Source: Methanobrevibacter sp. TLL-48-HuF1 (GTDB lineage: Archaea > Methanobacteriota > Methanobacteria > Methanobacteriales > Methanobacteriaceae). Taken from it: 64,000 bases of DNA. The stretch spans positions 1,726,501 to 1,790,500 of the forward strand of contig NZ_CP081485.1 of assembly GCF_023617305.1 (NCBI RefSeq), given 5' to 3'. The position numbers were made by a program, and so were the translations under genes. Under the pieces are notes generated by a model that saw nothing but the letters and a program-made list of their open reading frames with translations, was not told where the DNA came from and did no database searches. Positions 1 to 64,000 of this stretch are shown one piece after another; position 1 is the stretch's first letter, and each line of letters begins with the position of its first letter.

Positions 1-273
1 TTTGTTAAAAGTTTCAGTATCATTGTTTGCAGTTAAATATACAACTGCAATTCCTAATTCTGATATGACTTCACTAGCTTCAATACCACTCATACTGCCT
101 TTTAATTTAATATCCATTAAAACAACATCAGGTAAATGTTCTGCAGCCATGTCAATTGCATCCTGACCGTTATCTGCGGTGCCGATTACTTTATAACCCA
201 AATCTTTTAATCCGTATTGTAAATCTAGTGCAATAATTGATTCATCTTCTACAATTAATATTTTTTCTTCCAT
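1..273 (-). CDS. Response regulator receiver protein (3' end outside window)
   Basis: Only the first 91 codons are inside the window. The translation begins MEEKILIVEDESII and carries the receiver-domain hallmarks: an acidic pair (ED, residues 9-10), the phospho-acceptor Asp in VLMDIKLKG (about residue 56) and a conserved Thr in VVYLTAN (about residue 80). Any output domain lies outside the window. It starts 14 bases after the stop of the upstream sensor kinase, with GAGG just before the ATG, so the two are very likely one operon. The inferred role is to receive phosphate from the adjacent HisKA_2 kinase. The family call is firm; the output function is unknown. Confidence 0.88.
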   Translation of the reverse strand, partial: MEEKILIVEDESIIALDLQYGLKDLGYKVIGTADNGQDAIDMAAEHLPDVVLMDIKLKGSMSGIEASEVISELGIAVVYLTANNDTETFNK

Positions 274-287
274 ATTAAGTTCCTCTT

Positions 288-2138
288 TTATTTATATCCT
301 ACATATTCTTGATTTATTGGAAATTTTATTTTAAATTGAGTTCCATTATTTACAGTTAATTCTAAAGTTCCGTTAATCTGTTTAATTAATGATTTAATAA
401 TTATTGAACCTAAACTTTGCATTTTAGTATCTTTCAGCCCGATACCATTATCTTTAAATACAAATTCACAGGTTTCGTCATCAATTAATTTCATATGTTT
501 ATATATTTGTTTATTTTTTGTATTGTCATTAAATGCATGTTTAATTGAATTAGTTGTTAATTCGTTTATTATTAATAAGAGTGGTGTAACAAGAGAAATA
601 GGCATCCATAATTCTGAGTCAATGCATGTTATAAAATTTATGTCGTTACGTGAACTCAATAAATTATTTAATGTTTCATCTTGTTGTGTAATGGCTTCAC
701 TTACATTTAAATTTTCAAAATCTAAACTTTCACAAGTTTGTGCATGTAAAATTGATAATGAATTTAGTCTACTTTGCATATGTTCAATGATTAATTCGGG
801 TTCTTTTGAATATTCTCTTTTTTCCAAATTTATAAAACTATTTAATATTTGTAAGTTATTTTTTATTCTATGATGAACTTCTTTAATTATTATTTTTTGT
901 TTTTCTATAATTTTTATATGTTCTCTTTTTTCAATATCATGTGTAATGTCAATTAAAAATCCAATAGTATGGAGTTCATTGTTCACATAAAAGTTTTCAA
1001 GTATTAATTCACAGGTTATTGGTTTTTTTGTAGTTTTATCTTTATAAAAAGTAAAAGTTTCATCAAATTTATTTATTTCCCCGGATTCCATTTTTTTTAG
1101 TTTTTCAACTACTTTTTTTTCTCCAATATGCTTATAAATATTATAATTATGAGTATATTCTTGTTTTTTTACTCCAATAATATTATAAAAGCCATCAGTA
1201 AATGAATAAGTTATGGGATTAAATGGCTCTATTAATAGTGCAAGTTTTTGAGTATGTGTAAATCCATTTAAAATATAATCAATTGGATTAAGGATATTTG
1301 AATCTAATTCTGAACTTATATCTTTAAAAAAACCATAAATTCCCATATATTCATTATTATTGTATTTTGGATATAAATTGCATTCTAAAGTTTTTATTTT
1401 CCCATTTTCAGTTTTAATCCTAATTTTTTCTTTTATTTCCATTTTTCTTGGAAGATTTTCATGCAGGGCTTTTTTAATTTTTTCTTTATCTTCTTTAAGT
1501 GCCAGATCAAAGATTATATTATAATATTTGTCAGAAGACTTTTGATGTCTTCCTAAAATATTGTATATTCCATTTGTCCAGACATATTTATTATTTGTTT
1601 TATAGTAACTGCCTGTTTGTGACATATATTCAATTAAATATAATTTATCACTTTGATTATTAATTGCAGAATTTTTAGTAATTGCTTCAGCTTCATAATT
1701 GTTAATAATGTATATTTGTCCGCTTTTTTCCATTATTATTGTAGTTACAATTAAACTTAGTATATTCTCTTCAAAATAAAGTAATCTTAATTTTTCAACT
1801 TCGCTTTTTTTATTTATAACTTTTTTAACATGTTCCTTGAATAAATTATGATAAAATGGAAGGCATTCACTAAAACGTCTTCCGAGGATATCTGTAGGGT
1901 TTATATTTAATCTTTGCAGTAATGTTTTTCCAAATCGTGTGACTATTAAATCTTCTCCATTATCAACAGGAGTGAATTGATTAACATCAGATGAAATTTG
2001 ATTTAAAATAGATTCAAATTCAGTAGGTTCAACATCTGTTACTTTCGGGGAATCATAAAATATTACTTCTTTACTTAAATCATATATTTTTACTTCTTCG
2101 ACTTTTTCTATTGGGAAGTATTTTTTTTCAATATTCAT
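288..2138 (-). CDS. PAS-domain sensor histidine kinase (HisKA_2 type)
   Basis: This 616-residue protein has no obvious membrane segment, so it should be cytoplasmic. The order is three PAS-like modules (about residues 45-150, 165-280 and 285-405), a HisKA_2 phospho-acceptor block with IKEVHHRIKNNLQ (about residue 420), and an HATPase_c domain with the N box NELTTNSIKHAF and the G1 box DNGIGL. The G2 region reads SLGSIII, whereas the dead neighbouring paralogue reads HLGLNII, which is closer to the usual LGL pattern; ATP-lid function may be altered. An AAGG element precedes the ATG. It lies immediately upstream of a response regulator and downstream of a disrupted paralogue, so the pair arose by tandem duplication. 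The ligand is unknown. Confidence 0.9.
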   Translation of the reverse strand: MNIEKKYFPIEKVEEVKIYDLSKEVIFYDSPKVTDVEPTEFESILNQISSDVNQFTPVDNGEDLIVTRFGKTLLQRLNINPTDILGRRFSECLPFYHNLFKEHVKKVINKKSEVEKLRLLYFEENILSLIVTTIIMEKSGQIYIINNYEAEAITKNSAINNQSDKLYLIEYMSQTGSYYKTNNKYVWTNGIYNILGRHQKSSDKYYNIIFDLALKEDKEKIKKALHENLPRKMEIKEKIRIKTENGKIKTLECNLYPKYNNNEYMGIYGFFKDISSELDSNILNPIDYILNGFTHTQKLALLIEPFNPITYSFTDGFYNIIGVKKQEYTHNYNIYKHIGEKKVVEKLKKMESGEINKFDETFTFYKDKTTKKPITCELILENFYVNNELHTIGFLIDITHDIEKREHIKIIEKQKIIIKEVHHRIKNNLQILNSFINLEKREYSKEPELIIEHMQSRLNSLSILHAQTCESLDFENLNVSEAITQQDETLNNLLSSRNDINFITCIDSELWMPISLVTPLLLIINELTTNSIKHAFNDNTKNKQIYKHMKLIDDETCEFVFKDNGIGLKDTKMQSLGSIIIKSLIKQINGTLELTVNNGTQFKIKFPINQEYVGYK

Positions 2139-2720
2139 TTTTTGAGACCTTAATTATGTAATTTATTATTTTGTATATCACATGTTTATTCTTTAATTGG
2201 GAATATTATTTTAAATCTGCTTCCGTTTTCAGGAGTGTTAATTTTGAGAGTTCCATTTATCTGTTTTGTTAAAGATTGGATAATATTTAATCCTAAATGC
2301 CCTTCTTTATTCTCAATTTTTTTAATTCCCTTACCGTTATCTGTGTATATAAGTTCACAAGTTTCATTATTAATTAATTTTGCACTTTTTGTTATTATTT
2401 TTTCTTGATTTTCATCATTAAATGCATGTTTAATTGAATTGGTTGTTAATTCATTAATAATTAACATTATTGGAGTTGTTATTGAAATTGGCAAACAAAT
2501 ATCAGGTTCAATATTTGAAATAAAATTTATATCTTTATTTTTACTTAATAAATTATTTAATGCAGTATCTTGGTTTTCTATGTTTGTTTTTAAGTTTAAT
2601 ATTTCAAAATCACCATTTTTATATGTTTGATTGTGTAAATCAGCTAATGATTGTAATCTACTTTGCATATGTTCAATAACCAATTCTGGTTTATCTTGAT
2701 AAACTTTTTTTTCTATATTA

Positions 2721-4508
2721 GGGTGTCCGCCAAAATTGATTTTTGATTTTTCGTCAAAAAAATTTTTGGGCTTAATTTTTATTATTTTTAATATATTTCA
2801 ATTAATTTTTGTTTATTTTATTTTATTTGGTTTAATTATTTTTTAAATTATTGTTTAGTTTTATTTTATTCTTATTTTTGATTTTTAATGGTTTTAAGAC
2901 AGTTAAGTTTATATACTTTGTTGTACATATTTTATATTAGATATAAGTTGTTTTGGTGTTGTTATTTATGGTTAAAAGAAAGTTTGATAGGAATCAGGCA
3001 AAATTGGGCATTAATACTCTTGATTGGAATGTTCCGGAGAATCATATTTCTCGTTTTGTTGTTGAATTTGTTGAAGAAGTTTTTCCACTTTTAAATATCA
3101 AAGAACCCAAGAAAAAGAAAGGAAGAGACTCCCTTCCAGTGGATTCCATGTTAAAATTGCTTATTTATGCCAAAATCCAACATATTGATAGAACATCAAT
3201 AATTGCAGATATGGCGCGATACCATGATATATTTAAATACGTGTGCGATGATATTAGACCTTCTGAAAGATCAATCCAAAGATATCGAAGAGAATATGGC
3301 CATTATTTTGAAGTATTGCTGCAAATGACATTAAAAAAGGCCTTTGATGAAGGATTCACTGAATTTAATCACGTTGCCATTGATGGAACCATCAAAAAAG
3401 CATACAATTCCAACAACAACACCATTACAAAAAAAGAAACTCAAATATTGATCGATTACTACGAAGGACGACCTATTGACCCTGAATGTCTTGAAAAACT
3501 TCACAAACCTGCTCAAAGATTATTGGAAAAGAAAGACATAGATGATGAAGATAAATTAGAACTATTATATGGAATAAAAACACAATTTACATTCACAGGA
3601 CAGGATAAAATTCCAGTAAATGATATAGAAGCAAGATTTATGAAAGGAAAGAAAGGAAACTTCATGGTTGCTTATAATATCCAATCTGCAGTCGATTATG
3701 ATACCAAATTAATCTGTGCAATAAACGTCACACAAAACCCGACAGACCACTACGAACTACCAATAATCGCAGAAAGAGCAATAAGAAACATTAACACCAC
3801 ACCAAAGTATATAAGTGCCGATACAATATACTTAAACCAAATATCACTATCATACTTAGCAGATAAAAAAATAGATGGTTTAATACCAAATAGAAAGCAA
3901 AGTAAAGAAAAAATAGGAAAATTAAATCCAAATCCATACCATAAAGACCATTTTGAATATGATTATGAATTAGATGCATTCAAATGCCCAAAAAATCAAT
4001 ATATGCACTTTTTCGCAAAATACATCGAACCACACAAAGATCCAGAAAAACCAGACAAAATAAAAAGACTCTACAACAATTATGAAGCCTGTAAAAACTG
4101 CAAAGCACGAAACAAATGCTTAACAGGCAAACAAACACACAAAACCATCACAGAATACGGATCAGAAATGCAAAAAGCAATGAACGAAAAAATGGAAAAA
4201 CAGGAATATAAAGACGAATATAGCAAAAGATCAAGCGTTGAAGGACCATTTGGAATATTCAAAGAACAATTCCAAATAGAAAAAGAAGTAGTCATCGGAA
4301 TGGTAAAAACAGAAGAAAGAATAAACTTAGATGCATTAGCATATAATTTAATACGACTACACAACATAAAACAAGAAATAAAAAACACAACAGAAGATTT
4401 AGAAGATTTCTGCGAAAGCACATCCATTAAAAACCAATTAAAACTTGATGTAACAATATTTTAAAAAAAATCAACAAGTCAGCCAAAATTCAATTTTGGC
4501 GGACACCC
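2721..4508 (+). mobile_element. IS1182-type insertion sequence, copy 1
   Basis: The element is 1788 bp with perfect 19-bp terminal inverted repeats (GGGTGTCCGCCAAAATTGA at the left end, its complement at the right end). A 4-bp target duplication ATTA lies at 2717-2720 and 4509-4512. One transposase gene fills the element. The last 28 bases form a hairpin (GCCAAAATT, one-base loop, AATTTTGGC), so the right end contains a subterminal palindrome that may also act as a terminator. An apparently identical copy lies at 47535-49322. Family assignment rests on the transposase architecture and is less certain than the element boundaries. Confidence 0.95.
2968..4464 (+). CDS. Transposase of IS copy 1 (DDE, IS1182-like)
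   Basis: The ATG at 2968 is preferred over in-frame TTG/GTG codons from 2953 because GGTG (2955-2958) sits at ribosome-site distance. The roughly 498-residue protein has an N-terminal DUF772-type helical domain (about residues 20-110: DSMLKLLIYAKIQ, SIQRYRRE) and DDE-type catalytic candidates: D in HVAIDGT, D in ISADTIY and E in RSSVEGPFG. A cysteine-rich segment CKNCKARNKC just before the last catalytic block is typical of this group. It is intact, so the element is probably still active. Its translation is identical to that of copy 2. Confidence 0.93.
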   Translation: MVKRKFDRNQAKLGINTLDWNVPENHISRFVVEFVEEVFPLLNIKEPKKKKGRDSLPVDSMLKLLIYAKIQHIDRTSIIADMARYHDIFKYVCDDIRPSERSIQRYRREYGHYFEVLLQMTLKKAFDEGFTEFNHVAIDGTIKKAYNSNNNTITKKETQILIDYYEGRPIDPECLEKLHKPAQRLLEKKDIDDEDKLELLYGIKTQFTFTGQDKIPVNDIEARFMKGKKGNFMVAYNIQSAVDYDTKLICAINVTQNPTDHYELPIIAERAIRNINTTPKYISADTIYLNQISLSYLADKKIDGLIPNRKQSKEKIGKLNPNPYHKDHFEYDYELDAFKCPKNQYMHFFAKYIEPHKDPEKPDKIKRLYNNYEACKNCKARNKCLTGKQTHKTITEYGSEMQKAMNEKMEKQEYKDEYSKRSSVEGPFGIFKEQFQIEKEVVIGMVKTEERINLDALAYNLIRLHNIKQEIKNTTEDLEDFCESTSIKNQLKLDVTIF

Positions 4509-5851
4509 ATTAATAAAACTATTCAATATTTGGAAATTGTTTTTTATTCTATGGTGAACTTCTTTGATAATTATACTTTGTCTTTTTGCATATTCAAGTT
4601 GTTTACTTTTTTCAATATCTTTTGTAATATCAATTAAAAATCCTAAATGGTGTATTTCATTATTTATGTAAAATGATTCAAGAGAGAATTCAATAATTTT
4701 CTTATTCTCTTTTGATTTATTTGGGTAATATGTAAAAGTTTCATTTAGTTTAGTTATTTTTCCATCCCGTATGCGTTAATTTTTTGAACTATATCTTTTT
4801 CTTCTATATTTTCAATAATAAGTTTCCAATTATTTTTATAGTCATGCTGTTTATCTAGTTCTAAAATTTCGTAAAATCCTTCACTAAATGAATATTTGCT
4901 GCTAAATGGTTCTATAAGTAGTGCTAATTTAGAATTTTTTATAAATCCATTTATTAAATAATCCATACTTCTATTTTTTTCAGTTAATTCATGGCTAATA
5001 TCTTTAAAAAAACCAGTTTTACTTATAATTTCATTATTTTCATCAAATTTTACATAAACATGGCTGTCAAGATATTTAATATTGCCAGTTTTAGTTTTGA
5101 TTTTTATAATTTCTTCAATATGTGACGATTCAGGATCTAGATTATTTAATAATTTTTCAACTTTGTGCTGGTCTTCATCAACTACTAAGTTAAAAACAAT
5201 ATTATAATATTGGTCGTCAATTTCAGGAGTTCTATTTATTATGTTATAAATTCCAGAGGTCCAAGTATATTTGTTTTTATATTTGTAATAACTTCCAGTT
5301 TGGGAGAAATATTCAATTAGCTCCAATTTTTTGCTGTCTTTATCCTCTTTTATTCTGGGCTTATTTTTTTCTTTCTCTGAGGAATAATCTTCAACAATAT
5401 ATAGTTTTCCGTTGTCTTCTAAAATAGTTGTATGGACTATTGATTGTATGCGATTATTTCTATAATAATAAAGTCTTAATTTAATTGGTTTTTTGGTAGT
5501 TACTGCTTTTTTGCAATAATCTTTCAATAAATTATAATGAAATGGAAGAACATCACTATACATTCTGCCTTCAATATCGTTTGAATCAAGATTTGTTTTT
5601 TGCAGGGTAGTCCAGCCTAAACGTATAACTATAAAATCATTTCCCTCACGTATTGGCAAAAGTATGTGGATGTCTGAAGGTATGGCTTTTAATAGTTTTC
5701 TGTGTTTGGGCTGGTGTATGTCCAATATCTTAGGTGATGGTTTGTAAATGTCTTTTGTGTTTATATCATGTATTTCAATTTCCGCTATTTCACTGATTTC
5801 ATCATATCTTTTTTTAACATGCATTTTTAAATTAACCCCACATATATCCAA

Positions 5852-6236
5852 TTTTAATTTATACTATATATATAATATTTTGGGTAGATATGCATAGAAT
5901 ATCTGCTCAATTTGCCTATCTAATGTATGTTATGTGTTATTTTTATTTTTTTATATGATTTTTGGATTTTATTTATTTCCGTAGTCTTTTTTTAACATTT
6001 ATTTTAATATTTTTAAGTTTTTTTAATTATATTTTTGAATATTTTTTTTTAATTTTCATATAATGTTGATTTTTTCGAAATTTGTTTTTCTGTTTAGTTT
6101 TTTAAAAGGAAATGCTCCTGAAAATATATTGATAATTGAGTTTTTGGAAAAGTTTTTAAAAGAGTACTGACAAAATATTTTAGTGTTGTGAAAATTTTTA
6201 TTTTTCATGTTTTAATATTATGAAAGGAGTTATTAA
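5852..6236. other. Intergenic region between the dead kinase and purA
   Basis: This divergent 385-base spacer is extremely AT-rich. On the minus strand a TATA-like run (TATATATATA, about 5864-5878) would serve the dead kinase. A short inverted repeat (AGATAT / ATATCT, about 5886-5904) lies just beyond it. On the plus side AAAGGAG (6221-6227) is the purA ribosome site. No open frame or RNA gene is apparent. Confidence 0.5.
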
Positions 6237-7259
6237 ATGACTTGTAGTATTTTAGTCGGTGGAGCATGGGGTGACGAAGGTAAAGGTAAATGTATCACTT
6301 ATCTTTGCGGTAATGATAAACCAGATATCATTGCTCGTGCAGGTGTAGGTCCAAATGCAGGACATTCTGTAGAGTTTAATGGTGAAAAATATGGTTTAAG
6401 GCTTATCCCTTCTGGTTTTGTACATACTGATGCTAAACTCATGATTGGTGCTGGAGTATTAGTAGATAAAGATGTTTTATTTAAAGAATTTGAAGATTTA
6501 AAGAAATATGGTGTAAAAGAAAGAACTTTTGTTGATCCTAGATGTGCTATTATTACTAAAGATCACAGAGAAAGGGACAAAAAATCAGAACATTTAGCTA
6601 AAAAAATAGGAAGTACTGGATCCGGCTGTGGACCAGCTAATTCTGATAGGGTGTTAAGGACAGTTAAATTAGCTAAAGATGTTCCTGAGCTTGAAGATTA
6701 TTTAGCGGATGTTTCTTTAGAAACTAATAATGTTTTAGATAATGGAGGGGATGTATTTATTGAAGGTTCTCAAGGATTTGCATTATCTCTTTACTATGGA
6801 ACTTATCCATTTGTAACTAGTAAAGACACTACTGCAAGTACATTTGCTGCTGATGTAGGTGTAGGTCCAACTAAAGTTGATGAAGTAATCAATGTATTTA
6901 AAGCTTATATTACCCGTGTTGGTGAAGGACCTTTCCCAACTGAAATTTCACAAGAAGAAGCTGAAAGTAAAAATATTGAAGAATATGGTGTTGTAACTGG
7001 ACGTAGGCGTCGTGTAGGTTTATTTGATATGGAACTTGCAAAAGAATCCTGCAGAATCAATGGTGCAACTCAAATAGCTTTAACCTGTGTAGACAGATTA
7101 TATCCTGACTGTGCTAGAACACAAAGTTATGATGATTTGTCTGCTGAAACCAAAAAATTCATTGAAGAAATTCAATCTGAAACTGGTGTTCCAGTAACTA
7201 TTATTTCAACAGGTCCGGATTTAAAGGACACTATTGATTTGAGAAAAGAATTATTATAA
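6237..7259 (+). CDS. purA: Adenylosuccinate synthetase (archaeal short form)
   Basis: The enzyme joins IMP and aspartate with GTP to make adenylosuccinate, the first committed step to AMP. The N-terminus carries the GTP/IMP loop [11 protein letters not shown] (residues 8-18). Further family signatures are [19 protein letters not shown] and RRRRVGLFD. At 340 residues it matches the shorter archaeal enzymes rather than the roughly 430-residue bacterial form. AAAGGAG precedes the ATG by seven bases. It appears to be a single-gene transcription unit. Confidence 0.96.
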
Positions 7260-7426
7260 TTAATTAATTCCTTTCACTTTTTTTAATTTATTTTTTGCTT
7301 ATTTGTTGATATTTTTTTAAAAAGGTTTTGTTCATGGCTTTAATTTTAAATTTTAAGAATGTTTCAGAAACTTTTATATATTGCTATTTTTAATACATAT
7401 TACTGTAATTTAATTATGGTGATGAT

Positions 7427-8377
7427 ATGAATAAAAAATCAATTATAACTATTGTTATAATCGTTGCTGTTATCATTATTGCAGCTGGAGCATATATGTT
7501 TTACTCCAATCAAGATGATGGTACAGTAACTATCGGTTATCTTCCAAGTGATCATGATGCAGCTTTATTCATTGCTGACGCTCAAGACATGTATCAAAAA
7601 GAAGGTATTAATGCTAAATTAGTTCAATTCAATAATGGTGGAGACTTAATGACCGCTATGGCTAGTGGTGAAGTGGATGTTGGATATGTAGGTATCACTC
7701 CAGTATTGTCTTCAATAGAAAAAGGTGTACCAGTAAAAGTTATTTCTGGTGTACAGACTGAAGGTAGTGGAATTGTTGTAAGTAACAGTTCAGGAATTAC
7801 TTCTGTTCAGGATTTAGAAGGCAAATCCATTGCTACTCCTGGAGAAGCTTCCATTCAATATATGTTGCTTAAATATTATTTAAATCAGAATAATATTGAT
7901 ATTAAAGATTTAAAAGTTTCTGCAATGAAAGTTCCTTCAATGAATGATGCTTTAAAATCTAATCAGATTGACGGTATGTTAACTTATGAACCGTTTGTAA
8001 CTACTGCAGTTGAAAACGGCAATACTGAATTGGTTGACTCATCTGAAATCATACCTGGACATCCATGCTGTGTAGTTGCAGCATCTGATGATTTCTTAAA
8101 AGAACATCCTGATGAAGCTAAAAAAATTGTAGAAATCCATGATAATGCTACTAAATATGTTCAAGAAAATCCTGACGATTCAGTATCCCAATTACCAAAA
8201 GATATAGTAGCTAATCCTGATATTGAGAAAAAATCTTTAAGCGGAATCAATTTTGTTTCAGGATTGGATGATGCATACAAACAAAAAGTATTGGACTTCA
8301 TGAATATTGAAGTTGATTTAGGTGTCTTAAAAGAAAAAATCCCTGCAGAAAAAATCTTTTATGATGTAACTGCTTAA
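7427..8377 (+). CDS. ABC transporter substrate-binding protein (NMT1/SsuA-like)
   Basis: This 316-residue protein has one N-terminal hydrophobic segment (residues 5-26) and no lipobox Cys, so it should be anchored outside the membrane by an uncleaved helix. The body follows the NMT1/THI5/SsuA fold: VTIGYLPSDHDAALFIA, then GDLMTAMASGEVDVGYVG and an ASIQYMLLKYYL helix. Such proteins bind small ligands such as sulfonates, nitrate-like ions or thiamine precursors; the ligand cannot be read here. No permease or ATPase gene is adjacent, so it either works with a transporter elsewhere or is an orphan receptor. A TATA-like TTTATATATTG (about 7373) and a GGTGATG ribosome site precede the ATG. Confidence 0.85.
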   Translation: MNKKSIITIVIIVAVIIIAAGAYMFYSNQDDGTVTIGYLPSDHDAALFIADAQDMYQKEGINAKLVQFNNGGDLMTAMASGEVDVGYVGITPVLSSIEKGVPVKVISGVQTEGSGIVVSNSSGITSVQDLEGKSIATPGEASIQYMLLKYYLNQNNIDIKDLKVSAMKVPSMNDALKSNQIDGMLTYEPFVTTAVENGNTELVDSSEIIPGHPCCVVAASDDFLKEHPDEAKKIVEIHDNATKYVQENPDDSVSQLPKDIVANPDIEKKSLSGINFVSGLDDAYKQKVLDFMNIEVDLGVLKEKIPAEKIFYDVTA

Positions 8378-8518
8378 TTTATCTTTTGAATGTAATTTTT
8401 ATAAGTTACATTCCCCTTATTTTTTTTAAATTTTGATTCTGTTGCTGCTGAAAGTTACAGTATCCTATTTGAAGAATTTGAACAATGTTTTGATTGCAAA
8501 ATAAAAAGAAGTAGCTAT

Positions 8519-8557
8519 GATTATATTTGAAAGTTTTATTTTCACTTTAATATAATC
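8519..8557. terminator. Hairpin between convergent genes
   Basis: GATTATATT (8519-8527) and AATATAATC (8549-8557) form a perfect 9-bp stem around a T-rich 21-base loop. It lies between the convergent ends of the substrate-binding protein gene and the following minus-strand gene, a position suited to a bidirectional terminator. Function is inferred from position only. Confidence 0.4.
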
Positions 8558-8597
8558 AAAGCAAGTTTTAATTTAAATTATGGATTTCAATGTTTTT

Positions 8598-9047
8598 TTA
8601 AATATCTTTTGCCCCAGATACATAATCAATAGCTATTTTTAACAAGTTTGTAAATGTATTTACGATTTCCATAATTGCATTATCCAGATTTGCAATAGCT
8701 TGGTTCAATTCGGAATTGTCTATTCGGATATTTTTTAAATTGTCAATACTTTTTACAAGACTTTCCCTGTATTGTGGAAATATCTGATTTATATATTTAA
8801 AAAATGGTTCATATTCATTGTAATTAACTTCTTTTTGATTTAAGCTGTCTACAATATCCAAATACATTCTGTTAAAGTCTTTGGCACTATTTTTAAAAGA
8901 TGGAGCTGTGTTTTCAATTTCTTCAGTTAATATTTTTATAGCTTCAGGATTGTTATTTTGAAGTTCATCTGCATTTTTTTGAATTATTTCACCGATATTT
9001 TGAAATCCTGTGTTTAATCTGGTTATAGCTATGGTATATAATTCCAA
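8598..9047 (-). CDS. Uncharacterised helical protein
   Basis: I do not recognise this 149-residue protein. It is predicted to be almost entirely helical, rich in Asn, Ile and Glu, with no transmembrane segment, no Cys, and repeated short amphipathic stretches (ELNQAIANLDNAIMEIV). The start is uncertain: the frame has no ATG. The first usable codon is TTG at 9047, while a strong GGAGGT lies farther upstream and would better fit a non-standard start about eight codons earlier. Coding is supported by an uninterrupted frame and codon use like the neighbours. No function is proposed. Confidence 0.6.
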   Translation of the reverse strand: MELYTIAITRLNTGFQNIGEIIQKNADELQNNNPEAIKILTEEIENTAPSFKNSAKDFNRMYLDIVDSLNQKEVNYNEYEPFFKYINQIFPQYRESLVKSIDNLKNIRIDNSELNQAIANLDNAIMEIVNTFTNLLKIAIDYVSGAKDI

Positions 9048-9122
9048 ATCGATTTCATTAGTTATAGTATAACCTCCAACTAATGTTTAAAAGAAAAAAA
9101 GAGTAATTTCTCAAATGAGAAA

Positions 9123-11219
9123 TTATAATTTGATTTTTATATCAAGAGCACTTGATCCGTTTTCGTATACGAAAATTGGGTTAATATCCAATTCGGATAT
9201 TTCAGGGAAGTCTAAGGTTAACCTAGCTACTCTTTTAATAGCTTCTTTTACAGCATCAATATCACATGGTGCTTCTCCTCTGTAACCTTTAAGCAATTCG
9301 CTAACTTTAGTGTCATTGATTTGCTCATCAATTTCCTGACTGCTGATACCGTTAGCTAATTTAAAGGATACATCTTCAATAAGGTTAACGTAAATTCCAC
9401 CCATACCAAATGCAATCATTGGTCCGAATTGTTTGTCTTTAATCATACCGACAATTACTTCCTGACCGGTTTCCATCATTTTTTGCACTTCCACACCGTC
9501 AGGTACAATGTCAGGATGTGCTTTTTTAGCATTAGCTATGATTTCATCGAAAGTTGCTTTAGCTTCTTCTTCACTTTCAATTCCTACTTTTACTCCACCG
9601 ATATCTGATTTGTGAAGTATTTTGTCAGAAGCTATTTTAAGTACAACCGGGAATTCCATATCTGCTGCTAATTGGCTTGCTTCATCTGCATTGGTAGCTA
9701 ATTTAATTGGCGCAGCTTCAATTCCATAAGCTTCAGCTACTGCATATGCCTCACTACCAAGTAAGGTGTCTCTGCCGTCAGCTTTAACTTTAGCGAATAT
9801 TTCTTCTACAGCTTTTTTATCGATGTTGTCTAAATCATCAATACAGGAATCAGCTTCTCTGCGTTCCAATTCAGCATAGGTTGTCATAGCTGCAAGTGCA
9901 TCTACTGCATTTTCAGGGAAAACATAAGTAGGCACATTGTGGGATCTTAGTGCATGATTTGCTGCTTCAAAGGTTGGTCCACCCATATTTACAACTAAAA
10001 TAGGTTTTCCGAATTTTTCTCTTTCTTCTAAGATTGCAGCTGCAATTCCGTCTGGGTCTGCAGATGCTGTAGGACAAACCATGATGATTAAACTGTCTAC
10101 TTGATCATCTTTTAAAACAATATCTAATGTTTCTTTGTACCTTTGTACTGGAGCGTCTCCTAAAACATCAATAGGGTTGTTTACACTACCTTCTTCAGGA
10201 ATACCTTTCCTTAATTTTTCTTTTGTTTCTTCATCAAATTGAACAAGTTCCAATCCCTGTCTTTCCATTTCATCTACAGTAAGCACTCCTCCACCACCGG
10301 CATTGGTAATGATAGCTACATTGTTTCCTTCTGGAAGTGGTGCTTTGGAAAATGCCAATCCAATATCAAACAATTCTGCCATGCTGCTTACACGAAGGAT
10401 TCCGGATTGTTCAAAAGCAGTATCAAATGCCAAGTCACTACCTGCTAAAGCACCTGTGTGAGAAGATGCTGCTTCTGCACCAGCATTACTTGAACCGGAT
10501 TTAAGTACAACGATTGGTTTTTTAGCAGTGGTTTTTCTCATTGCTTTAACAAAGTTATCATCATCAGATATTGATTCTAAATAACAGATAATAACTGCAG
10601 TTTCAGGATCTTCAGCTAAATACTCCATTAATTCGGTTTCAGTTACACCAGCTTTGTTTCCAAGACTGATTACTTTACTGAATCCGATTCCTGAAGTAAG
10701 ACTCCAGTCAAGAAGTGCTACCATCATAGCCCCACTTTGGGAAATAAATGCAATATTTCCTTTTGGTGGCATCATTTGTGCAAATGAAGAGTTTAATGGA
10801 GTGTGGGAATCTGTAATTCCTAAACTGTTTGGTCCAATAATATTTATACCATATTCTTTACTAAGTGCAACTAATTCTTCTTCTAATTTTGCACCTTCTT
10901 CTCCAATTTCTTTGAAACCAGCACTAATAACTACCATGTTTTCTACGCCAGCTTCACCACAGTCTTTTATTGATTCATTTACAAAAGCTGCAGGAATGGA
11001 CATAATTACTAAGTCCACCTTTTCAGGAACATCTTTAATATTTTCATATGCTTTTAACCCTTGGATTTCTCCTCCTTTTGGGTTAATTGGGTATACTTTT
11101 CCGTTATATCCTCCAGAGATGATATTATCTATGATAATATAACCTACTTTACCTGGGGTGTTTGAAGCTCCGATTACAGCAACTGAATCAGGTTTAAACA
11201 TTTTATTGAGATCTTTCAT
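9123..11219 (-). CDS. Acetate-CoA ligase (ADP-forming), fused alpha-beta
   Basis: The enzyme interconverts acetyl-CoA (or another acyl-CoA) plus ADP and phosphate with the free acid, CoA and ATP. In this 698-residue fusion the alpha part comes first: a CoA-binding Rossmann domain (SVAVIGASNTPGKVGY, about residue 12) and succinyl-CoA-ligase-like domains with the phospho-His candidate SSHTGALAGSD (about residue 258). The C-terminal beta part is an ATP-grasp domain (EFPVVLKIASDKILHKSDIGG; GMGGIYVNLIEDVSFKLA). AGGAG lies nine bases before the ATG. It is a single gene with its own promoter region. It may capture acetate for assimilation in a methanogen growing on H2/CO2, which is inference. Confidence 0.93.
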   Translation of the reverse strand: MKDLNKMFKPDSVAVIGASNTPGKVGYIIIDNIISGGYNGKVYPINPKGGEIQGLKAYENIKDVPEKVDLVIMSIPAAFVNESIKDCGEAGVENMVVISAGFKEIGEEGAKLEEELVALSKEYGINIIGPNSLGITDSHTPLNSSFAQMMPPKGNIAFISQSGAMMVALLDWSLTSGIGFSKVISLGNKAGVTETELMEYLAEDPETAVIICYLESISDDDNFVKAMRKTTAKKPIVVLKSGSSNAGAEAASSHTGALAGSDLAFDTAFEQSGILRVSSMAELFDIGLAFSKAPLPEGNNVAIITNAGGGGVLTVDEMERQGLELVQFDEETKEKLRKGIPEEGSVNNPIDVLGDAPVQRYKETLDIVLKDDQVDSLIIMVCPTASADPDGIAAAILEEREKFGKPILVVNMGGPTFEAANHALRSHNVPTYVFPENAVDALAAMTTYAELERREADSCIDDLDNIDKKAVEEIFAKVKADGRDTLLGSEAYAVAEAYGIEAAPIKLATNADEASQLAADMEFPVVLKIASDKILHKSDIGGVKVGIESEEEAKATFDEIIANAKKAHPDIVPDGVEVQKMMETGQEVIVGMIKDKQFGPMIAFGMGGIYVNLIEDVSFKLANGISSQEIDEQINDTKVSELLKGYRGEAPCDIDAVKEAIKRVARLTLDFPEISELDINPIFVYENGSSALDIKIKL

Positions 11220-11588
11220 AGGTTTTTTCTCCTAGTTCTTTAATTTTTACCATTATTTAAATTATAATTTTTATGACGTTATAATTTGTAATGATAAATA
11301 ATTAAAAATTATTATACTACTATTTTATGTTCTATTGTTATATAAAGATTGTTGTTATGAACAGTTCTATATCTTTTTAATAATTTTAACAGTATCTTTT
11401 GATACTTTGGTTAGTGTTATAACGAATTTTTTTGCTTATTTTTAGAAGATAAATTTTTTTTAATGGAAATTTTTTTACAGTTGTATCAAAATTTGATGAA
11501 AATATATAACTTATAATAAATATAATATTATATTAACTTAAATTATTATAATTAATTTTTATTCACTGTTAATTTTAGGGGTTAGGAA
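11220..11588. promoter_or_regulatory. Divergent promoter region of acd and the DUF2121 gene
   Basis: On the minus strand a TATA-like CTTTATATAAC (complement of about 11337-11347) would start acd transcription near 11312. A perfect 7-bp inverted repeat with a 3-base spacer (AATAATT, 11297-11303; AATTATT, 11307-11313) overlaps that predicted start and could be an operator. For the plus-strand gene a long AT run (AAAATATATAAC, about 11499-11510) is the likely TATA region. Nothing coding is seen. Confidence 0.4.
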
Positions 11589-12509
11589 ATGAGTTTGATT
11601 ATTGCTTATATTGGAAAAAAAGGATGTGTAATGGCTAGTGATAAAAGAAGAATTGGTTATTTTGGAAATAAAGAGCAGTTAAATGCATTGGAATCCGAGT
11701 TATATAGTGGCAAAATAAAAAATGATGATGAATTTAAAAAGAAAGCTGATGAATATGGCATTGCAATTAAGTTAACTGAAGATGCTACTAAAATAACTAC
11801 TGTAGGAAATTGTGTAAGAGGGGAAGTCACTACTAAAAAAGCCTTTGAAACATACAGAAAAAGAATTTATGGAACTACAATGGGTTACCAAATAGTGGAA
11901 CTGTCAGGCTCTGAAACTGTTTCCAGAGAAGCTGGTGAAAAAGCGATTATTGTATTCGGTAATAAATTTGCCAAACAGGAAGCAGAAAAGCTAATAAATA
12001 AAAAATGGAAACCTTCATTAAGTTTAAAATATATGGGTGACATCTTTGAGGAGATATTAACTGAAATTTCTAGAAAAACACCTACAATTGGAAATGAGTT
12101 TGATGTTTTAATCAAACAGCCTAAATTCAATAAATCAGAAGCTCAAAGACATCTTAATGTAAGTATTGACAAGGATATTAAGGTTTTATCTAAATTCAGA
12201 CAAAAGCTGCAGGAAGATTTAATCCAAAAAAATAAAGAAATAGCGTTAGCTGATAAAATTATTGATAAGGGAGATATTGGTGAAGTTGTTTCAGTCGATG
12301 GAAAAATGCTTCATGTTAAATTAAATAGCAAAACACAGGCTTTTGATGGAAATTGGAAACAGATAGCTAAACCAAATGAAACTGTTTTTATGTTCAGCGA
12401 CAATGGTGATGCAGAACTTGGAGATAAGGTAGTTATCCAGAATGAAAAATTATGTCTTAAAAAGGACAAATCCAATCTTAAGTGTGATATAATTTTATGT
12501 GGTTTATAA
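11589..12509 (+). CDS. DUF2121 family protein, Ntn-hydrolase-like
   Basis: This 306-residue protein matches a family conserved in methanogens. The N-terminus MSLIIAYIGKKGCVMASDKR resembles the first strands of proteasome-type Ntn hydrolases, where a short strand pair precedes an ASDKR-like turn. However, no processed Thr/Ser/Cys nucleophile is exposed at residue 1, so peptidase activity is doubtful. The middle is helical and charged, and the end forms a small beta domain (IGEVVSVDGKMLHVKL). The next gene follows after 14 bases, so both are probably co-transcribed. The family call is fairly sure and the function is unknown. Confidence 0.75.
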   Translation: MSLIIAYIGKKGCVMASDKRRIGYFGNKEQLNALESELYSGKIKNDDEFKKKADEYGIAIKLTEDATKITTVGNCVRGEVTTKKAFETYRKRIYGTTMGYQIVELSGSETVSREAGEKAIIVFGNKFAKQEAEKLINKKWKPSLSLKYMGDIFEEILTEISRKTPTIGNEFDVLIKQPKFNKSEAQRHLNVSIDKDIKVLSKFRQKLQEDLIQKNKEIALADKIIDKGDIGEVVSVDGKMLHVKLNSKTQAFDGNWKQIAKPNETVFMFSDNGDAELGDKVVIQNEKLCLKKDKSNLKCDIILCGL

Positions 12510-12523
12510 AGGGGATTTTTTAA

Positions 12524-13447
12524 ATGAAAATAACATTTTTAGGTACTGGAGGTGGAAGGTTTTCAGCTATCAGTCAACGAAGAATGACTGGCGGTTTTAG
12601 AATTGATAATCTGAACGGGAAAAACTATCATGTTGATCCAGGTCCTGGGGCACTTGTTAGAACTTACCAATTCGGATTTGACCCAAGAAACTTAGATGGT
12701 GTTTTTGTTTCTCATGCACATACTGACCATTATAATGATGCGGAAATTCTCATTGAAGCCATGACCAGAGGAATGACCAAAGAATATGGTGTTGTTTTAG
12801 GAAATAAAAGTGTTCTTGACGGTTATGAGAGATGGGGTCCGGGAATTTCAAATTATCATCAAAGTCATTCTAAAAAATATGTTCTGGAGCCAAATCAGGT
12901 TGAAAACATTAATGGCTGTTCTGTTAAAGGTACAAAAACAGTTCATGGTGACCCTGAAGGTGTAGGATTTCAGATTGATTATAAAGGTTTTAAAATATCC
13001 TATACTTCAGATACGGGATATTTTGAGGATTTGCATAAATACCATGAAGGAGCAGATATTTTAATAGCTAGTGTACTTAGGCCGGGAAATAAATCTATTA
13101 GGGGTCATTTATGTTCACGTAATTTTATTGAGTTATTAAAAGAAGTAAAGCCAAAATTAGCTATTATGACTCACTTTGGTCTTAAAATGTTAAGTATAGA
13201 TCCAATTGATGAAGCAAAAAGAATAACTAAAGAAAGCGGTGTAAAAACATTAGCTGCTTTTGATGGGATGTCTTTTGAAGTAAATACTCAAAATCCTGCA
13301 AGAATTAGAATTAAAACATTAAAAGATGTCAATTCTCAAATTCACAGTTCAAATATTGATTTAAATAGAAGAGAGAGGAAAAATACTTACCAGACTTCAT
13401 TAAAAAATGGGGAAAATGATGAGCTTACAATTGGAAGAAACGGTTAG
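12524..13447 (+). CDS. Metallo-beta-lactamase fold hydrolase
   Basis: The protein has 307 residues with a clear metal-binding motif [10 protein letters not shown] (about residues 64-73). The start [14 protein letters not shown] resembles the RNase Z / MBL group, and downstream metal ligands are likely His in TVHGDPEG, Asp in SYTSDTGYF and His in MTHFGLKM. The last 40 residues are polar and probably disordered. The substrate (RNA, nucleotide or cyclic phosphate) cannot be assigned. It probably forms an operon with the DUF2121 gene and overlaps the end of convergent aroC by four bases. Confidence 0.85.
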
Positions 13448-14538
13448 ATTTCCAGATTTGAAGGATGAATATATCCGGATCTAATCATATGGTCTGCAAG
13501 AACAATAGCTACGCTGGATTGAGCTACAATAGTTGCTCTTGGACAGATACAGGGGTCATGTCTTCCCTGGATACTTATTTCCTCAGCTTCCATTTTTTCC
13601 AGATTAACTGTTTTTTGACATTTTGAAATTGAAGGGGTAGGTTTAACTGCGATTCTTGAAATAATAGACATACCATTACTTATTCCACCAATAATTCCTC
13701 CGGAACTGTTGGTTGAGGTATAAATTTCATTATCTTCAATATAGTATTCATCATTAATTTCTGATGCACTGCTTGTAGCTACATCAAAACCAAAACCGAT
13801 TTCCACTCCTTTTACAGCATTTATATTCATTAGAATTCTGGCTAAATCACCATCAAGCCTTTCAAATACTGGTTCTCCAAGTCCTGCAGGAACTCCGACA
13901 GCTACTGTTTCAACGATTCCTCCAATTGAATCCCCTTCCTGTTTTTTAGCTAAAATTAATTCTTCCATAGCTTTAGCAGCTTCTAAATCACCACATCTTA
14001 CGGAATTTTTCTCAACATTTTCTTTTACAGTATCAAAATCATTGCTGTGAGCCATTATGTCACCGATTTGAACAACCTGAGAAACAATTTCGATATTTTT
14101 TGTTTTTAAAAGCTTTTTAGCTATTGCTCCTGCAATTACATGACCTATAGTGATTCTTCCGCTTCCGCGACCACCTCCATTGTAGTCATAATTGCCATAT
14201 TTGCTCATCCAACCGTAATCTCCATGAGATGGACGGGGAGTGTTTTTAAACATTGAGTAATCTTTTGAATGCTGATTATTGTTATAAACAATTCCTGTAA
14301 TAGGTGTTCCGTCAGTTTTACCCTCAAAAATTCCTGATAAAATTTGAACTTCATCTTCTTCTTTACGTGGTGTTGTTACTCCGCTTGTTCCAGGTTTTCG
14401 TTTGTCCAGTTCTTTTTGAATATCTTCAGAGCTTAATTCAAGATTGGCAGGACATCCGTCAATAACTGCTCCAACAGCTTTGCCGTGACTTGATCCGAAG
14501 CTGGTTACTGAAAACATTTTTCCGATTGTATTTCCCAT
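13444..14538 (-). CDS. aroC: Chorismate synthase
   Basis: It converts 5-enolpyruvylshikimate-3-phosphate to chorismate with reduced FMN, the last shared step of aromatic amino-acid synthesis. The 364-residue protein shows the family signatures: [17 protein letters not shown] near the start, a [17 protein letters not shown] block, [22 protein letters not shown] and [11 protein letters not shown]. Length is normal. It is convergent with the metallo-hydrolase and divergent from the EndoIII-like gene. Confidence 0.96.
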
Positions 14539-14611
14539 ATTTGTTTCTCCAATAAAAATCTTATATTCATAGTAATATAATATAAATTTAATAAATGTTT
14601 TGTTGAGTAGT

Positions 14612-15322
14612 ATGAGTGAAAATAATATTAATCTGATTTATGACAAATTACTTAAGACATATTCCTATCAGGGATGGTGGCCTATTATAGGTTATGACGG
14701 CTCAAATCCCACTAAAACAGGTGCTGTTAAAGGTTATCATCCAAAAGATTATAGTTTTCCAAGAAATTCGAAAGAGCAGTTTGAAATTATAATGGGGTCT
14801 GTTCTGACTCAGAACACTTCCTGGCCTTCAGTAGAAAAAGCATTAAATAATCTAAGTCTTTTAAGTGATTTTTCAGCTGAAAATATTCTTGAACTGGCTG
14901 ATTCCTGTGAAGATGAATTTAAAAAAGCTATTCGCCCTGCAGGTTATTTTAATCAGAAATTTAATTATCTTAAAAATATTGCCAAATTTTATATTTCTTT
15001 AGATGGTGAAATTCCTTCCAGAAAAGAAGTTTTAGCAGTTAAGGGAGTAGGTAATGAAACAGCAGATTCTATTTTACTTTTTGCATATAAACAAAAGCAA
15101 TTTAAAGTGGATGCCTATACTAAAAGGATATTTTCTTATTTGGGATATTTTGATGAAAAAGAAAAGTATATGAATATTAAAAAATTATTTGAAGATAGTT
15201 TTAATGGAGATGTTAATGCATATCAGGAGTATCATGCATTGATTGTTGAGCATGGAAAAAATTACTATCTAAAAAAGCCTTACGGGATTGAAGATACGCT
15301 TTTAAGTGAATTTAAAATATGA
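14612..15322 (+). CDS. Endonuclease III-like HhH-GPD protein without catalytic Lys or Fe-S cluster
   Basis: An ATG at 14612 is preferred to a TTG four codons upstream. The 236-residue protein has the HhH-GPD fold: [17 protein letters not shown], the hairpin [17 protein letters not shown] and the catalytic Asp in [10 protein letters not shown]. The residue that is the Schiff-base Lys in EndoIII (in GVGRKTA) is Glu here (GVGNETA). The C-terminal four-cysteine Fe-S loop is absent. A monofunctional glycosylase or a base-flipping protein is therefore more likely than an AP lyase. It may recognise damaged bases. Confidence 0.85.
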
Positions 15323-15368
15323 TAAATATTAAGTGTAATATTTTACTAATAATTATGTAGGTGAAAAA

Positions 15369-16370
15369 ATGGTATTTCCAGTTACAAGAATGAGAAGATA
15401 TAGAAAAAACTCTAAAATCAGAGATATTGTTCGTGAAACTAAATTGGACAAAGAAGATTTGATTTATCCTATTTTTTTCAAAGAAGAACTTGAAGGTGAT
15501 GAAAAAGAACCTATTGAATCAATGCCTGGAGAATACAGGTATTCTTTAAATGCAGGTATTGAATTTGCAAAACAATTGGAAGAAAAAGGTTTAAAATCAA
15601 TTATTGTCTTTGGAGTTCCATTACCTGAAAGTAAAGATGAAGTGGCTAGTCCGGATTACTCATCTACAGGAATAGTTCAAAGAGCAATTCGCGAACTTAA
15701 AAAACAGACAGATCTTGTTGTTATCGGTGATGTATGTTTATGCCAATACACTTCTCACGGACACTGCGGATTAATTAAAGAAAATGACGATACTGACGAC
15801 GGAGTGGAAATATTAAATGATGAATCATTGAAATACATTGCTAAAGTAGCTGTTTCTTATGCTAAAGCTGGTGTAGATATAGTGGCTCCTTCTGATATGA
15901 TGGACGGCAGAGTGGATGCTATCAGAACTGCATTGGATGAAAATGGATTTTATAATGTTATGATTATGTCATATTCAGCAAAATATGCATCTGCATTTTA
16001 TGAACCATTTAGAGCAGCAGCTGATTCATCACCAACTTGCGGAAACCGTAAAAGTTATCAGATGGACCCTGCAAATGCCTTAGAAGCAATTAGGGAATGT
16101 GAACTTGATGTTATTGAAGGTGCTGACTTTTTAATGGTTAAACCTGCTTTACCTTACCTGGATATTATTAAAACAATCAGAGAAGAATTTACACTACCTT
16201 TAGTTAGCTATAATGTAAGTGGGGAATACTCAATGATTATGGCAGCTATTGAAAAAGGATTTTTAACTGAAAATGCAATTTTGGAAAGTTTAATCTCTAT
16301 TAAAAGAGCAGGATCAGACCTGATAATCACTAACTTTGCATCATATGTGCTTTTAAATGATTTGCTTTAA
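15369..16370 (+). CDS. hemB: Delta-aminolevulinic acid dehydratase (porphobilinogen synthase)
   Basis: It condenses two 5-aminolevulinate molecules to porphobilinogen, feeding coenzyme F430, cobamide and siroheme synthesis in a methanogen. In 333 residues one sees the three-Cys Zn site [13 protein letters not shown] (about residues 121-133), the first active-site Lys region [16 protein letters not shown] and the Schiff-base Lys in [14 protein letters not shown]. The active site is complete. The ribosome site GGTGAAA precedes the ATG. The next gene follows after nine bases, so they share an operon. hemD of the same pathway lies 27 kb away. Confidence 0.97.
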
Positions 16371-16379
16371 GTTGATATT

Positions 16380-17264
16380 ATGGATTCAAAAACAATAGCT
16401 AAAATAGCTCAAATAGCTTCAGCATTAGAAGTAAGTGGATATCCAAAGCCTGGAAATGTTCATAGAACCCGTGATTTTGAAGATATGGAATTTGAAGACT
16501 TTATAATAAGTGGAATTGTAATTGGGGATACTATTGAAAAAGCAACTTCAAAAGTCAATAAAAACTGTCTTCAGAATGCAAGGTTAGGTAAATACATATT
16601 GGATGCTGTAAAAGAAACAGATAAATGGATAGCTAATAATACAAATCTTGGAATTGTAATGATGATTACTCCAATAGCCTGCGGGGCAGCTATCAGTGAT
16701 GATTTTTCTCAGCTCAGAAAAAATACTTCTCAATTAATGGAAGCAACTACTGTGGAAGATGCAGTGGATTTGTATGATGCAATTAACATTGCAGATGCCG
16801 GCGGAATGGGTGATCAGGATGAGTATGATGTAGCTAGTGAAAATGCAAAAGAAGAATTAAGGGCAAATAAACAAACTATGTTTGATGTTTTAGAGATTTC
16901 TGCACCATGGGACAGATTAGCTAATGAAATGACTACGGGAATGCCTGTTGTTTTTGAAAAAGGTTATCCGACTTACCGTGATTTGAGAAAAACCATGAAA
17001 GCTAATGATGCATGTGTTTTAACCTTTTTAACTATTTTATCTGAAATTCCGGATACTTTAATTTCAAGAAAATATGGTGACAAAAAAGCCAGTGAGGTTT
17101 CATCTCAGGCTAAGGAATTGCTTTTATTTAAGGATGATGGCAGTTTTTCAGATAAATTAAATGAATTTGATAATTATTTATATGAAAACAAATTAAATCC
17201 CGGAACTACTGCTGATTTAACTGCAGCTTCTATTTTTGTCAGCTATCTGGAATCATATTTCTAA
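16380..17264 (+). CDS. CitG/MdcB-like triphosphoribosyl-dephospho-CoA synthase family protein
   Basis: The 294-residue protein carries the family signature SGYPKPGNVHRTRDFEDM near the N-terminus, the Gly-rich helix TPIACGAA and the nucleotide-site motif ADAGGMGDQDEYDV. In bacteria this family makes the prosthetic group of citrate or malonate lyase, but no lyase genes are present. The methanogen substrate is probably another ATP-derived nucleotide. It follows hemB closely. The family is sure, the reaction is not. Confidence 0.82.
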   Translation: MDSKTIAKIAQIASALEVSGYPKPGNVHRTRDFEDMEFEDFIISGIVIGDTIEKATSKVNKNCLQNARLGKYILDAVKETDKWIANNTNLGIVMMITPIACGAAISDDFSQLRKNTSQLMEATTVEDAVDLYDAINIADAGGMGDQDEYDVASENAKEELRANKQTMFDVLEISAPWDRLANEMTTGMPVVFEKGYPTYRDLRKTMKANDACVLTFLTILSEIPDTLISRKYGDKKASEVSSQAKELLLFKDDGSFSDKLNEFDNYLYENKLNPGTTADLTAASIFVSYLESYF

Positions 17265-17420
17265 ATACTTTTTTTTCTTTTTTTATTATCTTCAAAGCCC
17301 ATACTTAAATTAAAATATTTCTTTTCCAATTCCTCTTTTTAAATAAAAGCTATTTTTAGCTAACATTTATAAATTCTATTTACATATATTATAATATTAT
17401 TTATTATTTAAGGTGTTTAA

Positions 17421-18965
17421 ATGAGTGGGGATATTAAAAAAACCATTAGTGAATTACATATTTATGAGAAAAAACTTTTAAAAGAATTGGAAACTAATCC
17501 TGATGCAACTCCTGAGGAAATAGCTAAAAATACGCAAATGGATATTAAATCTGTTATGAGTGCAGCAGGTTCCCTTGCTTCTAAGGATATTATTGAAGTG
17601 GATAAGGATGTTGAAGAAGTTATTTCTTTAACTGATAATGGAAATGAATATGCAGATGGGGGACTTCCAGAACGTAAAATCCTTAAAGTATTGTCTTCCA
17701 AAAAAGAAATGAACATGGGAGATTTAGCTAAAGATGCTAATATTGATAAAAAAGAAACTAACATAGCTATTGGCTGGTTAGTTCGTAAAAATTGGGCTAA
17801 AATCAATAAAGGCATTGTAACTATTACTGAACATGGTCAGGAATCCTTTAAAATCTTAGGAACTGATGAAAAGTTATTAAAACATTTGCAGGAAGCTAAA
17901 AATTCTATTAAAAGTAATTTACCTCCTGAATTATTAGACGGATTTAAAAAACTTAATGACAGGAAAAATATTTTAAATATTAAAAAGAACACCTCACACT
18001 CTTTTAAAATATTAGATAAAGGTGAAGCTATATTAAATGAAGGTTTCACTATTCAAAAACAAGCTACTCAATTAACACACCAACAATTAAAAGACGGGGA
18101 ATGGAAAGATTTGGAATACCGTCCTTATGATATTAATGCTGAAGCTCCAAAAATTTTCCCAGGTAAAAAACATCCTTTAAGGGAAATTATTGATGAAATC
18201 AGAGAAATCTTTTTAAACATGGGATTCAGTGAGGAAAATGGTTCTATTGTAGCTTCTGCATTCTGGAACTTTGATTCTTTATTCCAGCCTCAAGATCATG
18301 CAGCCCGTGAAATGCAGGATACTTTTTATGTTAAAAATCCTTTGACATGTGATTTGCCAGATCAGAAATTAGTTGATGAAACTGCTGAAATTCATAATAC
18401 CGGTGGGGACACAGGTTCTACAGGATGGCAATATGACTGGGATGAGGATGTTGCAAGACAAACAGTTTTAAGAACACATACAACTGGAATCTCAACAAGA
18501 TATTTATATGAGCATGAAGCTCCGTTTAAAATGTTTTCTGTAGGTAGGGTATTTAGAAGAGAAACTATTACTTATAAACACTTGCCTGAGTTCCATCAGG
18601 TAGAAGGGCTTGTTGGCGGTGAAGGTGTTAACTATCAAAACTTAATGGGCTTTTTAAAAGAATTTTATAAAAAATTAGGTTTTGAAGTTAGATTCAGACC
18701 TGCTTACTTCCCATACACTTATTTGTCTACTGAATGTGAAGTTTACCTTGAAGATAAGGAAAGCTGGATTGAACTTGGAGGTTCTGGAATGTTCAGACCT
18801 GAAGTTCTTAAACCGTTAGGTGTAGATGTTCCTGTTCTTGCGTTTGGTTTAGGTATTGAAAGATTAGCTATGATTAGATATGATATTTCTGATATTCGTA
18901 TGCTTTATAAAAGTGATATTAAATGGCTTCGTGAATTGCCTACAACAAATGGAGTTAGGTTATAA
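17421..18965 (+). CDS. pheS: Phenylalanine-tRNA ligase alpha subunit
   Basis: In this 514-residue archaeal type the N-terminal 200 residues hold winged-helix DNA-binding-like repeats ([36 protein letters not shown]). The class II catalytic domain follows: [14 protein letters not shown] (motif 1), [15 protein letters not shown] and [16 protein letters not shown] (motif 2), and [18 protein letters not shown] (motif 3). The Phe-binding [13 protein letters not shown] segment is intact. The beta subunit gene is not in the window. The exonuclease gene starts one base after the stop, which suggests co-transcription. Confidence 0.97.
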
Positions 18966-19739
18966 ATGTCAGTTAAGCTCGTTTCTTGGAATGTAAATGG
19001 TATCAGAGCAGCCAGTAAAAAGCCAGAGTTTTGGGATTGGTTTAGTAATACTAATGCAGATATTATTAATTTTCAGGAAGTTAGAGCTACTGAAGATTCA
19101 ATACCTGAAAAGTTAACCAATGTCAGTGGATTTAACTCTTATTTTAATGAAGCTGAAAAGAAAGGATATAGCGGTGTCGGCACATTTTCCAAAATCAAAC
19201 CTGAAAATGTTATTAGAGGTTTGGGAGTTGAAGCACTGGATAAGGAAGGTCGTGTACTTAGACTTGAATATAGTGATTTTACTCTTTTCAATATTTATTT
19301 TCCAAATAGTGGAATGAATGCTAAAAGGTTAGACTATAAAATAGACTTCTGTAATGCTTTGCTTGATTTACTTGAAGATTTAAAAAATCAGGGTCAGAAT
19401 TTAATCATTACTGGTGATGTCAATATAGCTCATAATCCGATTGATGTTTATAATCCGGATAATTGTGAAGGTAAATCAGGTTATCTTATTGAAGAACGTG
19501 AATGGTTAGATGATTTGCTGGCTAGCGGTTTTGTTGATACTTTCAGAATGTTTGATAATTCTGGAGATAATTTTACCTGGTGGAGTTATAGAACTCGTGC
19601 AAGAGACCGTAATGCCGGCTGGAGACTGGATTATTTCTTTGTAAATGAAGAATTTAAAAATAAAGTAAAATCAGCAACCATAAAAGATGATGTTTTTGGT
19701 TCTGATCATTGTCCGGTTACTTTGGAACTGGATTTATAA
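18966..19739 (+). CDS. xth: Exonuclease III family AP endonuclease (Mth212-like)
   Basis: The 257-residue enzyme has the EEP-fold motifs: LVSWNVNGIRAA (Asn metal ligand), INFQEVRAT (catalytic Glu), VNIAHNPIDVYNPDN (Asp/Asn pair) and GSDHCPVTLEL (catalytic Asp-His). The loop DNFTWWSYRTRARDRNAGWR is typical of ExoIII. The Methanothermobacter homologue Mth212 also cuts DNA at uracil, which compensates for missing uracil glycosylases; the same role here is inference. It abuts pheS and overlaps the convergent HAD gene by six bases. Confidence 0.94.
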   Translation: MSVKLVSWNVNGIRAASKKPEFWDWFSNTNADIINFQEVRATEDSIPEKLTNVSGFNSYFNEAEKKGYSGVGTFSKIKPENVIRGLGVEALDKEGRVLRLEYSDFTLFNIYFPNSGMNAKRLDYKIDFCNALLDLLEDLKNQGQNLIITGDVNIAHNPIDVYNPDNCEGKSGYLIEEREWLDDLLASGFVDTFRMFDNSGDNFTWWSYRTRARDRNAGWRLDYFFVNEEFKNKVKSATIKDDVFGSDHCPVTLELDL

Positions 19740-20435
19740 TATTGTATTCACATCACCGATATTTTCAATAATGGTGATATCTAACTGTTCTTTTCTGATG
19801 TATGTTCTGTCTTCTTCTGTAACATCTGAATTAACAAGTATTGCACTCATTCCGGCATTCACGGCTCCAAGTGCATCTTCTTTAAATTTATTTCCAATCA
19901 TTATTGATTTTTCAGGATCACCATTCATTTTTCTTAGAGCTACATCAAAGATTAATTTATCTGGTTTTTTTGCTCCTACTTCTTCAGAGGTGATTACAGC
20001 ATCAAAAAAAGAGTACACATTAAGTCTTACTAATTTCTCCCATTGTTTGATTGTAATTCCATTGGAAATAACACCTAAACGATATCCTTGGCTTTTAAGA
20101 TAAATTAGTGTGTCAATAGTTTCGGCAAATGGTCTTAAAAGAGCTATTTTAACATTATGGTAAGTTATCATACCTAATGCTACAAGCATAGGATCTTCAT
20201 GACCTAAAACTACTTCTGTTAAAATATTAAAGTGCTTGCCGTAATTTGAACCTTTTTGTCTTATAATAGTTTTTAAAACACCATAAGCTTCATCTTTATC
20301 TAATGGAAGTCCATTGTCTACCATTAATTCAATAGCTGCTTTTCTTGCGGTTTGTGCAAATGTTGATGTGTCAAGTAAAGTATCATCTACATCAAAAAAT
20401 ACAACACGGTCATCATCAGGGTTATTGTGCATCAT
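19734..20435 (-). CDS. HAD-superfamily hydrolase
   Basis: The 233-residue protein shows HAD motif I FFDVDDTLLDTS (both Asp present), motif II VISNGIT, motif III Lys in VGAKKPDKLIF and motif IV IGNKFKEDALGAVNAG. A helical C1 cap lies between motifs I and II. This class commonly dephosphorylates small phospho-sugars or nucleotides, and the substrate is not visible. Motif IV has Asn-Lys where many members have GD, with acidic residues just after it. It is upstream of nothing obvious and 38 bases downstream of the polymerase subunit on the same strand, so they may share a transcript. Confidence 0.88.
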   Translation of the reverse strand: MMHNNPDDDRVVFFDVDDTLLDTSTFAQTARKAAIELMVDNGLPLDKDEAYGVLKTIIRQKGSNYGKHFNILTEVVLGHEDPMLVALGMITYHNVKIALLRPFAETIDTLIYLKSQGYRLGVISNGITIKQWEKLVRLNVYSFFDAVITSEEVGAKKPDKLIFDVALRKMNGDPEKSIMIGNKFKEDALGAVNAGMSAILVNSDVTEEDRTYIRKEQLDITIIENIGDVNTIL

Positions 20436-20473
20436 TATATTTACCTATTATTTTAGTCTTATTTAAAGTTTTA

Positions 20474-21157
20474 TTAGAAAAATGCATCTAAACTTGTTTG
20501 TTTTTCTCCTTGTGCTAAATCTTCCAAATCTTGTTTTGTGTAGCCTAATGAGTACATTATTCTTCCAATAGCTGGAATCATCTGATTATTTATGTAGTAA
20601 TCTCTGTCATATTCCAATCCTTCGCTATAGTCATAAGGAACTGCTCTTTGGCTAATTGAACCTTTTCCTTTTATGATTACATATTGGATAATTGTTCCTT
20701 TAGTTATTTTAATTCCGTGTTCTTCCATTTTTTTAGCTGCAATTACATGAGGGCCTATTTGTTTGTATTCATTTAAAGGTTTTGTGATTTGTGTGTGTAT
20801 TATCAGTTCTTTTCCTTCAATTTTTCCACTTTTTAGTCTTTTTAAAACTTTTTTAACGGTATTGATTGCTTTTTTGGTGTTCCCTTCTTTCAGTATGTCT
20901 TTCAGTATGTCTTTTTGTGTTTGTTTAACAATTGGTGCCCAGTCTCTTCTGACTAATTCCAGACCTTTTGCTATGATTTCACCATCTTCAATAACTGCAT
21001 ATCTTTTTTTACTTACAAAGAATCCTCTTCTGTAGAATCCTTCATATTCCAATTCCATAACTTCCGGAAGTGTTGCATTAAGATTGGTTATGAATTTCTG
21101 AGCTTGATTTTTAATTTCAGCTTCCAATTCCAGCTGTTCTTTTGTTTCTTTTGGCAA
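20474..21157 (-). CDS. Family-B DNA polymerase, small C-terminal subunit (split PolB)
   Basis: The protein has 227 residues. It contains the polymerase motif SKKRYAVIEDG (KKxY region, about residues 50-60), the GLELVRRDWAP block and the thumb segment KGSISQRAVPYDY. These correspond to the C-terminal third of a family-B enzyme. Methanobacteriales encode PolB as two polypeptides, and this matches the small one (as in M. thermautotrophicus); the large part is not in the window. The last eight residues QTSLDAFF are a perfect PCNA-interacting PIP box, so the clamp is recruited through this subunit. Confidence 0.9.
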   Translation of the reverse strand: MPKETKEQLELEAEIKNQAQKFITNLNATLPEVMELEYEGFYRRGFFVSKKRYAVIEDGEIIAKGLELVRRDWAPIVKQTQKDILKDILKEGNTKKAINTVKKVLKRLKSGKIEGKELIIHTQITKPLNEYKQIGPHVIAAKKMEEHGIKITKGTIIQYVIIKGKGSISQRAVPYDYSEGLEYDRDYYINNQMIPAIGRIMYSLGYTKQDLEDLAQGEKQTSLDAFF

Positions 21158-21379
21158 TTTTTTTACACCAATTTTATTTTAGTTATTTATTATTATTGCT
21201 TTGATAATTTAAATTGTTATTGTTTTGAAATATTTAATTGAGTTAATGTTGTTTGTTTTAGAAATATTGCTTTAAAAATTATTTATTTACTTAAAAAATA
21301 CTTATAATTTCTTTTCAAATGCTCTTCTTGGTTAATTATTTATTTTATAAGATTATAACAATAAGTAAGGTGATATGTT

Positions 21380-21727
21380 ATGAAAACTCAAAGATTAATT
21401 TCCAGCTATGATGAAATAAATGATATTTTCTGTGGGAAAATAGATGGTAAAAATGGCTATTTTGCAAATTATGCAATGAATAAAGGAATTTTTATAAATA
21501 TTGATAAAAATGGATGTCCAGTATCTGTTTTTATAGATAATGCGTCCGATATTTTAAATGTTAAAAAAGAAATTTTAGAAGAATCTGATATTAAAATTGG
21601 TATTGGCTGTGATGGTCTTTCAATATACTTTGATATCTTTGTAAATGGGGTAAAAATTTATAATAATGAATTTGAAAATACTTATGGGATTCCAGATCTT
21701 AATTTTTTATTAGATAGTAATTATTAA
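21380..21727 (+). CDS. DUF2283-like small protein
   Basis: In this 115-residue protein the central pattern (GIFINIDKNGCPVSVFIDNASDIL) fits the DUF2283 fold, a short beta-meander with a one-turn helix. It is related in plan to the 126-residue protein at 49428-49805, and both end in a YGIP motif near the C-terminus. There the gene is paired with a toxin-like gene; here no partner is adjacent, so this one is an orphan. AAGGTGAT precedes the ATG. The function is unknown; an antitoxin-like role is only a hypothesis. Confidence 0.65.
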   Translation: MKTQRLISSYDEINDIFCGKIDGKNGYFANYAMNKGIFINIDKNGCPVSVFIDNASDILNVKKEILEESDIKIGIGCDGLSIYFDIFVNGVKIYNNEFENTYGIPDLNFLLDSNY

Positions 21728-21819
21728 AAGGAATAATACCTCCTTTTTTTTATTATCATATATATTTATAATTTATTTTTAATATACTATTAATTGAGTA
21801 AATTAATAAATGTGAGAGA

Positions 21820-24432
21820 ATGAATAAAAAAATTATATTTTTTTGGTCTTTGTTTTTATTATTGATTATTCCGATAGCATCAGCTAATGATGCTTCCGAA
21901 TGGTATGTAGGAACAAATACAACAATTGATGGTGACGGATCACAGGAAAATCCATTTAATAATATGGATTTGGCTTTAAGTTATGCATCAGATAATGACA
22001 CTGTTTATGTTAATGAAGGAACTTATACTGGAGCTAAAAATACTAATTTAACAATAAACCATGAATTAACTATTCAGGGAATGGGTAATGTAGTATTTGA
22101 CGGCAATAAATCCAGCAGGATTTTTAATGTTGCCTGTGATAATGTAGTTTTAAATGGATTAACTTTTATTAACGGCAATGGCAGTCTGGAATATGGCGGC
22201 GCAATATGCTGGGGTGGAAATAATGGTTTAATTTCCAATTCTGTTTTTGAAAACAATTATGTAGATAAACTTAACTATTCCTATGGTGGGGCCGTTAGTG
22301 TATCTAAAGATGCTAAATTGACAATTGATAATTCTACTTTTAAAAATAACATTGCTTATGGTGGAGGAGCTATAGATAGTGAAGGAAAACTGAATGTTGT
22401 AAACTGTTATTTTGAAAAAAATACAGCTGTCAATCGTGATGGCGGAGCTATTTCCAATGTTGGAATACTTAAAGTAAGCAACTCTACTTTTGTGAATAAT
22501 TTTGCATCAAGAAACGGTGGAGCTATTAAAAATATAAATGGTAATTTAAAAGTAAGCAATTCTGTTTTTATAGCAAATCGTGCTGACGGAGTTTATAAAG
22601 ACTGCTATGGCGGAGCTATCTATCAGTGGGATTGTGCCGATATGGAAATTTACAATTCATCATTTGTTGACAATTATGCAGCAAGAGGTGCAGGAGCTAT
22701 ATTTTCACATAGTGGATATATGGGAGGTTCAGCTTCCGTATTTGCCTATGGGTGCGAATTTATTAATAATTCAGATGTAGACAATGCTATAACTTTAATA
22801 GCTACTTCCTGTAATGTATCTAACTCCGTATTTATCAATGATACGGTATACAGCAATTTTACGAAAGTGTACTTTGACAATAACTGGTGGGGGTGCAATA
22901 ATCCTAATTGGGCATCTACATTAGTTAATATTTTAGTTCCTAAAAGTTTTGCAGTTTTAAATTTCACTGCCAATCCTGAAACTGTTGAAGTCAATGAAAA
23001 GATTACTTTAAAGGCTGATTTAGTTTGGAATAAAACTGCAGTACATGCAGATGTTCCTTTAAGAGCTATTAAATTAAATGCAACTGGCGGAGTTTTAGAA
23101 AACAATAACGGTACTTTGGATTTCACTACAACATTTAAAAGCAGTGTTGAAAATGATTATACTGTCCATGCATATGTTGACAATGAAATTCAGAAAGTTA
23201 ATGTTAATGTTAAAAATATTGCAAGTATTTTAACAGTTCCTGATGTTGAAATGTATTATCATGACGGAACTAAATTAATCATTAAACTAACTGACAAAAC
23301 AGGAAAAGCATTAGCTAATAAAAATATCACTGTTACAATTAACGGAGTTACTATGAATCGTGTAACTGATGAAAAAGGTATTGTTGCAATGTCTATTAAT
23401 TTAGTTAGCAATATTTACAATGTTACAACCTGTTATATGGAAGATAACCTTACAGTTAATTCTATTTTAAATGTCAAATCAACTATTTCAAGTTCTGACA
23501 TAGTTAAAATATTTAGAAATGAAACCCAGTACAGCGCCAAATTTGTAGATGCTAAAGGTAATTTACTTACCAATGCTAATGTTACATTTAATATTAACGG
23601 AGTCTTTTATACCAAAACAACTAATGATAAGGGAATAGCTGGTTTAAATATTAGATTATATCCAGGAAATTATATTATTACAGCTATAAATCCTGTTAAT
23701 GGTGAACAAATAGGAAACAAGGTCATTGTTAAACCGAATATTGCAGATAATAAAGAACTTGTAAAATACTTTAGAAATGCTTCACAATATTCAGTTAAAT
23801 TACTTAATAATGACGGCAGTGTTGCTGTGGAAGGTGAAAAAGTAGTATTTAATATTAATGGAGTCTTTTACACTAAAGCAACCAATGCATCAGGTATAGC
23901 TACTTTAAATATTAATTTAAACCCTGGAAAATACATTGTCACTGCAATTTACAAAGAGTGCATGGTTTCCAATAATATTACTGTTTTACCAACAGTAATT
24001 GCCAAAGACGGAAATATAACTCAGGGAAATTCTTTTGTAGCAACTGTTGTTGACGGATGCGGAAATCCTTTAGCTAATCAAAGTGTTACTTTCAATATTA
24101 ACGGAGTATTTTACAATAAAGTATCTAATGACAAAGGTAAAGCCAGTTTGAATATTAGATTAAATCCGGGTGAATATATTATTTCTACTTATTGTAATGA
24201 TTGTGTAATATCTAATAGGATTTTAGTTATGGCTCCACAGGAGAATAATGTTCCTATTGCTGTTACACATACAGTAAATTCTGTTCTTAAGGAATATGAT
24301 GACGGATATTATGCGGGCACTCCATTTTTAAATGGTGATAATTATCATGCATATATCTATGATGAAAAGGGGGCTGTTGCAGATGTTATAGAAATTAATC
24401 CTCTTACTGGTCAAATTATTGGGAGAGGTTAA
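21820..24432 (+). CDS. Adhesin-like surface protein (beta-helix plus Ig-like repeats)
   Basis: The 870-residue protein has a signal peptide (residues 1-22, cleavage likely after IASA). Residues 30-370 form a right-handed beta-helix of Pmp-like repeats, with recurring NSTF-NN and GGAI motifs. After a linker come four Big-1-like Ig repeats (about residues 470-555, 556-642, 643-725 and 726-805), three sharing the string FNINGVFY. There is no C-terminal membrane helix or sorting signal. The C-terminal tail of about 60 residues has no recognisable anchor, so attachment may be non-covalent. It starts an operon: the ABC transporter ATPase begins four bases after its stop. Gut Methanobrevibacter use such proteins to bind syntrophic partners; that role here is inferred. 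Confidence 0.9.
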   Translation: MNKKIIFFWSLFLLLIIPIASANDASEWYVGTNTTIDGDGSQENPFNNMDLALSYASDNDTVYVNEGTYTGAKNTNLTINHELTIQGMGNVVFDGNKSSRIFNVACDNVVLNGLTFINGNGSLEYGGAICWGGNNGLISNSVFENNYVDKLNYSYGGAVSVSKDAKLTIDNSTFKNNIAYGGGAIDSEGKLNVVNCYFEKNTAVNRDGGAISNVGILKVSNSTFVNNFASRNGGAIKNINGNLKVSNSVFIANRADGVYKDCYGGAIYQWDCADMEIYNSSFVDNYAARGAGAIFSHSGYMGGSASVFAYGCEFINNSDVDNAITLIATSCNVSNSVFINDTVYSNFTKVYFDNNWWGCNNPNWASTLVNILVPKSFAVLNFTANPETVEVNEKITLKADLVWNKTAVHADVPLRAIKLNATGGVLENNNGTLDFTTTFKSSVENDYTVHAYVDNEIQKVNVNVKNIASILTVPDVEMYYHDGTKLIIKLTDKTGKALANKNITVTINGVTMNRVTDEKGIVAMSINLVSNIYNVTTCYMEDNLTVNSILNVKSTISSSDIVKIFRNETQYSAKFVDAKGNLLTNANVTFNINGVFYTKTTNDKGIAGLNIRLYPGNYIITAINPVNGEQIGNKVIVKPNIADNKELVKYFRNASQYSVKLLNNDGSVAVEGEKVVFNINGVFYTKATNASGIATLNINLNPGKYIVTAIYKECMVSNNITVLPTVIAKDGNITQGNSFVATVVDGCGNPLANQSVTFNINGVFYNKVSNDKGKASLNIRLNPGEYIISTYCNDCVISNRILVMAPQENNVPIAVTHTVNSVLKEYDDGYYAGTPFLNGDNYHAYIYDEKGAVADVIEINPLTGQIIGRG
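23230..24235 (+). repeat. Four tandem Ig-like (invasin-type) repeats in the adhesin gene
   Basis: Imperfect units of about 250 bases each encode an 80-residue domain. Three carry a nearly unchanged segment for VTFNINGVFYTK at roughly 23577, 23845 and 24090, and the first is the most diverged. Such repeats can expand or contract by recombination and change stalk length. Confidence 0.75.
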
Positions 24433-24436
24433 AATA

Positions 24437-25375
24437 ATGTCTGATGCTGTAATTGAATTGCAAAATGTCGTTAAAAAATATGATAAGATTGCAGTTGTAA
24501 ATAATCTGTCTTTAGAAGTTAAAAAAGGCGAAATATTTGGATTTTTAGGTCCAAACGGTGCTGGAAAAAGCACGTCTATTAATATGATGGTAGGATTATT
24601 AAAACCTACAAGTGGAAATATATTATTTAATGGAAAGGATTCTTCATATCTTGATGAAAAAGAAATAGGAATTTGTCCGCAGGATGTTGTATTGTGGAAC
24701 AATTTAACCTGCTTTGAAAACTTGTACATGATAGGAAAAATGTATGATATTCCAAAAAAGACTTTAAAAGAAAGGATACTGGTAATTCTTGAAAAATTAC
24801 ATCTGACAGATAAAAAAGATGAATTGGTGTCCTCTTTATCTGGAGGAATGAAACGTAGAATGAATATAGCTATGGCTACTATTCATAATCCATCTGTTGT
24901 TGTTTTGGACGAACCATCAGAAGGTTTGGATCCACAGTCTAGAAGATTGCTGTGGGATTATATTCTCCATCAGAAGGAATTAGGCCATACTGTTATTTTA
25001 ACTACTCATTTAATGGATGAAGCAGATATGTTAAGTGACAGGGTAGCTATTATTGACCATGGTCAATTATTAAAATTAGACACTCCGAAGAAATTAAAAC
25101 AAATAATTGGTAATGGAGACACTGTTCAACTTGAATTAGATAATTCTGAAGACAATACTAAAATTATCAATAAACTTAAAAGTATTGCTGATTTAAACAA
25201 TATCTTTGAAGCTGATGAAAAAATAATTCTTGTTTTGTTGGATGCAGTTAAAAAACTTCCTGATATAATACATTTGGTTGAAAGTAATGATTCTAAAATA
25301 GTAGATATTAGCATACGTCAAAATACTTTGGAAGATGTATTTATTGAGTTAACAGGAAGACAATTAAGAGAGTGA
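24437..25375 (+). CDS. ABC transporter ATP-binding protein
   Basis: The ATG at 24437 has GGAGAGG upstream, inside the adhesin stop region. The 312-residue protein shows Walker A GPNGAGKST, a Q-loop ICPQDVVLWNNL, the signature LSGGMKRR, Walker B VVVLDEPSEGLDPQ and H-loop TTHLMDE. The C-terminal extension (NTLEDVFIELTGR) is typical of the drug/antibiotic-exporter class (DrrA-like). It pairs with the ABC-2 permease downstream (6-base gap). Its position directly behind an adhesin gene suggests that the exporter serves the cell surface, but the cargo is unknown. Confidence 0.93.
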   Translation: MSDAVIELQNVVKKYDKIAVVNNLSLEVKKGEIFGFLGPNGAGKSTSINMMVGLLKPTSGNILFNGKDSSYLDEKEIGICPQDVVLWNNLTCFENLYMIGKMYDIPKKTLKERILVILEKLHLTDKKDELVSSLSGGMKRRMNIAMATIHNPSVVVLDEPSEGLDPQSRRLLWDYILHQKELGHTVILTTHLMDEADMLSDRVAIIDHGQLLKLDTPKKLKQIIGNGDTVQLELDNSEDNTKIINKLKSIADLNNIFEADEKIILVLLDAVKKLPDIIHLVESNDSKIVDISIRQNTLEDVFIELTGRQLRE

Positions 25376-25381
25376 GTTAAA

Positions 25382-26545
25382 ATGAAAATATTTGATATAG
25401 TCCAATTAAATTTTAAACAGTTAATTAGAGATAAGAAAAACTTATTCTTCTTATTATTGTTTCCTGCAGTATTCATGTTAATATTCGGTATCGGTTTTGG
25501 AGATAATGTGGAAAGTGATGTGGATATAGCTGTCATTAATCATGACAATGCATCTGGGGTTAATTTAGGAAATGAGTTGGTTGGAGTAATTAAAGACTTT
25601 AATTCCAGCGAAAATGAAAGTTTATTTACAGTTCATGAGGTTAGCAGTGAAGATAAGGCTCAAAAAATGCTGGAAAACGGATCTGTTTCTACAATTCTGA
25701 TTATTCCTCAAGGTTTTACTAGTGATATGGGAAATAATATGTCTAGTTTAGGGGAGATTGTAATTAAAGGAAATCCGATTGATGCAGATTATGGTATTGG
25801 AAGTAGTGTTATTTCAGGAATTGTTTCAGAATTCTCTAAACAAATTATAAATAAGGTTGCAGGTCAAACTATTCCGGAAATTGAGCTAAAATATGAAGAC
25901 TTGAATATTTCTTCATCTTCTACCTTTGATTTATATGCACCAGGTTTGATTGTATTTGCAATTTTAATGACTATAACGGTAGTTGCTTCTAATGTAGCTA
26001 CTGAAGAAGAAAGTGGAATGATTAAACGTTTGAGACTTTCTAAAATGAAAACAAGAGATTATGTACTTGGAAATTTAATTTCATGGTCTTTTGTAGGTGT
26101 CATTCAGGTAATTATAATGCTTTTGGTAGCTATTTTAGTTGGATTTAAATGGGAAGGGGGAATTTATACTTTATTCCTGGCCTGTATTGTAGGTATTGTA
26201 ACTACATTTTCTTCAGTAGCTGTTGCTTTGATAATTGTAGCTTTATCAAAAAATGCAAAACAGGCTTCAAGTATTTCTCCAATTATTGCTGTTCCATTAA
26301 GTTTTATCGCAGGAGCATTTATTCCATTACCTGATTGTGTTATAGCTACTATAAATAATCAGCAAATACAGATTTATGAGATTTTACCTTGGAATCAGGC
26401 AATTACTGCAATTCGTCAGGTTCTGACTTATGGCCAGGGTTTAGATGCAATAGTTATGAACCTAATAATTATATTAATAATGGGAATTATATTATTAGGT
26501 ATAAGTATTCTATTGTTTAATAGAAAAATTTCACGGGAAAATTAA
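25382..26545 (+). CDS. ABC-2 type transporter permease
   Basis: The 387-residue protein has the ABC-2 layout: one N-terminal helix (LFFLLLFPAVFMLIFGIGFG), a large extracytoplasmic domain of about 150 residues, then five membrane helices in the C-terminal half, including the conserved PLSFIAGAFIPL helix and the LPWNQAI loop. It is the partner of the ATPase immediately upstream. A DrrB/YhgE-like exporter role fits. No substrate can be read from the sequence. Confidence 0.9.
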   Translation: MKIFDIVQLNFKQLIRDKKNLFFLLLFPAVFMLIFGIGFGDNVESDVDIAVINHDNASGVNLGNELVGVIKDFNSSENESLFTVHEVSSEDKAQKMLENGSVSTILIIPQGFTSDMGNNMSSLGEIVIKGNPIDADYGIGSSVISGIVSEFSKQIINKVAGQTIPEIELKYEDLNISSSSTFDLYAPGLIVFAILMTITVVASNVATEEESGMIKRLRLSKMKTRDYVLGNLISWSFVGVIQVIIMLLVAILVGFKWEGGIYTLFLACIVGIVTTFSSVAVALIIVALSKNAKQASSISPIIAVPLSFIAGAFIPLPDCVIATINNQQIQIYEILPWNQAITAIRQVLTYGQGLDAIVMNLIIILIMGIILLGISILLFNRKISREN

Positions 26546-26563
26546 TTTAAGGTTTGGTTTATT

Positions 26564-26950
26564 ATGGATAAAGAGAATGTGATTTATATTTGCATTATTA
26601 TTGTAGCATTAGTTGCTTTAGCTATTGTTTCAATTTATGCATTAGAATATTCTCAGGAAAAAACTAATTTGAAGATTATGAGTGATTCTAATTTACATAA
26701 TGGAGATTCATTTACTTTAAGATTAAGTGATGCTTATAATAAACCAATTAACAATAAATCTGTTGAAATTATTGTAACTGATGTATTAGGTGAAAAAAAC
26801 AGTTTTAATGTTACAACAGATGCTTGTGGGGAAAATACCTTTGGAATGCATGTTACTCCAGGAGTCTATTCATTTGATTGTGTTTTTTCAGGTGACGGTA
26901 ATTATAAGGGATCTAGTACTTCACAAAATATTTCAGTTTGTGATTACTAG
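26564..26950 (+). CDS. Small membrane-anchored Ig-like protein
   Basis: The protein has 128 residues. An N-terminal hydrophobic segment (residues 5-27) is followed by one Ig-like domain (SNLHNGDSFTLRLSDAYNKPINNKSVEIIV ... GVYSFDCVFSGDGNYKGS, about residues 40-125). The domain resembles the Ig repeats of the adhesin at the head of the same operon, 18 bases downstream of the permease. It may be an accessory anchor or chaperone for the adhesin; that is inference. Confidence 0.75.
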   Translation: MDKENVIYICIIIVALVALAIVSIYALEYSQEKTNLKIMSDSNLHNGDSFTLRLSDAYNKPINNKSVEIIVTDVLGEKNSFNVTTDACGENTFGMHVTPGVYSFDCVFSGDGNYKGSSTSQNISVCDY

Positions 26951-27010
26951 CTAATTTCTTTTTTAGAAAAATCCAAATTTTTCTTATTTTGAAAGGCAAA
27001 TAAAACATTT

Positions 27011-27167
27011 ATATATAATGAAAGAGTAATATTTTATTATCATTATTCTTTAAGACTCTTTATTGCTCTCAAGATTTAAATTGTTATTTATCTTCTTGTC
27101 ACAACAGTTTAAATGAAAGAGGCTTAATGACGCGATTATTATTTAATTATATTTATTAGGTGAAATA
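27011..27167 (+). promoter_or_regulatory. rps8e promoter and long 5' leader
   Basis: A TATA box TTATATATAATG lies at about 27011-27022, placing the transcription start near 27040, some 125 bases before the ATG at 27168. That leader is long for an archaeal gene. It contains an imperfect hairpin pairing AAAGAGTAAT (27023-27032) with ATTATTCTTT (about 27043-27052, one G-U pair), near the predicted start. The ribosome site AGGTGAAATA is adjacent to the ATG. Regulation through the leader is a possibility only. Confidence 0.4.
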
Positions 27168-27545
27168 ATGGCAATTTCTCAAGGAAAATCAACTAGATTA
27201 CCATCTGGTGCAAGGAATGTTGCAAACCGTGGAAAAAGGAAAGCTGAATTAGGTAGAGATCCAGCTGAAACTAGAGTAGATGAAAAAAGATTGAAAAAAA
27301 TCAGAACCCGTGGAGGAAACGAAAAACTCAGATTAGCTACTGCTAATAAAATGAATTTAACTGATCCTGCTACTGGTAAATCCCAAGTTGTAGATGTTTT
27401 AGGTGTAATTGAAAACTCTGCAAACCCAAACTATGTAAGAAGGAACATCATTACCAAAGGTGCTATTGTAGAAACTCCTGAAGGTAATGCAAAAGTAACC
27501 TCTAGACCTGGTCAAGACGGTGTACTTAACGGAATTTTAATTTAA
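27168..27545 (+). CDS. rps8e: Small ribosomal subunit protein eS8 (S8e)
   Basis: It is a structural protein of the archaeal and eukaryotic small subunit. Its 125 residues match the archaeal size. The basic N-terminus (MAISQGKSTRLPSGA, then RGKRKAELGRDPAETRVDEKR) and the repeated TRGGNEKLRL motif are diagnostic, and the C-terminus forms the beta core (GAIVETPEGNAKVTSRPGQDG). It is a single gene, not in a ribosomal operon. Confidence 0.97.
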   Translation: MAISQGKSTRLPSGARNVANRGKRKAELGRDPAETRVDEKRLKKIRTRGGNEKLRLATANKMNLTDPATGKSQVVDVLGVIENSANPNYVRRNIITKGAIVETPEGNAKVTSRPGQDGVLNGILI

Positions 27546-27675
27546 ATAATTTATTTTATTTAAATTTACTTTTTTTACTAAAATTAGAAAATTAGCTTTT
27601 ATAAAATTTCTTTTTATGCTTATTTTAGATTTATACTTTATTTTTTAAAAAAGGAGTTAAAGGAATTTTCATTCC

Positions 27676-28161
27676 TTATTTTTTCCTTTTCATTAAAAGT
27701 ACTCCAATTGGAGCACCAACAAGAATACCTATTATCAATCCAATGAATAACGGCACAGCAAATGAACTTTGAGACTCTTCATTTTGTGTTGGCGCATTCA
27801 TTATTTTATTTAACCCGTCTTCTATTGTATCATTGTTAACGTCGTCAACTACAATAACCCTATCAGATACTTCTGAATGTTTCTTTAAAAATTCATTTCC
27901 GCTGTCCTGATATGCTATCATTAATATGCGTTTGTTTGTGTTGTTTACAGCGTGTTCTAAAATATGTTCTACATCAGCCTGTGAAGTAAATTTATAAACA
28001 CTGATATTCATTCCGTTTGAATCAGCTATGTCTTTAGCTAACTGTCCGTTTGTTTCATCTGCGATAACCATTGTATCAGCAGTTACATCAACTCCATGTC
28101 CGTATACAGCAGACATGATTAAAGGTATTAATAAAATTATAATTAAATATTTTTTATTCAT
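27676..28161 (-). CDS. Small extracytoplasmic membrane protein partnering CbiM/NikM
   Basis: The ATG at 28161, five bases after the cbiM stop and preceded by GTGAT, is preferred over an ATG four codons upstream that overlaps cbiM. The product has 161 residues: an N-terminal signal/TM helix, then YGHGVDVTADTMVIAD, a mixed alpha/beta external domain, and a C-terminal helix FAVPLFIGLIIGILVGAP with KRKK at the end. The two-helix plan and the His-Gly right after the signal resemble accessory CbiN/NikL-type subunits of nickel/cobalt ECF transporters, where the exposed N-terminus helps bind metal. I did not recognise the family directly, so the role rests on context. Confidence 0.6.
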   Translation of the reverse strand: MNKKYLIIILLIPLIMSAVYGHGVDVTADTMVIADETNGQLAKDIADSNGMNISVYKFTSQADVEHILEHAVNNTNKRILMIAYQDSGNEFLKKHSEVSDRVIVVDDVNNDTIEDGLNKIMNAPTQNEESQSSFAVPLFIGLIIGILVGAPIGVLLMKRKK

Positions 28162-28165
28162 AGTA

Positions 28166-28786
28166 TCACTCATTAATCTCCATTATTTCAGGTTTCATAG
28201 TTTTAATTGCACTTATAATAACCACATTTGCAGCTCCTTCAATTATTGATATAAATAAATAAAATGGAAGCAATGTTGCAAGTAATGCGTTTAAACTCAT
28301 AGTTCCAGATATTAATAATATAATTATTTGTCCAAGTGTTGCGAATATAATTCCAATTACTGTTCCTCCAAATATTGCAAACTTTTCATTTAAGTCTTTA
28401 AATAAAGTGTAGAAGAAGTATGTTGTTATGGATATTATAAAGCCTATTACTATAAAATTAGCTCCAAGAGAAGTTAGTCCACCCATATTCAATGCTAATG
28501 CCTGTATAATTAAACTTATAAATGCAACTATGCTTGAGGAATGTGGTCCTAATATAATTGCAATTAATGGAATTAAAAAGAAATGAATCGGAACACCGAG
28601 AGGTGAAGGAATAGACAGTGATGTAATGATTACTGTAAATACACTAAAAATAGCCATTGAAACAATTTTTTTGTCTTTTTGACTGTCTTTTTGAAATTTA
28701 TAGAAACATATTGCCATAATTAATATTGTTAAAATCCAGTAGATAAGTGCCTGGTCTATAGTTATTATTCCATCGGGTATATGCAT
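28166..28786 (-). CDS. cbiM: Energy-coupling factor transporter S component CbiM/NikM (cobalt or nickel)
   Basis: In this 206-residue, six-helix membrane protein the N-terminus MHIPDGIITIDQALIYW contains the family-defining MHIPDG. In NikM structures the N-terminal amine, His2 and a buried His coordinate the metal. Loops such as FSVFTVIITSLSIPSPLGVPIHFFLIPLIAIILGP also fit CbiM. No gene for the CbiQ/NikQ transmembrane coupler or the CbiO/NikO ATPase is nearby, so these must be shared or elsewhere. Nickel rather than cobalt is favoured by the NikR-like operator upstream and by hypE nearby. Confidence 0.88.
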   Translation of the reverse strand: MHIPDGIITIDQALIYWILTILIMAICFYKFQKDSQKDKKIVSMAIFSVFTVIITSLSIPSPLGVPIHFFLIPLIAIILGPHSSSIVAFISLIIQALALNMGGLTSLGANFIVIGFIISITTYFFYTLFKDLNEKFAIFGGTVIGIIFATLGQIIILLISGTMSLNALLATLLPFYLFISIIEGAANVVIISAIKTMKPEIMEINE

Positions 28787-28824
28787 TATATCACTTTTTC
28801 ATTTATATTCTTATATATTTAAAG

Positions 28825-28852
28825 GTAATATGTATTTAAGACTTTTTATTAC
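28825..28852. promoter_or_regulatory. NikR-like operator 1 (GTAATA-N16-TATTAC)
   Basis: This is a perfect inverted repeat of two hexamers separated by 16 bases: GTAATA at 28825-28830 and TATTAC at 28847-28852. E. coli NikR uses the same 6-16-6 geometry (GTATGA-N16-TCATAC). The site lies directly behind the predicted cbiM TATA box. The regulator gene itself is not in the window. Confidence 0.6.
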
Positions 28853-28872
28853 TTTTTTGCCATTTTTCATTG

Positions 28873-28949
28873 AAAAGTATTACTTTTTAAACATTTTTAC
28901 TAATTGTATGTCGTTAATTGGTACTTTGTCAATATAGTAAGTATTACTT
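28873..28949. repeat. Two short palindromes built on GTATTAC
   Basis: AAAAGTATTACTTTT (28873-28887) is a perfect 15-bp palindrome around one T, and AAGTATTACTT (28939-28949) is an 11-bp one. Both lack a correctly spaced partner hexamer, so they may be weaker or auxiliary sites of the same regulator, or belong to a second one. Confidence 0.45.
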
Positions 28950-29107
28950 TTGATTAAATGGTATATTAATTAAATTGCCATAGGTTTAACGAATATTATG
29001 AACATTGTTCTGTTTGTAGGTCTTTGAAACTGATTTGGTGATGCTGGATAACTTGGTATTGCTATTGGTGCTTTCTACGAAGGGGGTTTCAATTTTTTTT
29101 TAAAAAA

Positions 29108-29116
29108 AGTAATACT
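29108..29116. repeat. Palindrome AGTAATACT
   Basis: This 9-bp perfect palindrome (centre A at 29112) is the same motif in reverse orientation. It sits 32 bases upstream of operator 2. Confidence 0.35.
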
Positions 29117-29140
29117 ATTTTTACTTTTTTTTCATAATCC

Positions 29141-29168
29141 GTAATAATTATATTTATATGGGTATTAC
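29141..29168. promoter_or_regulatory. NikR-like operator 2 overlapping the TATA box
   Basis: GTAATA at 29141-29146 and TATTAC at 29163-29168 are separated by exactly 16 bases, identical in layout to operator 1. The spacer contains the TATA box of the following gene (about 29149-29160), so occupancy would block TBP/TFB binding. Repression by metal-loaded protein is inferred. Confidence 0.62.
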
Positions 29169-29239
29169 TTTTTATATTAGAATTGTATTCATTTTTTTGT
29201 GGATACAAGTTTAATTAATTAAAAAGGAGGTTTGATTTA

Positions 29240-32083
29240 ATGGTTGTTAAAAATAACGGGAAGCGATTCGTGTTTATATTATTGGTCGTGACATTAATTG
29301 CTTTAATGATGGGCAATGTTTGTGCAGAAGATGTTAATGGTACAAATGTTGATACATTAACACCAACTAAATCAATTAATGTAGAGGTTAATTACGAATA
29401 CGCAAACGATAATAATAATGTAATTCCTGATTTTTATATTTACTCAGGTGAGGATAAAATAGAATATAACAAGGAGCTGGTTAGCTCAAACAGATTTGTT
29501 CTTACATTTAATGATAATTCTTCTAATGGGTATAATATAACTGCTTTGACTGCAGGATATATCTCTCAAAGTCAGATTATCAGTGATTCCATTACTTTTA
29601 ATTTAAAAGCTAGTGATGCATATAAACTTGGTCGTGATGTAACTGCTGATGCAGACAGGTTATTGGACTTTAAAACTGCTGATGATATTCTTGTTGTAAC
29701 AACAGCAGGAGTTACCAAGTTAAATGGTAAATCAACTGAAGATGCTCTTGAAGCTATTTTAAACTACGGAACTAAAATTAAATATTCAAATGTTTTAATG
29801 TTGCGTGACACTGCTGTTAATCCAATTGATTTTGCTTTTATTGTTAAAAGAGGAAATGAATTAAAAGCAGTAATTTATGAAAACGGTTCAAGATCTTATT
29901 CTTACTTAGGTACAATTTCTGAAAATATGACCAGAGAACAATGGAATAATTATTTCAAGTCTATTCATGGTCAAAATGCTTGGTCATTTGCAAGTTTAGC
30001 TAATGGATGGGTTGCAGGTGTTTCTAGAGAAGTACTTCAGGAAGCAGCATTTCATGGACATATCTGTGAAGGTACACTTGGTGGTTACAGTATTGTCAAA
30101 GCTTTAATAAAATATTATCCTCCAGTTCAAGAAACTTTAACTGGTGGAGGATCTCCAGCTGATGTTACTTCCTACAAAATATTAGGAGTTCCTGGAGGCT
30201 CTGATGATGATGCAGTACTATTTTTCTTAGATGCTACAATTGGTAAAACTTCATATGTTGGAATTGACACCACTGCAACTGGTGCTACTGAAAACATGAT
30301 TGGTTTTATTAGATGGGATGCAAAATCATTATTTGGTGATTTAATTATAATGAGTTTTGATTCTAAGAAGATAAAAGCTGATTTTAAAGCCGAAACTGGT
30401 ATTAATGCTGATGCTGGAAGCTTAGAAGAATTAAAATATTGTACTTGGTGGATTAATAAAATTAATAAAAATCCTGAAGAATTAGCAACATTTTTATATG
30501 AATTTACTAATTTAACTGAAGAACAATACTATTATTTGATGGGAACTGCAAAAAGTGTTGTTCATGGTAATGTATCTATTGATCCTATTGATTCTCATGG
30601 ATTAGATATGAATTATATTTTATCATTAAATTTACCTAAAGCAACAAGAACTGTTTCTTCTAATGGGTCTGCTTCATTATCTGATAAAGAAATGAAAAAT
30701 ATTGCTTATGAAGCATTCAATAAAGCTAATGCTATTTTTAAAAAGGAATTAAATATTAATTTAGGTAAAGATAATGTGGATTTAGGTATATTTACTTCTG
30801 CAGGTTATGTTTATTTAAATGGTAAAGAAACTGTTGTAATACGTGATGGACTTCATGAAATTGCTGGTGCAACTCTATACAGTAAAAACTTGTTACAATA
30901 TCACCAGGCATTATGGAAACCATTATGGTTTACATTTATATTGCGTAATCCTAATTCTGATGTTTTATACTCAGTTTATTTAAGGTATAATCCTGATGGA
31001 ACATGGTTTGTCGGTGAATTAAATGGAAGTAATGTTGTTGATATTGGGATTGAAACTTTAAACAATTCTGTAAAAGTAAAAGCAATTCAAAAAACTTTCA
31101 TGCCTGATAAAAATTGGAATAATATTCAATCTATTGCAAATGCATGGAAATCAAATCCTAATTTTGATCAAATAATGGCTTTTTTATACCATAATCATGT
31201 TTGTCCGGGTGTACAGCCTGGATTTTTCATAACTGATTATATTCAACAGAATCATCCGTTAGGTGAAAATGAATCATATAATTACATTGCATCTAGTACT
31301 TATTGTAAAGATGATAGTTTGACTTATTTGTTAGGTGTATCTCCGGGTATGGGAACTTATTTTGTTCAAAAATTACCTGATTCTGATGTAACTTCTGCAT
31401 ATGTGGAGGGAGCTACTGATGAGGGTGCTTTAGTTATTTGGGATAATAATTTAAATATTGGTCGTGTTGTTATTGTTTCATTTAAATGGCCTAAAGTAGA
31501 TACTAGTATGTATGCTACTTCTGAAGCAAAACGCGCTGCTCAAATTCAAGCATTCATTGATTTATACAAGGGAATAAATAATCCAAATGTTTTAGAAAAA
31601 TTTGTTGTTAAAACCAGTGAAGAAAAATGGATTACTGCTGAGCAATTTAATTTATTAAAGTCAGGATCTGGTGAATTAAACACTATGTCTTATATTAAGA
31701 GTCTTGACGGTTCAGTAACTAAAGAAGATTTGTTAAAACAGTTAGAAAAGAATAACAATTCAAACACTAATACTAATGTTAACAATAATACTAACTCTAA
31801 TTCCAACTCTAATGTTAATGAAATATCTCATTCATCAGCAAGCAGTGCAGGTGTTTATAATAATCGTAACACACCGCAAAGTAGTAATTCTAATGTTGGC
31901 GATTCAAATAATGCATTAGATCCAAGCAGTGCTGATTTAGGTTCTGATAATGGTAAATCTTATGAAGTTTCTAAAAAATCTCCAGCTAAATCCATTAATC
32001 CAGATTATATGCCATATGTAGTAATTGTCATATTAATTGTAGGAATATTAGTTGGTGTAGGTTATATGAAACATAGAAAATAG
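29240..32083 (+). CDS. Surface protein with two FmdE-like metal-binding domains
   Basis: The 947-residue protein has a signal peptide (residues 12-30, ending NVCA), a beta-rich N-terminal domain, then two halves built alike: a domain with LNGK and a Trp-rich segment, followed by an FmdE-like domain. The His-Cys signatures are FHGHICEG (about residues 271-278) and YHNHVCPG (about residues 649-656). An Asn/Ser-rich spacer (about residues 835-915) leads to one C-terminal helix VVIVILIVGILVGVGY with a KHRK end. True FmdE subunits are cytoplasmic; this one is exported and anchored, with no other fmd genes nearby. The His/Cys sites could bind nickel or zinc. It is divergent from cbiM and under a NikR-like site. 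The family is fairly sure; the function is inferred. Confidence 0.8.
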   Translation: MVVKNNGKRFVFILLVVTLIALMMGNVCAEDVNGTNVDTLTPTKSINVEVNYEYANDNNNVIPDFYIYSGEDKIEYNKELVSSNRFVLTFNDNSSNGYNITALTAGYISQSQIISDSITFNLKASDAYKLGRDVTADADRLLDFKTADDILVVTTAGVTKLNGKSTEDALEAILNYGTKIKYSNVLMLRDTAVNPIDFAFIVKRGNELKAVIYENGSRSYSYLGTISENMTREQWNNYFKSIHGQNAWSFASLANGWVAGVSREVLQEAAFHGHICEGTLGGYSIVKALIKYYPPVQETLTGGGSPADVTSYKILGVPGGSDDDAVLFFLDATIGKTSYVGIDTTATGATENMIGFIRWDAKSLFGDLIIMSFDSKKIKADFKAETGINADAGSLEELKYCTWWINKINKNPEELATFLYEFTNLTEEQYYYLMGTAKSVVHGNVSIDPIDSHGLDMNYILSLNLPKATRTVSSNGSASLSDKEMKNIAYEAFNKANAIFKKELNINLGKDNVDLGIFTSAGYVYLNGKETVVIRDGLHEIAGATLYSKNLLQYHQALWKPLWFTFILRNPNSDVLYSVYLRYNPDGTWFVGELNGSNVVDIGIETLNNSVKVKAIQKTFMPDKNWNNIQSIANAWKSNPNFDQIMAFLYHNHVCPGVQPGFFITDYIQQNHPLGENESYNYIASSTYCKDDSLTYLLGVSPGMGTYFVQKLPDSDVTSAYVEGATDEGALVIWDNNLNIGRVVIVSFKWPKVDTSMYATSEAKRAAQIQAFIDLYKGINNPNVLEKFVVKTSEEKWITAEQFNLLKSGSGELNTMSYIKSLDGSVTKEDLLKQLEKNNNSNTNTNVNNNTNSNSNSNVNEISHSSASSAGVYNNRNTPQSSNSNVGDSNNALDPSSADLGSDNGKSYEVSKKSPAKSINPDYMPYVVIVILIVGILVGVGYMKHRK

Positions 32084-32154
32084 GAATTTTTGTATTTATG
32101 GATTGCATATTAATTTTTTAGTATGCAATTCTTTTAATATTTTTTTTGATTTAA

Positions 32155-32640
32155 ATGAATTTTAAAAATATATTATTGTTAATCTCAATAATTTCTCTAA
32201 TATTTGTTTGTGTAGGTGGAGTAGCTGCACATCCTGGACACGGACATGAATATATTGAAGAGGTTTCTTCATCTTCAGATTCTCCACAGTCAGCTCCTTC
32301 ACATTCCGGTTCATATCAACAGTCTCATTCTTCAGGTGGTTCTTTCGCTTCTCACACTTACCAATCTGAAAGTTCTCAGGGAGTGGCTGAAAAAACACAT
32401 AGTTCTACTGGCGGAAAATCTGCCAAATCCAGTGTTGATTCACAAAATGAGGTGTCTGATTCTGGAGATATGAATGTTGATGAGGTTAATAATTCAAATA
32501 CAACAGATAACAGTACTGCAGAGGAGGTAGTTGAAGAAACTAATCCTTTATTTAGCACATCTAATATTCTTATTTACATAGTGGTTTTTTTAGTAGGTTT
32601 ATTTGGTTCAATATGTTTAATGAAATTATTTTCTAAATGA
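32155..32640 (+). CDS. His-led secreted membrane protein
   Basis: The protein has 161 residues. The signal peptide (residues 1-25) should be cut after GGVAA, giving a mature N-terminus that starts HPGHGHEYIEE, with three His in the first six residues. The middle is Ser/His/Asn rich and probably unstructured. One C-terminal helix NILIYIVVFLVGLFGSICL with a KLFSK tail anchors it. The plan (external N-terminal His cluster, flexible stalk, anchor) fits a metal scavenger. It lies 71 bases after the FmdE-like gene on the same strand and 210 bases before hypE. I know no named family. Confidence 0.7.
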   Translation: MNFKNILLLISIISLIFVCVGGVAAHPGHGHEYIEEVSSSSDSPQSAPSHSGSYQQSHSSGGSFASHTYQSESSQGVAEKTHSSTGGKSAKSSVDSQNEVSDSGDMNVDEVNNSNTTDNSTAEEVVEETNPLFSTSNILIYIVVFLVGLFGSICLMKLFSK

Positions 32641-32850
32641 ATTTTATTAAATGAAGTTATAAAACATAAAACACTTTTTAAAAATCATTTTTTTTATTTC
32701 TTTTTTTATAGGTTTATTAAAATAGGTGAAATCCAATATTTTAATTAACTATAATATTTCAAAAATATATTTCTGATATAACAACTATAATTAAATAGTT
32801 GATATTACAGACAATATAATTATAACTTTAATTATTTTTTAGGAGATAAA

Positions 32851-33870
32851 ATGTCAGAAGATAAAATTAGTATGAATCATGGTGCTGGTGGAGAGGTAAT
32901 GGCTAATTTAATCTCCAGTGCTGTTTTGGATAATATCACTAAAAAAAGTGTTAATGGTGGTATTAGCTTAGACGCTTTAGATGATGGTGCAACTATTCCA
33001 ATAGGTGACTATGAGATTGTTGTAACTACTGATGGCCATACTATCGACCCGCTATTCTTCCCTGGTGGAGATATTGGTAGGATTTCCGCAGCAGGAACTA
33101 TTAATGATGTTTCTGTTATGGGTGCTAAACCGCTAGCTATTTCTAATGCGATTATTATGCAAGAGGGTTTCCCTATTGCTGATTTGGACAGGATAATGAA
33201 ATCCTTAAATGAAACTTGTGAAGAAGTTGATGTTGCTGTTATTACTGGTGATACCAAGGTAATGGAGCAAGGTAAGATTGACGGTATTGTAATGGTAACA
33301 ACAGGTATTGGAATAGCTAAAAAAGGAGAGATTGTTCGTGATTCTACTTTGGAAGTTGGTGATAAAATAATTGTCACAGGTTCTTTGGGAGACCATGGAA
33401 TGAGTCTCATGTCTTTTAGGGAAGGTTTCGGTTTTGAAACTGATTTGAAATCTGATACTGCTCCGATGTGGAATGTTGTTAAAAAAGCACTTGATGTAGG
33501 TGGAGTTACTGCTATGAAAGACCCTACCCGTGGCGGCTTTGCAAATGCAATTAATGAAATGGCTTCAAAATCTGGAAAAGGTGTTTTACTTCATCAGGAA
33601 GCAATTCCAATTAAAAAAGAAGTTCATGCAGTTTCTGAAATGTTAGGTATTGATCCCTTTGAAGTGGCTAATGAGGGGAAAGTCGTTATGGGTGTTAAAG
33701 CTGATAAGGCTGAGGAAGTTCTTGAAGCAATTAAAACTGAAGAATATGGAAAAGATGCAGCTATTATTGGTGAAGTTATTGAAGGAGATTATGTTGTTGT
33801 TGAAACTCCAATTGGTGGGGAAAGAATACTTGAAGCTCCAATAGCCGATCCGGTTCCAAGAGTATGTTAA
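32851..33870 (+). CDS. hypE: Hydrogenase maturation protein HypE
   Basis: HypE dehydrates the thiocarboxamide on its own C-terminal Cys to thiocyanate, supplying the CN ligands of [NiFe] hydrogenases. The 339-residue protein has MNHGAGGEVMANLI near the start, TTDGHTIDPLFFPGGDIGR, MKDPTRGGFANAINEMA and the essential C-terminal PVPRVC. The ribosome site AGGAGA is present. Methanogens need it for F420-reducing and Mvh/Ech/Eha-type hydrogenases. The RDD-protein gene follows after 12 bases. Confidence 0.97.
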   Translation: MSEDKISMNHGAGGEVMANLISSAVLDNITKKSVNGGISLDALDDGATIPIGDYEIVVTTDGHTIDPLFFPGGDIGRISAAGTINDVSVMGAKPLAISNAIIMQEGFPIADLDRIMKSLNETCEEVDVAVITGDTKVMEQGKIDGIVMVTTGIGIAKKGEIVRDSTLEVGDKIIVTGSLGDHGMSLMSFREGFGFETDLKSDTAPMWNVVKKALDVGGVTAMKDPTRGGFANAINEMASKSGKGVLLHQEAIPIKKEVHAVSEMLGIDPFEVANEGKVVMGVKADKAEEVLEAIKTEEYGKDAAIIGEVIEGDYVVVETPIGGERILEAPIADPVPRVC

Positions 33871-33882
33871 TTAGGTGATATT

Positions 33883-34287
33883 ATGGCAAGTTTATTTACA
33901 AGAAGGATTGCAGCTTATCTTGCTGATTTTTTTGTAGTTTCAGCATTTATGTGGATTGTATCATTTGTTTTGTATATGTTAGCAAATCCTTATAGTATGA
34001 ATTCACTTTATTCTTATTTCCCGTATGTAGTGCCTGTTTTAATAATGGTTTATTTTGTTGTATGTGAAAAGTATAAGGGAGCTACTGTTGGTAAAGCTTT
34101 ATTATATTTACAGGTTAGATCCAACAACGGAGAATATGTTTCATGGCCGCAAGCTATTGTCCGTAATTTAACTAAAATATATTGGTTCCCAATAATATTT
34201 GATTGGGCAATTGGTAAAATATTAGGTAAAAATGATAGAATTTTAAATTCAATTACTAAAACAAGGGTTTTTGATGAATTAAGATAA
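33883..34287 (+). CDS. RDD family membrane protein
   Basis: This 134-residue protein has about three hydrophobic segments. It begins with the RDD-type segment FTRRIAAYLADFFVVSAFMWIV and contains the family's GATVGKALLYLQVRS and WPQAIVRN stretches. RDD proteins are poorly characterised, with transport or ion exchange suggested for some. Translational linkage to hypE is likely (12-base gap, GGTGATATT site). Confidence 0.82.
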   Translation: MASLFTRRIAAYLADFFVVSAFMWIVSFVLYMLANPYSMNSLYSYFPYVVPVLIMVYFVVCEKYKGATVGKALLYLQVRSNNGEYVSWPQAIVRNLTKIYWFPIIFDWAIGKILGKNDRILNSITKTRVFDELR

Positions 34288-34322
34288 AACTTTTTTATTT
34301 TTCTTTTTTTTTGGTGTTATTT

Positions 34323-34964
34323 ATGATTAATCGGGTGCAGGTTTTATGGTATTTAAATAAAGATGATTTGGAAAATTATTGCTTGGACTTTAAACCTTAT
34401 AAATCTCATAAACTTGATGGGTATGAAATTTGTGAGGTAGATGAAGATTTGATTTTTGATTTGTGTGATCGAGATCCTGATAAATTACAACCTATTGATT
34501 ATTTTAAAAATAAAACTGAAATTAAGAATTATTTAACTGATTATATTACAAATGAAGAATATGAATTAGCTGTCGATTCTCCCGAACTTAAAGATAAAAT
34601 TAATAAAGCTATTGAAACTATTGATTTTTCAGATGAAGGCTATTATATCAGTGTGGGTTCTGGTGAAATAGGAGATAGTGAAAATAAAATTGTTCATTGG
34701 TATGAAGCTCTTAAAAAAGAGTATAACAGTTCTTCAAAGGATAATATATGGGTTTTAATGGTTACTGGTTATGATCCTTATGATTTAAAACCAAGCGGTA
34801 AAGTTTTAACTTATGTATTGGCTGATATTTTAAATTTACATGAATCTTATTTTGATGACATTATTCCAAATAAGGGTCTTTTGGAAATTTCAGAGTGGAA
34901 TGATATTTTAGATGAAGTTTACAGGAAAAATAAATTGTATTTAGGTCTTCATAGAACTGTTTAA
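34323..34964 (+). CDS. Uncharacterised acidic protein
   Basis: The ATG at 34323 is used because GGTG sits eight bases before it; an in-frame start four codons upstream has no ribosome site. The 213-residue protein is acidic, soluble, and has no cysteine cluster or membrane segment apart from DLCDRD. It resembles in broad plan the YfbM/DUF1877 type of protein, but the match is not strong enough to assign. It stands alone between the hypE pair and a convergent thermonuclease. Confidence 0.65.
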   Translation: MINRVQVLWYLNKDDLENYCLDFKPYKSHKLDGYEICEVDEDLIFDLCDRDPDKLQPIDYFKNKTEIKNYLTDYITNEEYELAVDSPELKDKINKAIETIDFSDEGYYISVGSGEIGDSENKIVHWYEALKKEYNSSSKDNIWVLMVTGYDPYDLKPSGKVLTYVLADILNLHESYFDDIIPNKGLLEISEWNDILDEVYRKNKLYLGLHRTV

Positions 34965-34981
34965 AAAATAAAAATGAGAAA

Positions 34982-35467
34982 TTATACACTGCCTTTAGCA
35001 AATTCGCTTGGAGGTATGTACATAATTTCCGCCAGATTTTCGTTTAATAATTCTCTGTTTATATCTAAATCTTCAGTATAAACAATAGCTAATGTTCTGT
35101 TGTATTTGTCGTAGTGTTTTTTATCATCAATATCTAAATAAACTGTTTTTCCAAGGCATTTTTCTTTAACATAGTCTTTTGCTTCGTGATAGCCCGGTTC
35201 TCCTCGTTCAGGAGTGTTTACCTGCACAAATCTGATTTTTCCAATACCTTCTACCCAGATTGTATCTCCGTCTACGACTTTGTAACATTTTCCACTAGCT
35301 TCATAGTGTACATTTCGCACTTCATGAGTTTTGGAATCCTCAATATTAAGTGTTCCCTGTGAAGGTGCAGCTGCTACTTCATTATCCATGAAATGCATAG
35401 CAGTTGAAACTGCAAATACTCCAACAAATAATATAAGTAATATTAAGGAGAGGTTTCTAGCTTTCAT
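34982..35467 (-). CDS. Membrane-anchored thermonuclease (SNase-like)
   Basis: The 161-residue protein has an N-terminal signal or anchor helix (residues 6-24) and the SNase domain (about residues 58-155). The catalytic set is visible: CYKVVDGDTIWV with Asp, IRFVQVNTPERG (Arg and Glu) and KYNRTLAIVY (second Arg). It would act outside the membrane, perhaps degrading foreign DNA for nutrients. The Ca-binding Asp pair (VDGDT) is intact. Confidence 0.9.
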   Translation of the reverse strand: MKARNLSLILLILFVGVFAVSTAMHFMDNEVAAAPSQGTLNIEDSKTHEVRNVHYEASGKCYKVVDGDTIWVEGIGKIRFVQVNTPERGEPGYHEAKDYVKEKCLGKTVYLDIDDKKHYDKYNRTLAIVYTEDLDINRELLNENLAEIMYIPPSEFAKGSV

Positions 35468-35509
35468 TGTTTTTTTATATGGTATTTTAACTTAAATAAA
35501 TGTTGTGTT

Positions 35510-36193
35510 TTAATCGTGTATACAGTAACTTTGGAATCTGCAGCTTTTACATTTGTTCGGATTTTTTGTTTTTATAAATGGTTTTTCTCCTTCAAATAAA
35601 CCATTCATCCTATCAATTATGAATTTAATTGATTTTTGTGCATCTTCATCAAATTCTTCACTCCAGAATATGTTGTCAGTTCCTCTTTGTCTTAAGGCAC
35701 CTACAATTTTTCTTTTGTCATTAATCATATTTTTAAATGCAAGACAATATGCTCTGACCTGATTTATTGTTGATCCATATGCTCTGTTTCCTGGTTTGTC
35801 ATCAATTATCACAAATTCCTCAGGAGTCATCCATATTTCATCTATAAATCCTCTGATTCCATATTCCGGAGAAATTACAAACATTTCTCTTGTTACTGTT
35901 TTTTCAGTTTTTGAAAATTCAAGTACTTCCTCAAAGGTTGCAGGTGTTGCACTTTCCTGGAACTTCTCTTCTAACTGGTTGTGTACGTTGGTTCCTGTAG
36001 TCATAGCCTGTGTTTCACCTACTTTTACTCCCTGGAAGTACTGCAGATATAGCTGATACTCACAATATCCCTGTTGATTTAACCAGCTAATAGGGAAATT
36101 GTTTTTACCTTCGATAATTTGGACACCTTTAATATTTGGATGGTATTTAATGTCCCAATCTTTGTTTAAATCAGTGATAATTTTGTTTTCCAT
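35510..36193 (-). CDS. Cas4/RecB-like PD-(D/E)XK nuclease, stand-alone
   Basis: The 227-residue protein has Cas4-like landmarks: a first cysteine in QQGYCEYQLYLQY (about residue 43), the Asp motif GIRGFIDEIW, the core FVIIDDKPGN (Asp-Asp-Lys in place of the usual ExK), QVRAYCLA for the QxxxY motif, and a C-terminal CKSCRFQSYC. The four cysteines should hold an Fe-S cluster. No CRISPR array or other cas gene is in the window, so a repair role is likelier than adaptation. It is divergent from the radical-SAM-like gene. Confidence 0.85.
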   Translation of the reverse strand: MENKIITDLNKDWDIKYHPNIKGVQIIEGKNNFPISWLNQQGYCEYQLYLQYFQGVKVGETQAMTTGTNVHNQLEEKFQESATPATFEEVLEFSKTEKTVTREMFVISPEYGIRGFIDEIWMTPEEFVIIDDKPGNRAYGSTINQVRAYCLAFKNMINDKRKIVGALRQRGTDNIFWSEEFDEDAQKSIKFIIDRMNGLFEGEKPFIKTKNPNKCKSCRFQSYCIHD

Positions 36194-36294
36194 ATGTAGT
36201 ATTTTGTTGTTTTTAAAATATAATTCTTTAGTTAAATTTAAATATTATTGTAACTTAATTTTATCTTAATTAATGAAATTTACATTTTGGAGAG

Positions 36295-37635
36295 ATGAAA
36301 TTGAGTTTTACCAAAAATAAAGATGTAGACAGCGAAGATATTGCAAATAAAGTACAGACTTTTGAAAATATAGTTGGCAGTTCTCTTGTTCAAAAATTAA
36401 TCAAATCAGCAACTGTAAAATGCAGAAGGTGTGGAAAAAATCCTTTGGAAGTTGCAATTGATTATTATTTAGGTAAAAGATCAGATATCTGTTTAAAATG
36501 TAGATTGCTTGTTCCGGTAATTAAAACAGTTGTCGGAAATAGCATCAGTATTTTTGGAATGTCAGAAAAAGAATTGATTGATTTAATGCAGGATTCATAC
36601 TGGACTAAAGGTCTGGTCAGTGTAATAAAAGGTCTTGGAGAAATAGGAATTGAAAAGCCATTTGTTCCTGCAGCACCTCTTCAGGTTCAATGGAATTTAA
36701 CAGATGGTGAACTGTCTTTTGAACAGATACATGATGCAATAGAAAAATTAGCTAATTTTGGAGTTGCACATATTACATTTATCGGAAAAACTGATTCATC
36801 ATTTATTAAACATGCAAATGATGTAGGAATGTATCCCTGCTTAATCAGCAATGGATTTAATCTGGAAAAAATTGATAAATATGTTGATGCAGGAGTTAAA
36901 TTTGTAGATATTTCTCTGGAAAGCATTAGTCCTAAAAAGCATAATGAAAAATTTGGAATTGATAATTTATGGGAAAATGCAGTTGAATCCATTAAAAAAT
37001 ATAGTGAAAATGATGTTTATGTGGAAGTTTCAACAGAAGTAACTCAGGATAATCTTTTGGAAATTCCTCAAATAATCGAGTTTTTAAAGCAGTTAGGAGT
37101 TGGATGGTATAAACTGGATATTATCAATGGAGATTTAAATGATAATCAGAGACTGGAACTGTTTAAGCTAATTTATATGGAAAATATCAATGAAGACATG
37201 CAGATATTAACTAATGATCCTCAATTAGGTGATATTACCTCAACAATTCAGTGTAATGGCATGAACATGATTCCAACACATTTCTTTAATTTGAATTATG
37301 ACAAGGAAGCTATGAAAGAGCTGGGAAATTATATTGGCAGCTGCGGAGCTGGAAGATTTTACATGGCAATAGATGGAAATGGAGATATTTACCCCTGTGA
37401 TTATTTCAGGAATTTAAAAATAGCTAATATTCGTGATGATTTAGACAGTATGTGGCTAAATAATGATGTTTTATTAAATCTTAGAAATAGAAGCCTTTTA
37501 AAAGGAAAGTGCGGATGCTGTGAATCCAAATATATTTGTGGTGGATGTCGTAAAAGAGCATTTATGGAAAATAATGATTATTTGTCTGAAGATAATCATT
37601 GTTTAAAGGACATTAAGGAAAATCTTTTAAATTAG
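36295..37635 (+). CDS. Radical-SAM/SPASM-like protein lacking the SAM cluster motif
   Basis: The 446-residue protein has an N-terminal zinc-ribbon-like pair (CRRCGKN ... CLKC, about residues 43-66). After the usual lead-in PLQVQWNLT (about residue 128), where family members have the CxxxCxxC loop, the sequence jumps straight to DGELSFEQIHDAIEKLANFG. The GGEP motif is also altered (THITFIG then KTDS). The barrel strands that follow (YPCLISNGFNLEKIDKYVDAG; KFVDISLE) and the C-terminal SPASM cysteines (GSCGAGRF, YPCDYF, KCGCCESKYICGGCRKRAF) are intact. It probably cannot cleave SAM, so a pseudoenzyme is likely. No nearby partner is evident. Confidence 0.82.
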   Translation: MKLSFTKNKDVDSEDIANKVQTFENIVGSSLVQKLIKSATVKCRRCGKNPLEVAIDYYLGKRSDICLKCRLLVPVIKTVVGNSISIFGMSEKELIDLMQDSYWTKGLVSVIKGLGEIGIEKPFVPAAPLQVQWNLTDGELSFEQIHDAIEKLANFGVAHITFIGKTDSSFIKHANDVGMYPCLISNGFNLEKIDKYVDAGVKFVDISLESISPKKHNEKFGIDNLWENAVESIKKYSENDVYVEVSTEVTQDNLLEIPQIIEFLKQLGVGWYKLDIINGDLNDNQRLELFKLIYMENINEDMQILTNDPQLGDITSTIQCNGMNMIPTHFFNLNYDKEAMKELGNYIGSCGAGRFYMAIDGNGDIYPCDYFRNLKIANIRDDLDSMWLNNDVLLNLRNRSLLKGKCGCCESKYICGGCRKRAFMENNDYLSEDNHCLKDIKENLLN

Positions 37636-37692
37636 GCAATTTTTATTTTATCAATATATTATAAATAGTTAGTTTAACAAATACTAACTTTA

Positions 37693-38982
37693 ATGAGTGA
37701 TATAACATTTGATGATTTTGAAATTTTAGCAGAAATTAAAAAATCAATAAAAGAAATGGGTTTTGAAGAGCCAAGCCCAATACAAGAATTAACTATTCCT
37801 GAAGCTCTTAAAGGAATTGATATAATAGGACAAGCACAGACAGGTACTGGAAAAACCTTAGCATTTACTGTTCCTTTACTTCAAAAGATTTTTATTCCTG
37901 ATAATTCTCCACAAGCTATTGTTTTATGCCCTACAAGGGAATTATGTATTCAGGTAGCTGGTGAAATCGGTAAAATAGGTTCCCATATGAAAAAACTTAA
38001 AATTTTACCGGTTTATGGTGGTCAGCCTATTGGGAGGCAGATTAGAGTATTAAATAAAGGTGTTCATGTAGTTATTGGAACTCCTGGTCGTGTTTTAGAT
38101 CATATTGAACGTAAAACTTTAGACTTAAAAGGAATTTCAACTGTAGTATTGGATGAAGCAGATGAAATGTTGGATATGGGTTTCAGAGAGGATATTGAAA
38201 AAATATTAAGACACACTCCAAAGCAAAGGCAAACATTACTTTTTTCAGCTACAATGCCTAATGAAATTAAAAGAATTACTAAATTTTATCAAAAAAAGCC
38301 TAAGCATTTAAAAGTAGCTCAAAGTCAGATGACTGTTCCTGAAATAACTCAATACTATTTTGAAACAAAAGAAAGAGATAAACTTGAAAATTTAACTCGT
38401 TTAATTGATGTTTATGATATTAATTTAGGCTTGGTATTTTGTAACACTAAAAAAAGGGTTGATTGGGTTGCTAAAAACTTAAGAAACAGAGGTTATGCTG
38501 CTGAAGGAATTCATGGAGACATGAATCAGAAATCCCGTGATAAAGTCATGAATAAATTCCGTAATGGAAATATTGAAATCTTAATAGCTACTGATGTTGC
38601 TGCACGTGGAATCGATGTACCTAATGTTGAAGTGGTTGTTAACTATGACGTTCCTCAAAATCCTGAATACTATGTTCATAGAATTGGAAGAACTGGTAGA
38701 GCAGGTAATATGGGATATGCATTTACCTTTGTTGCAGGTAAAGAAATCTATAGTTTAAGAACTATTAAAAAAGTAACCAAATCTAAAATCAAACAAAGAA
38801 AAATTCCATCATATAAAGAAATGGAAAATATTAAAAATACTCAGCTAATGAATAGCGTTAAAAACTCCATTGAAAAAGATAATTTGGAAAAATATGTAAA
38901 ATTAGTTGAAGGTGCTATGGAAGAAGATTTTGATTCTGTAGACATAGCTGCCGCATTATTAAAAATGGTTAAGGAAAATTAA
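37693..38982 (+). CDS. DEAD-box ATP-dependent RNA helicase
   Basis: The 429-residue protein carries the full motif set: Q motif PSPIQELTIP, AQTGTGKT (I), PTRELCIQ (Ia), GTPGRVLD (Ib), DEAD (II), SAT (III), GLVFCNTKKR (IV), TDVAARGIDVPNVE (V) and HRIGRTGRAG (VI). There is no extra RNA-binding domain beyond a short helical tail of about 60 residues. It unwinds structured RNA in ribosome assembly or mRNA turnover. It ends where the convergent regulator gene begins. Confidence 0.96.
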   Translation: MSDITFDDFEILAEIKKSIKEMGFEEPSPIQELTIPEALKGIDIIGQAQTGTGKTLAFTVPLLQKIFIPDNSPQAIVLCPTRELCIQVAGEIGKIGSHMKKLKILPVYGGQPIGRQIRVLNKGVHVVIGTPGRVLDHIERKTLDLKGISTVVLDEADEMLDMGFREDIEKILRHTPKQRQTLLFSATMPNEIKRITKFYQKKPKHLKVAQSQMTVPEITQYYFETKERDKLENLTRLIDVYDINLGLVFCNTKKRVDWVAKNLRNRGYAAEGIHGDMNQKSRDKVMNKFRNGNIEILIATDVAARGIDVPNVEVVVNYDVPQNPEYYVHRIGRTGRAGNMGYAFTFVAGKEIYSLRTIKKVTKSKIKQRKIPSYKEMENIKNTQLMNSVKNSIEKDNLEKYVKLVEGAMEEDFDSVDIAAALLKMVKEN

Positions 38983-39786
38983 TTATTTTCCACCATCAAT
39001 AATGTCGAATTTTATTTTTTGTTCTTCAAGTTCACGGGTAAAAGATTTAGTCATATCTCCGACACATAATGCCAAAACATTTAATCCTTTACGAGCTGCA
39101 TTTGCTGTAGCCTGAGGAGCAGCATATTCAATAGTAACTGGGAGATCTAACATATTAGCTACTGCTCTGGAAACAGTTCCTGCAATAGCTACTCTATCTA
39201 TTTTTCTGCCGTTAGTTGTTCCCTGTTCATAGACACTTTTAATTAATTCCAGGTTAGCTTTATTAGATCCCCCTTCTTTAATAGTAGGTAGGTTAATAAC
39301 AACAGCTTCTCCTATGGTCATGTCGATTAAACCGGTAAGATTACTTAATGCTACATCACAGCCTTTTGCAGCATCTCCTAAAACAACACCAGTCGCATCT
39401 TCTTCTTTTTTATGAGCATATAAAACACCAGAGTCCATATAAAGACCAACAATTTCATCTTTTTTAAGATCTTCTTTTGCAATAGCTGGCCAGACAGTTT
39501 TATAATGATTCATTGTTTCCAAAACAGAATCAGAGTATTTTCTAAGAGAAATAGCATCTCTTTTAACTTTGTCAATACCTTTTTGGGTAATTTTATATGG
39601 TGATCTGCCATCTTTAGATGTTATATACTCCTGTTCAATAAGTGTCTTAATATTTTCTGAAACAGCCTGAATGGTGATACCTAAAGTTTTTGCCAAATCT
39701 TTTTGTTTAAGATGAGGGTTTTGCTTTGAGATTTCACTTAAAATTTGAAAATGTGTTAAGGCACCTCTTTTTTTAAATGCTTTCAT
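38983..39786 (-). CDS. Winged-helix transcriptional regulator with C-terminal sensor domain
   Basis: The ATG at 39786 has GAGG nine bases upstream and is preferred to a TTG eight codons earlier. The 267-residue protein has an N-terminal wHTH (GALTHFQILSEISKQNP ... TLGITIQAVSENIKTLIEQEYI, about residues 5-65) and a roughly 190-residue alpha/beta domain with GTVSRAVANMLDLPVTIEYAAPQA. This architecture is conserved in archaea; ligand and targets are unknown. It lies 53 bases downstream of the DHH gene on the same strand. Confidence 0.8.
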   Translation of the reverse strand: MKAFKKRGALTHFQILSEISKQNPHLKQKDLAKTLGITIQAVSENIKTLIEQEYITSKDGRSPYKITQKGIDKVKRDAISLRKYSDSVLETMNHYKTVWPAIAKEDLKKDEIVGLYMDSGVLYAHKKEEDATGVVLGDAAKGCDVALSNLTGLIDMTIGEAVVINLPTIKEGGSNKANLELIKSVYEQGTTNGRKIDRVAIAGTVSRAVANMLDLPVTIEYAAPQATANAARKGLNVLALCVGDMTKSFTRELEEQKIKFDIIDGGK

Positions 39787-39839
39787 TTTTTCATTCCTCA
39801 ATTTTTTCAATGATAATTAATTTTGATTTAATGTTATAT

Positions 39840-41261
39840 TTAATTTGCTATTTTTCCTTGTAACTTTTTATTAAATTTATCAAGAAATTCTGATTTTTTT
39901 TCATTTGGAATGTAGGCTCCGCAAGCTATTGCATGGCCTCCACCGGTACCTCCAACTTCTTTTGCGATTTCACGCATTATATTACCGAAGTGAATTCCGT
40001 CATAAGCTAAAAGTTTGGAGCATCTAAGTGAGACTTTGATTTGGTTATTTTTTGGTTTACTGAATCCTAAAATAGGTTTTTTCCAATTGCAGTAACCTAA
40101 AACCATACCAGTTATTGTACCGATGATATTGGAAGCTATATCTTCATCAAAGTCACTGCAGTCAAAATATTGGAAATTATCAAGTTCAATAATTTCTGAG
40201 TGGTAATTATCTGCAACTTTGCTGATGGAAGTGGCCAAATTATATTTGTGTGTTTTACTGACTTCTTCTAAAGAATCCAGAGCAACAATTCTGTCTCCTT
40301 TAAGAATATCTACTCCAATAGCTTCTTCACGGTTTCTGCCACAGGCATTCATAGCTGTTGAAAATTCAGAACCGTCTCTTAGAAAACTTCCTTCCTCTTC
40401 ATTTAAGAAGGTGTATGCATCTCCGACAATCAGTTTAGGAACATATTTAAGGTATTTTGGAGGAACTCTTTTGGAAATCATTCTGCTTAAAAATTTCTTG
40501 ATTTCCATTTTGTCCTCTTCAGTTACCTCTGACAATGTTTTTCTGTTGTGTTTTTCATCAACTCCCAATTCTTCCAAAACAACTTTAGCTTCCTGCTGAT
40601 TGTTGGTTATCGGTAACTTAACATCACTGAAATAAGAGAGTGCAACGTATAACGGTCTGGTACTGCGTCCATAGATGTTTAAATCATTTTTAGTTACTTT
40701 CAAAAGACCTTCATTAATTGCATCTTCCTGGATAATTTCATTTAATCCTTCAAAATGTCCTGTTTTATTGTTTTGCATATCTCCAATAGCTGACAGGACA
40801 CCAATCCAGCTCAAATCCTTAAAGCCAAATGTTTTAGCTAAGAAATAACACAATCCTCCACCGCAAATATAATATGATCCATCAATACCATAAAACATCG
40901 GATTAATTTCTAAATAAGTATATGCTTTGTCATTTTTATAGTTGATGTCTCTTAATGGTGGGTGGTGGTCTAAAATCAGTATTTTCTGATTGTCTTTTGC
41001 ATTTTTGTCAACTCCCTGACCAGATCCTAAATCTGAAAAAATTGTTAATTCATGATCCAGATTCAGGTCTTCTATTTCATCCAAGTTAACAAATTCAATT
41101 TCATAATCCTTGTTTAAACGGTCCAATATTATAGATAGAATTGCACCGGAGCAGATTCCGTCACAGTCAGTATGTGTATAAATTTTAATGTTGTTGTTAG
41201 ATTCGATTAACTGTTTAGCTTCAAGAAACTGCTCCTGCATTTCATTTGGTATTTCCATCAT
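39840..41261 (-). CDS. DHH-family phosphoesterase / archaeal RecJ-like nuclease
   Basis: The 473-residue protein has the first Asp motif YTHTDCDGICSGAIL (about residues 30-44), the DHH motif ILDHHPPLRD (about residue 95) and the C-terminal DHHA1 motif GGTGGGHAIACGAYI. Archaeal RecJ-like proteins (GAN) associate with GINS and the MCM helicase or degrade RNA/DNA 5'-to-3'. Its start overlaps the SRP19 stop by four bases, so they are co-translated. The exact substrate is open. Confidence 0.88.
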   Translation of the reverse strand: MMEIPNEMQEQFLEAKQLIESNNNIKIYTHTDCDGICSGAILSIILDRLNKDYEIEFVNLDEIEDLNLDHELTIFSDLGSGQGVDKNAKDNQKILILDHHPPLRDINYKNDKAYTYLEINPMFYGIDGSYYICGGGLCYFLAKTFGFKDLSWIGVLSAIGDMQNNKTGHFEGLNEIIQEDAINEGLLKVTKNDLNIYGRSTRPLYVALSYFSDVKLPITNNQQEAKVVLEELGVDEKHNRKTLSEVTEEDKMEIKKFLSRMISKRVPPKYLKYVPKLIVGDAYTFLNEEEGSFLRDGSEFSTAMNACGRNREEAIGVDILKGDRIVALDSLEEVSKTHKYNLATSISKVADNYHSEIIELDNFQYFDCSDFDEDIASNIIGTITGMVLGYCNWKKPILGFSKPKNNQIKVSLRCSKLLAYDGIHFGNIMREIAKEVGGTGGGHAIACGAYIPNEKKSEFLDKFNKKLQGKIAN

Positions 41262-41527
41262 TGTTTTATTTCCTGTAGTTTTAAACTGATTTCTTTTAAA
41301 AGCTCTAATTTGGATTTATCACTTTCAACTAAGATACGTCCTGATTTTTCATACCATTTGCTGGGATATGCTCTTTCTTTTTGAGTGCTGTAAGGTAAAT
41401 TAAGTCTTTTTAGAGCTTTTTCAATATCCTGCAGTTTTGGGTCTTCTACAGCTATTTCTTTTGATACTTTTCTGCCTTCATTTAAAGAGAGGTTTTTATC
41501 CAGATACTGTGGCCATACTGTAATCAT
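41258..41527 (-). CDS. srp19: Signal recognition particle protein SRP19
   Basis: Its 89 residues are archaeal size. The start MITVWPQYLDKNLSLNEGRKVS and the later KERAYPSKWYEKSGRILV match the SRP19 RNA-binding fold. It helps assemble SRP54 on 7S RNA. It is in line with glf upstream (18 bases) and the DHH gene downstream (overlap). Confidence 0.96.
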   Translation of the reverse strand: MITVWPQYLDKNLSLNEGRKVSKEIAVEDPKLQDIEKALKRLNLPYSTQKERAYPSKWYEKSGRILVESDKSKLELLKEISLKLQEIKQ

Positions 41528-41545
41528 ATTAATTCACCTTCAAAT

Positions 41546-42640
41546 TTAATGATTCTTTTTTATTTGTGTTTCAAATATTTCTAAAGCATTTTTAACAACT
41601 AAATCCATATTGTAATATTTGTATTGAGCTAGACGTCCTGCAAATATTACGTTTTCTTCTTTATCCATTTCTTTTTTGTACTGCTGGAATTTGTCAAGGT
41701 ATTCCTGAGTAGGATACGGATAACATAATTCTCCATTGAATCCGGGATATTCCTTCATAATTGCAGTTTTGCCTTCAACATCCTGCATGGTTAATTTTTT
41801 AAACTCAGTAATACGGGTAAAGTATGGATGATTCGGATAATTGACAACACCAACTTCCTGATAGGAATCTTCGTCTAAAACTTCATATACAAAGTTCAGA
41901 CATCTGTATAATAATTCCCCGTATTTGTAACTGTAAAAATAATCAATAGGCCCTGTGTAGATTAAAGTATCATACTCAATATCTTTTAAATAATCCTTAT
42001 AATCAGTATTTAAGACGACTTTGATTTTATCATTGTCAATCATCTTTTCACACATTTTAGTAAAACCTTCTTTCGGCATTCCCTGATATGTGTCTTCAAA
42101 GTATCTTGTATCATGATTAAACCTGAAGGGGATTCTTGAAATTACTGACGGATCAAGATTTGCTGCTGAGGTTCCCCACTGTTTTTGAGTGTAGTTTTTA
42201 AAAAGCTTATTGTAAATGTCACGACCTGCATTTTTTAAAACAACATCTTCACTTGATTTGATTTCATCAATATCTTCTTTGTGCTCTTCAATCCATTTTT
42301 TCATAGATTCTTCATCTAAATCAAGGTCATATAAAGCATTTAAAGTATCTATGCAGATAGGCATAGGTACTAATTTTCCGTCTACATTACTTAAAACATG
42401 ATGTTCGTAGTCTAACCATTCAGTAAACTCGGACAAGTATTCGTAAACGATTTTTTCATTGGTATGGAAGATATGAGGTCCGTATTTTTGTATTAAAATG
42501 CCGTCTTCGTAGAAATCATAAATATTTCCGCCGATATGATTTCTTTTTTCAATAATCAGAACTTCTTCATTAAGCTGGTTAGCTATTCTTTCAGCTATTG
42601 TTAAACCGGAAAGACCAGCTCCAACAATTACATATTTCAT
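41546..42640 (-). CDS. glf: UDP-galactopyranose mutase
   Basis: The 364-residue flavoprotein interconverts UDP-galactopyranose and UDP-galactofuranose, supplying galactofuranose for surface glycans. The FAD Rossmann motif VGAGLSGLTIAERIA is at residues 6-20, followed by KRNHIGGNIYDFY. Substrate residues lie in GPHIFHTNEK, WGTSAANLDPSVISRIPFRF and TGPIDYFYSYKYG. The next gene on the strand upstream is a family 2 glycosyltransferase, six bases away, which may use the product. Confidence 0.96.
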   Translation of the reverse strand: MKYVIVGAGLSGLTIAERIANQLNEEVLIIEKRNHIGGNIYDFYEDGILIQKYGPHIFHTNEKIVYEYLSEFTEWLDYEHHVLSNVDGKLVPMPICIDTLNALYDLDLDEESMKKWIEEHKEDIDEIKSSEDVVLKNAGRDIYNKLFKNYTQKQWGTSAANLDPSVISRIPFRFNHDTRYFEDTYQGMPKEGFTKMCEKMIDNDKIKVVLNTDYKDYLKDIEYDTLIYTGPIDYFYSYKYGELLYRCLNFVYEVLDEDSYQEVGVVNYPNHPYFTRITEFKKLTMQDVEGKTAIMKEYPGFNGELCYPYPTQEYLDKFQQYKKEMDKEENVIFAGRLAQYKYYNMDLVVKNALEIFETQIKKNH

Positions 42641-42646
42641 TAATAT

Positions 42647-43750
42647 TTACTCCTTGTGTATTTTAATTGCAGATTCAATAGCTGTTGTCATGGAAGATAA
42701 TAACATTTTGGTTTTTAAATCGCTTTTATGAATCCTTTTAAGCTTTTCCACTTTGCTTAACAGTAATCTGTTTTCGTTTTTGGTAAACGGTGAATTTTTC
42801 CATGTATGCATCCAGTAAATTAAATGAGGATTAACTGAAATTGTTTGAATATCTTTGGAAAACCTTTCAGTGCACTGTCTGGCATAAATATATGAGTCCA
42901 TTAAATCGCTGAGGAATCTGACATTTACATTATTGGTAATTGACTTGTCATCAGGCAAATCACGTACATAATAGTCATAGCACATGAAATTATTCAAATA
43001 TACAATTCCGTCAGCTTTAAGAAGAGTTTCTAAAGTAAATGCCAAATCGTCCCCGGAAACAAATGGCTGATAACGGATATTTTTATCCATAATAAGTTCC
43101 CTTTTAAAGATTTTACTCCAGACAGAAGGAGCCATTTTCAATAAATCAGGCTCTTCTTTAATGCTCTTAACATGGATAACATCAACAGGTTCGTTTCTTT
43201 CATATTTTCCCTGAATATTTTTGCCGTATAAAGCATGTTCTAAAATGTGGTCCCAAACATAATCCGGAACATTTAAAGGATTTGCTGTTTCAAATGTTTC
43301 ATCAGGATAAGCGCTTTCCAAATCATCCAAATAAGGGGAATATGATTTCTGAACAGTTTCACCGTAAGTGTAGATTCTTCTAAATCTGCCAAAAGCCATA
43401 TCTGCATCATATTTGGTTACGGCATTGTATAATACTTCACAGGCATCTAATGTATATCTGTCATCAGGATCTAAAAACATGATGTAATCGCCGCTGCATT
43501 CTTCAATACCTCTGTTACGGGGACCGTTAGCTGCACCAGTATTTTTTTCCAGGTGAATAGCCTTACAGCAGTCATATTTTTCATCATATTCATCAATAAT
43601 CTTTCCACTTTCATCAGTAGAACAGTCATCTACCATAATGATTTCTAAATTTTCATTTCCTATTGTTTGGTTGATTAAAGAATCAATTCCTCCTCTTAAA
43701 TGAGGGCCGACATTAAAAATAGGTAGAATAATACTTATTTTATCTTTCAT
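42647..43750 (-). CDS. Family 2 glycosyltransferase
   Basis: The 367-residue GT-A enzyme begins ISIILPIFNVGPHLRGGIDSLINQT, with nucleotide-binding Asp in VDDCSTDESG and the DxD-like MFLDPDDRY. The C-terminal half is helical and lacks membrane segments. It starts 11 bases before the end of hemD and sits six bases upstream of glf, so a galactofuranose donor is plausible but not shown. Confidence 0.88.
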   Translation of the reverse strand: MKDKISIILPIFNVGPHLRGGIDSLINQTIGNENLEIIMVDDCSTDESGKIIDEYDEKYDCCKAIHLEKNTGAANGPRNRGIEECSGDYIMFLDPDDRYTLDACEVLYNAVTKYDADMAFGRFRRIYTYGETVQKSYSPYLDDLESAYPDETFETANPLNVPDYVWDHILEHALYGKNIQGKYERNEPVDVIHVKSIKEEPDLLKMAPSVWSKIFKRELIMDKNIRYQPFVSGDDLAFTLETLLKADGIVYLNNFMCYDYYVRDLPDDKSITNNVNVRFLSDLMDSYIYARQCTERFSKDIQTISVNPHLIYWMHTWKNSPFTKNENRLLLSKVEKLKRIHKSDLKTKMLLSSMTTAIESAIKIHKE

Positions 43751-44513
43751 GTGAATTTCTCCAGGTTTTGAATAATAACTCCATCATATCACGAACAGTG
43801 TAAGTATCAGGATATATATAATTAATATTGTACTGGTCTAAAATTTTACCGGTAATGGGACCAATACAGACAGTTAATAAATTATTTGAAAGTAAATCAG
43901 CTAATTTTTCTTTGTTTTTAGATATTTTAAAGAAATTGGTAACAGTTAAAGGACTGGTAAAAGTAATTGCATCAATTTCATTATTTTCTATTTTAGCTAT
44001 CAAATCACTGATTTTATCTTCATCCATTGGGAATAATGATTTGTAAGCTTCAGCAAGTATAACTTTATTGTTAAGCTTTTCTAAGCCTTCCGGCAGAACA
44101 GGTCTTGCAGAAGCAGTTCTGGGAATTCCAATGGTCTGATTTGTAATATTTCTTTTTTCAAATTCCTCTAAAAGACCTTCTGCTGTAAAATCTTCAGGTA
44201 TTAAATCAACTTTAACGCCCTGTTCACTGGCTATTTTTCCGGTTTTATTTCCAATTACAGCTACTTTACAATCTAAATTTTTTAAAAAATCAGGATAAAA
44301 AAGATTTAGTGAAGTAATTGTAGTTGGAGAGGTAAAAACAATCCAATCCAGCAAATCTTTATTAGCTATTAAATTCTTTAAAGATTCACTATTAACCGGT
44401 TTTAAATCTAAGGTAGGAGCTAGAATATATTGGCCTCCTAACTCTTCAACAATCTTACAGGCTGCTTTAGATCTGTCAGCAGGCCTTGTAATTGCAACAA
44501 TGGGTCTTGACAT
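43740..44513 (-). CDS. hemD: Uroporphyrinogen-III synthase
   Basis: It cyclises hydroxymethylbilane to uroporphyrinogen III, precursor of F430, cobamides and siroheme. The 257-residue protein starts RPIVAITRPADRS and alternates two alpha/beta halves. Signatures include LDWIVFTSPTTITSL, the linker GIPRTASARPVLPEGL and AITFTSPLTVTNFF. Sequence conservation of this family is low, but the double TSP motif supports the call. It heads a six-gene minus-strand string. Confidence 0.9.
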   Translation of the reverse strand: MSRPIVAITRPADRSKAACKIVEELGGQYILAPTLDLKPVNSESLKNLIANKDLLDWIVFTSPTTITSLNLFYPDFLKNLDCKVAVIGNKTGKIASEQGVKVDLIPEDFTAEGLLEEFEKRNITNQTIGIPRTASARPVLPEGLEKLNNKVILAEAYKSLFPMDEDKISDLIAKIENNEIDAITFTSPLTVTNFFKISKNKEKLADLLSNNLLTVCIGPITGKILDQYNINYIYPDTYTVRDMMELLFKTWRNSHER

Positions 44514-44605
44514 TTAATTTACTCCAAATAATTTAATAATATTATAATTTTTGATTTTATTAGTTAATATTATTTATGTATTATTTGTTGTTAATAATTA
44601 AAAAT

Positions 44606-44766
44606 TACAAAATGGTAAAGTGAATTCCTACAAAGTAGTAAAGTAAAATACTACAAAATGGTAAAGTGAATTGCTACAAAGTAGTAAAGTAAAATACTAC
44701 AAAATGGTAAAGTATATTACTACAAAGTAGTAAAGTAAAACTATGTAAAATAATAAAGTAGGTTGT
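44606..44766 (+). repeat. Array of seven 23-bp tandem repeats (iteron-like)
   Basis: Units start at 44606, 44629, 44652, 44675, 44698, 44721 and 44744, each exactly 23 bases apart. The common core is TACAAA(A/G)TRGTAAAGT. Odd and even units alternate between TACAAAATGGTAAAGT and TACAAAGTAGTAAAGT, so the higher-order repeat is 46 bp. The last unit is degenerate and ends within 9 bases of the ATG of the following ATPase gene. The even units contain the palindrome CTACAAAGTAG. Such an array could bind a protein cooperatively. Confidence 0.93.
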
Positions 44767-44774
44767 GTTTTATA

Positions 44775-46043
44775 ATGAAAAATTACTTAAAAAGATATCT
44801 TGATGATGAAATTGAAAAATATCTTGAGGTTATTGGTGCAATTCTTATAGTGGGTCCAAAATGGTGTGGAAAAACAACAACTGGAGAACACCATGCTAAA
44901 AGTATTATTAAATTACAAGATAAAGATAAAATTAAATCCTACTTAAAATGGGCAGATATTAAACCCTCAAAACTTTTAGAAGGTGAAAAACCTAGATTAA
45001 TTGATGAATGGCAAATAGCTCCAGTATTATGGGATACAGTTAGAAATAGTGTTGATGAATTAGGGGGGGAAGGATTGTATATTTTAACAGGATCTACAAT
45101 TGTTGAGGATTCTGAAATAATGCATTCTGGTACTGGTAGAATTCATAAATTAATGATGAGACCAATGAGTTTGTATGAAAGTGGCGAATCTAATGGTAAA
45201 ATTTCACTTGTAGATTTATTTTATTCACCTAATTTGGATATTGATGGAATTACATCAGATTTATCAATTGAAGAGTTAATATTTGTAACTTGTAGGGGGG
45301 GATGGCCAGAATCATTAAATAAAAAATCTAAAGAAGCCCAATTATTACTTCCATATGTTTATGTGGATAGCATATGTGAAAATGATGCATCATTAATTGA
45401 TGGTGTTAAAAGAGATCCGAATAGAGTTAAAACTATCTTGGCATCATATGCAAGAAATATTTCAGAATCTACAAAAGATTCAACAATAATTTCAGATATT
45501 AATGCAAATTTTGAGGATATTAGTAAAACAACTTATTATCAATATATTGATGTTTTAAAAAGATTATATGTAATTGATAATGTAAAAGCATGGTCTCCAA
45601 ATATCCGGTCTAAAACAAGTATTAGAACTAGCTCTAAAAAACAATTCATAGATCCTTCTATTGCTGTAGCCGCACTTGGACTGACTCCAGAATTGTTAAT
45701 GGATGATTTAAACACTTTTGGATTTATTTTTGAAAACTTATGTATAAGGGATTTAAAAGTTTATTCAAGTGCTATTGGAGGAAGGGTTTCATTTTATAGA
45801 GATAGATCCAATCTTGAAATCGATTGTGTATTACATTTAAAAGATGGTAAATATGCATTAATCGAATTTAAATTAGGTAGTATGGAAGAAGAAAAAGGTG
45901 CAAAAAATTTACTCAAATTAAACGATTCAATAGCGAGAAAAAACATGAAACAACCTTCATTTTTAGCTATTATCACTGGTGGGGAATTAGCATATACTAG
46001 GAAAGATGGAGTTAAAGTAATTCCTATAGGCTGTTTAAGATAA
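44775..46043 (+). CDS. DUF4143/AAA_14-type ATPase
   Basis: The ATG at 44775 is chosen; an in-frame TTG lies four codons upstream. The 422-residue protein has an AAA_14 module with Walker A VGPKWCGKTT (about residues 31-40), a Walker B-like PRLIDEWQIAP and sensor YILTGST. Its C-terminal DUF4143 domain has a PD-(D/E)XK-like core (NLEIDCVLHLKDGKYALIEFKLG). Such proteins are common in prokaryotes and poorly understood. The gene has two seven-G runs (45063-45069 and 45295-45301) in otherwise AT-rich DNA. The tandem repeat array lies in its promoter. Confidence 0.88.
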   Translation: MKNYLKRYLDDEIEKYLEVIGAILIVGPKWCGKTTTGEHHAKSIIKLQDKDKIKSYLKWADIKPSKLLEGEKPRLIDEWQIAPVLWDTVRNSVDELGGEGLYILTGSTIVEDSEIMHSGTGRIHKLMMRPMSLYESGESNGKISLVDLFYSPNLDIDGITSDLSIEELIFVTCRGGWPESLNKKSKEAQLLLPYVYVDSICENDASLIDGVKRDPNRVKTILASYARNISESTKDSTIISDINANFEDISKTTYYQYIDVLKRLYVIDNVKAWSPNIRSKTSIRTSSKKQFIDPSIAVAALGLTPELLMDDLNTFGFIFENLCIRDLKVYSSAIGGRVSFYRDRSNLEIDCVLHLKDGKYALIEFKLGSMEEEKGAKNLLKLNDSIARKNMKQPSFLAIITGGELAYTRKDGVKVIPIGCLR

Positions 46044-46178
46044 TTTTAGTTAGTATTTGTGTTTAATTAATAGTTTAATTCTAATCTTGACTATTTTCAG
46101 GTAATCAAATATAGTTTATTCTAATAAAATTAATAAGATACAAAAATTAATAATAAATTATAAAGATGGGGACTGGCT

Positions 46179-47201
46179 ATGTACAAAATATCTATGATTA
46201 TACCTGTTTATAATGCGGAAAAATACCTGAAAAGAACAATAAATTCAATTATTAATCAGAGTATCGGTTTTGAAAATATTGAACTTATTTTGGTAGATGA
46301 TAATTCTCAGGATAACTCAAAAAGCATTATAGAAGAATATGTAGCTAAATATGATAATATAATTGGTATTTACTCTGATAAAAACCATGGATTTCCGGGA
46401 TTTGGAAGAAATAAGGGTATTGAAATAGCTAGTGGCCAATATATTATGTTTTCAGATAATGATGATGAACATGACGAAGATTTATGTTTAAAATTGTATG
46501 AGGCTATTGTTTCAGAAGATGCAGACATAGCTTCCTGTGATAAAGTTAAAAGAGATAATATTAAGGATATTCCAGTATCTGAAAAGTATGTTGGCGGAAA
46601 GTTAAGTTCCAATGGGAATATTATAGTCTCAAATGATGATCTGGCATATTTTGAAGATATAACAATCTGGAATAAGATTTTTAAAAAAGAAATCCTTGCA
46701 GATAATAATATAAGATTTGTAGAAAACATGCTGGCTGAAGACTTGCTTTTTTGTCTGGAAGTCTTTTTCAACTCATCTAAATTAGTTTATTTGGAAAAAT
46801 ATTACGGATACTTTTGGGATATGCATGAAGAGTCATTATCTCATGAATGCAGTCCGAAACATGTGGAAAACTTACTTAATTCAGTTCCTGAAATGTTTAA
46901 AATTTTAGATAAATATAATAAAAAAGATTTAGCTAGTTTTTATTTTAAATTCTACTTACGTAATTTGCTCAGATTTTTCATTGATGTTAATACAACTGGA
47001 AGTAATTTGAAATCAATGATTAAAAAGTTGTATAACTATGAAAAAGAAGCTGGATTTGGATGCAAGGCTAATGAAGGATGGGCAAATATAATTAACTTTT
47101 TTATAGTTCACAGATTCTTTAATTTAGCTATTTTAATTATCAAAATCATGAAAGCTTCAAAAGAATCTACTTTTTTAAGAAAGATTTTCAGGTCTGTTTA
47201 A
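46179..47201 (+). CDS. Family 2 glycosyltransferase
   Basis: The 340-residue protein begins ISMIIPVYNAEKYLKRTINSI, with VDDNSQDNSKSI (UDP-sugar Asp) and a DxD-like MFSDNDDEHDED. The acceptor half has WNKIFKKEIL and the EDLLF motif common in polysaccharide GT2 enzymes. The last 40 residues are basic and helical. It is a lone gene between the ATPase and the disrupted toxin-like gene. The acceptor is unknown. Confidence 0.88.
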   Translation: MYKISMIIPVYNAEKYLKRTINSIINQSIGFENIELILVDDNSQDNSKSIIEEYVAKYDNIIGIYSDKNHGFPGFGRNKGIEIASGQYIMFSDNDDEHDEDLCLKLYEAIVSEDADIASCDKVKRDNIKDIPVSEKYVGGKLSSNGNIIVSNDDLAYFEDITIWNKIFKKEILADNNIRFVENMLAEDLLFCLEVFFNSSKLVYLEKYYGYFWDMHEESLSHECSPKHVENLLNSVPEMFKILDKYNKKDLASFYFKFYLRNLLRFFIDVNTTGSNLKSMIKKLYNYEKEAGFGCKANEGWANIINFFIVHRFFNLAILIIKIMKASKESTFLRKIFRSV

Positions 47202-47534
47202 TTGTTTATGCTGGATATTGTCTTAAATAAGGAATATTGTTATTATTTTGAATAATTGGAGTGATATGTAACATTAATTTTTTATATTAACATTTTTAAT
47301 ATATTTATTGTTCATTATAAGGAGGTAATAAATGATAAATTTTAATATTGAAGATGTTCAAAATATTTTAAGAAAGTGTAATGTTAATGATTTGGTGGTT
47401 CATCCACATATTTTAGATAATTGGTTTGAACGAGATTATAATTTAAATTATGTTGCAAATTGTTTAGTTAATGAAGTGCCTTTAAGTATTTCAAAAACTT
47501 GTGAAAATCGTTTTAAACTTATTTATCCACATGA

Positions 47535-49322
47535 GGGTGTCCGCCAAAATTGATTTTTGATTTTTCGTCAAAAAAATTTTTGGGCTTAATTTTTATTATT
47601 TTTAATATATTTCAATTAATTTTTGTTTATTTTATTTTATTTGGTTTAATTATTTTTTAAATTATTGTTTAGTTTTATTTTATTCTTATTTTTGATTTTT
47701 AATGGTTTTAAGACAGTTAAGTTTATATACTTTGTTGTACATATTTTATATTAGATATAAGTTGTTTTGGTGTTGTTATTTATGGTTAAAAGAAAGTTTG
47801 ATAGGAATCAGGCAAAATTGGGCATTAATACTCTTGATTGGAATGTTCCGGAGAATCATATTTCTCGTTTTGTTGTTGAATTTGTTGAAGAAGTTTTTCC
47901 ACTTTTAAATATCAAAGAACCCAAGAAAAAGAAAGGAAGAGACTCCCTTCCAGTGGATTCCATGTTAAAATTGCTTATTTATGCCAAAATCCAACATATT
48001 GATAGAACATCAATAATTGCAGATATGGCGCGATACCATGATATATTTAAATACGTGTGCGATGATATTAGACCTTCTGAAAGATCAATCCAAAGATATC
48101 GAAGAGAATATGGCCATTATTTTGAAGTATTGCTGCAAATGACATTAAAAAAGGCCTTTGATGAAGGATTCACTGAATTTAATCACGTTGCCATTGATGG
48201 AACCATCAAAAAAGCATACAATTCCAACAACAACACCATTACAAAAAAAGAAACTCAAATATTGATCGATTACTACGAAGGACGACCTATTGACCCTGAA
48301 TGTCTTGAAAAACTTCACAAACCTGCTCAAAGATTATTGGAAAAGAAAGACATAGATGATGAAGATAAATTAGAACTATTATATGGAATAAAAACACAAT
48401 TTACATTCACAGGACAGGATAAAATTCCAGTAAATGATATAGAAGCAAGATTTATGAAAGGAAAGAAAGGAAACTTCATGGTTGCTTATAATATCCAATC
48501 TGCAGTCGATTATGATACCAAATTAATCTGTGCAATAAACGTCACACAAAACCCGACAGACCACTACGAACTACCAATAATCGCAGAAAGAGCAATAAGA
48601 AACATTAACACCACACCAAAGTATATAAGTGCCGATACAATATACTTAAACCAAATATCACTATCATACTTAGCAGATAAAAAAATAGATGGTTTAATAC
48701 CAAATAGAAAGCAAAGTAAAGAAAAAATAGGAAAATTAAATCCAAATCCATACCATAAAGACCATTTTGAATATGATTATGAATTAGATGCATTCAAATG
48801 CCCAAAAAATCAATATATGCACTTTTTCGCAAAATACATCGAACCACACAAAGATCCAGAAAAACCAGACAAAATAAAAAGACTCTACAACAATTATGAA
48901 GCCTGTAAAAACTGCAAAGCACGAAACAAATGCTTAACAGGCAAACAAACACACAAAACCATCACAGAATACGGATCAGAAATGCAAAAAGCAATGAACG
49001 AAAAAATGGAAAAACAGGAATATAAAGACGAATATAGCAAAAGATCAAGCGTTGAAGGACCATTTGGAATATTCAAAGAACAATTCCAAATAGAAAAAGA
49101 AGTAGTCATCGGAATGGTAAAAACAGAAGAAAGAATAAACTTAGATGCATTAGCATATAATTTAATACGACTACACAACATAAAACAAGAAATAAAAAAC
49201 ACAACAGAAGATTTAGAAGATTTCTGCGAAAGCACATCCATTAAAAACCAATTAAAACTTGATGTAACAATATTTTAAAAAAAATCAACAAGTCAGCCAA
49301 AATTCAATTTTGGCGGACACCC
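47535..49322 (+). mobile_element. IS1182-type insertion sequence, copy 2
   Basis: It is 1788 bp, the same length, ends and transposase as the copy at 2721-4508, with every position displaced by 44814. The target duplication is ATGA (47531-47534 and 49323-49326). The two copies appear identical over the stretches compared, including the non-coding ends, which implies recent transposition or gene conversion. Confidence 0.95.
47782..49278 (+). CDS. Transposase of IS copy 2 (DDE, IS1182-like)
   Basis: Its translation is identical to the transposase of copy 1, and the start is chosen by the same GGTG argument. Asp (HVAIDGT), Asp (ISADTIY) and Glu (SSVEGPFG) are present and the frame is intact. 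It is oriented with the gene it interrupts. Confidence 0.93.
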   Translation: MVKRKFDRNQAKLGINTLDWNVPENHISRFVVEFVEEVFPLLNIKEPKKKKGRDSLPVDSMLKLLIYAKIQHIDRTSIIADMARYHDIFKYVCDDIRPSERSIQRYRREYGHYFEVLLQMTLKKAFDEGFTEFNHVAIDGTIKKAYNSNNNTITKKETQILIDYYEGRPIDPECLEKLHKPAQRLLEKKDIDDEDKLELLYGIKTQFTFTGQDKIPVNDIEARFMKGKKGNFMVAYNIQSAVDYDTKLICAINVTQNPTDHYELPIIAERAIRNINTTPKYISADTIYLNQISLSYLADKKIDGLIPNRKQSKEKIGKLNPNPYHKDHFEYDYELDAFKCPKNQYMHFFAKYIEPHKDPEKPDKIKRLYNNYEACKNCKARNKCLTGKQTHKTITEYGSEMQKAMNEKMEKQEYKDEYSKRSSVEGPFGIFKEQFQIEKEVVIGMVKTEERINLDALAYNLIRLHNIKQEIKNTTEDLEDFCESTSIKNQLKLDVTIF

Positions 49323-49427
49323 ATGAAAAAAATAAAAATGATGATTTATATATTATTATTGTAATTGATGACTTTGATAATGTAGAAGTTTTAACAGTAT
49401 ATTCATTTAATAAAAGGAGGCGTGAGC

Positions 49428-49805
49428 GTGATATTGAACGAAAATAGTACTGTATTAAAGTATATGTATGATTATTCTTCAGATGTTTTAGGAGTTAAAG
49501 TCAAAAATGATTTTATCTATCATGAAACCGTTGAACTGGAAGATGGTGTATTATTGGATTTTGATAAAAATGATGTGCCAGTTTCTTTAGAAATTATGGA
49601 TGCTTCTAAAAGATTCAACATTCCAAAATCTTCATTAAATGATTTAAAATTTTTTAATATGACTGTTGTTGTTGATAATAAATTTATTACAATTAATGTT
49701 GTTATTGGTGTTTTAATTCATAATAATGAAAATAAACAGATTTTAGAATCATTTACTGTTAATAAATATGGAATTCCAAATATAACTGCTGATTTAACTA
49801 TTTAA
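49428..49805 (+). CDS. DUF2283-like protein, probable antitoxin partner
   Basis: The GTG at 49428 is preferred over a GTG at 49422 because AGGAGG (49415-49420) is then seven bases away. The 125-residue protein has the DUF2283-like core VELEDGVLLDFDKNDVPVSLEIMDAS, and its end (KYGIPNITADL) resembles the YGIPDLNF end of the protein at 21380. The gene overlaps the 3' end of the IS-disrupted DUF4258-like gene. DUF4258 and DUF2283 genes are often neighbours; a toxin-antitoxin role is inference. It survives although its partner is broken. Confidence 0.72.
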   Translation: MILNENSTVLKYMYDYSSDVLGVKVKNDFIYHETVELEDGVLLDFDKNDVPVSLEIMDASKRFNIPKSSLNDLKFFNMTVVVDNKFITINVVIGVLIHNNENKQILESFTVNKYGIPNITADLTI

Positions 49806-49884
49806 ACTATTTTTTTTATCATTCTGAAAAATTGCCTTGACTTTGGAATATTGCACTTAAATGCAACTATATTACTTTTTATTT
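49801..49884 (+). repeat. 84-bp direct repeat, left copy
   Basis: It matches 51126-51209 with five mismatches over 84 bases (offset 1325). It holds a T8 run, ATTCTGAAAAATTGCCTTGA, and a 23-base element (49845-49867) whose TTGCA/TGCAA arms form a small hairpin followed by a T-rich tail. It sits between convergent gene ends, as does the right copy. Confidence 0.85.
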
Positions 49885-49924
49885 AATAATTGATGATATA
49901 AAAAAATAAGAATATTTAACGGAT

Positions 49925-50176
49925 TTAATTTTTAGTATAATTTTCAAGCATATCTTTTAATTTTATGGCCGTAGCTGGACTCATAACAATTTGTAAATCT
50001 GATTCGCTGATTAGCTCAAAATTATCATTTTTATTAATCAATTTGTTGTTTACTATAATTAGCCTGACTTCTTCGTCGTCTCCTCCCACTCCAAATGATG
50101 ATGCATGAATGACTTCAGATTCATCTTTAATGTTTATACTAGAGTTTATTTGTATTTCTTTATTTTTATTTGCCAT
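49925..50176 (-). CDS. DUF3467-like small protein
   Basis: The ATG at 50176 is chosen because GGAGG sits eight bases before it. The 83-residue protein has SEVIHASSFGVGGDDEEVRLIIVN and a closing LQIVMSPATAIKLKDMLENY, the layout of the DUF3467 family. The function is unknown. It overlaps no other frame; the HTH gene ends two bases upstream of its start, so both are one transcription unit. Confidence 0.7.
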   Translation of the reverse strand: MANKNKEIQINSSINIKDESEVIHASSFGVGGDDEEVRLIIVNNKLINKNDNFELISESDLQIVMSPATAIKLKDMLENYTKN

Positions 50177-50177
50177 A

Positions 50178-50699
50178 TTAAAATCCTCCAATTTTGTAAT
50201 ATTTTTTAGTGTTTGTTAAATCTAATTTATTATAGCTATTTTTTGGGTTTTTGGAAGGACAGGTAATATTATATTTTAATTGTCTGTATTCCTGTTTATT
50301 GATTAATATTTCTTCATTTAATTCAATTTCTTTTTCTAATTTGTCTAAATCAACATCTTTTGTATTTTCGTCAAAAAGTTTGTCTAATTCTTCATCAGAA
50401 TATTTTATAAATTCTTCAGTTTCATATGATGATTGTTTTTCAAGTTCTTTTTTGGCTAGATATTCCTGTAGTGCATCTAATTTTTTAACAATTTCTGAAT
50501 TGAAATTTAATTCGTATTTTGAATTTTTTAAAATCAGTATTTTATTTTCCAGCAGTTTATCAATAAATTTATCTAATGTAGATCTAGATATTTCAGCTCC
50601 TATTGCTATTTGTTGTTTGGTATAGCTTTCAAAAGGATTTGCTAATAAATAGTCTAATACTTTTATTTGGGGGCATTTTCCTAAAATTTCTATTAGCAT
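50178..50699 (-). CDS. Winged-helix regulator-like protein
   Basis: The 173-residue protein has an N-terminal wHTH about 60 residues long (ILGKCPQIKVLDYLLANP, KQQIAIGAEISRSTLDKFIDKLLENKIL). The rest is acidic and coiled-coil-like (about residues 75-145: LDALQEYLAKKELEKQ, KDVDLDKLEKEIELNEE). It probably controls its own operon, which contains the DUF3467 gene. No HTH partner is identified. Confidence 0.75.
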   Translation of the reverse strand: MLIEILGKCPQIKVLDYLLANPFESYTKQQIAIGAEISRSTLDKFIDKLLENKILILKNSKYELNFNSEIVKKLDALQEYLAKKELEKQSSYETEEFIKYSDEELDKLFDENTKDVDLDKLEKEIELNEEILINKQEYRQLKYNITCPSKNPKNSYNKLDLTNTKKYYKIGGF

Positions 50700-50826
50700 A
50701 CTTAATCATTCCATGTATAATAATTATACAATTCCCATTAATAAATTTTTGTAAATTGTCTAAATTGAATACATTAAATATTATATCTTTAATTTAATAA
50801 ATTAATAATGGTGGTGATTAAGTTGT

Positions 50827-51105
50827 ATGGAATTTTGTGAAGAAGAAATTGAAATAAAAATTGTATATGCATTGCATAGGAGAGCATATTACAATAAAAG
50901 GCACACTCCTATAAAAAATGTATGCAATAGATTATCATATATTCCCTGTAAACAAATAAATAAAGCTGTAAAGAAATTACACAAAAAGGGAATCATTGGC
51001 ATTAAAAAAACATTTCATGGTGCGGATATCTATTTAAATCACAAGAAAAAAGCTGAAATTCAGGATATGATTTCAACTAAACTATCTGAATTAAATGATT
51101 TTTAA
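50827..51105 (+). CDS. Small winged-helix-like protein
   Basis: The 92-residue basic protein has MEFCEEEIEIKIVYALHRR, then a helix-turn-helix pattern (LSYIPCKQINKAVKKLHKKGIIGIKKTF) and a wing GADIYLNHKKK. GGTGAT lies eight bases before the ATG. It is divergent from the regulator gene across a 127-base spacer. It likely binds DNA; the target is unknown. Confidence 0.68.
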   Translation: MEFCEEEIEIKIVYALHRRAYYNKRHTPIKNVCNRLSYIPCKQINKAVKKLHKKGIIGIKKTFHGADIYLNHKKKAEIQDMISTKLSELNDF

Positions 51106-51125
51106 AATCATGCGGTTGTGTTTAA

Positions 51126-51209
51126 TTTAAACTATTTTTTTTATCATTCTGAAAAATTGCCTTGATTCTGGAATATTGCAGTTAAATGCAACTATATGGC
51201 TTTTTATTT
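51126..51209 (+). repeat. 84-bp direct repeat, right copy
   Basis: It is the counterpart of 49801-49884 (94% by eye). Together the copies bracket about 1.2 kb with the DUF3467, HTH and small wHTH genes. Orientation and surroundings (between convergent gene ends) are the same. Confidence 0.85.
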
Positions 51210-51225
51210 GATGAAAGTATTTTAC

Positions 51226-51459
51226 TTATTTTAAATGTGCAGTTATTATGGTATAGCTGGAAGCATTAACAGTTATTATGCATCCGTCAGCTTCAATGTA
51301 ATAGTTTTTACCTTTGCGACTTATTTTAGTGTTTTTATCTTTAATTTTGGAAATGCAATAGCCAACGACATCATCAGTATCTAATTTGAGGTTTCTTTTA
51401 ATTCTTCCAACACCCATTGTGGTGGTGTGTATTTTATCTGTGTTTTCAAGCAGGCTCAT
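51226..51459 (-). CDS. DUF3781 family protein
   Basis: The 77-residue protein has the family pattern KIHTTTMGVGRIKRNL, DDVVGYCISKI, KISRKGKNYYIEADGCIITVNASSYTIITAH. Length is normal. The function is unknown. The gene is oriented towards the right repeat copy and divergent from the ATPase-nuclease pair. Confidence 0.82.
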   Translation of the reverse strand: MSLLENTDKIHTTTMGVGRIKRNLKLDTDDVVGYCISKIKDKNTKISRKGKNYYIEADGCIITVNASSYTIITAHLK

Positions 51460-51517
51460 GTATGTTATTTTTGAGGGATGCTACAGATAAATATTCTGTT
51501 ATAATTGTTTTAATAGA

Positions 51518-51540
51518 GGAATATTGATGTTAAATCCTAC
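51518..51540 (+). repeat. 23-bp dispersed element, third copy
   Basis: It has the shared form GGAATATT-N4-TTAAAT-nC-n-AC, also found at 49845-49867, 51170-51192 and 53825-53847. Here it lies upstream of the ATPase gene. Similarity with the 53825 copy extends for about 40 further bases. Confidence 0.6.
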
Positions 51541-51673
51541 AAAAAATATATTTAATAGTTTGAATTTATGATATATTAATTATTAATTAATATTTTTTTA
51601 AGAAAATGTTTAATCTACTATTAAAACAATATGAAAAATGTTGATATTATAATTTAAAATGGGGCTTATAGTT

Positions 51674-52957
51674 ATGTTAAATGATATGGTGTTAAATATA
51701 TCTGATTTTGGTCCAATTGATGAAGCTAATATTAAAATTGGTAGAATTAATGTTGTGGCTGGAAAAAACGGTACTGGAAAGTCCACATTTAGTAAAATTT
51801 TGTATTGTTTTTTAAATGCTGCATCTGATGAAGGTGTAAAATTAGCAAATAAAAGTATAAGGGATAAACTTTCAGAATTTATTTTTCACTGGTCTAATAA
51901 AGTATCTGAAGAATATCATGATGAAGAATCTAAATTAAAAAAAATTCAATTTGAACTTAGTAATCATGATTTGGAAACTTCCCTTGAAAAAGAGTATGAT
52001 GAGCTTTTTAAATTAGCGTCTAATTTTGATGAAAATTTTAATAATCAATACTCTGAAAATTTAAAAGAAATAGGTGAAGTGATAAATTTCAATAAAAATA
52101 AAACCCGAAGATATATTCAGATTAGTAATGTTTTATTTGCTTTTGAATTTGATTTTTGTTATACTGGTGCTAAAATTAAATTTTATGGAACTTGTGATGA
52201 AAAAAATTTTGAAAATACTTTAACTTTTAATAATGATGGAATTGAAGGAAATGTGTCCGGTAAAATTTTGGACAATATTAGTTTTTCAAAAGTTATTTAT
52301 ATAGATTCTCCATCTATTTTTGAAATTAATTATAATAATGTCCAAAACAACAATGCGTATCACTTAAATGAATTATATAGAAAATTGCTTCCTAATGAAG
52401 ATATTGATGTTTATGATAATGTTTATAATAAAGATTTAATTGATTTTAATAATAAATTAAATGGATTATTAAATGGTAGATTTAAATTTGATTATAATAA
52501 AAATGAGTTTGTTTTTATTTCTGATAAAAGTGAATATTTAATTAAAAACACTGCATCAGGATTAAAACAGTTAGGTATTATTCAATTATTATTGGAAAAT
52601 AGGGGATTGACTAAAAATAGTTTTTTAATAATTGATGAACCAGAAGTTAATTTACATCCTGAATGGCAAATAAAATTTGCCGAAATTTTAATTTTATTAG
52701 TTAAAAAGTTGAATATTTCATTGTATATTAATACTCATAGTCCTTTTTTAGCAGAAGCTATTGAAGTATATTCTAAGTATTATTCTCTTGATGATGAGGT
52801 TAATTTTTATTTAACTGAAGAAAGTGGTAAAAATAAATGTAAATTCAAGAGAATACCTCTTTATGATGCTGTTGAAATTTATGATAATTTAGGTAATCCT
52901 TTTGATGAAATTGAAAAAATAAGACTTAAAACAGAGTTAAAAGAAGATATGGGGTAG
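51674..52957 (+). CDS. ABC/RecF-type AAA ATPase of a putative defence pair
   Basis: Three in-frame ATGs exist (51659, 51674, 51686); 51674 is chosen because a GGGG lies 10 bases upstream, and confidence in the start is low. The roughly 427-residue protein has Walker A GKNGTGKST (about residues 30-38), a signature-like ASGLKQLGIIQLLL, Walker B FLIIDEPEVNLHP and H-loop INTHSPFLAEAI: the AAA_15/21, SMC/RecF-like ATPase of OLD and Septu families. It has no TOPRIM or HNH domain. The middle is coiled and Asn-rich. The nuclease-like gene starts five bases after it. Confidence 0.85.
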   Translation: MLNDMVLNISDFGPIDEANIKIGRINVVAGKNGTGKSTFSKILYCFLNAASDEGVKLANKSIRDKLSEFIFHWSNKVSEEYHDEESKLKKIQFELSNHDLETSLEKEYDELFKLASNFDENFNNQYSENLKEIGEVINFNKNKTRRYIQISNVLFAFEFDFCYTGAKIKFYGTCDEKNFENTLTFNNDGIEGNVSGKILDNISFSKVIYIDSPSIFEINYNNVQNNNAYHLNELYRKLLPNEDIDVYDNVYNKDLIDFNNKLNGLLNGRFKFDYNKNEFVFISDKSEYLIKNTASGLKQLGIIQLLLENRGLTKNSFLIIDEPEVNLHPEWQIKFAEILILLVKKLNISLYINTHSPFLAEAIEVYSKYYSLDDEVNFYLTEESGKNKCKFKRIPLYDAVEIYDNLGNPFDEIEKIRLKTELKEDMG

Positions 52958-52962
52958 TTTTA

Positions 52963-53727
52963 ATGGTTTTCACTAATCAGGATTTTATTGATATGTTAAA
53001 TTTCTTCAAAGATAAAAATTGTTTTTCTAAAAACGCTAAAGAATCATTTGAATCTATAACTGAAATTTCTAAATCAGAAAGTGGGAAAAGTTTAATTAAA
53101 AGTAATCATTGTTTGTATAACTTAGATAATATTGCTTATAATTTATCTTTAAATAGTCAAGGAAATCCTAATTCTATTCCAGCATCTGTTGATGCTTTGT
53201 TTTATTTCAATAATAATAATTTTACATTATATTTAATTGAATTTAAAGGAGTTCCCATAAATTCTTTAGATTATAAAGAAATTCTTAAATTAATTAAAAT
53301 GGATTTGGAAAAAGATAAATGTGTAAATTTTAGAGAAAACTGTCCGATATCTAATAATTTAATGTTAAATTTAACTAGAACCTATGAAAGGTACGAAGAT
53401 GAAATTTTTTGCAGTTTAAAAATTAAACCAATTGAATCTCTTTTTGTAGTGCTTCCTAAATTATATAAAAAATATTGTGATGAATTGGATAAAAATTATT
53501 ATGAAACAATTTCAGGATTTATGGATTGGCTATTAAAGGTTAACAAAAAACTTTATGTTGTATTTTTAGATGATAAAAACAAGTCTAAGATTTATAAAAA
53601 AAATATTTCTAATAAAATTGATTCTAAGTATAAATATTTAAAAAGTTTTGTTAATTTGGAGCATAAATGTTATAATCAAAAAACATTTGAAGATGTGTTT
53701 GTTTCAATGTTGTGTTCTGAAAATTAA
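52963..53727 (+). CDS. PD-(D/E)XK-like protein paired with the ATPase
   Basis: The 254-residue protein has a core SVDALFYFNNNNFTLYLIEFKG (about residues 71-92) that fits the PD-(D/E)XK nuclease pattern: Asp at the first strand and Glu-x-Lys at the second. The rest is rich in Lys, Asn and Tyr, without other known motifs. The gap to the ATPase is only five bases, so expression is coupled. I infer a toxic DNase activated by the ATPase; no family could be named. Confidence 0.65.
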   Translation: MVFTNQDFIDMLNFFKDKNCFSKNAKESFESITEISKSESGKSLIKSNHCLYNLDNIAYNLSLNSQGNPNSIPASVDALFYFNNNNFTLYLIEFKGVPINSLDYKEILKLIKMDLEKDKCVNFRENCPISNNLMLNLTRTYERYEDEIFCSLKIKPIESLFVVLPKLYKKYCDELDKNYYETISGFMDWLLKVNKKLYVVFLDDKNKSKIYKKNISNKIDSKYKYLKSFVNLEHKCYNQKTFEDVFVSMLCSEN

Positions 53728-54109
53728 ATTAGGATTTTTTTATAGTCAAATAAACAAAATTGATATTATATGTAGTGCAACCATTTGGTAAAATAGTATG
53801 ATATATGAATATTGTTTTATTTTAGGAATATTAATGTTAAATCCGACAAAATTTTTATTTAACAGCTTAAATTAATAGTTTAATACATATATTTTTTAAT
53901 TAATTTCTTTTTAATAAATCGGGCAAAAAGTCAGTGAATTCCTAGAATTTTAAAGATAGGAATAACGTTATATTATTTATACATAGTAGAATATGTAAGA
54001 AAATTTCTTTGGATGATTTAGTTAATAAAAATATTATTAAAGCACACCCACAATCTATTCAAAGGTTGGCACATGAAAAATATTTAAAATTAAAAGAAGA
54101 GATGTTAAA
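53728..54109 (+). other. Spacer with a dispersed repeat and a gene remnant
   Basis: No intact gene is visible. It holds the fourth 23-bp element (53825-53847) and an open frame from 53946 to 54113 with no plausible start. The first 200 bases show no pattern beyond AT richness. Confidence 0.5.
53825..53847 (+). repeat. 23-bp dispersed element, fourth copy
   Basis: It has the same form GGAATATT-N4-TTAAAT-nC-n-AC as the three other copies. It lies downstream of the nuclease-like gene and upstream of the ASCH gene remnant. Confidence 0.6.
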
Positions 54110-54113
54110 ATGA
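53946..54113 (+). pseudogene. Truncated gene remnant translationally linked to the ASCH gene
   Basis: The frame is open for 55 codons but has only a late internal ATG. It reads RICKKISLDDLVNKN, then KAHPQSIQRLAHEKYLKLKEEMLK, ending TGA inside the ATGA that starts the ASCH gene. That overlap is typical of an operon pair, so this looks like the surviving C-terminus of a larger upstream partner. The family is not recognised. Confidence 0.5.
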
Positions 54114-54487
54114 ATTTAATTATTTCAATTAAACCCCAGTTTGTTAGTAAAATAATTTCTAAAGAAAAAAAATACGAATTTAGAAAGAATATTCCTAAAA
54201 AACCTGTTGAAAAAATTTTTATTTATTCTACTGTTCCTGATAAAGAGATTGTGGGATATTTTGAATGTGATAAAGTTATTGAGGATACTCCGAATAATTT
54301 ATGGAATAATTTTTCAAAAGATGCAGGGATTTCTAAACAAAATTTTTTTGAATATTTTTTGGAAAAAGAAAAGGGATTTGCAATGGAAATTTCTAAGTTA
54401 ACTCTTTTTAATGATCCTATAGATGTTGATGATATTTGCGGTTTTGTTGCTCCTCAGTCATTTAAATATGTGGATTATGATTTTTAA
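54110..54487 (+). CDS. ASCH-domain protein
   Basis: The 125-residue protein has an N-terminal pattern MNLIISIKPQFVSKIISKEKKYEFRKNIP and a beta core IFIYSTVPDKEIVGYFE, the layout of the ASCH (PUA-like RNA-binding) family. It also has helical PNNLWNNFSKDAGISKQNFFEYF. The closing CGFVAPQSFKYVD is typical. It may bind RNA. The upstream partner is lost (see 53946-54113). A terminator follows. Confidence 0.88.
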   Translation: MNLIISIKPQFVSKIISKEKKYEFRKNIPKKPVEKIFIYSTVPDKEIVGYFECDKVIEDTPNNLWNNFSKDAGISKQNFFEYFLEKEKGFAMEISKLTLFNDPIDVDDICGFVAPQSFKYVDYDF

Positions 54488-54517
54488 AAGATTTTCAATA
54501 AGGAAAATTGGAATGGG

Positions 54518-54545
54518 AGAATAGCTATTAGGCTATTCTTTTTAA
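54518..54545 (+). terminator. Hairpin terminator after the ASCH gene
   Basis: AGAATAGC (54518-54525) pairs perfectly with GCTATTCT (54532-54539) around a 6-base loop and is followed by a T run. It lies 31 bases after the ASCH stop. Confidence 0.6.
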
Positions 54546-54608
54546 TTAGCTTTTACGACATGGTAATCTCTTAACAGGCCTTCGTATTATTTGCAAGCTA
54601 TTTTTGTT

Positions 54609-54683
54609 TTGAAAATAGATTTTTTTGTTGTGAGTATATGCTAGATATCTTGAAGGATAATAATCATGGAAATCTATTTTCAA
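54609..54683. repeat. 14-bp inverted repeat with a 47-base loop
   Basis: TTGAAAATAGATTT (54609-54622) and AAATCTATTTTCAA (54670-54683) are exact complements. It might fold as a structured RNA or be the remnant of a small mobile element. Target duplications were not seen. Confidence 0.6.
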
Positions 54684-54835
54684 TTAATCTTATTGTTTTT
54701 GTACCTTATAAATGTTTTCCTATTTTGTGTAATTTTCTTCTTAAAATGTGTATTTATAGTGAAGCAAATTAGCTTGCATAAAACAAAAAGAATTTGGATT
54801 TTCTTTAAAAAGCAGTTTAAATTTAAAATGGGAAA

Positions 54836-55183
54836 TTAATATTTTCCCATATAAGTTCCTATTTTGTAATTTCCATTTGAATCTGTGCCGGCATAGGTAT
54901 AATACCCGTCTCCACCTAAAACATATTTTTCTCCAGCAGATGTTTCAATTAATCTGTCTTCCAGATCATCACCTAAAATTTTATAATTTCCGAAGGTTGG
55001 TGAATATTCAGGATAATCATCGGATACATCTTCAACAGCACTGTCGGATTCTGCAGGATCATTTTCATATAAATGGAATTCTGTAGTGGATATTGAAAGA
55101 GTATCATTAATAATATAAGCTGCAAACAGTGCAGATACTATAATTGCAATTCCGCAGATTATTAAAACAGTACGGTCTTTCAT
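54836..55183 (-). CDS. Small membrane-anchored protein
   Basis: The ATG at 55183 is chosen because GGGGTGAT precedes it. The 115-residue protein has an N-terminal hydrophobic segment (residues 5-25) and then an acidic external part that ends in Tyr/Gly-rich strands (GGDGYYTYAGTDSNGNYKIGTYMGKY). The family is not recognised. The neighbour upstream is also a small secreted protein, four bases away, so they form a two-gene operon. Confidence 0.62.
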   Translation of the reverse strand: MKDRTVLIICGIAIIVSALFAAYIINDTLSISTTEFHLYENDPAESDSAVEDVSDDYPEYSPTFGNYKILGDDLEDRLIETSAGEKYVLGGDGYYTYAGTDSNGNYKIGTYMGKY

Positions 55184-55187
55184 AAAA

Positions 55188-55679
55188 TCACCCCTTAAAC
55201 TCCAGGCCATTTAAATAGCTTTGTGCTTGTGAATTACTTTCATTAACACTTATCTGAACTACTTTACTGTTTACAGGAACGAAATAATCTTTCTGATTGC
55301 TGCCATCACAGGTATATGAAACAATAATTGCCTTTTTGTTTTTAAATGAACCCATCTGGACACTGATGTTGCTGCAGCCGTCAAGCTGGTAATCTGCTGT
55401 TGTGCCCGTAATCGTGCTTTCATCATTGTATAGCTGATTAAACCTTTCTTCTGAATCAGGACTTATTGCAATAAATATGACATTACTTTGGTTTTCATCA
55501 CTTAAAGACAATGAACCGAAGGAATCATCATAGTAACCTCCATCAATAGGTGTTGTAATTTTTAACTCATCACATTCAAATGTTTGAGGATAGTTATCTG
55601 CAAAAAACAGTGATCCCCAAATAAGCAAAATACAAATTATAGCAGACAGAATTATAATTATTTTAGTATTTTTTTCCAT
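55188..55679 (-). CDS. Small membrane-anchored protein
   Basis: The ATG at 55679 is used, though ten further residues are possible upstream; no clear ribosome site decides it. The 163-residue protein has an N-terminal helix IIIILSAIICILLIWGSLFFA (residues 6-26), then a beta-rich external domain with three Cys (FECDELKI, DGCSNISV, YTCDGSNQ). No family is recognised. It is followed by a companion gene. Confidence 0.62.
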   Translation of the reverse strand: MEKNTKIIIILSAIICILLIWGSLFFADNYPQTFECDELKITTPIDGGYYDDSFGSLSLSDENQSNVIFIAISPDSEERFNQLYNDESTITGTTADYQLDGCSNISVQMGSFKNKKAIIVSYTCDGSNQKDYFVPVNSKVVQISVNESNSQAQSYLNGLEFKG

Positions 55680-55763
55680 AGATTTGTTTTGTTTACTATT
55701 ATAAATCAACTTTTTGTTTAAGCTAATAATAATTATATATTATTATTTTCAAAGGCATTAATA

Positions 55764-56816
55764 ATGTTAAATGTAAGTTTTGCATGTGATGATAATTATT
55801 CACCATACTTGGCTATTTGTCTTGTTTCACTATTAAAAAATAATATTGGTGATTTTGATGAAATAGAAATTTTTGTATTGGACAGCGGAATCAAAAAAAT
55901 CAATAAGGAAAAAATAAGGAAAATAGCTCATGATTATGGTGCTGATATTTCATTTATCCATGTTGCAGATATTGAGGAAAAATATAATCTGACTTTAAAT
56001 AAAATGAGTGTTAAAGGGGATTTTTCACTGGCTACCTATTCCAGATTATTTATAGCCAGTCTCCTTCCTGAAACTGTAGATAAAGTAATATATCTTGATT
56101 GTGATGCTTTGGTTTTAGGTTCATTTAAGGAAATCTGGGAGCTGGATTTAAATAATTATCTGGCAGCTGGAGTTTTGGCGCTGAACTGTACTGCTGAGGT
56201 TAAAAAAGCCATAGACTTAAATGAAGACGATTCCTACATTAATGCTGGAATGCTTTTAATCAACCTTAAGCGATGGAGACAGGAAAATGTTGAAAATCAG
56301 TTTTTAGAAAAGCTTGTTGAGTTTAACTTAAGAGGCAAACACTTTGGAATGGATCAGGGAGTAATCAACAATGTTTTATCCAAAAATCTCTTTGTTTTAA
56401 ACCCAAAATATAATCTTGAAGGCAGCCTACACAATACTAACTATGACATTACCTTCAAATTAAACGGAAATATACAAAAGAATTACTATTCAAGGGAAGT
56501 TCTGGATGATGCAATTGAAAACCCTGTATTTCAGCATTTCTGTGTAGGAAACGGTGAAATATTTAACAGACCATGGTTAAATATGCATCATGAAGACAAT
56601 AAATTATATAGAAAGTATTTTGAGTTAGCTGACTTTGAATTTGACGAAGTATTTGACTATCACCATGTAGCACTTATAAAAAGATTCAACAGATTTTTAG
56701 CCAGAAACAAATTAACTTCCTTTCTGATTTGCAAAGTGATTCCGGATAAATTAGCTAAAAAGATAGTTGGAAATAAAATGGAAGTTGACAATCTGACAGA
56801 TATTGAGAGATGGTAA
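55764..56816 (+). CDS. Family 8 glycosyltransferase
   Basis: The 350-residue GT-A enzyme starts VSFACDDNYSPYLAICLVSLL; the DxD metal site is YLDCDALVLGSF (about residues 111-122); the motifs YINAGMLLINLKRWR and HFGMDQGVINNVL follow, and the C-terminal HFCVGNGEIF. The donor is probably a UDP-hexose. The gene overlaps or abuts the next glycosyltransferase, so the two act in one glycan pathway. Confidence 0.93.
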   Translation: MLNVSFACDDNYSPYLAICLVSLLKNNIGDFDEIEIFVLDSGIKKINKEKIRKIAHDYGADISFIHVADIEEKYNLTLNKMSVKGDFSLATYSRLFIASLLPETVDKVIYLDCDALVLGSFKEIWELDLNNYLAAGVLALNCTAEVKKAIDLNEDDSYINAGMLLINLKRWRQENVENQFLEKLVEFNLRGKHFGMDQGVINNVLSKNLFVLNPKYNLEGSLHNTNYDITFKLNGNIQKNYYSREVLDDAIENPVFQHFCVGNGEIFNRPWLNMHHEDNKLYRKYFELADFEFDEVFDYHHVALIKRFNRFLARNKLTSFLICKVIPDKLAKKIVGNKMEVDNLTDIERW

Positions 56817-56818
56817 AA

Positions 56819-57793
56819 ATGACTAAAAGAATCTGTACAGTTGATACAGTATACTCTCTGTTTTTGTATTTTTTAATAAATGGAGTTTCCGATGATGATT
56901 TGTTTATATTTTCATCAGGAGTTCCTGAAGATGTTAGAAAAAATATTAATCATGTTTATTTTCCATCTTCCCGTTTTAAATTCTGTGCTGATGATAATTT
57001 AATTAAATTTGCAGTTATGAATTTGGGAGTGTGTTTCAGACAGCTTTACGGCATTCTGAAACTTAGGTTGTTGATGCTGTTTGTTGGAGATGATGTTGAG
57101 ATATACGGTCATGGGCATACGCAGTTTTCTTATATGTTTTATGAATATGAAAATGCATACCTTATAGAAGACGGTCTTGCTAATTACAGAAAACTGGAAA
57201 GTAACTTTATTTCAAACAGGCTTCTTAACTTTTTGGGATTGTATATTAAAGGATCCAAATCAGGATACGGAACACATGAAAACATTAAAAAGGTTTATCT
57301 GACTTATGAAGGTTTTTGTGATGTATCATCTAAAGCAGAAATAATTGATTTAAATGCATTGTGGGAGAATCTGTCTTTGGAAGATCATTTAAAGATTTTA
57401 AAAATTTTCAATTTCAGTAATCTGGAAAATATTGATGTATTATTGATTACACAGGCATTTAGTGAAGACAATTTAATGGATTTAAATGAGGAAATGAGGA
57501 TATATTCTGAAATTGTTGAAAAATATCCCAATATTATAATAAAGCCACATCCTCGGGAAGTTAAAGATTATTCTAAAATTTTTCCAGACAATACTGTTTT
57601 GGATAAGCATTTTCCGGTAGAGCTGCGGGTGCTGATGGGAATTAAAATAGAAAAAACAGTTACAATCTCTTCAACAGCAGTTCTTCACTTTCCAGCTAGT
57701 GAAATAGAAACCTACTGGGGAGATATAAATTCCGGTTATGTTAAAAAATCCCGTGAGGCTTTGGAATGTTTGATTAAAGGTTTGAAAGATTAA
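56819..57793 (+). CDS. Family 52 glycosyltransferase-like protein
   Basis: The ATG at 56819, three bases after the GT8 stop, is chosen over an in-frame ATG at 56810 that overlaps GT8; neither has a clear ribosome site. The 324-residue protein has EDGLANYRKLES (about residue 116), IIKPHPREVKDY (about residue 242) and TVISSTAVLHFPASE, typical of GT52/sialyltransferase-like GT-B enzymes. The conserved Asp-Gly and His-Pro-Arg motifs are present. The transferred sugar cannot be told. The zinc-ribbon gene follows after ten bases. Confidence 0.82.
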   Translation: MTKRICTVDTVYSLFLYFLINGVSDDDLFIFSSGVPEDVRKNINHVYFPSSRFKFCADDNLIKFAVMNLGVCFRQLYGILKLRLLMLFVGDDVEIYGHGHTQFSYMFYEYENAYLIEDGLANYRKLESNFISNRLLNFLGLYIKGSKSGYGTHENIKKVYLTYEGFCDVSSKAEIIDLNALWENLSLEDHLKILKIFNFSNLENIDVLLITQAFSEDNLMDLNEEMRIYSEIVEKYPNIIIKPHPREVKDYSKIFPDNTVLDKHFPVELRVLMGIKIEKTVTISSTAVLHFPASEIETYWGDINSGYVKKSREALECLIKGLKD

Positions 57794-57803
57794 AGGTGAG
57801 TTT

Positions 57804-58190
57804 ATGGATTTAAGTAAAAAAGTGATTGTTGTAGTTTGTTTGATTATAGCTGTTTTATGCGGAGGAATTATTGCAGCTACATTATTCAGTGAACCTGAAA
57901 GTATTGATGAGGTAAATATTACAAATAATAACACAACTGAAGCTGACAGGGAAGTTGCTGAAAGCAGTGTTGATGTCAAAACAGAAAAATCATACGGATA
58001 CTGTGCAGTTTGTGGAAAAGCTCTTTCAGTTAGTGAAGCTAATGATGAGTACACTCAGGGAAAAGTATGTCACAGCTGTGCAAATAACCCTCCCGGAGGA
58101 CCTGATTATGCCAATCAGAAACTAAAAGAGGCATATCCTGATGAATATTATTGGTTGGAAACAGGTTATGAGGATAGCTATATGGAGTAG
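57804..58190 (+). CDS. Membrane-anchored zinc-ribbon protein
   Basis: The 128-residue protein has an N-terminal helix (residues 6-26), an acidic Asn-rich stalk, then a small zinc ribbon YCAVCGKAL ... KVCHSCANNPPGG (about residues 72-95, four Cys) and a helical tail. AGGTGAG precedes the ATG. It lies behind the GT52 gene. The function is unknown; it may bind a partner at the surface. Confidence 0.72.
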   Translation: MDLSKKVIVVVCLIIAVLCGGIIAATLFSEPESIDEVNITNNNTTEADREVAESSVDVKTEKSYGYCAVCGKALSVSEANDEYTQGKVCHSCANNPPGGPDYANQKLKEAYPDEYYWLETGYEDSYME

Positions 58191-58206
58191 CTATTTATAC
58201 TTATAA

Positions 58207-58926
58207 TTAATTTACAGATTTAATTAAAAAGTATTTATATCCAGTTTCAGTGAAATTTTTCAATTCATCAAATATTTCACCAGTTTCAATAGTTATATTT
58301 CCATCAATTCCGTTTATAAAGTCTAAAAATTCATCATCAGTTCTGTAAATTGCATTATAATCAGCTTCCAGATTTTCAGAAAAGAAATCCTTTAAAGTAA
58401 GTCTGGTTTCTAAAAATGAAAGAGTTTCTCTTATGTAAATTGTTTTATTGGAAGCACATAAGCTATTTAAATCTTTAATCATTTTTTTAATAGTATCATC
58501 ATTAAAATAGATTAATACTCCAGTAATTATAACAATATCAAAAGGAGCATTAACTAGTAAATCTGCAGTATCTAGTTGGGAAGCGGATAAAACCTGGAAA
58601 TGGCAGTTATCATAATTATAATTTTCCTTAGCTATTTCAATTAGATCTTCAGAATAATCAATACCTAAATAACTGTCGCACTTGTCATGGAAAACTTCAG
58701 CCCATCTGCCAATTCCGCAGCCGATTTCTAAAATTTTTTTATTTTCAAAATCAATTTTATTTAATAGTAATTCACTTTCTTCTTTGTGACGTTTTTCAAC
58801 ATTTTCTTTGTCTGAAAATTCAGTTTTAACAAGCAGTGCTTCTTCGTCTTTTTTAGCCCGATTATTGAAAAATTTTTTAATTTTTTCAGAGTCTATTTCT
58901 TCAATGTTTCCATAAATTCTACTCAT
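58207..58926 (-). CDS. Class I SAM-dependent methyltransferase
   Basis: The ATG at 58926 is used. The 239-residue protein has the SAM motif ILEIGCGIGRWAEVF (about residues 58-72), the acidic end of strand 2 in YLGIDYSEDLI, and FDIVIITGVLIYFN. It is embedded in surface-glycan genes but on the opposite strand. The substrate is probably a sugar or a small molecule. Confidence 0.85.
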   Translation of the reverse strand: MSRIYGNIEEIDSEKIKKFFNNRAKKDEEALLVKTEFSDKENVEKRHKEESELLLNKIDFENKKILEIGCGIGRWAEVFHDKCDSYLGIDYSEDLIEIAKENYNYDNCHFQVLSASQLDTADLLVNAPFDIVIITGVLIYFNDDTIKKMIKDLNSLCASNKTIYIRETLSFLETRLTLKDFFSENLEADYNAIYRTDDEFLDFINGIDGNITIETGEIFDELKNFTETGYKYFLIKSVN

Positions 58927-59106
58927 GTTGACCACTTAATATTGAATTAGTTCAAATACTTTAAATATTTTTAGTTTATCAGCTTTAAAAATTAAAGTTT
59001 AAATATACATTTTTTAAAATTTTGATATTAATAAATTATTTATATTTATATTGACATAGTGTTAATTTAATTAGTGTGTTTTTCAATAAACATTGGATTG
59101 ATTTTT

Positions 59107-60147
59107 ATGGATTTTGAAAAAATTTATGCAAAGCTGCCGGATTTTATTAAATATAATAATTATATTTTAGATTTCTTTTTAAAGATTCCTAAAAAGTTAC
59201 AAAATTTAAATAAAAAATCTAATCAGTTAAATTCACAAAATCAGTTATTGGATTTATTGTTTACTAGTTGTGATATAAGAATAAAAGGTAATTTAAGAAA
59301 TGTTCAGTTATTGTATATTGAATTGCTTCGTTTTGTAGATAATGTATGTAAAAAGCATAATATTGATTATTGGCTTGAAGGAGGTACATTAATTGGCGCA
59401 GTTCGCCATGGTGGTTTTATTCCATGGGATGATGACATAGATTTGTCTATTATGAGAAAAGACTATGAAAAACTAATTAAAATTCTTCCAGAAGAAATTT
59501 CTAAATATGAATACTTCAAAGAAAATTGTGGTTTGTCTTTACTTATTGAAAATCAAAAGAACTATTTTGAAGGATTTAGAAGTGTTTATGATGTTGATGA
59601 TGAAAATGGTTTTTTAGATGATAATAAATTTTCATTTTTACAAATTGCATGGCTAAAACCTTATGTTAAGATTGATCTATTTCCGAAAGATTACCTTTTA
59701 GAAGAAAAGTTGGAATCTTTTAAAAAGGATTATGTGTCAACTAAATATAAGTTTAATCAGGATGTTAAAAATGGTAAAAAAGTTTTTTGGAACGAATTTA
59801 ATGTAGTAAAAAAAGAATTAGGATTAGTTAATACTAAGACAAAGTATTTTGCAGATTCAATTGATGTTTTACAGTTAACTTCTGATTTGATTTATGAAAC
59901 TGATAAGATATTTCCATTGAAAACAATAAAATTTGAAGGATATGAATTTAAATGTCCTAAAGATATTAAACATACCTTGGAAGTTCAATTTGGTAAGAAT
60001 TTCATGCATATTCCAAAGATTATTGAAAATCATAGTTTAGTTCCATTTATAGAACATCAATTTAGTTCATTTGAGGAAATGGATAAATCATTTTCAAAAT
60101 CTATTAGTTATTTAAAAGAAATTAATGATAATTTTGATTTTGAATAA
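59107..60147 (+). CDS. LicD family phosphotransferase
   Basis: The ATG at 59107 is preferred; a GTG 11 codons earlier has no ribosome site. The 346-residue protein has the LicD block NIDYWLEGGTLIGAVRHGGFIPWDDDIDLSIMR (about residues 88-120), with the nucleotidyltransferase-like DDDID. LicD proteins move phosphocholine or phospho-sugar groups from a CDP donor onto glycans. The cytidylyltransferase two genes downstream could make such a donor. Confidence 0.9.
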   Translation: MDFEKIYAKLPDFIKYNNYILDFFLKIPKKLQNLNKKSNQLNSQNQLLDLLFTSCDIRIKGNLRNVQLLYIELLRFVDNVCKKHNIDYWLEGGTLIGAVRHGGFIPWDDDIDLSIMRKDYEKLIKILPEEISKYEYFKENCGLSLLIENQKNYFEGFRSVYDVDDENGFLDDNKFSFLQIAWLKPYVKIDLFPKDYLLEEKLESFKKDYVSTKYKFNQDVKNGKKVFWNEFNVVKKELGLVNTKTKYFADSIDVLQLTSDLIYETDKIFPLKTIKFEGYEFKCPKDIKHTLEVQFGKNFMHIPKIIENHSLVPFIEHQFSSFEEMDKSFSKSISYLKEINDNFDFE

Positions 60148-60204
60148 ATGAGGTTATTTTGAGATTTATTAATAATGTTAATTTAATATTTAATAGGTGA
60201 TATT

Positions 60205-61281
60205 GTGTTGAATTTTGCTTTAGGTCCGGTTATGAGTAGTGATTTAGTTTTAAAAGTTGGAAGTGAACAAACTCCTTATTTTAGAACTCCTGAATTTTCT
60301 AAAATCACTCTTGAGAATGAAAAATTGATGAAAGAAATGCTTTTTGCAGATGAAGATTCCAAAGTCATATTTTTAACGGGATCTGGAACTTCTGGTATGG
60401 AAGCTACTGTGATGAATGTTTTTACAGAAAATGATAAAGTATTAGTAGTCAATGGTGGAGGATTTGGTCAAAGATTTGTGGATTTATGTAAACTCCATAA
60501 TATTGACTGTGATGATATTAAAATAGATTTTGGATCATGTCTTACTTCTCAAATGTTGGAAAAGTATGATAATAAAGGTTATACTGCATTTATGGTTAAT
60601 ATTTGTGAAACAAGTTCCGGAGTTCATTATGATATTGATTTAATAAGTGATTTCTGTAAAAGAAATAATCTATTTTTAGTTGTCGATGCAGTTAGTTCTT
60701 TTTTAGCTGATTATATTAATATGAGCGAGCACGGAGTGGATGTCGTAATAACAGGTTCTCAAAAAGCATTGGCATGCCCTCCAGGAATTGCTATTATAAC
60801 TTTATCTGGACGTGCTGTAGATAGGGTGAACAATAATTCATGTAAATCAATGTATTTTGATTTAAAAGATATGTTGTTAAATGCTAAGAGAGGTCAAACA
60901 CCATATACTCCAGCTATTACTATTTTGTTACAGATTAATGCAAGATTGAATCAAATTAAAAATGATGGTGGAGTTAAAGTTGAAATTGAGCGAACTACAA
61001 ATTTAGCTAATGATTTTAGAAATAAAATTAAAGAATTTCCATTTGAAGTTAGATGTAAATGCTTATCTAATGCAGTTACTACTGTTCACTCTAAAGAAAT
61101 TCTTGATGTAAATCTTGTTGAAATATTAAAAAATGAATATGATATATGGGTTAGTACAGCAAGGGATGATTTATCAAAAGACATGATTTTTAGAGTTGGA
61201 CATATGGGTGATTTATCTACTGAAGATAATGATACTTTGATTGATGCACTTAGAGATATTCAAAAAAGAGGATTATTCTAA
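60205..61281 (+). CDS. Class V aminotransferase (AEP/serine-pyruvate type)
   Basis: The GTG start has AGGTGAT before it. The 358-residue PLP enzyme starts NFALGPVMSSDLVLKVGSEQTPYFR; PLP contacts lie in LTGSGTSGMEATV and VDAVSSFLADYI; the Schiff-base Lys is in TGSQKALACPPG (about residue 190). It resembles 2-aminoethylphosphonate-pyruvate and alanine-glyoxylate aminotransferases. Its stop shares one base with the start of the cytidylyltransferase fusion (TAATG), which argues for a common product. The substrate could be phosphonoacetaldehyde or a triose phosphate. Confidence 0.85.
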   Translation: MLNFALGPVMSSDLVLKVGSEQTPYFRTPEFSKITLENEKLMKEMLFADEDSKVIFLTGSGTSGMEATVMNVFTENDKVLVVNGGGFGQRFVDLCKLHNIDCDDIKIDFGSCLTSQMLEKYDNKGYTAFMVNICETSSGVHYDIDLISDFCKRNNLFLVVDAVSSFLADYINMSEHGVDVVITGSQKALACPPGIAIITLSGRAVDRVNNNSCKSMYFDLKDMLLNAKRGQTPYTPAITILLQINARLNQIKNDGGVKVEIERTTNLANDFRNKIKEFPFEVRCKCLSNAVTTVHSKEILDVNLVEILKNEYDIWVSTARDDLSKDMIFRVGHMGDLSTEDNDTLIDALRDIQKRGLF

Positions 61282-62597
61282 TGATTAAAGTTATAACCTA
61301 TGGTACATATGATTTATTTCATTATGGTCATCAGAGATTACTGGAAAGGGCAAAAGCACTTGGAGACTATTTAATTGTAGGGGTTACTGCTGATGACTTT
61401 GATAAAAACAGGGGAAAAATCAATGTACAGCAGTCATTAATGGAAAGAATAGAATCAGTAAGGGCAACAGGACTGGCTGATGAAATTATTATAGAAGAAT
61501 ATGAAGGTCAAAAAATAGATGACATCAAAAGATATGATATTGATATTTTCACTGTAGGATCTGATTGGGTTGGCGAATTTGATTATCTTAATGAATATTG
61601 TGATGTTGTTTATTTGGAGAGAACTGAAGGAGTTTCAAGTACAGATATAAGATCAAAAGATAGACAGGTTACATTAGGTTTAGTTGGTGAAGGATTAGTT
61701 TTAAACAAATTTTACAATGAAAGCCAGTATGTCAATGGATTAACTGTTGAGGGAATATGTTCGGATGATGAAAATCAACTTAAAGACTTTGAGGATGATT
61801 TAATTTTAACTCGGGATTTTGATGAATTGATAGATAATGTTGAAGCAATATTTATTGTATCTCATCCATCAAAACATTACAAACAAGCAAAAAAGGCACT
61901 TGAAAATGGAGTCCATGTTTTATGTGAATCACCAATTGCTCTTAAAGAAGAGGAGCTCTGTGAATTATTCAAACTGGCTAAAAAGAATAATTTGATTTTA
62001 ATGGATTCAATTAAAACAGCATATTCAACTGCTTATAACAGATTGTTGTTACTTGCTAAAAAAGGAAAAATTGGAGATGTAATATCAGTTGATGCAACCT
62101 GTACCAGTTTAGCAGATAGGTCTGGTGATGACTGGAACAGTATAACTGCATGGGGTCCAACAGCTTTATTGCCGGTTTTCCAATTGCTTGGAACTGACTA
62201 TAAAAATAAAAACATTAATTCTCTTTTGTTAGACAGTGCAGAGAATTTTGATTTATTTACAAAAATAGATTTCACATATCAAAATGCAGTAGCTTCTATA
62301 AAAGTTGGAAAAGGAGTTAAATCTGAAGGGGAATTAATAATATCTGGAACAAAAGGATATATTTATGTTCCTGCTCCATGGTGGAAAACAGACTATTTTG
62401 AAGTACGTTTTGAAAATCAAAATGAAAATAAGAAATATTTCTACCAGTTAGATGGTGAAGGAATAAGATATGAACTTGTAGCATTTATAAAATCAATTGA
62501 ATTAAATAAAACAGGTTCATATATTGATATTAATATTTCTAAGGAAATATCTTCAGTAATGGAAGCTTTTGATAATAATAAATTTAATAATTTATGA
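61281..62597 (+). CDS. Cytidylyltransferase-oxidoreductase fusion
   Basis: In this 438-residue protein residues 1-130 form a TagD-like nucleotidyltransferase (ITYGTYDLFHYGHQRLLERAKALG, and EGVSSTDIR at the end). Residues 135-438 form a GFO/IDH/MocA oxidoreductase with the Rossmann start TLGLVGEGLVLNKF. Its usual EKP motif reads CESPIAL, so the catalytic Lys is Ser. A polyol or amino-polyol phosphate could be reduced and then activated with CTP. The partner genes are LicD and the aminotransferase. Fusions of such pairs exist in bacterial capsule and teichoic acid clusters. Confidence 0.85.
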   Translation: MIKVITYGTYDLFHYGHQRLLERAKALGDYLIVGVTADDFDKNRGKINVQQSLMERIESVRATGLADEIIIEEYEGQKIDDIKRYDIDIFTVGSDWVGEFDYLNEYCDVVYLERTEGVSSTDIRSKDRQVTLGLVGEGLVLNKFYNESQYVNGLTVEGICSDDENQLKDFEDDLILTRDFDELIDNVEAIFIVSHPSKHYKQAKKALENGVHVLCESPIALKEEELCELFKLAKKNNLILMDSIKTAYSTAYNRLLLLAKKGKIGDVISVDATCTSLADRSGDDWNSITAWGPTALLPVFQLLGTDYKNKNINSLLLDSAENFDLFTKIDFTYQNAVASIKVGKGVKSEGELIISGTKGYIYVPAPWWKTDYFEVRFENQNENKKYFYQLDGEGIRYELVAFIKSIELNKTGSYIDINISKEISSVMEAFDNNKFNNL

Positions 62598-62602
62598 TGG
62601 AA

Positions 62603-63466
62603 TTATTTGTAAGGTCCAAAATCGACAGTATTATAAATATGATTGTATCTATCCTCTTTTGGAGGTATTTCCATATAATTATCTCCGTATATTATTTTTA
62701 GGTATTTATCATAATCATTTGGGATGTTAACTTCAACATCTTCAAATTTGACTTTTTTTGGAGGGTGGAATATATTTTTTGGAATTGAAACTAATTCATA
62801 GGTTGTACTTAAGTTACAAACATTTTCGCAATTTTCATTCCGGTATTTTTCTATAAAATTATTGTTGATTTTTATAATTTTTGTAAAATTTATTCTAAGA
62901 ATTTTGAAAATAATTTTTAATATTTTCCCCAGTCTTTCTTTGTTTTTGGAGATGTATGCTTCACTATTTGTTATTTCATAACTCCAAATTAATTTCCTTA
63001 TTAATGTTTGTTTTATTGAAAATATTTTTTTTCTTAATCCGTCATTGGGAATGTTATCCAATACAAAAATATCTAAGCATATTCCTAATGTGAAATCAGT
63101 ATTCATGTCGTAATATGCTTCTGTTTTTGTTCCTTTTAAATTCCATTGGGAATGGAGCCTACAATAACATTTTTTATTTTTTGAACTTAATAATTCATAT
63201 TTATCTTGAGGTAATTTTTCTAATATTTCTATTAATCGTTCGTATTCATCTCGGAATAGTATAATATCTATATCATCATCCCATGGAATGAATCCTTGAT
63301 GTCTTACAGCACCGAGTGCACTGCCTCCATCAAGAAAATATTCTATCTGATTTTCATCACAAACTTTGATGAAATCTTTTAACATCATCAAATAAACATC
63401 TTGTAAATGTTTTAAAGTTTTAGGATCATATTCATTGAATTTCTTAGGTAGTTTTATTATAGTCAT
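62603..63466 (-). CDS. LicD family phosphotransferase
   Basis: The 287-residue protein has QIEYFLDGGSALGAVRHQGFIPWDDDIDIILFRDEYERL (about residues 38-76), with the same acidic DDDID as the other LicD. It is shorter, and the C-terminus ends YNTVDFGPYK. It lies 14 bases downstream of gpsA on the minus strand. It may transfer a glycerol phosphate made through GpsA. Confidence 0.9.
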   Translation of the reverse strand: MTIIKLPKKFNEYDPKTLKHLQDVYLMMLKDFIKVCDENQIEYFLDGGSALGAVRHQGFIPWDDDIDIILFRDEYERLIEILEKLPQDKYELLSSKNKKCYCRLHSQWNLKGTKTEAYYDMNTDFTLGICLDIFVLDNIPNDGLRKKIFSIKQTLIRKLIWSYEITNSEAYISKNKERLGKILKIIFKILRINFTKIIKINNNFIEKYRNENCENVCNLSTTYELVSIPKNIFHPPKKVKFEDVEVNIPNDYDKYLKIIYGDNYMEIPPKEDRYNHIYNTVDFGPYK

Positions 63467-63480
63467 TTTACACCTTTTAA

Positions 63481-64000
63481 TTACAATTCATTCCAAATCT
63501 TATTAAACTCGATTTTAGGATTTTTATTTTCAATTACTGTATGGTAAACAAAGTCAACAGTTGGACTGTGAATATTATGTTCATCACATATTTTTTTAAA
63601 CACTTTGGATGTGTTTTTACCTTCAAAAAGCACTCCTGTTGCCTGTTCATCAATTACTATATTTTGTCCAGCTAGAACTCCTAATGTATGATTTCTACTA
63701 ACTGGGAATAATGATGCAGTAATAATATCTCCAAATCCACAGTATTGATCCACAGTATCTCTTTTTCCACCTAATTTTTCAATAATGTCTTTAGCTTCAA
63801 GGAAACTTTTAGTGAAAAATGCTAATTTTGCATTGTAATTAATGTCCATTCCTTCTAAAATCCCCTGTGAAATAGCTATTATGTTTTTAATAATTCCACA
63901 AAATTCAGTACCTATAATATCATCATTATAATCTACTTTCATATTGCTTCCATCAAAAACAGATTTAACTAACTCAAAATCGCCTTTTCCTGCAATGGAA
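63481..64000 (-). CDS. gpsA: NAD(P)-dependent glycerol-3-phosphate dehydrogenase (5' part outside window)
   Basis: The C-terminal part of 173 codons is visible. It contains the family blocks DIIGTEFCGIIKNIIAISQGILEGM (with the conserved KN) and QYCGFGDIITASLFPVSRNHTLGV. It reduces dihydroxyacetone phosphate to sn-glycerol-3-phosphate. Archaeal lipids use glycerol-1-phosphate, so GpsA here probably feeds a surface polymer or CDP-glycerol rather than lipids. The gene precedes licD on the minus strand. Confidence 0.9.
   Translation of the reverse strand, partial: SIAGKGDFELVKSVFDGSNMKVDYNDDIIGTEFCGIIKNIIAISQGILEGMDINYNAKLAFFTKSFLEAKDIIEKLGGKRDTVDQYCGFGDIITASLFPVSRNHTLGVLAGQNIVIDEQATGVLFEGKNTSKVFKKICDEHNIHSPTVDFVYHTVIENKNPKIEFNKIWNEL

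Follow-up and report, generated by a model that had tools for sequence, protein, structure and literature searches.

Paired GTAWTAC palindromes at a divergent cbiM/FmdE-like locus of Methanobrevibacter as predicted operators of the nickel regulator NikR

The window analysed here is a stretch of 64,000 nucleotides from Methanobrevibacter sp. TLL-48-HuF1, and the locus in question centres on cbiM (28166..28786, minus strand; PF01891, E=6.5e-41, 140.9 bits), a solitary metal S component of the CbiM family. The protein has the CbiM domain and an N-terminal MHIPDG, which fits the MHxPDG pattern of CbiM/NikM S components, and it scores below the cut-off of every NCBIfam equivalog. Neither in the window nor in the Methanosphaera operon does cbiM adjoin genes for the N, Q and O components that would complete a CbiMNQO or NikMNQO transporter. 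A conserved partner of cbiM, the HGVDVTAD protein (27676..28173, minus strand), has a signal peptide and a C-terminal transmembrane segment and is 51% identical to the product of the gene downstream of Methanosphaera cbiM. The plus strand carries a gene for a secreted or anchored protein with two FmdE domains (29240..32083; PF02663, E=9.8e-19, two stretches), a partner gene whose product combines a signal peptide, a histidine-rich AHPGHGHEY start and a C-terminal transmembrane segment (32155..32640), and the [NiFe]-hydrogenase maturation gene hypE (32851..33870; TIGR02124, 400 bits against a cut-off of 251.6), a neighbour that is a candidate member of the regulon described below. The FmdE-like, His-rich and cbiM genes of Methanosphaera and other genera form one same-strand run, with the HGVDVTAD gene next in those loci that could be read that far; the window, like its near relatives, has the three genes split into two divergent transcripts. 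The CbiM domain, the His-rich and FmdE proteins, the common upstream sites and the neighbouring hypE together suggest that this module captures and imports nickel, or possibly cobalt.

The 453-bp spacer between the divergent genes holds the inverted repeat GTAATA-N16-TATTAC twice, at 28825-28852 on the cbiM side and at 29141-29168 on the FmdE side, with identical hexamers and identical 16-bp spacers. Both copies had been reported in a first-pass annotation, which read them as NikR-like operators, and re-reading the sequence confirmed their positions and spacing. The true repeat unit is the palindrome GTAWTAC, strictly or mostly AAGTAWTACTT; every dyad hexamer sits in one such unit, and the dyads are parts of larger GTAWTAC arrays. 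Three additional elements in the spacer had been overlooked: GTATTAC at 28877-28883, within the palindrome AAAAGTATTACTTTT and at a distance of 31 bp from the cbiM-side dyad's inner half-site; GTATTAC at 28941-28947 (AAGTATTACTT); and GTAATAC at 29109-29115, which precedes the FmdE-side dyad by 32 bp and is kept in relatives (all spacer elements are given without strand). The annotation had also placed both dyads at TATA boxes. For the FmdE side this holds, judged by eye, as the dyad encloses the TATA-like TTTATAT (29153-29159) at a plausible distance from the gene. On the cbiM side the dyad does abut a TATA-like stretch (28810-28823), but a weaker one lies inside the dyad, and the sequence would allow either to be the one in use. 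The same promoter region contains a second conserved palindrome, TAACAWTGTTA, whose core in the window is AACATTGTT (29001-29009); it occurs 17 times in 23 promoters of cbiM1/FmdE operons, against 0.3 in shuffled sequence.

A scan of the whole genome (1,951,395 bp) returned perfect GTAATA-N16-TATTAC at two places, both of them in this spacer, and in this sense the dyad is uncommon. The reversed control likewise occurs at two places, and with up to two mismatches the dyad is found 502 times against 694 for the control, showing no genome-wide enrichment; the genome-wide dyad count is therefore not evidence by itself. The expectation from independent hexamers is about 0.3-0.4 dyads per genome and 7e-5 for the 453-bp spacer. 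When the spacer was shuffled by mononucleotides, one dyad arose in 3 of 20,000 cases and two dyads in none of 20,000. Two perfect dyads in a single spacer of this length are not a chance occurrence.

The strict palindrome AAGTAWTACTT gives a clearer genome-wide picture, with 29 occurrences against 3 for the reversed control. Across 67 genomes of the genus the counts are 942 and 264, with an excess in 65 of them. Clusters of sites lie upstream of four loci, all conserved across the genus: the cbiM/FmdE-like pair of the window, a second, cbiMNQO operon (genome position 707302), a nikABC-like ABC operon (420056) whose binding protein has NikA as its nearest match but scores below the NikA cut-off, and a P-type metal ATPase gene (1927436). 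Single sites were found near the cluster of the winged-helix gene, nikR and hycI and, at 1357131, some 240 bp ahead of mcrB, which belongs to the nickel enzyme methyl-CoM reductase; that the mcrB site is single and distant counts against the NikR reading. Other nickel-related genes, which the first-pass annotation had suggested looking for beside further matches, do carry GTAWTAC sites. A gene at genome position 35385, for a DUF3344 surface protein of 997 amino acids, has three AAGTAWTACTT upstream (35183-35254) and is a possible further member of the regulon. The few matches inside genes are probably due to chance.

Conservation is the decisive evidence for the dyads. Upstream of cbiM1/FmdE in 11 relatives we counted 45 GTAWTAC against 1.1 in shuffled sequence; the corresponding numbers are 81 against 0.8 ahead of cbiMNQO (20 genomes) and 112 against 1.3 ahead of the P-type ATPase gene (26 genomes), while control heptamers of similar composition occurred 0-4 times in the same upstream regions. 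The FmdE-side dyad keeps its exact N16 in eight of 12 near relatives and in one Methanosphaera; the spacing is N17 in two more distant members of the genus, and the canonical N16 dyad is absent from the FmdE promoter in four of the loci compared (L013, L018, L021 and L024). The exact N16 dyad also stands at another gene, in the nikA-like promoter of 12 relatives. In four other genera (g8, g9, g12 and g15) the orthologous operon is preceded by a dyad, spaced N16 or N19, that in most cases surrounds a TATA-like box. The cbiM-side dyad is less constant: its left G is lost in the closest sister species, others have N18, N19 or direct repeats, and the exact N16 is not conserved in the relatives compared. 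AAGTAWTACTT is unenriched in genera g14-g17, though their NikR reading strand is identical, which weighs against NikR; in g15 a dyad is nevertheless retained upstream of the orthologous operon. Taken as sequence features, the dyads are real and conserved, and they belong to a genome-wide set of sites at predicted nickel or cobalt genes.

Several NikR operators are available for comparison: GTATGA-N16-TCATAC in Escherichia coli (PMC7055735), TRTTA-N15-TAWTA in Helicobacter pylori (PMC5385501) and GTGTTAC-N13/14-GTAACAC in delta-proteobacteria (PMC545781). The 6-16-6 geometry that the first-pass annotation had noted as common to the dyads and E. coli NikR is indeed that of the E. coli operator, and written as seven-mers the window dyad becomes 7-N14-7 with the core TAWTA, so that both geometry and core fit known NikR operators. 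The half-sites are inverted and 21 bp apart from start to start, about two helical turns; GTAWTAC agrees with the consensus TRWYA / GTRWYAC without being identical to the E. coli GTATGA; the sites lie upstream of transport and enzyme genes for nickel, some of which may serve cobalt; and the same genome encodes NikR. As at E. coli nikABCDE, a 6-16-6 inverted repeat whose half-site begins with GTA stands at a nickel-uptake gene, but here the hexamer is GTAATA, the promoter is archaeal and each promoter has several half-sites. The H. pylori operators share the TAWTA core, the spacing of about two turns, a regulon extending beyond one operon and, in the protein, an RxSxS reading strand; they differ in their 20-bp spacing, against 21 bp here, and the sites of the window have G/C flanks (GTAWTAC) and are highly symmetric. 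With the delta-proteobacterial signal at nikMQO/nikK the window has in common the 7-14-7 geometry and targets that pair a CbiM/NikM-type transporter with extra surface components, whereas the core there is GTGTTA rather than GTAATA.

The literature searched gave no consensus for an archaeal NikR operator. According to the citation in PMC10617489, Rodionov et al. predicted NikR sites in eight methanogens in 2006; these resemble the present sites at the level of targets, a NikR regulon of nikMNQO-type transporters. In Methanothermobacter marburgensis, nickel limitation raises the levels of NikR1, of a CobN-like protein and of proteins that may chelate metals (PMC12350162). Because of this earlier prediction and the response of NikR1, the window sites are best classed as a predicted further case of a known type of NikR operator.

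The genome does contain a ribbon-helix-helix NikR homologue, on which the first reading of the dyads depended. Its single nikR gene (476690-477154) encodes a ribbon-helix-helix domain and NikR_C (PF08753, 1.1e-30), scores 240 bits with NF002169 against a cut-off of 111, and falls under the cut-off of TIGR02793. The protein aligns to P. horikoshii NikR (2bj1) with E=1e-36, and all four nickel ligands (His/His/His/Cys) are present. Of 139 genomes of the family, 125 have nikR, and MRISMSLP, the strand of the protein that reads DNA, does not vary across the family. Co-occurrence of nikR and motif is consequently uninformative as a test of NikR, the gene being near-universal, and the reading strand does not discriminate motif-rich from motif-poor genera. 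It also counts against NikR that its gene adjoins no target other than its own operon, where a site occurs in only the two closest species. Directly 5' of nikR throughout the genus is a winged-helix-like gene of no known family (L004 9232-9699).

We suggest that both dyads are probably operators of NikR acting as a nickel-responsive ribbon-helix-helix repressor, a reading of the first-pass annotation that the present comparisons support; NikR as the binder, its dependence on nickel and repression as the sign are what we infer from sequence. When nickel is plentiful, Ni-NikR tetramers would occupy GTAWTAC half-sites in pairs that share a face of the helix, with a separation of two turns within the dyads and of about three turns for the extra half-sites. 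Bound NikR would occlude the TATA/TFB region and so silence the orphan cbiM as well as the genes for the FmdE-like and His-rich surface proteins, and under nickel limitation both divergent promoters would open. Repression is the likely sign, as any protein sitting on one of the dyads would keep TBP/TFB from the promoter. Half-sites 21 bp apart would suit one NikR tetramer, while those 31-33 bp apart, about three turns, would call for looping, a further tetramer or a different mode of binding. P-type ATPases of the kind found at 1927436 usually belong to an exporter family, and the resemblance of this one to exporters is a point against NikR, as an uptake repressor would not be expected there. 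One possibility is that this ATPase imports metal, another that its site has a positive effect on expression.

Other readings of the sites have to be weighed against NikR. An accidental origin in AT-rich intergenic DNA has a negligible probability in our judgement: the genome is about 71% AT and the relaxed dyad is unenriched, but both perfect copies share a spacer whose shuffles never produced two, and conservation across species and genera already refutes chance. It is also very improbable that GTAWTAC is a core-promoter element, a BRE or TATA companion of strong promoters rather than a regulated operator. Such an element could explain why GTAWTAC often brackets TATA-like boxes and why some sites face intergenic regions without ORFs, but strict sites number only about 30 per genome and are concentrated at metal genes, and the unit occurs in multiple copies on both sides of TATA at variable distance.

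The sites might instead be operators of a different regulator of metal genes, be it an HTH-CBS protein encoded near the ATPase gene, the winged-helix protein whose gene is paired with nikR, or a cobalt or zinc sensor. The HTH-CBS gene is close to the ATPase gene in many relatives, the winged-helix gene keeps its place beside nikR genus-wide, and targets such as the cbiM genes and the P-type ATPase gene could be cobalt or zinc genes. The HTH-CBS gene was rejected as regulator: it is syntenic with the ATPase gene, yet its own promoter has no site, and the next gene is deoxyhypusine-synthase-like rather than a metal gene. The core of the half-site and its spacing of two turns fit NikR in particular, and the target set (nikA-like, cbiM, nikR-hycI, mcr) is centred on nickel. 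We therefore hold another regulator to be unlikely and prefer NikR.

In front of the P-type ATPase gene, modules of about 41 bp with the form GTAATACTGAGTATTTAAATGAACTCAAAAAAAGTAATACTT, each with a TATA-like box at its centre, are repeated in tandem two to four times; these promoter/operator modules occur genus-wide. We put forward, more tentatively, that the NikR-type operator of Methanobacteriaceae may have a second form, in which GTAWTAC units 31-33 bp apart bracket the TATA box in single and tandem modules, so that the P-type metal ATPase and the surface uptake system of solitary CbiM, FmdE-like and His-rich proteins would answer to one nickel regulator. Methyl-CoM reductase and hydrogenases require nickel, and nickel supply therefore limits methane production. 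The sites supply a concrete and testable predicted NikR regulon for this group, they would give a four-gene surface/CbiM operon, so far uncharacterised, a link to metal uptake, and they put an operator sequence at hand for a direct test of archaeal NikR.

Two further observations concern possible RNA elements. An Rfam scan of the window and the cbiMNQO leaders returned two tRNAs only, with no match for a conserved possible hairpin, ATRTCAAG...CTTGATAT, that lies in the cbiMNQO leader, flanked by two promoters with the motif (L053 7118-7235 and relatives); this hairpin has nine pairs, two of them with double changes, and a weak energy of -2.73. At genome positions 477826, 1722221 and 1944579 the motif and a TATA-like AAGTATTTATA face intergenic stretches without clear ORFs, which are candidates for non-coding transcripts; H. 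pylori NikR controls non-coding RNAs too (PMC5385501).
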